From the NCBI RefSeq assembly GCF_037975245.1, contig NC_092576.1, positions 4,170,001 to 4,234,000 on the forward strand: 64,000 nt of DNA, in the 5' to 3' direction. The translations under genes were made by a program, and so were the position numbers. This document shows, piece by piece, positions 1 through 64,000 of the stretch; position 1 is the first letter of the stretch, and the number at the start of each line of letters is the position of its first letter. The stretch comes from Apostichopus japonicus (taxonomy: Eukaryota; Echinodermata; Holothuroidea; Aspidochirotida; Stichopodidae). Under the pieces are notes generated by a model, which was not told where the DNA came from, made no database searches, and saw only the letters and a program-made list of their open reading frames with translations.

Positions 1-3000
1 TATTGTTATGACTGAAACTGCCCATGACACTACAAAAGGCATGTGAATACATAACTGGACAGAAAAGAAAAAAACGGTCGGAGATAAAATGAAAGTCTGC
101 TACTGTGTATACAATTCAAATTGTATTAAAAGGCTAAAATGAAAGTCACAACGTCTAAAACTTTAACATGTTAATATCTTCCCTCAAAAGTTGCGCATTG
201 TACTTAATGCAAATATTCTCATGTAGAAAGAGGCTCTTTTGTAGGTAACAAACCACCTCTGGGGTTTCGCGGAAAGAGAAAGAAAGATCTTCTACACATT
301 TCCAAATATAACATCCTACCAAGTAATCATTATATTAAACGAATAGCCTAACCACCTTTTACCTATAATTGGCCTGATATGTGATAAGAATAGTATCCAT
401 CTCAAAGAGTACGTCAGACAAACCATCCATCTTCAATCTTTACCAAAATGTAAATTTTAGTTACATATTTCTTACATTCCGACATTTAAATGTTGTGAAG
501 TTAAAAGTTCCTTATTCGTTACCTATTTCACTCCATTCGGGTTCAATAGACAATGTAATCTTACGTCAATCAAACTGAACAGCAAATTGCACCATCGTAA
601 CTAGTTTATTATTACCATAGAAGGTTACCAGATTGATGTAAAGAAATCATAACTAAAAACTACTCCAACATTGTTTTTCAACTTGACAAATTTGCATTTA
701 CTTGTGCATCATTGATTTGAGCAAAAATATAGACCGTATTCCGAGCCCTGTTTTCAATGTTGCAACCTAGTGTTAGATACAATGCGACCGCTATGGATTA
801 GAGGCATATCAGCATTTTTGCCGTAACTGTTTTGCGCGCAGCATATACATCGAAGGCAACACAGCAATAGCCGCTGAAGCCGCAGTGAATTTTCAGACCT
901 GCTGATGTACATCATGCCTGGCTAAGCATGCTCTTACTACAGGAAGTTAATTACAGTTGGAGTTCAAGTTATATATACTTACGAAGCTTTACGAAGGCTA
1001 TCATGATATTGTTAATGATTTATCCTTGACAGTTAATACATTTGTTAATGTTTTACTTGGTTGGAAATGTTTTCTGTATTTAGAATTAACCACATTACAA
1101 CTATTTGTAGAAGTATTATATCTCTGTGCTAGGATAAATGATTGAAATATTATAAAGCTAAACAAAGCCGATTTCACTTACTTTCCTCTGATGACAGTAA
1201 CCACTCTGCTGTTGCCAGTTGCATAATTGCAACAAGACGAAGAACAATTTCAGCAATTTTGATAAGGAAACAGCTTCAGCCCTCAGAATATTCCATTACA
1301 TAAGTGTGCGGTAAATCCCTAAATAAACTGCTTTACTAGATAAGAATTGTTAATGTTTTTTACATTTATTTTTCTACAGATTCTGGACACCAATAGGATT
1401 ACCGGAAGAGTGTATTGCATTATGGGATCAAAAGCAATGTCAGTATCAGATTGTACTTCGAAAAGATGAAACAAAGGAATGTCAGAAGGAGCCAATGGCT
1501 GGCGTCTTGTAAAATACTTCTGACACATATATACTTGTGGATGACGTGACTCCGTGCGCATACAGTAGAAACAAAAGGGAACTTAATTAAAGAACGAATG
1601 TTCTAGTTTGACGTGACTTTACCCAAGTACATATCAACCCTGGAGGTTGAAACCTTGAGTTGATCATATTTAATGCCATATATGGCATACTGCATCATGA
1701 AGAAACGACGTCATAGATTTGACTATTTCCAATAAATGTCAGGAGATTTAATTTATAATTCATATGTATTGAGGTGAGTTACGTTCACATATGGACGCCC
1801 ACAGTAATTGTTACATTAAGACAACTTAATGATTGAGGCTAAGATAAAAAGAAATACACTTTGAACTCTAAAACAAATATCAGATTGATTACGGTATTAA
1901 TATGAAATAGTTGAACTAATCAAAGTTGTTTTCTTAACGTTATATCAATTTCTCATAATTCGGAAGTTTAAGAAACTAGTGTATATTGGATTGATTAAAA
2001 ATCAGTTGTGCTGTTTTTAGTGTAAGCGGAGTGTGGAATAAGAAACAACTGGTATATGGTATTTAAGGTTTCCTTTAACATTTATCGAGCACCTCAGGAG
2101 AAATCTGTTTACAGTCGAACTGAGGAAATATCAAGAAAGAAATCGAGTAAATTTAGACTTCAATCGATAGCATTACATGCTGTACTTGTTTTCACATGCT
2201 GATAATCGAAGATACCTATAGCATGTCTGTGTTGCACTTTTCATATCTTGTCGGCACTTTTAAGCACTTTCAATCAATAACATTACAATCTTTTTTCCTT
2301 TACCTTAATGTTCTTTTCTTATCTATAATCAGCATAGCAAAAATAGATTGATTATAATTTTACGATTCATACACATAACTTGGATGACATTTTCTTCCAT
2401 TCACCAATAAGTAAATTCACTAATGACTTTTCTTCAAATATTTGTTTTTTTATTATTCAATCAGATCAAGTCAAGGCAATTATTGTGTGATACTGTGAAC
2501 ATCAAATATATTTGTTAACTGTCAGTATTATCCCTCTACTGAGCCTGTTATGCCAACATGGTACCTTCTTGTTTCATGGTTTCGTTGACTGTTACATACT
2601 TAACAACTCAAAATATCCATAGCTGAACTGGATGTCATCAAAATCTGGAAATATTGTTATGATTGTGTAGCAAATTCATTAACATTATTTCTAAATGTTC
2701 ACTGTATCTTCAGTTTTAAAGCATGGAACCCATGAAACCTAAGTTATGTGAATACAAATACGAGTTCAGAAGTTCAGAAGTTCAAACTATTTGAGGCGAT
2801 TGAATAATAAATTGCTTTTTGTAAATGTTCTTCCTACATTGATTATATCCCTTCAACATTTGAACACCCCTCTCTTTAGAATGGTAACAGCTGAACAGTT
2901 AAAACATATTCTTCTTTCTCTAGAAGAATTTTTTTTGCCCATTTTCTTGTCCTCGTTCTTGTACTTAAGTTGTCTTTACTGAATTGCTACCTAAAAAATG

Positions 3001-3311
3001 AATAAAATCTGTTCCTTTAAACTTTTGTCTGATTTGTGATGTATTCAATCATATAAAAATTCAGATGTGAATTCAAAAGTAGGTTCTGCAGAACAATATA
3101 AGAAATGTATGTAAATTAACAGTAGGCGTATTTAACAGTTTGGTTGAAAATCTCAAAGATATATATATAGGAGAAACTTCGTTGGCAAACATTCCGGGTG
3201 ATACTGATTAATTAATTGCCTTTCAAGTTTTTGTTGAACAGAACTGGATTTTTACACACTTTACTTGCATTTGGGATTTCTTGCTTAATTTGACTAAAGT
3301 AGTTATCTTTA
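1..3311. other. intergenic, nothing recognised
   Basis: AT-rich sequence with only short chance open frames in both strands. None shows a recognisable domain, a convincing exon with splice sites, or a repeat family seen elsewhere in the window. I see no RNA gene. A diverged repeat or a distant 5' exon could be missed by eye. Confidence 0.5.
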
Positions 3312-3620
3312 ACCGGTGCTGTGGCCGAGAGGATAAAGGCTGTGGCATTTGAAGCTATGAGGCTTAGCAATCGGGAGGTTCCGGGTTCGATACCCGGCCG
3401 GGTCATAGTAGGGTGAGTTTTTCATCCAAGAGCTATCTACGGTTTTCCCAACTGAATGACTTTCTAATTTGAAAAGATTCCAAATTAGATTTAAGATCTT
3501 GAATTGGAAGCCACCCGACTTGTAAGTTGTAATCCATAAGCACTTACCGTCTTCTCCCGCATTTGCGGTCGCTAAAGCGTCGTAAAAATAACTGCTGATT
3601 ATCGTAATTTTTATTGTAAA
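3312..3620 (+). repeat. tRNA-derived SINE
   Basis: The head reads like a class II (Ser/Leu-type) tRNA: a box A-like TGGCCGAGAGGATAAAGGC, then a box B-like GGTTCGATACC within a pairing CCGGG...CCCGG stem. It continues without a break into about 200 bp of non-tRNA body (CCAAGAGCTATCTACGG onward) and an AT-rich tail, which is SINE architecture. The reverse strand gives the peptide TRPGIEPGTSRL, typical of tRNA-SINE read-through. The 3' end is approximate. It lies upstream of the CD225-like gene. Confidence 0.75.
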
Positions 3621-5623
3621 TGTTAATTGCCATATTGGGGGCTACGTCTCGGGTCATCGAAAATAAATTCCACTTACGTGTACTTGTATCATAATTTATA
3701 TTGTTACACACTCTAATACAGCTGTATATAACAGTATGGAACCATTATACCACAAGCACATTACGTTTGAATATAACTGACTTGTAACAAATTCTATTTC
3801 CTGTATAGTAAATTAGTGGGAAGAGCCTATGGTTACCAAGAAGCAGATAATTAACCTTTGCATACTTTGAAGTGGTCTCAGGGTACTAAGTTTAGCTGTA
3901 GCAAAAGACTTCAATAGCATATGATATTTTATCATATATTAAAGGATAGCAAACTTGAATTCCCGTTTTATTTAGGAGGACATAATTAATGCGATAACAA
4001 AATACCAATGTACTTAACCAGAGAGTCACAAAGGTCATTCACACTGACAAGATAGGCTATCATCAATAATTAAACCTTAATATTTTATACTAGATGATTT
4101 TGTGTCACGTGTTATGGGCTTCAGATAACGGCCTTTCCCATATCCCTAAACGTACACTTTATTTGTTTTCTTATCTAATTAATATCAAGCAAGATTATTG
4201 ACGCAAATGACGTGACATTGATAAAGAATCCCTTCCAGCGCGGACCTTGGCCTTTTATTTCCTTTGAAATGCCAATAATACCCAACAACTTATCTTGTCA
4301 ACGGAATTCTCCCTTCTGAATTAGAAGCGTAAAGACGTAACATCTTACCGTGTTGCAACTTGTTAAAATATAATTCCATAGGCGCTCAACAATCTAACAA
4401 GATGGCGGGTAAGTATCATACAGTTTTGTCTTTGCAATTATCATCAATTTACTTATATTTAACAATATTTTGGTATACATATCTCATTTAGGAGTTAGAA
4501 GTATGATGTACATCAACGACAGATAAGGATAGAAATACAGGTTATGCACAATATATGGGAATAACGGCCCATATTCGTCTATGATTCATTCTTTTGTGAA
4601 ACTCGAAAGTTTGCGACGTTATTGTGTTCAGGAATTATCGGACACACATCAGCCACTAATGTTGCATAGTGACGAATCACAATTTTAAGGTTACAAACTC
4701 CTTATAACTGTAGTTCTGTATTGAGGTTTTGTCTTATGATGTTGAATTATCGCGTCCGACTGGTCATAAGGTTTTGCTAAAAAGTTTTATCACTTGCAAT
4801 ATCCCTAACAGTTCCACAGAACTAACTTTTGTTCAAGCTGTTATTTTAATATGAAACGGAAATACATATTTTGTAAATTGTTTGTAATATATTTCAAGTG
4901 ACGAGGTCGGGCATTAATTAATGTCACACACGTGGCATTAATTTCATATTATACGGGCCAGTGGTCCAAGTCCATGCATGAAACGACGAAGATCATGTAC
5001 ATAGATCGCATATATACGCAATGTATAATTCTGATGTAATATATGGGTCAGATGCCTATTAATTATAGATTTAAAACCCTTAAAATAGATATAATTATTT
5101 CGATATTGACATATAAGGCTTAAAGTACTAGCGATATAAACGTCAGGAATAAATTTTAGTTTATCAACTGGATAATACTTGTAGTTAATACACAGTCTTT
5201 TGGTAGCGTAATTACATAATTATATCAGTTTTCTCTGATGTTATTTTATAGGCTTTTGGAACAAAAAGTAACATTATCCATGATATATGAAGCTGTCTGA
5301 CTGATTGATTCATTATTAATATCTTGTTTGAATATCCAATTAACAAATTCTTACAAGAGGACACACATGTATATCCATTCTTAAATTTATGTATCTACCT
5401 ATAGATAAGAGGTCAAATCCACTGGTCTGATTTTGAGACATACATTTTCATTCCAACTTGATTTGATGTGCCCACCTAGATGATTGCTAGTTCTGTTTAA
5501 TTGCACGTCCATACATTTATCAGATTGGACGTGGTATGATGTACCTTCTGTCATATGTATAGTCCAGTGAAGTATATACATCATAATGTAGATGACCAAC
5601 CTGTTCATATAAGCCATATATGA

Positions 5624-5687
<64 letters not shown>

Positions 5688-6529
5688 CTATATATATATA
5701 TATAACTATATATAACCAAATCGGATTTCGGTCAGGAGAACCCGTCAAAAATGTAACCATTGATTTGAATGTTATTTATTTTTTCCAACATGATACCATT
5801 TTAAAGTATTTTCTATCATTATTAGATAACACAACATTTGAAAGCGACAAGCAGAATATTTTGCCTACACAACACTTTGCAAATACAAATGCTTATTACG
5901 TAAGTACCATTGTATTAAACGATAAATAATTTGTGAAGTATCCATAGAAACGTTTCAATGCTACAGAATGAAAAATATAACAGGTTCTTGGGATGATGTT
6001 ATATGTTATGATCTGATATCACAAACCGAAACACTATCCATTAAAAGTAATGTTCGTCTAGGAGACACTTATAACAATCGTCATATTTTATTAACTCACA
6101 AAAATATCGTAATAACTAAAATATTAAAAAAATATGGATTTATCTTGTTAATATCCATGATTTAAACAATAATTCATATAAAATATGTGTATGCTTTTGA
6201 AATATGTGTTTTGCGTTAAACCTAAAAATAACAGATATGTTATTGCATTTAGAATAGATCGACTATGTGGTGGTTGAGTAGTGGGCCAAATATTTTCTTT
6301 AATGTTTCCCATCCTTGATAGGATGGCGTATTTCGTACGCATGTTTAAGAAATAAACTTCCAAGAAATGCTTGAATGAAATAGAAACAACTGAATATTCA
6401 ACTGATAAGTTTGATTCGAATCAAGAGAAGGAATGACCTTTCTCAATTATTTTTTATGTGTCTCTCTTTCTTTTATTTTTTGCTCTCTTGTCGTTATGAA
6501 ATAATAATTACATTAATATCTGATTTTAG
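3621..6529. other. upstream/intron region of CD225-like gene
   Basis: No complete gene is visible. At 4402 an ATGGCGG is followed at once by a consensus donor GTAAGT and resembles a minimal first coding exon. It ends in phase 1, while the next recognised exon (6530) must be entered in phase 0, so at least one intermediate exon would be needed. I could not identify one. The AT microsatellite at 5625-5715 lies here. Confidence 0.4.
5625..5715. repeat. (AT)n microsatellite
   Basis: A nearly pure AT/TA run with two short AACT interruptions near its 3' side. Open frames through it encode only alternating Tyr-Ile and are not genes. Confidence 0.95.
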
Positions 6530-7554
6530 GAACAACAGCCCGCTCCGACTCAGACGATTGTCCATGTCAACAACACAGTACCGAGTCCTCCTGACTATTT
6601 CATTTTTTCCATTTTTGTAACCATCTGCTGTTGCCTGCCATTTGGAATTGTTGCCTTGGTGAAATCTAGCGAGGTCAGTTACTTAAAAATTGCAATCATG
6701 ACAGGACACTTTCCTTTCAGCCTGTAACACTATCTTCATGTTAAACTTAATGAATCGTTATGTTTAGAGACATACATCTTTATAGACCTTTCGGTTGTTT
6801 ATAAAACCATGTGAAACGTTTAATATCTAACTGTCTTAGTAAGTTTACTTAAATGGTTGTTTATTAACTTAAGTCAAATTATTTCCTTGAATATGTACGG
6901 TATACTGCATTGGGAAACTAATTAAATCAATTTCGAATAAATTCAATAGAACCATTACAAAATAATATCCATATCCAGGTTTCAAAGAAAGTTCTCTTAT
7001 GAAAGTATGTTACCAAATTTCATTCGTTAAAATAGGCTAACAACAGTTAAGCACCTCACAAAACAACGCTATCTTTCTTAAAAACTGTTAAATTAGCGAT
7101 CACGTTATACCGATGCGGCAATATTTATGTACAACTACATTACATTGCTCCATAACAAACACGTGATGTGTCCAGTGTATTTGCATTTGACTTTTGACCA
7201 TCACGTTATCTCTGTTTTAACAGCATTAATGGTATAGTGTCTGGTAACAAACAAAAAACATAGGGCATGGAAAATACTTCAAAGATCAAATTTCCTTGTG
7301 CTTGTCACAATTCCTTATCATGTTTTAAATGTCAAAATTGTGTTCGGTGTATAAGATTTTATTTATTCTGTTTTTATATTTGTTTTTGTAAGGTCCGCAC
7401 ACGAGCTCGAATAGGTGACATTGAAGGGGCTCAGCTTTCCTCGCGTCAGGCCAAGACGTGGAGTTTTGCCGGATTTTTCACTGGTATCGGCATAGTTGTG
7501 GCAGTAGTGGCCATTTACGTCATCATCATTATTGCAGCCGCGAACAGTTATTAA
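6530..7554 (+). CDS. CD225/dispanin-like two-TM protein, partial
   Basis: Two joined exons, 6530-6673 and 7393-7554, both phase 0, with acceptors TGATTTTAG and TTTTTGTAAG and donor GAG|GTCAGT. The encoded 101 residues start after a missing N-terminus with EQQPAPTQTIVHVNN, then PPDYFIFSIFVTICCCLPFG (first hydrophobic segment with a Cys cluster), a cytoplasmic loop VRTRARIGDIEGAQLSSRQA, and a second TM ending in a short tail NSY. The order PPDY/short TM/Cys cluster/loop with GD..GA..S..A/second TM is that of the CD225 (dispanin) family, which includes IFITM and PRRT/SYNDIG proteins at endosomal and plasma membranes. The family is clear; the subfamily and function are not. The initiating exon is missing because an in-frame TAG sits just before the first recognised exon. 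ATTAAA at 7657-7662 is a plausible poly(A) signal. Confidence 0.8.
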
Positions 7555-7737
7555 TCAAGTAATCATGTGTCACAACATATTGTGTTGTACTTCACTTGGT
7601 GTAAAATAACACATTTACCAATTTTCTATGAACTAAACACAATACTTCCCATCAGAATTAAATATTGAGCTAACAAAGTGCTTCATCAAAAGTCCATTGT
7701 GTAATTGCATTGCTTATGATACTATTACAGGGGCGAA

Positions 7738-8095
7738 CCCACATTAAGTCCTTGGGGTTGTTAGCCCCACACTAAATTCATGAGGGGTCACCCCCACTGT
7801 CAGTACAGTACCTAAATATAATACACTAACATGGATGTGCAGTACGACCTAATCAGTCAAAAAAAAAAAAATCGAAATTATATTATAAGTTGCTAACTTT
7901 ATCACCATTACACATACAAGCACGCTCCACTTTACCAAATTTCTCATTGGGAGTGTGGGGAGGGGGGGGGGTGCTGACACTCATCCTCTTAAAATGCTCC
8001 CAACCGACGATAAACATCTTAGACCATCCCAACCCCTCCCCCTCACCTTCCCCTTCCTCCCAAGCCTCAACTCATTGCAAAATATCGGTTGCCTG
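7738..8095. mobile_element. hAT-like MITE, imperfect target duplication
   Basis: Begins CAGGGGCGAACCC and ends GGTTGCCTG, so both termini start CAGG inward. The flanking octamers TACTATTA and AACTGTTA match at 6 of 8 positions, consistent with an old 8-bp hAT duplication. The interior has no coding content and contains G- and C-rich runs, as in the other CAGG-ended element at 12868. The boundaries are inferred from the termini only. Confidence 0.5.
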
Positions 8096-8846
8096 AACTG
8101 TTATAAACAGAAGTAAAACGAAGCAGTTGAATTTAAAGATAGATAATTTATATTGTAGTATATATGTTTATCTAACGTCAGTTCCCTTTTACACTGTCTT
8201 AAAGGAGCTGCTGGTCTCAACTTTTAACATGTTGTTAAGAAATAAATACAACTAATTTAACGGACTAAACAATGATTTCTTTCCGACACCTTCCCCAATC
8301 TACTCCACCACATTAAATGATTAAATGCGTTGTACAATAGGTTCGAAGATCTCGACCTATGGTTACTGTCGGTGACTCATCAATTCCATTAGAGAAAGCT
8401 TAGGTTTCTTGCCTAATGTAATCAGAAGACATATATACTCTGTAAAGTCAAACCAGCTGGGAAGATACTTCTGTTGTTTAACGTATTTATCACTCCCTAT
8501 ATAATAACTGCTGCGTAGCATTGATCATGGCGGGGTGGAGGGGGGAGGGGGCGGGGGTTGCATGGGCAGGGGTTACTCGGAATTTTGAAGAATGTCGGTC
8601 ATGTTTTTAAGGGGTAGACAGAATTCGCCGAAAAAGACTTTGTAAGATCTAAAAGAGATAGGAAGGAGTTGTTGAGGGGGTGCTTAAGCTATTAATCCTA
8701 ACCACATGGGAATGGATGAAACGCGTAGTACTGACTTTATGTTTCCGTTACTAGAAAATGCATTTATTTCAGAAAATGAAAATAAAGCGATCAAGCATCA
8801 TCATTTTGTATATGCATATTCATAGCTTATTTTAATAATCTAACAT

Positions 8847-8935
8847 ATTCAGCAGTATTTATTATTCGTAAGCCAAAGTCCACGCATTAGTTGACAGTAT
8901 TTGTTATTCGTAAGCCAAAGTCCACGTTCCTGGAC
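8847..8935. repeat. two-copy tandem duplication, ~46 bp
   Basis: The block containing TTATTCGTAAGCCAAAGTCC occurs twice head to tail, separated by a few bases. No function is apparent. Confidence 0.8.
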
Positions 8936-11730
8936 AATAAGAGAGGGCGGCATCGCTAAATAATACATCTCTTCTGCGTTCATCTCTCAGAAAAGGGATT
9001 CAAGCAAATCACATGTGTATTAGCTTCTTTTTGTTACCAATATTGATCAATAAATGAATAATTCCCTTGTTTTCTTGTAACTGAAGTTCCTACTCATTTT
9101 AACTCTTTTGGGTCGTTGGTTGAGCTTGAACGGCGCCCTCTACTCATATAAGCTACATATCTTCCCAACTTCCAGGCACTTGTGCACTTTCATCAAGATC
9201 AGATCAGCCAGTATTTCATACAAGTCAAAGTATATCTATAAACTTCAAATGTTTGGTAATCATTTACTAATGGTTGGTTGTTTTCATAATATGCATATAC
9301 ATGAAATCGAATTGCTCATATCACCCAGTTTTCTCACTACAATTGAAAACAAATTAAACAGTAGTGAGTTAGCAAACGGGAGCCCTCTATACTATTTTTT
9401 TTTTCATAGGATGAATATTGCAAATCCAGACACATGTTCTTTAAGCGAAACATTTCGAAAATCATGGTAGTTCATAGATGATAAAATAATGCCTGGAAAT
9501 GGATTGATCCTCAGCTTCTCCTGAAATTAACTTGTTGTAATGGTCCTTCTTAGTGTTCCAAAATAAGGAGAAGGTATTTTTAGTTGAATTATTTTCTATC
9601 ACGTTTAGAGGCTGGTAACAGACTCTGTGATAGTATCACTATGTTAAAACCTTTGAAAACTGCAAATTTAATCAAATACCACCTAGTGTTAAGAACAATA
9701 CTTTGTCCAAAGATACAGTTTGGTGCTTTTGAATTATCTCAATCTTTGAGAGAACTTGGTACAATTACAATGCTGTGTCTATGGCTGGTCAAAAGACACA
9801 CTGCTATCGTGTTTTTTTTTTCACAAAATGAAACACTTGAATAAAGGGGAAAAATAACTGTTTGACTACGGCCCTTCAAACCGTCATCAATTATACGCCC
9901 GTTAATGGTAGCCTATAATAAAGGCGACAGAGAAGTTGCTGTGAGGTGCAAAGGTATACGTTTTCACAGTTGCGTGGTGAAGTAAGATCCATGAATGCAA
10001 ACAGAAATAATAACCTTCTGGTGCACTTTGAAGTTTTTCAAGCACTTTGTATTTACTACCAAAGTTATTTATCAGATAAAAAACATCATTGCGTTTGGTT
10101 GGCTTTTTCGTTTATTTGGTAAAAGAATAATTAACGATATCGACAGGAGAGTCATATCGAAGTACTTGTGAACTTTTGGACTGTGTTAGCATGAACAGAC
10201 GGACCTTATAAATATCCGATCACTACAATTGCCATACACAGATAGCTTTGAAATTTGGTCATATTCAAGTGAACCAGCAAAGTACGAAAGTCGAGGGAAA
10301 TGTTCGGGCCATGACGAAGTTTTCGGTAGAATTTGGGGATATTTCTTGGTAATGATTCACACATAATAGCTTCTAGCGGGCTTCGCGAAAACAAATATGA
10401 GCCTCAAGCCATAACATTCTTGATTAAGCAACACTCTTGCAACGCATATTAAATGACTCGTTTTGCTTGCGATAAGCTGTGCAATCTAGTAATATTTCAT
10501 TGTGGTATACCGTGGAGTTTGCTACTAAATTATATCTGCCGTATACAGTTGTTGTCACCATCTAGTGAGATAATCAAGTGACCTTTCGGCAACAACTTCG
10601 TCTTCAAAATATTTATCTCTTGCCAGCTACGGTATTGTTCACAGTATAAAGGAACTGCTCCTGAGAGGGAAAAAAACAGTCATACAGAAGTTTGAAATTG
10701 AAACTAATTATCCTTAAGTGTGGATGAATAAACGTAAGTTTCCAGATGAAACCGTTTTATATTCATCTCATTCACACTTATGTTCAAACGGCGTGTTGAG
10801 TTCGCTTATGTTGTATAGCTTATGTGTGACGAGAATACAAGGGGACACAGTCATGATAAAGGTCCACACAAGATGCTTCTAGAAGCTGTCTATCATCGGA
10901 AAGCACTGATACAACGGTTGCTGGAAAACACAGTTTACATCTTAGTTACGGTTAACGGGTAGCGCGGGTAAATAAAGGATATACCTCTGAATAGGTCCAT
11001 AAAGTATTAGTTGACAAATTTAATTATAAGCTGAGGAAACTTATGTTACTGTATAGCTACTCGTCGTTTGCGTAATTCTGGCAAATTGCATTTCAAATAA
11101 AATCACACCGCAATAATATGCTTACGGTATATGCATGTTATCATTAAAACTATTCAAATATTGCAACGGAAAAATTGTATATCTAATTATAGTAATTAAT
11201 CGGTAAGAGGGAGATGAGAGATGACCTAGCTAGTATTTCCTTCAAATAGACAGATAGACAGATATACAGACACTGCGCCCTTTCAATTGTATTTTCCATC
11301 CAAGAATTATTCTTTCGAATTAATTGACAAACAAAGCTGTCATCGCTTCGTTTTTTTCAGTCCATAGCCACACCTCCCCCCCCCCCTCCACCACCACCAT
11401 GGTTGTTCATGTTCCACAACCGTGCACTAGTAATTACAACTGTTGTTACAGATGACACTGTATTAACTGCATAACTGTTAACGTGTTCCTCGTGTAAGAC
11501 AAAGAACTGGGCGACTGGACAAGGAGTCTATGTAGATGAGAATGCCTACCAGTTAAGGAGGTACGGTACCGCTTTATTCCAGTTCACACCTCACTTTAAA
11601 TTTCGCCAATTCGGCATGCCGAGAACGCAAAAAGGCCATGTTTGGGTATATCCATGCATAGGCCTAATCATAGCATGAAATAACTAGATTCGACTTCATT
11701 TTAGAATCGCGTATTAATGAACTCGCTTAA

Positions 11731-11844
11731 TGGTTGGTACAGCAACTACTGTTCATGTCCCACAACCGTGCATCAGTAATTACTACTTTGTGTTCGAAAA
11801 AAGACATGATCAGTAGTTACCGTACAAGCTATGAGCATCGGGTG
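11731..11844. mobile_element. short MITE, family B copy
   Basis: Matches the better copy at 58174-58318: GGTTGGTACAGC, then GTTCATGTCCCACAACCGTG, then a right end ATGAGCATCGGGTG. The left terminal CCGATAC is missing or degraded. A left-half fragment of the same family is at about 11402-11449 (TTCATGTTCCACAACCGTG). Confidence 0.65.
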
Positions 11845-12086
11845 AGTTCTGACACCCATTGTACATGGCTTGGTCAGTTTGTACTGTGAATATGAAACAA
11901 CCGTTAGTCAGTATAGACTCAATTATTGTATTATAAGGCCGTAACACATCTTAGACGTGTTAGCAGATACTTCTGTGGAATAGAATACTAACTGACGAAC
12001 TAATTACTGAAACGCTGTTTCAACTAATGACTGGTTAGGGGTCTAAACAACTGTCCCTAGGATTGACTAGTTAGTATACCTTGTAC

Positions 12087-12310
12087 CAGTAGCGTAGCCA
12101 GGATTTTTTCAGTGGAGGGGGGCCGCTGGGGGGGGGGGGCTTGACCCTTTCCTGGGAGGGCGTCTTGTTACTATCTAAGCGGAGCGCCACCATGAGTTGG
12201 CACGCAGCGTACAAACAATTTTTAGCTAAAAAGGCCTCCTAGATCGTTGGAAATGACACTTCCCAGGCCTTGTAAGCTGCTGTAAAGTTTTCTCAACATC
12301 CTTTATTTTG
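12087..12310. mobile_element. hAT-type MITE, truncated copy
   Basis: Starts CAGTAGCGTAGCCAGG, a common hAT-type terminus, and carries the same internal block as the intact element at 12868-13171 (GCGCCACCATGAGTTGGC, then AAATGACACTTCCCAGG). Similarity fades after about 12310 and no matching right terminus is seen before the retrotransposon relic that follows. The end is approximate. Confidence 0.6.
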
Positions 12311-12373
12311 AGATCCCATGTCTTGATATGGTCATCAAATAGTTTAGTGAAATAGAAAGAAAAAACAGGTTAG

Positions 12374-12751
12374 TTACTTTGAAATACCATGACATATCTT
12401 TTGTGAGTTTGACACCGGCATTGACATTTTTCCACAAATCTGAAAATTGCGCGTGGAAAATAAGGAAAGATTGACTGGGCTTTCAGGCAAGTAAAATACT
12501 GAAATGACCGAACTATATGTAAAACTGACATCAAAGATTGCGTCTGAAATATTATCAGGGCGGTAGTTCTCAGCGATAGTGTCGTCTTGCAAATTTGTTT
12601 TTTTAGCGGTTTTAAGAGCATCAGGGCAAGTCCCAGAAGTGAAAACCCGATTGAAAATGTAACAAAGTATCGATGCAATGACGCGAGCAATGATGTGAGA
12701 AACCTGTATGATGTCAGCATATATTTTTACCTTTAACATCTTCTTTGGCAT
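12374..12751 (-). pseudogene. non-LTR retrotransposon RT fragment
   Basis: The minus strand encodes about 125 residues that resemble the N-terminal part of a LINE reverse transcriptase: IFNRVFTSGTCPDALKTAKK, then a gap, then ENYRP. In CR1/Jockey/RTE-like enzymes this is the region IFN.SL..G..P..WK.A...P......NYRPIS. The expected PIS after NYRP and the catalytic YADD are absent, and the frame continues into unrelated residues, so it is a degenerate fragment. Identification rests on motif spacing alone. Confidence 0.55.
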
Positions 12752-12867
12752 TCCAGTACCTGGAAACCACCTTTCTATAAGGGTATAGTATAGCTCACTA
12801 GCTTGTTTGATCAGTTAATGTGCACTGGTCACATGATCCTGGTTGGCTGTTTGTATTAGTATTTATT

Positions 12868-13171
12868 CAGGCGCGTATAGAGAGGGATTTTCGAAGGGAG
12901 GGGCGAACCTGTAGGCAAAGTATCAGAGCCGTAGATTCGGCATTGGAAACAATCTAAGCGTAGCGCCACCATAAGTTGGCGCGAAGCGCACCCGAAAATT
13001 TTGGCCGAAAATGTCTCCCAGATCGCTGGAAATGGCACTTCCCAGGCATTGCAAGTTGCATCTAAGCATTTTCTATTTTGAAATTATTAGCGATATCATA
13101 AAAACGTACGAAAAATATGCTCAAGGGGGGGGGGGCGGTCTCCCCCTTCGCCGCCCCTGGCTACGCGCCTG
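12868..13171. mobile_element. intact hAT-type MITE with 8-bp TSD
   Basis: 304 bp beginning CAGGCGCGTA and ending CTACGCGCCTG, flanked on both sides by the identical octamer TATTTATT (12860-12867 and 13172-13179). The 8-bp duplication and CAGG terminus fit the hAT superfamily. It has no coding capacity, so it is non-autonomous. The interior block GCGCCACCATAAGTTGGCGC is shared with the truncated copy at 12087. An 11-bp G run lies near its right end. Confidence 0.9.
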
Positions 13172-13179
13172 TATTTATT

Positions 13180-15275
13180 AGAGCAGTAATTATATAATTC
13201 GACGGTCGTTAACATGCGATTTCAGTACAGTGCGAGTACTGTAGATGTCTTCTCGGCCAATGCGCTATGTCACGTCAGGTTTTGTCAGCAACTATAGCCT
13301 ACTGCCGGTCCGCGGTCGAATGGTCGTTCATGAGTGGTCATCATGGAGATTCGAGACCACTCAGACCAATGATATATTTTTCGCACATGTAATTGCACAT
13401 GGGGGCGACAAGCTTTCATGGGGGTTTTCGCCCCCCCCCCCCCCACGCCCCCCTCCCCCCGTAGCTTGTACCTTGTAAAGATGGTTCAAACTGGAGATTT
13501 AATGCGTTTGCAGTAAAAAACATCCACGTTTTGTTAAAATATGGACGAAATTATTGGAGAAACCTTTAGAATAGTCTGGTTAGTTGAGTCAACCATTGTG
13601 TACATAGCATTGTGTGTTTAGTATATTCTGTTTTTCTCAGTCCTCTGTAGTAACTATCATAAATGTAACGCATGTTAAGAAATGATTTAACACATCAGTT
13701 TTAACTGATTAACGAGTACACACCTTTACTAGTTTCAACTGCTAAAGCCATGACAATCGGCTAGTTTTGCCCTCATTATGACACCACAAAATATTTTTAG
13801 ACATTTTTTTGAGTTGTAGAGGGTGTAATGTAGAAATACCAAACGTTCCTTCTTCAAATACATGCATTTTTTGCCTTTTAAGCGCAGAAATCTCTTTTAA
13901 ATAAAATCAATGCAGATTAAAATGCTTACAATCTCAAGTGGGGTCTTGTTAATTTCGTCATTTAGGATTCTGCTTGGCACGAGAAAAGTATGTTCATAAC
14001 TGTGCACAATTTAGGATGAAATATTACTGGAAAAATGAGACGTAACCATTACTATGCTGTATAAACATAGTCTTTACAGCTTCGTTATCTAGCACACATA
14101 CAATACAGCCTATGACTGAACACTTGTGATTGACATTAATGTTGTTGTTTAAACTAGTTTTAATGTTCACAAGAGATGTTATCTTTGTTGTGTCTGGTAT
14201 TTATCTTGTTATTATGATCAGATTCTTTGATATAACTATTATACATTACGCATTAACCAAGCCATGCACATAGTGGTACTAGGTTATGATCACGAAATAT
14301 ATATTTACACAGAACCTTGTGATTGTATATTTAACCTATAACAGGGAACATATGATGAGTACTGGTACAGGAAGGAACGCCGTCCTTAACGAGAGAGAAG
14401 ATTTGCTATTGCAACATTAATGAGAACTGCACATTGAATACGTAATGATTTAGTTACCCCTTTTACAGACATTCAAAGACGGGTCTGAACAATACCCCAA
14501 GTCAAAGTACAGATGAACTCTTTGTGATGCTAAATCTGTGGGCGTGGGACCAGGTGGGTGAGGTTGTATGTGCAATCGACTTATGTAATGACTTTGATGA
14601 TGTATTATTTCACAGAAGTTTTCACGTGTTAGAAAAGATTTCCTTATTACCTCATTATTATGATGGTCTCATACATTTTCTTACAAAATAACATAATTTG
14701 TGTACAATGGACATTTGTAATAATAATAATAGCGTAATGCATTCGTCAATAATACTAAATTGTCATGTTCATCTGATCTGAATCAAAGTAGAGTATACCT
14801 AAAAACAAACAACACGTTTTAATATACGTACGTGTTTTATTTTCTATGACACGTCAAATTGGGAATAGACAGACCCATATGTATTCGTTGATGCTATTTT
14901 TTTATTTTGCCTGAATCTAAATATTGAATTGAATGACGTTATTGGTAGGAATGAGAGTGCGACTTACAAGCACTATTACATGTCCTATGAATCTTTTAAT
15001 CCTTACTAGGAATTGGATTAAGAAATTTGTCGCTATAGTTAATGAAATAATTGTCATATCTGGCGAGACTAGACAATGAGTCGTAACATATTCTTTCTTA
15101 TGATATGTACGCTGATACTGTTTGTTTTGTTTTACAGCTATTGTATCTAACACAAATATACACTTTGATCTTTCAACAACATGTGCTGATGGCAGACAGA
15201 TATATAATGTGCACAATTCAGTATGGTTTTGTGACTTGTAGTTTTGTAGTCCGTTGGAACTAATTTTCATCTGCC
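13180..15275. other. intergenic upstream of ACADL
   Basis: No gene is recognised. A C-run tract lies at about 13429-13460 and the rest is AT-rich. The ACADL promoter should lie at the 3' end of this stretch, but I see no clear TATA box or initiator. Confidence 0.45.
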
Positions 15276-24165
<8,890 letters not shown>

Positions 24166-26242
24166 GAGAACCAGCTAATGAAACATTCTCCTCTTGCAAG
24201 CTGACTTTGATTACTAATGGAACATCAGGGTGTTAGTTTTTACCTATTTGAAATAATATGCGGGGATAACTAAAACTTGCCACCCCCGCAAGTTTAAAAT
24301 GTTAAACTATCTGTGGGCTGTGTTTCACGGGGGACAGCAATTTATATCGTTTCGATTCCTTGTAACCGGCATTCATTACTTCAATTGATAATAACGTAGT
24401 AAAAGGGGTTCTTCTAGCTTTCAATGTGTAGAATACTACTTTATGACGAATGCATGATGATGTCAGACTCTCATTTTAAGACTATAATTGTTCATTTTTT
24501 TTAATAACTAATGGACATGAAATTTCAAACTAAGGTACCGTAGTGACTTTCGATTACCTTATTTTATTGTTAGTAATATAATACCGAAGATGAGGGGAAC
24601 CAAAGAGGTTTCCATTTCATATTATTTGTAATTCATTCTAAGCGCGGCCCTTAGGAAACAGCTTTGGTGTACGATTAATGGCTGGAATGCTTCTTTAACG
24701 ACGATCTCATAATAACGTCACTCTCTTGGTTACAACCAACTGGTCATTGCTATGACATTGCTTTGTTATATCTTATAGGAAATGATGGTGAGAAAATAAT
24801 TTTAAAATGTTATGAATTCAGACCACTATCGGCTACATGATACATCAAAGACATGGGACCGAATATACTTCCTAGACAATTTTATAAAACCTCATAAGCA
24901 TGCTTACTTTGGCAAAAACGCAAATGTAAGCCAATGTACCATGCTTAACAGTTAAAATATCAACATTTGTCCCTCGGAGGTAACGAAACGACGATAACCA
25001 TTATCAAAATGTTTCTGTGACTTTCTTATGTAATAATGTTTATTCATGACCTTAATCATGATAATATCACATTGAGAGCTATAAAACGTATATCAGCCCA
25101 CAATAATAGGTTTTCCTTGTTTTTCAGTCCCTCATTGCTTTTACGGTTGCTCGCTGCAATACACATTTTGATTGGTTTCAATATTTGTAAGACTGAAGAT
25201 AAAAAAAATAACATTCAATTGTTTATGTTGGTCAGTATCATAAATAATATCCACAAAGTCACCAATACGCTAGGAAATCAAGACCATACTACTGTTCGAT
25301 ATCCAGCACCAATATACGGTGGAATTAAGATTGACCAGTGTGCGCTTCCAATCACTTTGAACCTAGTTTGTATTTGATTCCAGAATAAATTCATCGCATG
25401 CAAATAATAATAATTGCAATAACACGTTTCATTGTGTATTTTTATTATTATTTATGGTTTATTATTGTTACTATTATTATGGTCTTGTATGAGGTCACTC
25501 GCGTGATCGAAGGTTTAATGGTTGAGTAGATAATTCCACACCGACCAGACTGGTTTGTATCTTTAATTGTCATTTGACAAGAAACGATTTGAATCACAGG
25601 GACCAGTAATTGCATGTAACAACAATAAAATCCTTTGGTATTTCGCTTGTAAATGTACATAGTTGAATAACACCACAAATCATTAAGTCATAGCAAATTG
25701 TCTTATATACATTTCATTCCAATAACGTTTCAACATGTACAAGTATCAGCATTCCTTAGGGTATGTTACATGGATATGTATAATACAATTTAAAAACGAT
25801 TCATATTCATATTTTCATAATTATCTCTTAAATAAAAACGTTTTATTGTTATGCTTCTACCTTATATACTACCTGTTTTATTTAATTTTGCACAAGATTG
25901 AAATGGTCTTTAACAAGAAAATGATCAAAAAAGGTACCGTAATCGGTTCGTAATTATCTACCAGCTACTTTCAACAACGTGCATATGATAAAACTAGATG
26001 ACATAGTTCGGTTTATATTTATTGCGTTTTTATACTAACATGGAGTTGTGTTGTCTTGTTAATATCTTACGCTGCCTATTGTACTGCTTTAATGCTGTTG
26101 CATTAAAGCAGTTAGTTAGTTATAGTTAGTGTATGTAGGTACTACTTATTATAATCCGACTAAGTATATGCATACATTTCATTAGGGAGTTAAATATCAG
26201 CTGTGTACCAATACGAACAGGTTATTACAGTCGCGCTGATCG
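24166..26242. other. ACADL 3' UTR and intergenic
   Basis: The first ~1.2 kb could be 3' UTR ending near AATAAA at 25384-25389. Nothing else is recognised. The long frame near 25036-25377 has no known domain. Confidence 0.4.
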
Positions 26243-26495
26243 CGTATTTTTTTCCCAGGACGAACGTGGGTTTCAGGTTTTTCAGGAATTTACAAATTCC
26301 TTTGAAATCAGAGTTAGGGTTTAGAAAGTGGGTTAGGGATCATCTTCCTATGAATGTGAAGGATTGTCGTTCATAATCTGGGGTCAAAACTAGGAAAAAA
26401 GATTCAGAACATGTTTTTTTGAAAAAGCGTCACATGTTTGGAATCCAGGGAATTGATTGGCCGATGCCCACGTTCGTCCTGGGAAAAAAAATACG
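26243..26495. mobile_element. Mutator-like MITE with 9-11 bp TSD
   Basis: A 253-bp element whose left end CGTATTTTTTTCCCAGGACG, continuing AACGTGGG, is mirrored at the right end (CCCACGTTCGTCCTGGGAAA...TACG), differing by one base in the A/T run. CGCGCTGATCG lies immediately outside both ends (26232-26242 and 26496-26506), an 11-bp duplication, or 9 bp if the terminal GC is assigned to the element. Duplications of 9-11 bp are characteristic of Mutator-like elements. There is no coding capacity. Confidence 0.85.
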
Positions 26496-26506
26496 CGCGC
26501 TGATCG

Positions 26507-29500
26507 CACAAACAGAATTGACACACAGATAAATAATAACCAGTCAGTATAGTAACCCCGACCGATCCTTTGTAGTCAATTCGCAACGCAGAGTCTCGAA
26601 AAATGGATTCACAGATATCTGTAAGATCCGAAAGAAACTTTGTCTAAAAAATAACCCCGGTTTCTCTTGTTCTACTGTTGAGGATGTATATCAATTAACC
26701 CTCCAACTAAAGAAATATGAAACACTTTAAAAATGAAGTAAAGGGTTCCAACCTTTGAGCAGAATACATATCTAAGTCATTTATAATAGTATTGAAAGAA
26801 ATAACAAATACAAGAAATACAAGTACAAACCAAAACCCGCAGCCTCTGTGAGTTCTGAAAATTTATCGAAATCTGCAAGCGAACCCTAAAAGTCGCAACT
26901 CGCGAGCTGGACTGTTTCTCGCAATCAAAGCTGTGCCGCTTCTCGTAAATCCTACGGGCTGGGCATTTTCTTGCAAACCCTGCGAGTTGGGCGCTTTCAC
27001 GCAAATCCGTGCAAATTGTGCTGTTTCTCGAAAATTCGTGCTGTATTTCTCAATTTCTGCGAGATGGGCTGTTTAGCAATTCCTGCGAGCTGGGTTGTTT
27101 CTCAATGTCGTTGCGACTTAAACAGAAACCTTAAAATTCATGGGAAGAAGACTTATACACATTTTCACAAAATAGGGCGGAAATGATCAAAATTCAGACG
27201 CAGGTTACTTTTAAGTATTTTTACGTTAGTCCTTCCCAAAATATTGAATTGAATTCTGAGCTAAAATAACGTTTCAGCCTGGTAAATTTAAGGGTAACGC
27301 CATAAGTAATTCCGGCAAGTTTTAGAATTTTCTATAGTCTCGATAGACTAAAAAAACTGTTTAAATTTGCTAAGGTCACTTCCCTCACACGTTCAATAAA
27401 ACATTGGCAGATACTAAGGGCTTATTCGTAGCCTTTTCAGATTCCTAAATTATCTTGGCGTTTTACCAGTTAACACATAAAAGAAAGAAGCAAATAAAAG
27501 CATTATCAAGTAAAATTTCTGGAACCGTTACGTTCTTGAGTCACCGATACGTCTCTTCAGGCAGAACCAGGAAACACAACAACCGTTCCTCGAAGCACAA
27601 ATTCACGATTCCTCACACAAATATAAATTTTAATAAAAATCACACATATAAAGTACACATGGGCTGCATTGAAGTAAACGATTGTAAATCAGAGCTGACC
27701 AACTACTTTCCGAACCTTTCGTCTTCTCCCTAACACAGTAAATTACTTTTACAATGCAGCTTGCATTGCTAAGCGCGGTGACCCCCTTTTTAGAGTATTG
27801 ATGTCGCCCGACGCGCGTACACGCAGGAAGCCGGTTCTTTTTTTCGGGATAGCTGTCTGAACTAGGCGCTGGGAAACGCGGTGCGTTTCCTCTGATCTAA
27901 AAGAAGAGGTTAAGTGACAAACAAAACTACGACTCTATTTCTGAGAAACGACGCAAGGGCGCCAAAACAAATTTGGAGCTCTGGAGCCTGAGACGGGAAA
28001 ATCAAAGTAAGAAGAATGCATAGCCAGAGCTCAGTATAAAGCTCAGTCATAAATACTAACAACACGAAATCTGCTAGAATTTTAGGCTATAATACTAAGC
28101 ACATATATCACTTAAGATGTCTATATATTTCCATATAATTGTTATTATAAATAAATAATATATAACGCCACATTACAGTTGCATTTCCAAGCATGGAGGT
28201 AAAACAGCCTCCATGTTCCAAGTTATCATTGCCATTAACGTCCCTCAATATAGATCGCCAAGCAACATATTTTAGCAATATAAATGCCAGGAAAGGTGAT
28301 AATTGCAACTTTGCAGGTGGTCATTTGTAGATTTATATCTTACCTTGAGTTAAATTCAAATTCAAATTCAACAAAGAAGAAACTCTTGTCTTCACTAAAA
28401 GAGTCGAAAATAATCTGTCCTTGGTTCGTACTTCAATAAATCCAAAGAAAGATCACATTGAATACGAGAGAAATCCATCATTTGAACACATACAAGTTGT
28501 CAGTCTAACGCAAACATATATCTCACTACACTATAGCCCTATCACGTTTTTTTCACATGCTAGCTTTGTGGTTTCGGCTTCAAGATAAATTTAGCTAGCC
28601 CATCTTTTCAGCGGTGGGCCTGTGATTTGGATCTCCTCTCTTCCTTTTCGACGTTTACTTTTAAGTTAAAAGTCGATGAGAGGTTATTGTCCCTTTTTCG
28701 GCTATTTACGCTGCTACATTTCAATTGTTTACAGGTTCATACTGACTTTGTCGCAGTGCAGGCCAGTCAGTCAATGGAGTTCAGTGAATATTTCATCACA
28801 AAGAGTATCACGTGATCATCATAACGCCTTTCGCGACATGCTCAATTGTTTTATTTTTAAATAAAAAAATTAAGGAGGAGTTTTACAGCATTTCCCGATA
28901 TCGTGTTGACTTAATTTTTAATTTATGTAAAGAGGAACCACTAAGCAAACGTATGAAGTAAAAACGTATATTTTATTCAATGCTTGAATGCCATGATTGT
29001 TCTATGTTAAGCTTTACTATAGTTGATGCTGCTAATGTATAAAGGGACACCGTGAAAGCGTAAAACACTTTTTTTGTATGTACTGTTACGCTAAATGTTG
29101 TTCCTATCACTTTTAGAACAGGGCTAACGTTTCGCACATAGATGTTAGTCCAGAAGTTGTTATGCGGTTGTTGGAAAACTGTTACAGTCATAATTGAAAT
29201 GTACACATTGGTTATCCCATTCCCTATTAGTAAACCGTTACATATATTCTGACTTTTTCGCCGGTGTTGACTAAACAAATTGTCGCCTGCATTATTTTAA
29301 CATGAAATCCTATACACTTAGCGCTTTAATGTATACTCACATATTGAGTAAACTAGGCTAATCACTTTGAGTAAATCTAATTCGCGACAACCAAACATCT
29401 AACATGACGTATGCATAGACAATTTCTATGATCTTGTACTATTAACTATAGTGGTAGATTACGATTTATTCTGTATTGAAATCACTTATAGTTAGTCGTA

Positions 29501-30738
29501 TCAAGTATCGATGTTGTAACAAGAATTGCATATCACGTATCTTATATTAGTCGACTAAATTAAAAGCATTGGATTGATTAGGTAAATATTGAAATTACGT
29601 ATGCCATATTGTGATACCACTTCACGAGCCTACTTTTGTCACTGTTCATAAAAATATGGGCATAGAACTGTAAACTTGTATATTCTTTACAAAAATTCAT
29701 CTTAACCTTTCCCATTATGTGGGAAACTGAGCTACACACTACACAAAACAAAAAGTGCGCCACCACTATTACTGATTGGATTTAATATCTCACCAAATAC
29801 AGACAATTGAATAAAAAATAAATATAGGACACGGCGACAGAGACAGTTATTGAAATCTTTTCGATAACAAGATGTTTCATTACTAACAATCAGCTGAGCA
29901 AAACGAACTGTTACATCGATAGGCAACACCATAGTCTCCAATAGGCCTAAGCTGTTTTGCAAACTGCCATGCCGCGGACTCCATTGGCTAGAGACAATCA
30001 TTCCGACGAGACCATGGGTCACAGAGATTACGTAACAACAAAGTGTATCTCATTCAGAGAGATAATAATAATTAATAACAATAATCAGGCAGTTGTTTTT
30101 ACTACGCTTAAGCTACAAGGTATGTGGGAGATGCTTGCAAGGGCTTATGAATTACAACTTTCACTATTTTTTCAACTCAATTCAACATTTTTAACTCAAA
30201 TTGTGAATTTTGGTAATTCAGAAAGTCATTTCAGTTGGAAAAAAACATAGATTGTTCTTGGATGGAACACCCATCTGACTATGACACTGCCGAGGTTTGC
30301 CCCCCAACCTTTCGATTGCTAAGCTGACTCATAGTATTGTAATGTTTACTCAGTCTAAGATTCCGGGGGCGCCTAAATATTCCCTACTGAGAACTGGTGG
30401 TGGTATGGAAAAAAATGTGGCTTGGCCGTTTGCGTGTTAGTAGCGACGAGCCTCGACCCTCGCTATTACATGCAGAGAATATAACACATAGATAAACGAT
30501 TAAGGAACGAACGCTGAGATTTCGTCATCTATGAAAACAATCAGCCACAAAACCAAAACCTGAACGATTCAGAACGGGAGCAAAGACTTACTTGCAAGTC
30601 TCAAGATCTGATCCACCTGAACTGATTGACAGACGTCACGTGACCTGTAATACGTCACTGTCCACATGAAAGTACATGCGGCTAAACACGGTGACATGTA
30701 GTCTGAAAAAATAGAGGTCGACAGATACGATGACCAAC
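26507..30738. other. intergenic, mostly unrecognised
   Basis: No gene is recognised. It contains a degenerate tandem array at 26890-27112 and a locally GC-richer patch at about 27770-27900. Open frames up to about 100 codons lack known motifs and overlap each other on both strands. Confidence 0.45.
26890..27112. repeat. degenerate ~28-bp minisatellite
   Basis: Seven or so diverged units around GCGAGCTGGGCTGTTTCTCG followed by CAAATCCT. Period and identity vary. It yields short open frames on both strands, which I treat as repeat artefacts. Confidence 0.75.
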
Positions 30739-32653
30739 CAGAGCCGTATATAGAGAGAGTTTGGCCAACCATGTAACCGATTTGGATTGGTCGAGAGGGA
30801 CAACGCCCACACAGGGGGGTAAAATAGGTCCACTTGAAAACTTTATAGCAGGCGACACGCATACTCACAGTGTATAGACTATCGTTTGTGTACACGAAAA
30901 AAGTACGAAATTATGAATAAAATGGTGCTGGGGATGCTGCAATCGGTCAGAACATGGATATTGTTGTTTGATTTTCCGACTGACCATGAAAGAAGAGGAT
31001 TTTTTTGGAAGTAGAAAGAACAAATGGAGATCTAATGATAAAAAGTCTGTGTAGCCTAGGCCCATAGCCATAGTGTAATACGAGTAATGTACAAGCAATG
31101 CGAGAATTTTACGTTCAGACTGGTTTCTGTAATTAGGCCTACATTCATGGCCATTCTCTCTCGTTTTACGATCCACAAATTTTCGATTTCATTATGCCAG
31201 CTCTCCTAATCATAGGCATGGCAGTTTCAGTCGCACATATAGCTATCCTAATTCCTAGTTATTGTATGCCTAGCCTAAAAAAGTATAACTTTTAGTTTAA
31301 TGTAAAAGGGTGGGCTAGGCATAACGTAAAGCCCTAATCCTAAGTTAAGCCCGAAGCATAAGTTAAGCCTGGGCTTAGTTAGACCTGGACCATTCTTGCT
31401 ATTACTACAACTGTTATAGCACATTACATAATATGGCACAGTATAAGGCCCAATTAAACTAGGCCTAAGGAAAACAAAGTAGCCTAGGCCTAAACTAGTT
31501 AGGCTAGGTCTATACTCATTGGCAACTTGTGTACACATACAGGCCTAATTATATAGACCCTTTAAGTATGCCATAAACAAGTGCCCAAATTGTTAAATGA
31601 TCTTGGTTTGTGTTAATTGTCAGCATTGGCCTAGCCTTTTTAGGCTAACATGAATTCAGCCTAACTTTTTCTTCTTCAAAAGTATAGCCTAGGCCTTGGT
31701 TTAATTTGGATGCAGTCAACTATCATTTATCAAAGTAGCAGGGGCCTAGGCTACATTTCAAAGACCACTAGGCCAAGGCTAATTATGGTACTGGTAGACT
31801 AGCCTTAGTCATGCTTATTGCAAAGACTACCCTACACTCTTGTCTTGGTCACTGAATTATCTTAAGAGCCCTGTCACCACATGTTGATAAAATATTGCGT
31901 AGGCCTAGCTTGGGCAATGCACGGTTTTGTTTGACTGTTTTAAAGCAAGACTTGAATTGATTTGAAAATTTAGTGTTAACTGGTATTTCATTAAAAAGCA
32001 AAACTGTCTGTGCATTCCAACGGAGTGCAAATTAAGAGGGGGGGGATGCAGAATGATACACCTTTCAAGTTTTAACACATTATAAATGCACTTATGCCAG
32101 AAACTCATTGCATCAGTAACTCCTTATTCCCCTAATTGACACCCACATTGATGATTGAAGTTAAAAAAAATCTTTTAAAATTATCTTTAGACAGTAAATT
32201 ACAACTCCCTGAATTTCAGGACTTTTTTTACAAATCAAAGGTGACATGTGCTCTGAAGAAAAACTCCTAACATAAAAAGCCACAGTTAGCAGACTGTGAT
32301 AAAGACGAACCTGGTGAGTGACTATTAGACTGAAATCCAGTTCCTGCAACCACAGCAATAAAGTCTTTGTTTTAATCAATGCACTTGTGTGTTTGAAACT
32401 TTCAAATGGACACTCAATGGCAGTTGGTTAAGATATAAGGTTTTACCTTCATCATGGAGAGTTGAAGGGAATCTGCCTCATCATCTGAATAATGGACTCA
32501 AGGATAGCATCAAATCATGATTGGATAATAATTTTGAGCAAGTAAATATCTGGCAATTTGAAAGTTTGTATTATTTTTTTACATATTATTTAAGCTGTTT
32601 AGCTCACACACAAGCAAATGATCAAGTGACAACAACCGATGCAGTATATTTAA

Positions 32654-33008
32654 AGGTATTGAAGACTCGCCCTAAACCGCATGCCGCACTCTGAAAAAGT
32701 TTACTTTCCGTTGCTTGCAAGTGAAGTTTTTTTTGTGTCGCTACAAAATGCAGACAGTAATGAAACCTGATACCTTGTTATCTTTTATCTAGACCTGAGA
32801 TGTCCACGCTGCTATGTGTACTGTGTTTTGGGTATTGACCGTGATGTTTGTATTGACTGTACACTAATATCTATTTACAGATGGTAGCAAGCTGTGTGTG
32901 TATTTTCTGGGATCAATGGTGGTGTCTAACACTTCTGTTACACCGCATTCGAAACTAGGTCAGATAACGGGCATGAGACGTTTCTTTGTGTGGGAGTCCT
33001 TACACCCT
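32654..33008. mobile_element. TTAA-flanked MITE, copy 1
   Basis: About 355 bp flanked by TTAA on both sides (32650-32653 and 33009-33012), starting AGGTATTGAAGACTCG and ending CTTACACCCT. It is closely similar along its length to 48960-49318 (for example CTAACACTTCTGTTACACC). TTAA target use fits the piggyBac or Kolobok groups. It is nested in the P-like transposon. Confidence 0.85.
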
Positions 33009-33469
33009 TTAAGGAGAAGTATTTATATCCCATTAATAGAGAAAGAATTATGTTTCAATTGGTAGCATGCAACTTTAAATTTTGCAAACATTAGATACAA
33101 TCAAACAAATGACAAGGTTCATTTACAAGGTAATCTACTGCCCTATATTTCACATTAATCTGTCACATCAGAAGGTCACAGCTTTCAATAATTATACAAA
33201 CAAACTCCCTTGATGGGTGCTTGGTTAGATTCCTGCAATTTTCAAGTTTATCAATGTAATAAGTTCTGAATGTGGCAATGTGGAGAACTTTGGGATAATC
33301 CGTGGATAAGACTGCCAGACTATCAACAAGATTCCACATCCATCATGCAACTCCAACTGCTTCCTTCACCTCCTTGCAGATGTACCACATGTCCAAAAAA
33401 AAGTCAGCATTGGTTAATGTAATTAAAATCTGGCTTCCTCCTGAGCCGGCAAATACACATGAATTGTCA

Positions 33470-33840
33470 AGTACAGAGGTCAGCATGAAACCACTGAAAG
33501 ATCTTCTCAGCTTTCAAGAAAACAAAGACTTGAAGCCAAATTGACAGAGGCCACACTTATACCATTCCACTCTCATAAGATGAAGGTATCACACACACTT
33601 CATTTTGCTTCTGCGATGCAGTGCCTGATAGACTGTGAGGGTCACCCAATGGATGTTTTAACAACTGCCTGGTATATAGAGCTCTGCAACAGATAATTCA
33701 TCCTGATGACGAGTCGTCATCCTGTCATGGCCTTGAGCAAATTGAACCCAGTTCAACACAAAGCAGCTATTGAATTCTTGTCTAGGTACTGTCAAATCCA
33801 CATCACCATCATTGCTGGTTCCAGCTAAGCAGACCATAAT
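33470..33840 (+). pseudogene. P-element/THAP9-like transposase fragment
   Basis: One reading frame gives KLTEATLIPFHSHKMKVSHT, then TTAWYIELCNR, a TAA stop where the family usually has Trp, then FILMTSRHPVMALSKLNPVQ and HKAAIEFL before a final stop. LT..HL.P....KMKV, followed by T..F/Y I...N.WF..M.SR and a later E/A-rich I.FL helix, is the C-terminal core layout of P-element and THAP9 transposases. This is a partial, nonsense-interrupted copy. An in-frame TGA just upstream of the recognisable part suggests further decay or an unidentified splice acceptor. Identification is by motif order, not by alignment. Confidence 0.6.
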
Positions 33841-34559
33841 AAAAGAGTACAATGAGGGTTGTTTAATTCACCCAACAGAGCTTGCATTCCAGTACCTTTA
33901 GGCAGCTGAAAAGATATTCAGAAATTGTTATATGAGTGTGTTTGTATGCATGCATATGTGTGATTTTCTTGCTTTACAGAACAGCTCCATTTTGATAAGC
34001 TATGTAACGTGGAAACCTGCCAATCATATGTTTGAAATAGGACAGGCTGAAACGATTCTTAAATGAAAAGCTTAACGACTTCTTGCATTTTGATACATCA
34101 CTGTTCAGGTTAGGCCAGTAAGGGCAGTATGAAGAATAAGTAACAATTAATAATTATCATTATGGCCATTTGCTGTCTGCATAATAACAAACTGAATGAT
34201 GTCATCAGCCCTGTGCTCAGTTGACAGAACTGACAAGTAGGTGCACTATGTCAGTGTGATCCATGAAACCTTATTAAGGAAATGACCGTATAGTATATAT
34301 GTTAATGGAAAATACATAAGCTACAACATACACCAGTATTCAGTTGTTGCAGGGTTTTTTTTTCTCGACAGACCCATTCAATCTATTGCACCTACTATAG
34401 CCTAGTACTACATTCCTGAGAATTAACACCACAATATCAGTCTTAGGTTTGCCCACAGACTCCCAACTATTGCTAACTCTACACTCAAGTATATAGTTTA
34501 GTTAGTAGAAAAAAGGACCAGAAGAGACACTCAAGTCCCCATTAAGGACCCTACGGCTA

Positions 34560-34810
34560 TATGAGAGGAATAAAACCGAGGACATCAAATGTCATACCCA
34601 ATTACAATGCTTAATGTACTCATCCAAAGCATTCTTAAACCCATTCACACTACTTGCAATTCAACCTCAGTCAAACCATTCCATCCATTCACAACCCTTG
34701 TATTAGACTTTAGAGAAAAAGTTATGCCGAATATTAATCCTACTTTGTAACTTCTGGAGTTTAAGACAATGACCTCTGGTACAACGACTTTTGGCAAACC
34801 TGAAAAGATC
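34560..34810 (-). pseudogene. CR1/L2-like LINE 3'-terminal fragment
   Basis: Translated on the minus strand in one frame with internal stops, this reads CTRGHCLKLQKLQSRINIRH, NFFSKV, then SSVNGFKNALDEY before a stop. The pattern RGH..KL.K..SR...R..FFS.RV.N.WN.LP...V.A.SVN.FKN.LD is the usual C-terminus of CR1/L2-type LINE ORF2 proteins. WNGL is preserved in a second frame (VVNGWNGL), showing frameshifts. It lies within the P-like element, antisense to its transposase. Confidence 0.65.
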
Positions 34811-35417
34811 AGTGAAGCATATATTGTCATTTTATGTGTAGGCCTACTCTATTTAATTGAAGGATCTATTAATGTAGGCCTGATGCTATAGTTGTGCGTC
34901 TGTAATCTAGCCTAGCCAGGACTGTGATGTGTGCTTTTCGTTTGTATGACTAAAGTAGGACTAGTAGTATGAGGCGTAAAATAAACAAGTGTAATGACAG
35001 GTTTTCAGCTAGTTTTCTATGCATTTCAGGTGTGAAGATAAACGTAAATGTCATTAACTAACGCATACTCTAATTCATTACCTGATATCCATTTTGTTCC
35101 TCGTATGCCTGTCAAAATCTGACATTCTGAGTCGCTTCGTTTGTTCGCAACGAGCACAGTGTGCAAAGCTGCTATATATTGTGTGTGGTGTTTTTCGTGT
35201 TTCGCGCAACTGGTAACGACAACTGGACCTATTTTGATGCCCATGGTTTGCGTGTGACGTCACAAATCGCCAGTTGGCCAAACTCTCTCTATATACGGCT
35301 CTGTGACCAACGGCATGACAGTATACTGAACACCACGAGTTCACGACCGCAACTAGTCATAATACCAACTATCGGATAACGTTAACATTCACTTCCCTTT
35401 AAGGAAGGAAGTGAACG

Positions 35418-35420
<3 letters not shown>

Positions 35421-35460
<40 letters not shown>
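35421..35460. repeat. (AT)n microsatellite
   Basis: Pure AT run of about 20 units, about 118 bp to the right of the P-like element's end. Confidence 0.95.
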
Positions 35461-35462
<2 letters not shown>

Positions 35463-35619
35463 GGACGTATCGGGGTAAATCCAACAGCAATCGATTGTAG
35501 CCAAGAGGAAATGATCTCAGTAATCCACTCCCGATTGCATTTGTGGTAGTTCAATTGACCAAACAATATTAAACTATATATAGCAGGGCAAGTTTTAATG
35601 ATTTGTTTCATAACTACTG

Positions 35620-35917
35620 CAACCGATTCACACAGAGATAACAGTAACTGCTGTAAATCTTAAAGATTTGTACACAGTAAATACTGGATAGTGGTGATAA
35701 ATATGATCAATCGGTAGCATGAGATATTAGGTTTCTACGGAGAACTGAGGATATGTGTAATCCCAACAATGCATTAATTTACTGGATTTTTTGGGTTACA
35801 AATATCCTCAGTTCTTATTGCAAACCTGATAGCACATGCTACAGGTTTATAGTTTTAAGTTTGGTACAAAACTCTAAGATTTACAGTAGTAACTGTGCTC
35901 TATGTGTGTATCGGGTG
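35620..35917. mobile_element. fold-back MITE family A, full copy
   Basis: Left arm from CAACCGATTCACACAGAG; right arm ends GTGTGTATCGGGTG. The two arms are imperfect reverse complements over most of their length, with GAACTGAGGATATGTGTAAT mirrored by TACAAATATCCTCAGTTC around a short AT-rich loop. It matches copies at 58975-59284 and 63066-63373 and a half copy at 53932-54065. No target duplication is evident here. Confidence 0.85.
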
Positions 35918-37270
35918 ACTAATGAGATCTTTCAGTTATGCTTTCTGATGTCTGGGCAGAAAATGTCGTGTGAACGAGTGGTAAGAACCCAACGTTGTGA
36001 TGAAACTATTCAAATTCATAACTTTTAACTGGGTGGAGGGGTCGTGCAGGAAAGGTGGATTAATGTTGTAATATTTTGATTATGATGCTGCTTTTCGTAC
36101 ACTAGGGAGTGTTACCTTGTTAAGCCCATCAGGGTTTTTTAATGAACTTCCTTACACAGCATGTAATTCATTTGTATACATTCTTTGTTTTTCTCTGGTA
36201 CAGTTTTCAAGGAACAAATAAATTCATGAAGTAAATGAAATGACATCTTCAGATGAGTTATTTGTCACACGATTCAACCAGCAAGTGTACCTCTAAACAT
36301 CTTAGGCTGTATGAGAAAACTGTACGCAGTTTCAAACAAACAGTGAATACTAAGTTTTAAACGTTGTATTTCGTAATGTCATGTCAATTAATATAACACT
36401 TATCGATCACTTAAGGAGTTTCTCTTCAAAATGCAAGATTAACATGAGATAACGCTACATTATCAAGTCAACATACACTTCTTAGTCTTTCTTCATACAA
36501 AAAGTGATATGTCAGATAGGTTTCGCAATTGATATATGCTAGTGACACTGTTTTCACTGAATCTCATGGAAGACATAATTTAAAATGTAGGAACTTTGTA
36601 AAACAACGACCTCCTCCATTCCCTTTCGATTTCCGACTGCAGTGAAACGTATCATTACAGAAATATGTATTATAGATGAAATAGAGCGAAAAATAAATAC
36701 AACGCTGGCAAGGCAGTCGGGCGTCATGTATAATGGTTGATTTTCTTTTCAATCTCGAACATATCCAGTTCAATATCAGACTAGACAAAGGTCTTATTTT
36801 GAGTAAGATCTGTGAAAACGAAAGAGGATACAACTTGCAAGTAGTGGTTGGCTTAAAAATGGATGATATTACAACAAAGTTCTTGCAGGGACTTTCAGAC
36901 AATTTATCAATGTAATATTTGTATGTTCTTAGAAGTCAGGAAATTCCATGCTTTCGCATATTTCCGTCACTATGGGCAAGACATTGATCGAATATTTGGG
37001 TTGTTTATTTGAGATTTTGCTTCCTCTTTCGCATCCCTTATGTTACATTTACTTTATCGGCTGCGACTCAATTAAAAATATATTTATGGTTTGCATAAAT
37101 ATCGTTTGCTGAGAAAATTGCTTCCTCTTTCGCTTTTCAATAAAGGTATTTAGCTAACATTTACGTGACTGTGTTTAAGTCATGAGTAAAATCAAATATG
37201 CAATTCATTATAGACCAAGGAATCATTCACGCTGACCGCATTTGCTGTAATTGTCTTAGTCTTTTGGCTG

Positions 37271-40200
37271 ATGGCGACTGTTCGATTGCGTTGTAACTAC
37301 AGTGTGACCAGACGTGGTACGATGGCTTCATGGTTATTAATTGTGATTGTTGGCTGTTGGGTAGGAACATCGGTGAGAAGTGAAACATATGACGAAAAGT
37401 GTTTATTTAGTTATTCAGGTAAGTGCAAACATTTTTTTTGTATTTTTGTTCCCATTACTCGCAAATCGCCTCTTTATGTTTAAGTTCAGCCATTCACGAT
37501 TACTTAAGATTCTTTGCGCTTTGGCACTTCCGAGTTACTTATCCGTAAGTACTATCGATGCAACAAAAGATATACAATAATCACTTTCAGTTTGTTATAC
37601 CCACTGGGTACTTAATTTTCGTCGACACAAAGGTATTGTCCATTATATTTAAAACGCGATATATTAAAGTTATGAATCAGGAGTTTTTGGTTCATCAACA
37701 AAATCATTCTGCCACGTTAAATATTAGGTTTTCGAAAAACACCCCACACGGTTCATGGAATGTTGGCAACAAATGCTCACTTTTAAAATAATTTAACTTG
37801 ATGAGTTTTCGGATTAGTTCTGTTTAAGTATTTATCTAACATATTTGCTGACTTATAACCTAATTGAAACCTAAATGTGATCTAATTCTGATGATACCGT
37901 GCAAGTATACAAGGATAGAGGGAGGAGACTTATCGATAGCTCGATAGCTCGATAACTCGATATTTCGGTAGGTCGGTAGGTCGGTAGGTTTAAATTAATC
38001 AGCACTACATATACTTGATAACATAATATGTACTTATTATATTTTTGTTTCTTCTTTTCTACCTTTGACTTACAGGAATGCTTACTAATATCACTTTGTG
38101 GCCAAACCCTCCTCGGTACAAATCAGTTGAACACGTACATGCCGATCTCCTGTTCAGTATGTTTGAAATTATATGTTACACTATTTCACTATTTTAGTTA
38201 AAGCATATATCAAGACAATGTATTTCACACCAGGTGGGTTTTGTTCGCCTATTTAGAGACAAAACTGGCCTACATTTCAGCTGAGCATCTTCTAACATTA
38301 ACATATCCTTAAATAAATGCAGAATATAAATTGTCCTCCTGGCATATAACAAAGAACAACTGCACAGCGCGACGGCAGTGCAATATACAAAATAGCGGAG
38401 CGTTCATTTAGATGGATAAAATTGTTATATACTGATTCGCTTTTATCTGACATTTGTAAAGTACAAGCAGTTCTTATCATGTATACTGTGCGCGCACTTT
38501 TACTGGGATGTACGCATATGTTTTGTTCATGTATAACTGGATATCAAACAGTTCCGTGCTAAACAAGGATACAATCACAATAATAATCTTAAGGTACGTA
38601 ATTGATCCAAGACAACAGTCTGACGTCATCATACAAAGTTTAATGTATTTTACGTTGCGGCAAGGAAGCACACTCTGTCTGCTGATGTCAATGACTAAAA
38701 GCAAAGCTGCATACCGTGTTCAAGAGATTTGTTGTTGTTTACATATGTGGTTTGTGTTACTGTGGTTTACATTATCATGTTATGTCTACAGGGGTTTGGT
38801 TACACTATGCCAATTACAAATGTTAACAACTTGATCAATGTCTGTACATCAAAACGTGAACCAACAATACTTACATTAACATTTAATATATGAAGGCGTT
38901 TCAGATATTTTATCATGCATAGTTGTCACTCAGGGTTTCAACATTGTAGAAAACTATATGAAATGCTGCCCATTTTTGAAATGGTACGTTCCAAAAGTGC
39001 CGACTCGTATAGAATGCCATGGTTCTGAGAAACTTTTATAGCTTCAGAAAATCGTAATATGACGATTCTCAACCTGTTTTTACTCTTTTTTTCTTTTCTT
39101 TTTTAAAATTAGCCAGATCCGTCGAGGTACTTACTGTAACAGGCTACGTGAAAAATGAAAAGACTGGGTTTATTCTCCCCTTTCTTGCGTCTGTTTGCGA
39201 TCTGTCTGTAAGTTTTTGTCCGATTTACAAAGGAGGTGAGTTAAGCTTTAATCGATATTACATCGTAACAATTTGTACTGTTCAATTTCATTTCCTGTTA
39301 ACGAGTCCCTTTACAAAGTCCTATAATTAATTTATTCAAGTGTCATTTAACATGAGTGAAATGAAAACTACAAAGTTTATCAGGCCTGTTACAAGTTCGA
39401 GTTATCAAGATTAATACGTTGGAAGACGTGAATTTGCAAGTCACTGCGACACAGACCTCTGTTAAGAAGATGAGACCTCAACAACAGTCGTAAATTTTTA
39501 ATTCGCCATGGATTTTCTTCGGCTGATAAACTTTAATATATCAAATGTGTTTCTATAGTTTTATATACTCCAGACAATAACGTCAGCCCCAGTACCCTGG
39601 TGGTCCATACTGCTTGGCCTTCATCTTTTTTTCCTTTTTAGAGGGGATGGTGATAGACATTTACTCATCATTATAATAACAAACTTTTTACCAGGGGGAA
39701 GGGGGGGGGGGGTGAGGTTACGGACACCTGCTGGCTATGACCCTACATCACCATTTATTTCCGAAGTCACATGGCCAAGTGGAAACAGTGCTAGGCGTAG
39801 GTCTATCCAGTTTTAGTGTGCCGCTGTTCATTTAGGGTAATGATCGGTTCACTGCATTTTGAAGTCTATATACTCACCTTGCTCCGGTAAATTAAACGCA
39901 GAGACATAAGTGAGTGGCTGTATCATTTATCGGTAACTTAACAGGTGTCACCATCATTTCTCAGTACACACTGCCCAATGAATCCATACCAGAAAAAATA
40001 AATACTTCTATCCTATAGGAAAACAAATCTGACAGTCGCCCACATCACCCCTCCCCCCCCCCCCGCCCCAATAAAACTATTCCACAAAGCTCTCCACCTC
40101 CAAAACGTAACTTTTTACCCCGAAAGCGAACCACAGGTCTGCCCGAGGGGAGGGGTGGATTGGGGCAAAAACCCTCGAACCCCCACCCGCTTCGGAAACG

Positions 40201-42117
40201 GGCCTGGAGTGAGCACACGACTACTTTAAACAAGAGTGAATGATAACAGAGCGAGGTACCTTAATAGTTATATTGAAAAAGATTATGGTTGCCTAGCAAC
40301 AAATTCATGTGCCCCATGATTGTGCAGACAATAGATATTAAATTGTAATTCAATTCAATTAGGCAATCTTCCGATTAACGTTCTGTGGTCTTATCAATTG
40401 GACCACAAAACGTAAAACATCTCAGATTCGTAAATTTGGTATATGTTACGTTTTCGTGTTATTTTTCGAAAACAAACTATTTCACCAATTGATTGATTGA
40501 TTGATTGCTTTTTTTTCGCTTGAAGTTTTCGATATGTGGTCCTACTACACTTCTCCAGTGAGTCACTAACACATGATGTTTCCTCGAGCGCTCTCCCTGT
40601 ATGTAAAGGAGACATATGAAAATTATTCAGGAGATATCCAACATATACACATTGCTCAGGATATCTAGTTGCAGTGTTGCACGAGAAGTTCAACAACATG
40701 GTTGTGACGTGATGCGCAAGCACTTTTATCATAGCCTCATGCAGTAGAACACAAAACAGGCGTTCCATGAAAAAAAAAAACTAGGCAGAAGAAATACTAG
40801 AGAAATCAAGTTATGTTAACAAAACTATTACTGCTGCGTGAAACATATACGTGTATCTTTAAACTGGTATTATCATCTTAACAACTACCAACGCCGGTTC
40901 CAAGCTACCTATCTTTCTATTACAAATTGCCAGGGTTCAAGTTTAATTTGAATATTCCATATTTATGACTGATATTGTTGGCGTACATTGTCGAATACCA
41001 GAACATAGTTAATTTGATAAATTCTTTTCCTTTTTACTTTACAGAAAAGAGATCGATTGATTTTCAACAATACGTCACTTCCGCATGGGAAGCAAATGTG
41101 AGTACACAGGGTTCCCTTATAGGAGATAAGTGTGAATGCACACGATTCCTGCGTGGGAAAGGAATGTGACTGAGTACACACGATTCCCTTATGGGAGATA
41201 AATATGAATACACACGATTCCTGCATGGGAAAGAAATGTGAGAACACAGGATTCCCTTATAGGAGATAAATGTGAATGCACACGATTCCTGAGTGGGAAA
41301 GGAAAGTGACTGAGTACACACGATTCCCTTATGGGAAATAAATGTGAATACACTCCTGCATGGGAAAGAAATGTGAGAACACAGGATTCCCTTATAGGAG
41401 ATTAAAGTGAATGCACACGATTCCTGCGTGGGTAAAAAATGTAAGTACACAGGATTCCTGTATGTGAAAGAAATGTGACTTCACGCTATTCCCTTATAGG
41501 AGATAAATGTGAATACACAGGATTCCTGCATGGGTAAAAAATGTAAGCACACAGGATTCTTATATGGGAAAGAAATGTGACTTCACGCTATTTCCTTATA
41601 GGAGATAAATGTGAATACACAGGATTCCTGAATGGGAAAAAATGTGAGTACACAGGATTCCCTTATATGAGATAAATGTGAATTCACACGATTCCTGCAT
41701 GGGTAAGAAATGTGACAAAGTACACACGATTCCCCTATGAATCATATCTTGTGCATTACATGAAAAATATATTTCATGTAACATGATCCTACTTGATTAG
41801 TATCGAACCACTTTGTCAAAGTGGATCAAATATCTACTGAAAGGTTTTGACAGCAGCGTGGAATGAAACCGCTACTTGGTTTTTCTAATGTTATTAAGTG
41901 GTATACCGTAGATTCAATTTTGCGCTTCAGGATCCATCAATCAATATAGGTTCATTCTTCCTATCAACAGGTGCCAAGTTCTGTAGTTGCAAAGTTACTG
42001 GACGAAAACGAAGGAATCATTGCAGAGGTTTCTGTTAAAAATTGTACACTTGTCAATCCAAAGGGGCAACTGAAGTCTAAACAGATGGTCACCAGGATCA
42101 TCTTGATTTACACATGA
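37271..42117 (+). CDS. ML-domain secreted lipid-binding protein 1
   Basis: Five exons: 37271-37418, 38076-38156, 39113-39235, 41045-41097, 41971-42117 (phases 1, 1, 1, 0), 183 residues, or 166 from the second Met at 37322. The second Met begins a cleaner signal peptide (MASWLLIVIVGCWVGTS) and may be the true start. The mature protein shows the ML (MD-2-related lipid recognition; NPC2/GM2A/MD-2) layout: a first Cys (EKC), IT-W-PPRY, a central VCDLSVSFCPIYKG with the typical C-x6-CPI-x-G pair, and a strand with VAKLLDENEGIIAEVSVKNC supplying the last Cys. The C42-C47 pair of NPC2 is missing. Such proteins bind sterols or glycolipids in lysosomes or outside the cell; the ligand here is unknown. 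AATAAA at 42199-42204 is a likely poly(A) signal. Confidence 0.8.
37930..37990. repeat. short ATCGAT/GGTCGGTA simple repeat
   Basis: CGATAGCTCGATAGCTCGAT runs into GGTAGGTCGGTAGGTCGGTA. It lies in intron 1 of the first ML gene. Confidence 0.8.
39690..40208. repeat. G/C-run region with hAT-like terminus
   Basis: Intron 3 of ML gene 1 holds a G-run (39691-39713), a C-run (about 40051-40068), and a sequence ending CTTCGGAAACGGGCCTG at about 40207. Its inverted form CAGGCCCGTTTCCG resembles hAT-type ends. I could not pair it with a convincing left terminus or target duplication, so the element limits are unknown. Confidence 0.35.
41076..41745. repeat. minisatellite continuous with exon/donor junction
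   Basis: About 37-40-bp units, often alternating in pairs: TGCATGGGAAAGAAATGTGA, then a spacer ACACAGGATTCCCTTATAGG and AGATAA. The first unit overlaps ML gene 1 exon 4 and its donor: exon sequence GCATGGGAAGCAAAT|GTGAGTACACAGG is the same motif. The array fills about 650 bp of intron 4 just after the exon. The reverse strand stays partly open, an artefact. Confidence 0.9.
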
Positions 42118-42204
42118 CATGTTCTCACCGATCCATAGGATCTTTACACCATCCTCTTTGTCTTCATTCCTGATTCTATTTTCAAAGGAATTCGACGAAA
42201 TAAA

Positions 42205-42555
42205 GTAATTCTGTCAGGAATGCATTGTTGTTAACAATTGAAAATGGTAAAATGTGTTGGTTTTCCACCATTAATGGAAGCAATTGTTTTGATGACCCTG
42301 GAAGTTGGCTTTTAGCCAGGAGAGTTTTGCATCTGAAATCTTGCAACGAGTGCTCCCTTCACGAAACAAAGTGAGGAAATATCTATTTTTTCAGTGTAAC
42401 GAACGTATTTCAAAAACATTTTACAGTAAACATACTTATTAATTCCAATATATAGGTTAAAAGTTATAGATATTGCATGTTTTATTATATGTATGTTCAC
42501 AAAATTTAACCATTTGGTTATGTCCGCGTATTATAAATCCCTTGCTACTTTTTTA

Positions 42556-42604
<49 letters not shown>

Positions 42605-45600
42605 GAAAATCGTAATGAGTTGGAAAATCAAGAACAGTGAAAAAACTTTCAGCCTCCACCGGGATTCGAACCACGGGCCTCCCGCTCTGTACGCGGACAC
42701 CCTAACCACTAGGCTATGGACGCTGATTGTATGTCCAGAGGTTCGAAACCGGTAAGGAAGATCGTAATTCCACTGTAGGCGTTTGTCACCTATATCGAAC
42801 AATACTAGTTCTGTTTTTGGTGACATATTTTGCCCTACTCTAGAGATCAAACATGATGCTATCCAACTCGAAAATCATTTGTGATTCCTAAAGCCGGATC
42901 TCGAAAGAGATACTTTGAACAGACTTTATACTTTATGTATATATATATATATATATACCTGAAATTAGCCGAAAACGGTATAATACTCTATAATCGACTT
43001 TTGACCTCAAACCAAAACTTCGAAGAGGAAGAGTGAACATTAACGTCACTGTGTGAGTTTTCTTAACCTCAAATATATTTGATGCATTCAAAGCGAAAAA
43101 TAAAATACAGACATGCGTAAATGGCGTTTGGAAAATCCACCGACCAATTGATAAAACATGACAGACCTGGCTATGTATATTTTAAGTCAATACGTGAAGT
43201 TAAGAAAGACTCACGAATCGATCTATACGACAACGCATGAAAAAATAACTCATTACATTGTTTTAAATTTGACATCGTCAAGGAATTAAAAAGAAAAAGG
43301 GTATTATAAATATCAACCAACAACACAATGGATTCGAATTTTACTTTTATCAAAATATATACCAATCAAAATTTCTACCTGCTTACTGCCAGAGTTAGTC
43401 TAAAATTCGGTTATAAAAGAAAACACATAAACAGTCATTCAAACAATGAGGTCACTACAGTAATTACTTCCTCTTAAGACACTTTTAACTGTTTAATCGT
43501 TTGTCATTTTACAACTTGAATTTTTTTCTTCTAAATTTGAATTCCCAGGAATTTTGTGAAGCAATGAACTTTAGTTACCGGAATACCCTTGACTTGAAAC
43601 TTGAAATAAGTGAATCACTCAAGTTAGGTCAGTGCGCAAGTTTGACCTTTCACTCTATTGATCACGTGACCTTTGACATTTTCGATTTAGTTTATGCTAA
43701 TAATATATGTTGTGTATGTGTTATCCTTCTTGTGTGTGGAGTATAGGTAACTGTCATTTTTCTGGGTTGCGCCATACCCAGATACATATCAACTTAATGG
43801 TCTAGCAGTCGTTTGCAAAAGAATTTGTCACACATATTGAACGATGTTGGACCTTGACCTCATTTGATCATGTGGTCATTGGAGTTTACATTCATTACTG
43901 CACTGTAATCTTGCATACTGATATCCTACACTAATTTGAAGGTTTTAAATATATTGTCGTTTATTGCCATTATGCAAAAATGCTGTTTTCTTGTTATTTG
44001 ACATTTGTCCTTTGACCCTATCATTACTTTGTGACCTTACGAAAAAAGGTTTGTCCACCCCATTTTATGCCGCCACCCTTTTGTAACCAACCCCGACCCA
44101 TGATGTCTAAGAACCGGCCAACTCTCAGTGCAATACCTCAAGGGGTGTGAGGTGGCCAGCAATTTTTGTACCAGTTTCGTTGCAGAAATATATGTCAGCC
44201 CAGTACACCACGTTTAGGGATGAGAGGAAAAAAACTCTTATCACAACCTGCTTTATCTGCTCAAAAAAAAAACATAAAACACAAACAATATGTATGAAAG
44301 TTTAATAACGTTAGAGATGCTGAGGCAGGGAATTTTGAAGTTGATTCAGTCTGAAAGATATGATTGTATGATCGAAATGTTAGACATTTTAATTCATTAT
44401 TCTACTTAATAAATTGCTTCAAGGTTAATAGGCAATAGGGATCGATGTTTTTTTGACCCATGGGGAATCTAAATTCTACTGCAAAACAGAAAATGAAGGT
44501 AAACAGCTAAAGCCTGACCAACTTTTCCATAACAATAATATGGTATGAAATTCCGCGCAAGCAATAATATAACATTACAAGATTGTGTATGTTGTGTCCT
44601 GTGCTGGCCATGCACGTTGAATCTGAGTGATACAATTTTAACACGATTCCCTTACTACATAGCAACGAATGAAAACGAACATCCAAAAAAAATCATTTCA
44701 GTTATCTTCCTCTTTCATTTTCACTATTGAACTATATATCACCAGAAAAAGTTCCTGTTTTAAAAATTATGGTTTCAAATTGCAGGATGAAATAAGCGAA
44801 AGATAATATAACGATAATATTAACATCCCAATAAATCATCCCGCCATCACTAACCCCTTCTTTATTTAAGTGGAAACTAGGATTGAGCAACTGGCAACAC
44901 CATTACATGTTTCAAAGGGTTGACCGCGATAGAGTTTGCAACATATACATTTAGCTGTGTATGTTTGGAAACATATCTGACCAGAGCTAGAGAAGCTATG
45001 GTGATATCAAGGCTATTATTCGTTGTTGTTGTTGTTGGAGGTCTGCTCAGAGATCATCCCATTTAAGACGTAGTATCATCTAACTATTTTATCATGTGCA
45101 TAGATATATGTTTAAATCATGTTAGGTTTTTTTTTCTTTCTTAGATGTGCATGATTTTACAGTTTATTTGGGATATTATTGCTTAAATCCCTCTGTCGAT
45201 GAAGAAACAATTTATGTTTATGTCTTCTTTACTTTTTCTTTCTTTCTTTTTTTTTCTTTTCTTAATAATGTTTACCTTAAACATTGTTAGAGTATAGCAA
45301 TCGGAATATCAACCATTAAATAAAGACAGACGATGTTGCGAGTTCAAATTAAACGTATAGGATATTCTCACCACAAGATGAGAGTAAGAACAAAACAAAT
45401 TTGACAGTTAAAAAGTCTTTGGTAAAGTAAGTAATAGCCTGAAGATAAAGAGTATAAGAGGATGTAGGAATAAAATGGTAAGAAATAGGACAGTTGTTCA
45501 TTGTTTTTGTCTAAATTATCGAGAAAAGTTATTTCTTAATGACTCAATGCATATAAGCTTGCGGTTGTTAAGGGATGTTTCACGAAGATATCTCAACATA

Positions 45601-46750
45601 ACAAATATGGTTTATAGTATTTATCTAATGCTACAGGTGACGTTCCCTTTGTTCATGTGTTTTTGGGTGTGTTACCACTGGGAAAGAACCGACTGTGACT
45701 AAGTGAACCATATATACAAACTATGTACAAAAATTAGACAGTAAGAATCTACAGCGATTTACATCCTCAATGCTACCCTTCTTAAAAGGCATTATGAGGT
45801 ATGGATATATTTTTCTATGGAAGTTGCTCTTCATATTTCCATGTAAATTATTTGGACATTATTTCAAACTTTAAGGCCAATAAACATGTATAACTTTGCG
45901 TTTGGCGTCTGTTTAAAGTGAGACGTGCAATAAAAAATCACTGGTGTGTACCGACCGAAACAAATCATTAGAAGATTACTCTTTTAGTTTCAGCGATCAT
46001 AAAAAAAGGAGGAGGAAGTATTGATACTGTTGTATTCAAACACTTTCACGGTACGTTATTCAGCCTTTATCTAAATGACTTCCTTAACTACTCACTCAAT
46101 TATCTGCTACATCCATGCATTGCATAGCATACAAACAAACAAATTATACAAAAACATTCAATATGCAAATCATTTTCATGACAGCTGTAATAAGTTACAA
46201 CAGTCATTTACGAGGAGTAAGCGTTGATAGTGTTGTACCAAACCACTTTCACGATATGTTATTCAATCTTTATCTACATGTAGGAACACATGTAGGATTA
46301 AATCGCAAAAAGCTGCTTTAAGCAAAGAAATACATTCCAGAGATTCTAGTTTCATTGGAATGTACCTCAAAGCTCATGTGGGAAACCAGGGGGCGTTAGC
46401 CTAATATTACCAAAATAAAGAAATTGGAGGTAAGGTTGATTCAATGTCCCCACCCTCCCTTTGGCGCCGTCACTGCCGGAATGTATTTTTACAGACAACG
46501 GTACATGTTTTTTTAAGATACATATAGTGGCACTATAAATTATCTCAGTGCTATTATTGCAACAAGTATATGCTTATACATGACACATATATGATAGTGT
46601 ACATTACCATATAGTAACACAATGGTAAACATTGTATTGATTTTAGATATCAATCTAAAAGTACATATAATGAAACTATGAAAAAATTATTGCATTATCT
46701 TAAGTTACAGTCATACTCCTTAATTCCATCGCATTGCATAACATTTAAGT
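42205..46750. other. region between ML gene 1 and 5-kb element
   Basis: Contains a tRNA-derived SINE (42559-42735), AT runs (42559-42601, 42937-42958), and a local two-copy duplication (46013-46078 and 46212-46277, sharing CACTTTCACG and TTATTCA). The frame at 43501-43746 has an acceptor-like CCCAG before GAATTTTGTGAAGC but no usable donor and no known domain. No gene is called. Confidence 0.45.
42559..42735 (-). repeat. tRNA-derived SINE with (AT)n tail
   Basis: On the minus strand: CATAGCCTAGTGGTTAGGGT (box A), a five-pair anticodon-like stem TCCGC/GCGGG with a 7-base loop, GGTTCGAATCC (box B), then CGGTGGAGGCTG. It runs on into a non-tRNA body and an AT tail. The read-through peptide VRVSAYRAGGPWFESRW is a familiar SINE signature. 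The loop would give an ACA anticodon, unlike normal tRNA-Cys, so it is not a working tRNA gene. Confidence 0.8.
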
Positions 46751-46763
46751 ACTCTCTTAAAAT

Positions 46764-47045
46764 GAGAGACTGAAATTTCAGTCTAATCGACTGAAATTTC
46801 AGTCTAATGATGGATGGGATAAGGGATCAGACTACTTAGACTGAATTCCAGTCTGAAATGTAAAGACTGAAGGTCAGTCTTAATTAGACTAAATACTCTT
46901 CAGTCTAATAGACTGAAAATCAAACCACTTTAGACTGAACAGTCAGCAGTTTAGACTGATTTATTGCAGCACCAGTCTTAATTAGATTGAATACTTTCAG
47001 TCTATTAGACTGATATCAGACTGAACAGTTGGTCCTTTCGACTGA
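46764..47045. repeat. AGACTGAA/TTCAGTCT subterminal cluster, left
   Basis: Roughly fifteen copies of AGACTGA or its complement TCAGTCT in about 280 bp, several paired as palindromes (AGACTGAAATTTCAGTCT, CAGTCTAATAGACTGA). The same motif clusters at the opposite end of the unit (51620-51800). Repeated subterminal motifs often serve as transposase-binding sites; that role is inferred. Confidence 0.85.
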
Positions 47046-48959
47046 ATTATTACACATCACAGCTATACTGTCAATTTTATAAACTGCAAATTCTGGATTG
47101 AACAAGCTTTTCTATAGATCCTCCGTGTTGGCTAAGTGCTGGAATTCTTCAATAAAGATGCAGTTAAGGTCATCAAGACAACATTCAATGATCTGTTAAT
47201 GCAAGGGAATTTACTGAAAGGTACTACTTCATGGAGTGACTTCGCCTTCACATCCAATCATGTTAGGCTATAAAGACCAGAAAATCATTGTGACAGTCAC
47301 ACACAAAGTACATTAAAAATGGTATTCCATCAAGAAATATAATTGTCAATATCCACCGAACAGTAATTTTATTCCCACTAACCCACTTATATATTCTTAT
47401 ATAACTTTTGTTATCATATTAAAAAAAGAACAGAAATCAAAACTACAATATTCTGAGGGATGTTCAACAAAACATGTTATCTTTGCAACAAACGTTCAAA
47501 TTATAAAGATACTTTACATAACAGTGACATATTTTCAGTTCAATATTAATCTTTCAAATTTCTGCTTGAATTGGGCCATCTAAAATGTTCTTTAATTTTT
47601 TTTGGAAAGGATTAGGTGAGCTGAGAACAGATCAGTGGTGTCGCCAATGGGTGGCCTGGGGAACCCCTCCCCCGAGAAGGAATTCACAAATAGACATATC
47701 ACCAACCAAGATTCAAATGTCTGGCAACACCACTGTAACAGAAAGCACTTTAAATTCTTTGTATGTCACCACCAGGTGGTAATACCCTGGAATTCATTGA
47801 CAACACAGCTGTAAATTGAGTCGTTATATACCCAGCTGATCCCATCTCCCGAACTCACTGAACTTTAAATTTTCCACGGTAAAGGATATAGTAACTATAC
47901 GATCCTGCCTTTACAAAAGGGATATGATGGAAACACGACGATAGTACAATGGATCTGGTACATTGCCTTTTTTCCAGTTGTGAATCATTAATGTATAGTA
48001 GCAACAATTTTCTTAGAATGATTTCAAAATGGGGAAAACATATGACAAATTTTCAGCAGGTTATTTATAAAATATTAGGAATGGTCAAACTATATATCAG
48101 TGCGGTGAACATTTAATACTTTGTGTTTCAATGATATAGATTGCTGAAAGTCATTATCCAGCACACACAAAACAAAATGTTACAAGCAAGCAGTTGACAG
48201 AATGGCACAAACTTCATAATGGCTATTAGATAAACATGAATTATTATATACTGCATTCACGATTTCATGATATGGCATTCATATAAAGCAAATTTGTATG
48301 CAAAAACAGTACATGTGACTATTATACCACCCTCAATTATTTCTTAACTTTCTGATAGTAATCATATATAGTGATTTTGATTGGGATTTCAATCAAATTT
48401 TAAAGTTTTATAAATTATCTCACGTGAATCCTTTAATGTCGGCCTCTAGCTGAAAAAGAAATGTCACCCGAGAGTCGACTAAAAAATTGAAAACAGTTTT
48501 GACTCATCACATCACTAAAATTTTAAAAAAATGGGGGGGGGGGGAATAATGAGGAAAGGATATTCTCAAATGGAATTTTCTACAGTTACTGACTTTATAA
48601 TAATCAGGTTACTTGCTTTTCATGGAACAAATTATGGAATATTGTGCACAATAACTAATATTAGCTTAATTAATTGCTTAATTAAATAAACCTTCAACAT
48701 AGTGAGTGCAGTGAAATGTAGGAACATTAAAGTAAACATTAAAATAACATGCTCGAAAAATCATACAACAAAGTTTTTTTGGCAACTAGGTGTTTGTTTA
48801 ATTACATTCATAATTAGATCAGTATCATTAAAAAACATTTTTAAAAACCAAAAATCAATTAAATATTTATTTCTGGAGCCCTCCCTATTCATATAAAACT
48901 GTTTGTAAACTCTGGGTAATCAATTTAACGTTTTAGGGTATGTGTTAGTTACTCCTTAA

Positions 48960-49318
48960 AGGCATTGAAGACTTGTCCCAAACAGCATGCAGCCATCTGA
49001 AAAAGTTAACTTTCTGTTGCTTGCTAGTGATGTTTGTTCGTGTCGCTAAAAAAGACAGACAGTAATGAAACGTGATACCTTGATATCTTTAGCTGGACCT
49101 GAGATGTTCATCGCTGTATCGTTTATACACTGTACTGTGGGTATTGACCGGAGCTGTATGAATTGACTGTACACTAGTGTCTAATTACCGACGGTAGCAA
49201 GCTGTGTTTGTATTTTCTGGGATCGATTGCAGTGTCTAACACTTCTGTTACACCTCATTCGAAACTAGGTCAGATTACCGGCATTAGACGTTCTTTTTGC
49301 GCAGGTCTTCACACCCTT
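48960..49318. mobile_element. TTAA-flanked MITE, copy 2
   Basis: 359 bp between TTAA tetramers (48956-48959 and 49319-49322). It starts AGGCATTGAAGACTTG; the right end inverted is AGGGTGTGAAGACCTG, matching at 12 of 16 positions. It is the same family as 32654-33008. It is nested in the 5-kb unit, just downstream of the decayed coding block. Confidence 0.85.
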
Positions 49319-49369
49319 TTAAACCTACTCCATGCTGACACACGTGGTTCCGGACTACAGAGCAATAAA

Positions 49370-49691
49370 AAAGTAACATTCACTCCTTGAAGTAACTCCA
49401 TGCTGGCTGCCCTTATAGATGTGGCAAGGATACGGACGAGAGACTTCACTTCTGTTGGTTGCAAAATTCCATACACCATGGAAGCATGGAACTCACAAAA
49501 CTAGTGTTGTAAATGGGGAGCATAGTCTATGTTAAATGTATGTTCTACGCCTCTGTCCCTGTTGGAATGGCCAGTTTTTCTGCCACAATGAAGAATTGTT
49601 TGGGGTTCAATTCTGGTCCGAGAGAGAGGATGAAAGGCTGCCAATATTGTCCTTGTCTGCCCTGTGCTGCGCTCTCAATATCTGTGTCCTC
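49370..49691 (-). pseudogene. decayed exon of unnamed element-borne gene
   Basis: A strong minus-strand acceptor (TTTTTTTCTTCATCAAACAG) opens an exon encoding EDTDIESAAQGRQGQYWQPF, then ILSLGPELNPKQFFIVAEKL, AIPTGTEA and a stop. A frame shift restores coding: VEHTFNIDYAPHLQH, one TAG, then FCEFHASMVYGILQPTEVKS and LVRILATSI. The continuity across a frameshift and a stop shows it was once protein-coding. The pattern (LGP..NP..F.I.....IP, then F...Y.P.L..F..F....VY.I) recalls the C-terminal half of multi-copy SAM-domain-type proteins of fish and marine invertebrates; this is a tentative, memory-based resemblance. Confidence 0.5.
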
Positions 49692-50310
49692 CTGTTTGAT
49701 GAAGAAAAAAATAAATGTGATAAAGGACAAGCAATATGGTATAAATCAAAACATTCTTAAAAAAAAGATATGTTGAGAGGTAGAGAGACTAGACTAGAAT
49801 AATATTTAGGAGAGAATGGAGAAACAAGAACATGACTGGCATTGTACAAAGGAGATATATCAATTCACGATAGGCAGCAATATGTCATCCATGGCGAGTG
49901 AGATGTGTTATGTGAAGGTGGATTCAGATTCAACCTAACATTTATGGGTTATCATGTTGATTTTGGCAGGTACATGGTTACCAAGCAAGGTTTGTTGTTA
50001 GTTGTTTTCAGAAATTTCTCTTTTTAAGGATAAATTGTTCATGACATCTCCTGATTCCATTACATCAGCATAGAAAACCAGTGAACAAGGAATACGATTT
50101 ACATTTTAGCCTACTGATTTCACTAATATGTCTATCTGCTTGTAAAAGAAACTGATTTCATAAGATTAGTGAATGGTAGTATTATTGTAAAATCTTATAA
50201 TAAAGACTGATGGCCCACTATATGTTTAATAAAATAACAAAAGCATACCAATTCTTTTCCAGTTTCCACATGATTTAAATACAATGGTAATGGTTTAACA
50301 GAATCGTGTT

Positions 50311-51145
50311 AGCTTCATGCTGTAATGGCTGTAGCAGTCACTACATTTTTTCAAATAATTAAGGGTGCTTACAATCTATGCATAATAGTACAGTGTTTTG
50401 CAATTTCTTGAGCATTATTATGTTCAAGTATTTGTTATGAGGTTAACCAAGCCTAGATTCATTTGGGACGATCGAGTTCATATTGCAGTCCTGACAAGCG
50501 TGCTTATTCGCCCGACGATTGGGTTCATATGCAGGACAGGCGGGCTAATTTGCCCGACGATCTGGTACCGTGATAGCTTCATGCTGTAATGGCTGTAGCA
50601 GTCACTACATTTTTCAAATAATTAAGGGTGCTTACAATCTATGCATAATAGTACTTTGTTTTGCAATTTCTTGAGCTTTATTATGTCCAAGTATTTGTTA
50701 TGAGGTTAACCTAGCCTAGGCTAGATTCATTTTGGGACGATCGAGTACATATTGCAGGACAAGCGTGCTTATTCGCCCGACGATCGGGTACATATGCAGG
50801 ACAGGCGGGCTAATTTGCCCGACGATCTGGTACCGTGATAGCTTCATGCTGTAATGGCTGTAGCAGTCACTACATTTTTCAAATAATTAAGGGTGCTTAC
50901 AATCTATGCATAATAGTACTTTGTTTTGCAATTTCTTGAGCTTTATTATGTCCAAGTATTTGTTATGAGGTTAACCTAGCCTAGGCTAGATTCATTTTGG
51001 GACGATCGAGTACATATTGCAGGACAAGCGTGCTTATTCGCCCGACGATCGGGTACATATGCAGGACAGGCGGGCTGATTTGCCCGACGATCGGGTACAT
51101 ATGCAGGACCGGCGTGCTTATTCGCCAGACGATCGTGTTAATAGG
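50311..51145. repeat. 264/265-bp tandem triplication
   Basis: AGCTTCATGCTGTAATGGCT starts units at 50311, 50575 and 50840. Units 2 and 3 are almost identical. Each unit ends with a nested ~42-bp subrepeat (CAAGCGTGCTTATTCGCCCG, then ACGATCGGGTACATATGCAGGA), which is expanded further in the last copy. It lies in the putative intron of the minus-strand gene of the 5-kb unit. The + strand frames through it are not genes. Confidence 0.93.
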
Positions 51146-51294
51146 CCCCACCAATTATAACAACAGCCTAGGCCCTATTTGCTATAGTACAGCCTAGCTA
51201 GGCCTACCTCGCGCACAAGCCTAGAATAACTAACGTTACGAACTGCCAAGCTTTTATTCTGTATTAATTGGAAAACAACGAAAAACATACATAC

Positions 51295-51369
51295 CTTTCC
51301 CTCGAACACTGTTATCACTTCTTCGTGGAAACCTTTATTTGTAAGAAAAGTTCTTAAAGACTCAGCCAT
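51295..51369 (-). CDS. candidate first coding exon, element-borne gene
   Basis: Minus-strand ATG at 51369 opens 25 codons, MAESLRTFLTNKGFHEEVIT then VFEGK, ending at a consensus donor AAG|GTATGT in phase 0. The spacing L..FL...G...E.I..F resembles the start of a SAM-like helical domain, but 25 residues are too few to be sure. It lies about 450 bp inside the right terminus of the 5-kb unit and points inward, as expected for an element gene. Middle exons are not recognised. Confidence 0.45.
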
Positions 51370-51619
51370 TGCTAATTTATAACCTTTACTCTAGCTTAGA
51401 CATACGGACGTCTGTCTCGTTCATGCCTAGCTGTGTGTACGGCGTGCGTACGTACAGTACAGCGAGTACCTGGCTAAGCGAAGAATATAGTAGTATATAT
51501 GTACACAAGTTGTAGCGCTCGTTGTCACTTGTTTTTTGTGCGGCGTATTTGCAAGTTTTCGGATGACGTAGGCGCATTTCTGTTCTCTGATTGGATACAT
51601 TTTTCAGTGGAATACAGAG

Positions 51620-51800
51620 ACTGAAAATGGTAAGATGCCATGCCACATGTGATTAGCTGATTGGTTAATACAGTCAGTCCAAAACAGCGACTGAACGGTG
51701 TAACTGATAATACAGTCTAAGTAGAGTGTTTCTCAGTCTAAACTCAGTGTATAACACTGAAAAAAATTTCAGTCTCAAAGAAGACTGAATTCTTCAGTCT
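51620..51800. repeat. AGACTGAA/TTCAGTCT subterminal cluster, right
   Basis: Counterpart of the left cluster: GAGACTGAAAATGG, CGACTGAACGG, ACAGTCTAAG, CTCAGTCTAAACTCAGTG and a palindrome AAGACTGAATTCTTCAGTCT just inside the terminal repeat. Confidence 0.8.
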
Positions 51801-51816
51801 ATCATTTTAAGAGAGT

Positions 51817-53101
51817 AAATAAGTATTTAAAAGTAAGAGTTGTTACAACCTGTGATAAAATAATAGTTAATCATTTCCAAGAGAGAACCACGTTATAGTT
51901 CCCCTACATAGCTGACGATGTAAGTATGTTCCTTTAACATGTCTGAATTATAAGAAAAACAAAAAATCAAAAGACGTCGGTAAATTTTAATGGCACAATT
52001 TATATGATTTCTACCAATTTGTTTTATTTTTTTAACTTGCCTTGATATGTATCAGCTATACTGTCTTGTATAGTGTGGTAGTTAAAGACACAATGAGATC
52101 CAAATATTGGTTATGTGATATGCTGGTATAACATTTCATTCATATAAGGACGTAATTTTATTGCACTACGCACTGCAGTTCATACATAGTGAAATGTCAG
52201 TATGAAACCCCTTAACGTATACTAATCTCTGTACTGATAACTGATTTCAGATCCTCACAATATACACGTTATACAACTAACAACTGGTGCAGCAGTTCCT
52301 TCTTCGACTACTTTCTTTTTACATATAAAATGCACACAACCATCAGACTCTGTATAGATTATATATTAAGCATACTAGCGATCTGTTTATATACCTTCAA
52401 CTTTACAATGAGGAATTTCCTCCATTAGCCGTGAACTGGATTTTGTCACGCACGAGTGTGAAGTCAATACAGCGGTAATAGCGGAAAATTGACACAATGG
52501 GGTAGTTCCCTACCATCTTAACAATTTTGCAAGCACGTTTACCTTGGACTTTCAATCGTGTGAACAGCGTTACAGGAGCTTTTATGGAACATCACTATTA
52601 TTATTATTATTAGTAGTAGTATTATTAGTTTTGTTATGATTATGATTATTATGATTATGATTATTAATATAATTATTCCATCAAAGGTATTAAAGACATA
52701 AGTACGAATATTTCTATTCGTATAAATTTGTGATATTCTCAAACCTACGAGAACGTTGGTTTTCGTATTCTCTTTATTGATGTGAGTCAGGGTATTATGG
52801 AAACTACTCATTGCGTAATTTTAACAGAAAAAGTGGATTATGTCAACATTGTTGGACACCCCACCGACAGTTGTCAGTTCCTATTGGAAATCACAGTGCG
52901 TGCCAAAAGTCTGACGTATAACAAAAGAGGTCGTATGTGAATAAAGCGTCTTGTAAATAAACCCTCCCATGATTAGCAGAGCTGTCTTCATAACGATAGT
53001 AACAGCTATACCACAGTTTGTAGTACAGAATAATCAGAATTTAAACCAACAGACTTTACTTGTTGGAGAAGGAGAAGAAAAGAGCAGGCTAATCCAGCAC
53101 C
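51817..53101. other. intergenic before ML gene 2
   Basis: No gene is seen. An imperfect ATT/ATG microsatellite is at 52590-52668. The promoter of ML gene 2 should lie at the 3' end. Confidence 0.45.
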
Positions 53102-57545
<4,444 letters not shown>

Positions 57546-58173
57546 TCGATACACACGACCCTCTCAAGTTTCTATTTGATTGAGAAACATGGCAAGTTAA
57601 GATGCTCTCGTTTGCTCACCATTAGGAATGTCCAAGACAGTGTTGTTATTTACCATGGAGTTTTAGCTCATGTAATTATTAAAGACTCTATCATGAGACG
57701 TGACATTATTTCGCATGGAACAGCAAGTTATTAGTTTTTGATACCTAAAAAAATATCTGGCAACTTCTCAGCAAACTGACATCGTCATAAGAAAGACTAG
57801 TTTAGTTCCCAACCTTTCCCATCTAACAAGTAAAAGATGGCGAAGGGGCAACTGCAATCACATTAGAGAAAAACATTAACACCAGTTGTTAACTGCATTA
57901 CGGTTGTAACGTGTTCTTCTGGGGTCTACATTACGGAATGTATATCTATACGAGCAACAAATCTGGCAAAATATAATAGCGCCATCATTGACCTTAGTAG
58001 GTAAAACTGAGAAGGTACGGTCATGACAAAACAGAACGGGCGGTTAACATCGAACTAACATAACTTCCGTTATGGAGAAACAAGTTATACTTCAGTTTAA
58101 ATGAGGGAAGTCCTAATAGATTTGTAATAAAACGAATATATAGTACATGTTTACCCTCATATTATTTATTGTC

Positions 58174-58318
58174 CAGCCGATACTCATAGTTGGTACAGCC
58201 AGTACTGTTCATGTACCACAGCCGTGCATCAGAAAATACTACTCTGTGTTCTTCACATGTGTATCATGTGTTACAGGACATGAACAGTAGTTACTGTATC
58301 AGCCATGAGTATCGGGTG
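58174..58318. mobile_element. short MITE family B, best copy
   Basis: 145 bp with inverted ends CAGCCGATACTCAT and ATGAGTATCGGGTG. Internal arms also mirror each other: TACTGTTCATGT on the left, ACATGAACAGTA on the right. The termini resemble those of the longer family A, so the two may use the same transposase. No clear target duplication. Confidence 0.8.
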
Positions 58319-58974
58319 TTTTGCCACAGAATCGATAAGAAAAGTTATTTTGGAGAGGTATTTCATATAACTATCAAACAATTTCGGCAAGCGCTTTTTT
58401 TTTTTAGTTTGTGTAGTATAGTTTCTCACAGTGGATATGTTATTAAACCATCATAGGTCACTGCTGGTACAATAACCCTATCGATTTAACATTTATATTC
58501 GTCATCGACGATATTACTTCACAAGAAGGCAGTAAAATAGAAACGAACAACATATTTATCGTCTTTTTTATTTCTTTAACACCTCTTCTCAATTCGAACC
58601 AACAATCTGTGTCAACTTGTACAAGTAACGTTTTATGTTACATCAGTATCGACCAACTCACGCTGGTGTTTCACACATAACAAATATGTTTACGAAATTG
58701 CTTTGTCTAAGTAAACAAAAAAAGGAATGATTTTATCTTTAGAACAATAAAGAACACACACCTACCCATAAACCACCAGACTACAACGATACCTATATAC
58801 AGAGTATAACTATATATGTCAAAATATAACAATACCATCAACCATCCTACTACATTATCTTATCCTGATCAAATTATGAATTCACATGATATAAGTCAAA
58901 GATGATGACATTCTGAGTACTATCTGGTGTATTTAGTGAGTTAAACATTTTAAAACACCTTTTCTCTTGACAAT

Positions 58975-59284
58975 CACCCGATGCCCACTGAGAAGATACC
59001 TACTGTAAATCTTTAAGTTTTGTACCAGAGTAAAACTGGGTCGGTCTATAAATCGGTAGAACCTGCTATTAGGTTTACAGTAAGAACTGAGGATACATGT
59101 AATCCCCAAAAATCCAACTGAATGAATTTGTTGGAATTAGACATATCCTCGGTTGTAACTCAAACCCTAATAGCACATGCTACCGATTAAACCGAATTAT
59201 CAGCAGGATCCAGTTTTTTTTTTCTCTGTGGAACAGAACTTTAAGAGTTACAGTAGGTACTGTTATATCTATATGAATCGGTTG
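58975..59284. mobile_element. fold-back MITE family A, full copy
   Basis: Left arm from CACCCGATGCCCACTGAG, right arm ending ATATGAATCGGTTG. Internal inverted segments include AGAACTGAGGATACATGTAA and ACATATCCTCGGTTGTAACT. It matches the copies at 35620 and 63066. Confidence 0.82.
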
Positions 59285-59936
59285 AGTAAATACATAATAT
59301 GGATAGAATCAATTCCGCTAAAATGGATAAAAAATCTTTTAATTTGTATTCATAGAAACAAATCGTATTAACATTTGTGATTCACCTTGAATAAACGGAG
59401 TACACCTCTTTCAGTTACATTGCCAAATGTTCTGTGTCATGAGACACGTGACACATGTTTAATGTGCGTTATAAGTATATTCTAGATAACCTGTGACAAC
59501 GTTAGATGGCAATTAGTAATTCCATCAATCAAAGTATCATTCTTAAAGTATCGAATTACATGTATTTACATCAGCTCAAATACAGGCTTTATTTTCTGCT
59601 AGCTGATATTGTTTGCTTAGCAAAAGTGCTGAACATTTTCTGAATCATCAAAGCATCTTGTATCGAAAATATGATAATTTTTGTTTTAAAATGTTTGTGG
59701 TATTTTGAAAACAAATCTGGCAACTGCAGCCTGGATGATGTCATCAGTACAATTCAGCTAACAAAATTTCTTTGTTTCTTTCTTAATAATTTAAACTATA
59801 TATGGGTCTTGTTAGAAGTTGAAATCACTTAAACTGACAATTGATTATTTTATGTTTGTTGTACTTAACATTTACCTTCACAGTGTAATGATTCATTAAT
59901 ACTCCGTATAGTTACGGTTATTACAAAGTATCAGTT

Positions 59937-62855
59937 TTATTTCTGGAAACCATTACTCTGGTTGCTTTCCGAAATAGATTTTTCAGTAGAATGACTTTTA
60001 AGTACAGTGGATCGACCTTTAAGAGAAGCTGTTCCAGTGCTGTTGCTTTGACTGATCTCGCTTCTTTTCAGCTTTAAAAACATTTTTCTGAATTCCGGAT
60101 TTGCTACACAAAGCAACAAAAACATCAAAACACCTTGCAAGGCAATGAATATGCAATACAGATAGTCAAATATTAGAGTTGATTGGTCGACAGCTGCAAG
60201 AAATCCAAAAGCCCACGAGAGGCCGAGAACAAACCAGAAGAGAACACCATGTCGAATTCTTGTAATGATTTCATCCCTCTTTGCATGTTCCTTTGCTTTA
60301 CTGACCATCAGTGGGCGACACAGGATTTTCCGGATGACCATCGCAAATATGATCAAATTGAATACAAACATCGCACCGACCTCTGCCAGGAATCCGAAAT
60401 AGAGGGAGTATCCAGGATGGATGAAACAACTTTGGGAACAAAGAATATGAAATCAATGCTGTGTCACATAAATACATAACCAAACATGAAAATGTCATGC
60501 GTTGTAAAACTGTCGCTTTTTTAATTATTTTCAACATTTTCATTCCGTAACGGAGGTAAGTACGTCTCTTTTTGTTTATGATCATTAATCGTATATTTTG
60601 TTAACCTAACATTACGTAGAAACAATAAATCGTTGTATTGTGAGATAGTCAAATGGCGTAAAGATAATTAATCAGTGGAAGTATAAAACAAGATGTTTGC
60701 TACTATAGCTTGCAACTCTTTTGCTCTGACTATTGTGTTATTTATAATCGACGTAAAATACTACGTTACTATTTCAGAGCATCCAAACGATAAGTTAAGG
60801 AATCCGTTAAGCGACAAAATTTGCATTAGTATTGTTTTTCAATCCTTGAACTATTGGTTGAATTATGTCAAGTTCTTCTACATGTTTTGTATTACATGTT
60901 TTGGCTGTGTTATTGAATCAGTATATTCGCATATGTTACGAAGTCTAACTAGGGCTCTATTAATGAACAAACTTGACATTCTGTGAAGTTCCACAATGAA
61001 AAGAAAAACCTTTATACCAGCTTTAATGAGCGATTAAATCAGCCTTCGACCCGAACAGATGTACCCAGTCAGATGTGTTCTGACAGGATTGCATAACTGA
61101 AACAAGTTATTTTATGCTGCTAATAAAAAATGCACATAAGTCTTTACAAAATATATATTACTTACTAGTTAGCCGTTTCATAATCGGTTGTTTTGTCAAG
61201 GAAAGCCACCAGGATAACGCATGTAAAGGATGAACCTGTCCAAAATAAGACACAAATAGCGGAGTGTGATATCGGGAGTTTATTGATCAAAATCCGATTC
61301 ACACAGATATGTATGTATAATTGAAATGTACTCGACAACACAACATACATAAACTCCCTGTAGCATAGGATATGTTGGTATAGCTATATATCCTAAGCTT
61401 ACATACTTCTCATAACTTATTGACGACAGTAATCATTCGTTTCGGAGTGCTTAACTCTGCATACTCTTCTGTCCAAACTCACTCCTGGCCATTTTATTTT
61501 ATTTTTCGCCCCCCACCCTAAAAAAAAATATTGTATCAACTTCTACAATACTTAAACAAACTATCTCTGTATGAGACCAATTTAAGAACGGTGTAGTATA
61601 GGTTCGTTAACTATCAAGGAAGTTTCTCACTAAAGAAACAAAACCCTAAAAGTACAACAAGGAAACTTGAAAGTTAGTCATGTTTTGGAGGCAGGGTTGC
61701 GTCTTTTAACGAGATCAAAAACAAACTAGAAAGGTGAGAGTTTATTATTCCCAGAACTTCTTTCAATTGATGTGGTGACTGTGACGACTTAACGGGAACT
61801 GCATTGCGCATTGTCAATATAAGGTTCGTTATGCTTGAACGCGCACAATGAATACTCGTCGTTAAAGCATTGTTACTTGTTAAACCGGAGTTCAAGTAAG
61901 GGTTAGAGTTATAAAGCTAGTGAAGAAAAAAAAAAGATATATTCAATCAAATTTTATTTCTAAACTTCCCAGAATAGCCATTGTGTGGTGAAGCACCTAT
62001 TCGCCATAGTGATAATTGATAATTGCACATATAAACACGTACCGATGATTCTCCGAAAATGTCATAGTTTTATACGTAACTGTAAAACAGACACTTACCA
62101 TATGCAACTATGCATGCAATTGGTGTGAAATAACGAATGCTCCCTTTCTTAGCTTTGAGAAACAAGAAATAAAGATTCAAAGCTTCTGCTGACATCCAAG
62201 CCAACGTAGCCAGACAGAAGAATTGAATGATTGCGGAGACCGCGGCACAACGTTGTTTCTTCCCTACAGCGAGAGGACCAACCAGGAAAGCAATGTAGAA
62301 ACCCAAAAGAGACAAACAAAGGTTGATATGGATTTGAGTCGGTTGTTTCGATCTAAATGCTCTGAAATAAGAATAAATATAGAGCACACAATATCATCAA
62401 CAAGTTTATTTCGATATTGCATTTTTTAATGACAATGTTTCTAGTCAATTAACTTAGATACAGGTCGCGGGACAGGAGCAGGATCTTCTTCAAAGTCAAA
62501 TTGCAACAATTTGAATTATCGCTGTAACCAATTTAACTCAAAACAAAGTGTCTGCACATATAAAATATTATTTCATAATACTTTCATGTATGAGACATCG
62601 CCATGTTATGATTAATAATTGCTTGCAAGCAACTCTTTATTTCTGTTATTTTTATTTAATTTTCGTTCAAGGATGTGCGGTTCATCTTTATTGTGTATAT
62701 TACTGATATGAATGCCTTGTTATATATTTAGATGTTGGTACTTACTTGATGGATAGAAAGGTTACGATGCAGAATATCAGGCACACTCCAGATATTATTG
62801 ATCCAATTAATGTTATGTAGTAGAGGGCAATCTGGTTTTCTATAGGACCAACCCT
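59937..62855 (-). CDS. adhesion-type GPCR, seven-TM region
   Basis: Four minus-strand exons in coding order: 62855-62746, 62361-62099, 61235-61166, 60429-59937 (phases 2, 1, 2), about 312 residues ending at a TAA. Exon one gives TM1 (ALYYITLIGSIISGVCLIFC); exon two TM2-TM4, with HINLCLSLLGFYIAFLVG, a TM3 Cys (KKQRCAAVS) and WMSAEALNLYFLF; exon three the rest of TM4 and the second loop; exon four YCFIHPGY (partner Cys), TM5, RIRHGVLFWFVLGLSWAFGF (TM6), TM7 and ANPEFRKMF with a Ser/Thr-rich tail. HINLCLSLL, W..EAL.LY and WAFGF fit class B2 (adhesion) better than secretin receptors. The GPS/GAIN region is not found in the remaining 1.1 kb and presumably lies beyond the window. TTTATT at 59588 (minus AATAAA) is a likely poly(A) signal. 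Ligand unknown. Confidence 0.85.
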
Positions 62856-64000
62856 CTGTAAAAGAAAAGGAAGTTACGTAATTTAATTATAATATAACTC
62901 AAAATATATCTATATCAGACGAGGCAAGCAAGTCATGTGCAGTTTGCTATAAATAACATTAACTTATCATAATTAAGCATTCTCCCAGCACCCTAACAAA
63001 CAAAGGATATACCCTTGTGATAATGTGGCTACGATTCCTTTTCAATGTACTCAGTAGATTGTGACCACCCGATACACATAGAGAACACAGTTACTACTAT
63101 AAATCTTTAAGTTTTGTACCACAGTAAAATCTGGATCGTGGTATAAATCGGTAGCATGTGCTATTAGGGTTACAGTAAGAACTGAGGATATGTGTAATTC
63201 CAAAAAAATCCAGTTGTTTGGGATTTGTTGGAATTACAAATATCCTCAGTTATTACTGTAAACTTAATAGCACATGCTACCGATTTATCAGATTTGTCAG
63301 CACAATCCAGTATTTACTGTGGTACAAAACTTTAAGATTTACAAGTTACTGTAATCTCTATGTGAATCGGCTGTTGTGAGATATACTGTGGTTGATACTG
63401 TTGGAGATATCTTCTCTTAAACACGGTTAGTCTCAGTGGTATTAATAATCAACAATATCTAGATGACGCAACTGTCACAAGTGTCTGTGTGGGTGGGTGT
63501 TTAAGTTTTAACGCTTGAACGAGAACTTGTTAACACCTCGTCACAGCTAACGTGGGAGGTCCGTACCATTAACTACATATCAATAGTTCTGAATATAGCG
63601 TGACAGTTTAGGCACTATGTCTATACGCGGCATGCAAGGTTCACAGACAAGTTATTGTTTCCAAAAGAAATCACTTCCAGTAAGGCAGTGTTTCCACTTC
63701 ACAGTTTATATGTCAATTGGCTGCGGTAGGATTCTCTTGAAAGAAACATCATAATGAAACTTTGATTCTTTTTTTTTGCGTGTAAATATCTTATTATGTC
63801 AAATAAGTATTAATATTTAAATAAATTAAAAAATATATAAATGTATTCAGTGTTGATGATGAATATCAGCGAAGATGTCATGACGAAAGAAACTTCACAA
63901 AACAATTATAATTTTACTAATATCAGTAGAATTATGTATTGATAGATTGCCATTCCTATTGACTGAAATATACTGACGGTTTGCTATGATTATTTACAAG
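62856..64000. other. upstream intron of GPCR, right window edge
   Basis: No further exon of the receptor is recognised. A family A MITE occupies 63066-63373. The remainder is AT-rich with no visible structure. Confidence 0.45.
63066..63373. mobile_element. fold-back MITE family A, best copy
   Basis: Left arm CACCCGATACACATAGAGAA, right arm ending CTCTATGTGAATCGGCTG. Long mirrored segments include TAGCATGTGCTATTAGG and AATAGCACATGCTA. Flanks TTGTGAC and TTGTGAG could be an imperfect target duplication. Predicted to fold into one long hairpin around an AT-rich loop. Confidence 0.87.

Follow-up and report, generated by a model that had tools for sequence, protein, structure and literature searches.

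Few animal transposons have been studied as thoroughly as P elements. The Drosophila P element has a full length of 2.9 kb, 31-bp terminal inverted repeats (TIRs), and a subterminal inverted repeat, its transposase makes a 17-nt staggered cut, and insertion is accompanied by an 8-bp duplication; PMC7776569 describes it as lacking site specificity and gives a consensus obtained from mapped insertions. The window analysed here, a stretch of 64,000 nucleotides from Apostichopus japonicus, contains an element at 30739..35303 whose TIR arms are complementary at 31/31 positions and which is flanked by a perfect 8-bp duplication, TGACCAAC. Both had been claimed in the sequence-only reading of this locus and are confirmed (Table 1). 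By a simple estimate, about 5e-9 exact inverted repeats of 31 nt would be expected by chance in 64 kb. In addition, the element has a 16-nt subterminal inverted repeat with arms that are 94% alike. The exact 19-nt core of the TIR did not match any sequence in the databases of viral contigs and genome contigs, and no occurrence of three TIR strings was found in the literature searched.

Table 1. Features of the window element and of its insertion site (positions in the window)
Feature	Position	Strand	Remarks
Target motif GAGGTCG	30714..30720	+	6/7 to GNKGGCR; 10 nt from the duplication
Left target-site duplication TGACCAAC	30731..30738	+	Read from the sequence
Left 31-bp TIR	30739..30769	+	Identical in the C21 partner
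Left functional end (putative), ~120 bp	30739..30858	+	93-100% to the C21 partner per 30-base step, beyond it 73-80%
GTGGGCG, candidate transposase-binding site in left end	30804..30810	-	Motif match, unchanged in the C21 partner; function putative
Subterminal inverted repeat, 16 nt, left copy	30821..30836	+	94%
THAP exon 1 relic (probable)	30921..31050	+	Limits approximate, from alignment to the C21 partner
Nested TTAA-bounded insertion, MITE-like	32650..33012	.	C21 partner without the insertion; 83% copy at 48956-49319
P-type transposase relic, GTP-binding insertion region and following piece	33267..33924	+	From alignment to relatives
In-frame TAA	33694..33696	+	Common to 20/20 aligned copies
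Probable 'LINE fragment' of the sequence-only reading	34645..34848	-	Identity unconfirmed
Right functional end (putative), ~120 bp	35184..35303	-	97-100% to the C21 partner per 30-base step, beyond it 57-83%
Subterminal inverted repeat, right copy	35220..35235	-	Pairs with the left copy
ACTGGCG, candidate transposase-binding site in right end	35268..35274	-	6/7 motif match, unchanged in the C21 partner; function putative
Right 31-bp TIR	35273..35303	-	31/31 with the left arm
Right target-site duplication TGACCAAC	35304..35311	+	Read from the sequence

As predicted, the genome contains a relative whose transposase frame is open and which has a THAP domain; it is located on C21 (1208331-1215345). 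This intact-looking partner is 7.0 kb long, has the same TIRs as the window element at both ends (31/31 each) and an 8-bp duplication of its own, TTGAATGC, and encodes a THAP domain together with a transposase frame of 789 residues. Pfam matches above the cut-off were obtained for THAP (PF05485, E 6.1e-11), and for RNaseH_N (E 1.1e-33) and the P GTP-binding domain GBD (E 9.4e-13), the latter two with PF21787 and PF21788, and a match to RNaseH_C (PF21789) was below the cut-off. At E 0.01, the PDB search matched a single sequence, the Drosophila P transposase (6p5a, E 6.2e-38), and the D, D, and E of the C21 frame align with D230, D303, and E531 of 6p5a, residues whose roles are described in PMC7776569. 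The partner thus encodes a P-type transposase, with THAP domain, split RNase H with GTP-binding insertion, and catalytic triad, of which the window copy retains only decayed remnants. An exact 8-bp duplication is found at the partner and at 38 of the 42 elements delimited below, and judged by these features, the short TIRs, and the subterminal repeat, the family belongs to the P superfamily. The hAT transposons also generate 8-bp duplications and have CAGAG-like ends. The 8-bp duplication and the CAG at the start of the window element would suit a hAT transposon, but the partner, which has these ends too, encodes a transposase of P type and gave no match to any other transposase family. A hAT identity is already contradicted by this and its probability is negligible.

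The sequence-only reading had further described a P/THAP9-type relic with a nonsense codon. Neither the Pfam search of the relic, in six frames and in pieces, nor the PDB search gave a P-type match, and weak matches to the unrelated families NagA_N, GbpC, BphP, LMF1_C, and ZZ, here and in later searches, were dismissed as chance. The relic's identity is borne out through its relatives, because it has 83-91% DNA identity to the intact-looking partner and a less decayed copy matches the P GTP-binding insertion domain above the cut-off (28.5 vs 24.8 bits). The nonsense codon is real, but the decay is more extensive than had been described. Two deletions, at 33242/33267 and 33779/33780, take out the stretches into which all three catalytic positions fall. 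With this stop and these deletions in place of an intact transposase, the window copy is, by its sequence, non-autonomous. A LINE fragment with frameshifts, also reported from the interior, could not be confirmed: the Pfam search of the element gave no match, and its most plausible stretch, searched at the protein level, yielded nothing informative (150 of the 1,260 candidates were scored, and no open frame was longer than 91 residues). CpG values inside the element are 0.09-0.30 in 10 of the 16 300-bp bins and 0.5-0.7 in three, and those of the flanks are 1.02 and 0.84. The depletion was considered as a sign of decay before insertion, which was dropped because the intact-looking partner has an equal pattern. 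It is therefore a property of the family and is perhaps caused by methylation.

TIR ends with at most two mismatches occur 187 plus 189 times in the genome and 0 times in the control. Elements with both ends were found in 37 of the 40 fetched loci, in addition to the window, and 40 of the 42 elements have 31/31 TIRs at both ends. Copies with non-coinciding ends, which had been named as an argument against the reading, are thus not what was found, an agreement that is partly by construction because the copies were found and delimited by their TIR ends. The loci L010, L018, and L023, whose second end lies beyond the fetched stretch, are outside the counts of 42 elements and 38 sites. The duplication is shifted by one base in L012, absent in L037, and not exact in either element of L040, where the middle copy is inverted. 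The family's derivatives are 4.0-5.7 kb long. Twenty aligned copies, aligning along the length of the window element, are 96.8-100% alike in aligned columns, and in the closest pair, L014 (C19) and L021 (C8), 4,566 aligned bases contain 2 substitutions and 2 indels, although the two are located on different chromosomes. Because these copies are near-identical and have the stop in common, the decayed element itself has spread, which supports the earlier suggestion of movement after the decay of the cargo. The family is evidently young. It could be supposed that the copies spread without transposition, carried along within larger repeats or segmental duplications, as 18 of the 38 sites belong to one flank-homology cluster. 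However, the duplications and flanks differ among copies, the elements are more alike than their surroundings (97.9% vs 85% for L020 and L022), L014 and L028 have different subfamily deletions although their flanks are 94% alike, and paralogous copies of the host repeats exist in which the insertion site is unoccupied. Spread as passengers is therefore very improbable and, as far as can be read from the sites compared, already contradicted there.

Most likely, the intact-looking relative in the same genome supplies the enzyme for the decayed copies. The full open frame was found in one copy only, among 57 scored of 619 candidates. A copy on C9 matches the C21 frame at 99%, with residues 75-292 missing, and other P-type frames exist, for example two on C19 with 779 residues and 68% identity. 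A locus on C4 (L049) had first been taken as the partner and turned out to be an older decayed relative. The interior blocks of the C21 and window copies are 65-91% identical, and since the C21 copy differs from the decayed family by 9-35% in the interior, the two parted long ago. This divergence and the further P-type frames would be compatible with an enzyme from another copy, either lost, unassembled, or of another family. However, over about 120 bp on both sides the C21 copy and the window copy have 93-100% identity, and at L050 (C19) the 6.5 kb that were read contain no such TIR, although its ends may lie outside. We consider a source other than the C21 copy rather unlikely; the actual source would be this copy or a near relative.

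The sequence-only reading missed the target specificity of the family. At 30 of the 38 sites, a motif, (T/A)G(A/G)(G/T)GGC(G/A), is separated from the duplication by exactly 10 nt. Among the 18 unrelated sites, 16 match GNKGGCR at 6/7 or more at this distance and at most 2 do so at any other distance from 0 to 59, with the motif having been defined on the same sites on which it was scored. It is absent at L009 and L047, and the 6/7 match at L013 may be due to chance or shifted. Genome-wide, CGCC is found at the corresponding spacing (N18) for 401 ends and at the control spacing N14 for 3, counts that are inflated by one abundant repeat, which holds 18 of the 38 sites and, by eye, about 38 of 100 places listed. 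The left end is oriented towards the motif in 22 of the 31 single elements (p = 0.03); the sites are not independent and a bias is not claimed. At the level of sequence, the comparison demonstrates motif-directed insertion (GNKGGCR, 10 nt, duplication), and the family seems usually to insert at this fixed distance from a short motif, a behaviour that would not have been expected of P elements. Given its resemblance to the general THAP site TXXGGGX(A/T), and given the presence of similar motifs in both element ends, the motif would be read by the transposase itself, most likely through its THAP domain. We tentatively propose, as a possibility, that this is how a P-superfamily transposase picks its sites: the THAP domain used for the ends would also read the motif one helical turn from the cut, and members of the family would repeatedly hit one and the same base of a dispersed repeat and come to lie side by side. 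A host protein such as CTCF could instead read the motif and recruit the transposase, given that the logo RKGGCRSY corresponds to the 3' half of the CTCF consensus CCASYAGRKGGCRS as listed in PMC6746451. However, the sequence upstream of the motif does not show the 5' half of that consensus, CCASYA, the constant 10-nt spacing fits direct contact, and motif matches are also found within the element's own ends. Recruitment by a host factor is thus quite improbable.

In addition, the genome contains 113 palindromes of joined TIR stubs (control 0), which look like excision scars. As with Drosophila P, the stubs remaining after excision would measure up to about 17 nt. Among 36 of these palindromes stub lengths vary and none is longer than 18 nt, though longer joins were allowed; one is an exact 17+17 palindrome, without CGCC at the expected spacing. 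In 21 that were checked, CGCC is found exactly at N18 in only 9, and 3 more adjoin such an end. The palindromes could also represent a separate small repeat, or scars or ends of related families. TTTA/TAAA filler is present in 13 of the 36, which often have only 13 nt in common with each TIR of this family, a pattern expected of a relative whose TIR differs slightly, and a 12-mer of the end is found 1,492 times, some four times as often as the full TIR ends. The variable stub lengths with their upper limit and the palindromes with or beside CGCC at N18 argue against such a separate origin, which is unlikely.

From the comparison of the copies follow the superfamily, the decay common to them, their recent spread, and the existence of an intact-looking partner with the same ends. 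Very probably, the window element belongs to an internally deleted, non-autonomous P-superfamily family that is moved in trans by a C21-type transposase with motif-directed insertion. This transposase would recognise the ~120-bp ends, cut within the TIR, and insert the element, thereby making the 8-bp duplication. The family would be a clean case of a dead 4.6-kb element outnumbering its helper through movement in trans. With a sharp one-sided motif, an intact-looking transposase, nearly two hundred insertions, and probable scars, target choice by a THAP-type transposase would become directly testable, and a motif-guided P relative could point to motif-directed gene insertion.

The sea cucumber family shares with the P element of Drosophila melanogaster the 31-bp TIR, the subterminal repeat, the 8-bp duplication, the THAP domain and split RNase H with GTP-binding insertion and D, D, E, and the internally deleted non-autonomous copies, and the 17-nt staggered cut of P would fit the stub palindromes (PMC7776569). 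It differs in the end sequences, in length (7.0 kb for the partner and 4.0-5.7 kb for the derivatives vs 2.9 kb), and in the one-sided motif 10 nt outside the duplication. Zebrafish Pdre2/THAP9 has likewise a P-type transposase, TIRs and subterminal repeats, 8-bp duplications, and deleted copies, but Pdre2 has its own 13-bp TIR, CATACCTGTCAAC, and distant 12-bp subterminal repeats, and its description in PMC10983969 does not mention an insertion motif. Galileo, another member of the P superfamily, has a THAP-binding site centred about 70 bp from the end, comparable to the left candidate site of the window element at 66-72 bp, but its TIRs are 0.5-1.2 kb long, and all sequenced Galileo copies are said to contain stops or frameshifts (PMC3688188). 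Sequence-specific insertion of a DNA transposon is known from Dada, which, however, constitutes another superfamily and targets multicopy small RNA genes (PMC3706591), whereas the sea cucumber family uses a short motif at scattered sites.

The sequence-only reading had described a perfect 31-nt terminal inverted repeat (TIR) for the decayed P-superfamily element of the window, and this is confirmed: the ends at 30739-30769 and 35273-35303 match throughout and are flanked on both sides by TGACCAAC. In a local alignment the homology between the ends runs out at 31 bp, and further inside lies a 16-nt subterminal inverted repeat whose arms (30821-30836 and 35220-35235) differ at one position. A secretin-type receptor exon in the window indicates an animal genome. 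Searching this 671.6 Mb genome with the TIR pattern, allowing up to two mismatches, gave 187 forward and 189 reverse matches (control 0), so that the family comprises about 188 copies if each copy has two ends. Forty loci were fetched, twenty being the best left-end matches other than the window itself and twenty being paired ends on contigs C1-C4 from the TIR match listing; three were excluded because only a single end lay in the fetched stretch. Together with the window they provide 42 two-ended elements of 4,045-5,719 bp at 38 sites. Both TIRs are identical at 31/31 positions in 40 of these elements, and 38 have exact 8-bp duplications. Among twenty aligned elements the identity in aligned columns is 96.8-100%, and every one shares the TAA stop of the window copy. 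The element at L014 (C19) differs from the first element of L021 (C8) by two substitutions and two indels in 4,566 aligned bases, and the window copy differs from L009 (C20) by 30 substitutions in 4,561. Because the copies are nearly identical and all twenty carry the same stop, it is the decayed element itself that has spread. In the 42 copies the CpG observed/expected ratio averages 0.27 in the middle, against 0.94 and 1.12 in the two outer 300-bp stretches; the pattern of the C21 relative is similar, and the window flanks are at 0.84-1.02.

The coding relic of the window copy has no P-type match of its own in profile and PDB searches. A less decayed relative on C4 (L049) matches the P GTP-binding insertion domain PF21788 above cut-off (2.1e-6), and this profile has 40 matches in the host genome and none in 14 control genomes. 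The intact-looking relative at C21:1208331-1215345 (L051) contains an open frame of 789 aa that matches RNaseH_N and GBD, has an RNaseH_C match below cut-off, and is preceded by a THAP domain upstream. At E 0.01 its sole match among PDB sequences is Drosophila P transposase (6p5a), with which all three catalytic residues align. This 7,015-bp element has the duplication TTGAATGC and TIRs identical to those of the window copy at 31/31 positions. In 30-base steps the two are 93-100% identical in the outer 120 bp of both ends and 57-83% identical further inward, which is the pattern that selection for mobilisation by a common transposase would leave. The window copy aligns to the C21 element in blocks, the coding part being 83-91% identical, and lacks two stretches of about 1.0 kb and 0.49 kb; the D219, D306, and E547 codons (C21 element 2655, 2916, and 3639) fall inside these gaps. 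Conversely, a TTAA-bounded insert (window 32650-33012) is absent from the C21 element, and an 83% copy of it lies elsewhere in the window (48956-49319). A genome-wide protein search that scored 57 of 619 candidates found the intact frame only at C21; a C9 copy is 99% identical to it and lacks residues 75-292. We infer that the C21 copy is active.

A second P-type family is present at C19:10286912-10289032 and C19:10312941-10315061 (L050), whose 779-aa open frames share 68% protein identity with the C21 frame. A THAP half-domain upstream in L050 scores below cut-off (E 4.7e-4), and no TIR of the window copy's family was seen in the 6.5 kb read there. Contig C16, on which the window lies, is crowded with P-type GBD matches, most of them with stops. 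At C16:17.49-17.71 Mb the GBD matches and TIR ends repeat with an offset of about 176-177 kb, suggesting a segmental or an assembly duplication.

Clusters of GBD matches on the window's contig and other features of the window
Feature	Location	Strand	Profile match
Secretin-type 7-transmembrane receptor exon	window 59937-60452	minus	PF00002, 6.7e-9
Tandem repeat array, period about 36	window 16977-17894		
Tandem repeat array, period about 34/68	window 41079-41739		
Tandem repeat array, period about 265	window 50305-51098		
GBD match cluster	C16:5188063-6079690		
GBD match cluster	C16:17491732-17668325		
GBD match cluster	C16:29589708-30640671		

The insertions share a target motif at a fixed distance. 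At 30 of the 38 sites G-N-(G/T)-G-G-C-(A/G) stands on one side of the insertion, separated from the duplication by exactly 10 nt; one site has it at 11 nt, and no other distance within 190 bp occurs at more than one site. Flank homology groups the 38 sites into 19 clusters, the largest with 18 sites. Among the other 18 clusters, of one site each, 16 match the motif at 6-7 of 7 positions 10 nt away, and no more than two do so at any other distance between 0 and 59. The sites of L009 and L047 have no fit at 10 nt, and that of L013 is a doubtful 6/7 match; 6/7 matches are also found at the target sites of the window copy (GAGGTCG) and the C21 element (GAGTGCG). Since the motif was defined on the scored sites, the other distances serve as the control, together with two genome-wide tests. 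CTCTCTATATACGGCTCTG followed by YGCCMNC within 15-21 bases occurs at 64+60 places (control 0); by eye, the spacing among 100 listed places is 18 (8+10) in 94, 19 in four, and 17 in two. TATACGGCTCTG-N18-CGCC occurs 401 times (control 0), the N14 version three times. These counts are not independent events because many places belong to one abundant repeat, which by eye holds about 38 of the 100 listed CTCTCTATATACGGCTCTG-YGCCMNC places. The motif also stands at spacing 18 from a TIR end located 2.6 kb away from the C9 frame.

When the two flanks of L014 are joined, the resulting sequence matches all 40 places scored (1,475 candidates), running through the junction at 94-98% with the element absent; for the window copy the joined flanks have matches at 38 other places (40 scored, 135 candidates), 36 of which extend at least four bases beyond the duplication. 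These element-free matches are paralogous repeats, not alleles. At L020 and L022 the elements are more alike than their homologous flanks, and L014 and L028 combine homologous flanks with different subfamily deletions; therefore, the same base has been hit more than once. Element pairs exactly 8 bp apart occur in at least five cases among the TIR matches listed, those in fetched loci being oriented ++, +-, and -+, and a second insertion at the same motif explains these doubles. In the head-to-head pair of L040 (C3:9796075-9805463) the middle 8 bp run in the opposite orientation to both outer copies, as inversion through the TIRs would leave them.

The 12-mer CAGAGCCGTATA from the element end occurs 1,492 times (control 19), and CAGAGCCGTATA-N(0-30)-TATACGGCTCTG forms 113 palindromic places genome-wide (control 0). 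The cut made by Drosophila P transposase lies 17 nt into the TIR (PMC7776569); in the 36 palindromes printed of the 113 the stubs comprise at most 18 nt of the window-family TIR, and one is exactly 17+17. In the 21 palindromes on C2-C6, CGCC is exactly 18 from one end in nine, the 17+17 palindrome not among them, and three more adjoin such an end. We read most palindromes as probable excision scars of the window copy's family or near relatives. They could instead be a separate repeat, or scars or ends of related families. TTTA/TAAA filler in 13 of the 36 printed palindromes suggests a related family and makes this alternative, on balance unlikely, somewhat more probable. L037 (C3:3648928-3654555) is a compound site in which an element is flanked at either end by additional TIR stubs, with GTAAAGAG nearby; it looks like an element next to old scars.

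P elements are described as inserting without site specificity, and a consensus has been derived from mapped insertions (PMC7776569); by title or start of abstract no P-superfamily element with such a target motif was found in the open-licence literature. The target-site logo, (T/A)G(A/G)(G/T)GGC(G/A)(C/G)T, resembles the general THAP site TXXGGGX(A/T) (PMC3464256). It is also similar to CCASYAGRKGGCRS, the CTCF consensus (PMC6746451), in the 3' half of the latter; the CTCF 5' half is not seen. The motif may thus be read by the THAP domain, a possibility to which we give somewhat less than even credence, its main rival being a host factor. Regarding the THAP domain, both the window copy and the C21 element carry a motif match 66-72 bp into the left end and a 6/7 match 30-36 bp into the right end; the known THAP sites are 53-63 and 41-51 bp in for P and near 70 bp for Galileo (PMC3688188).
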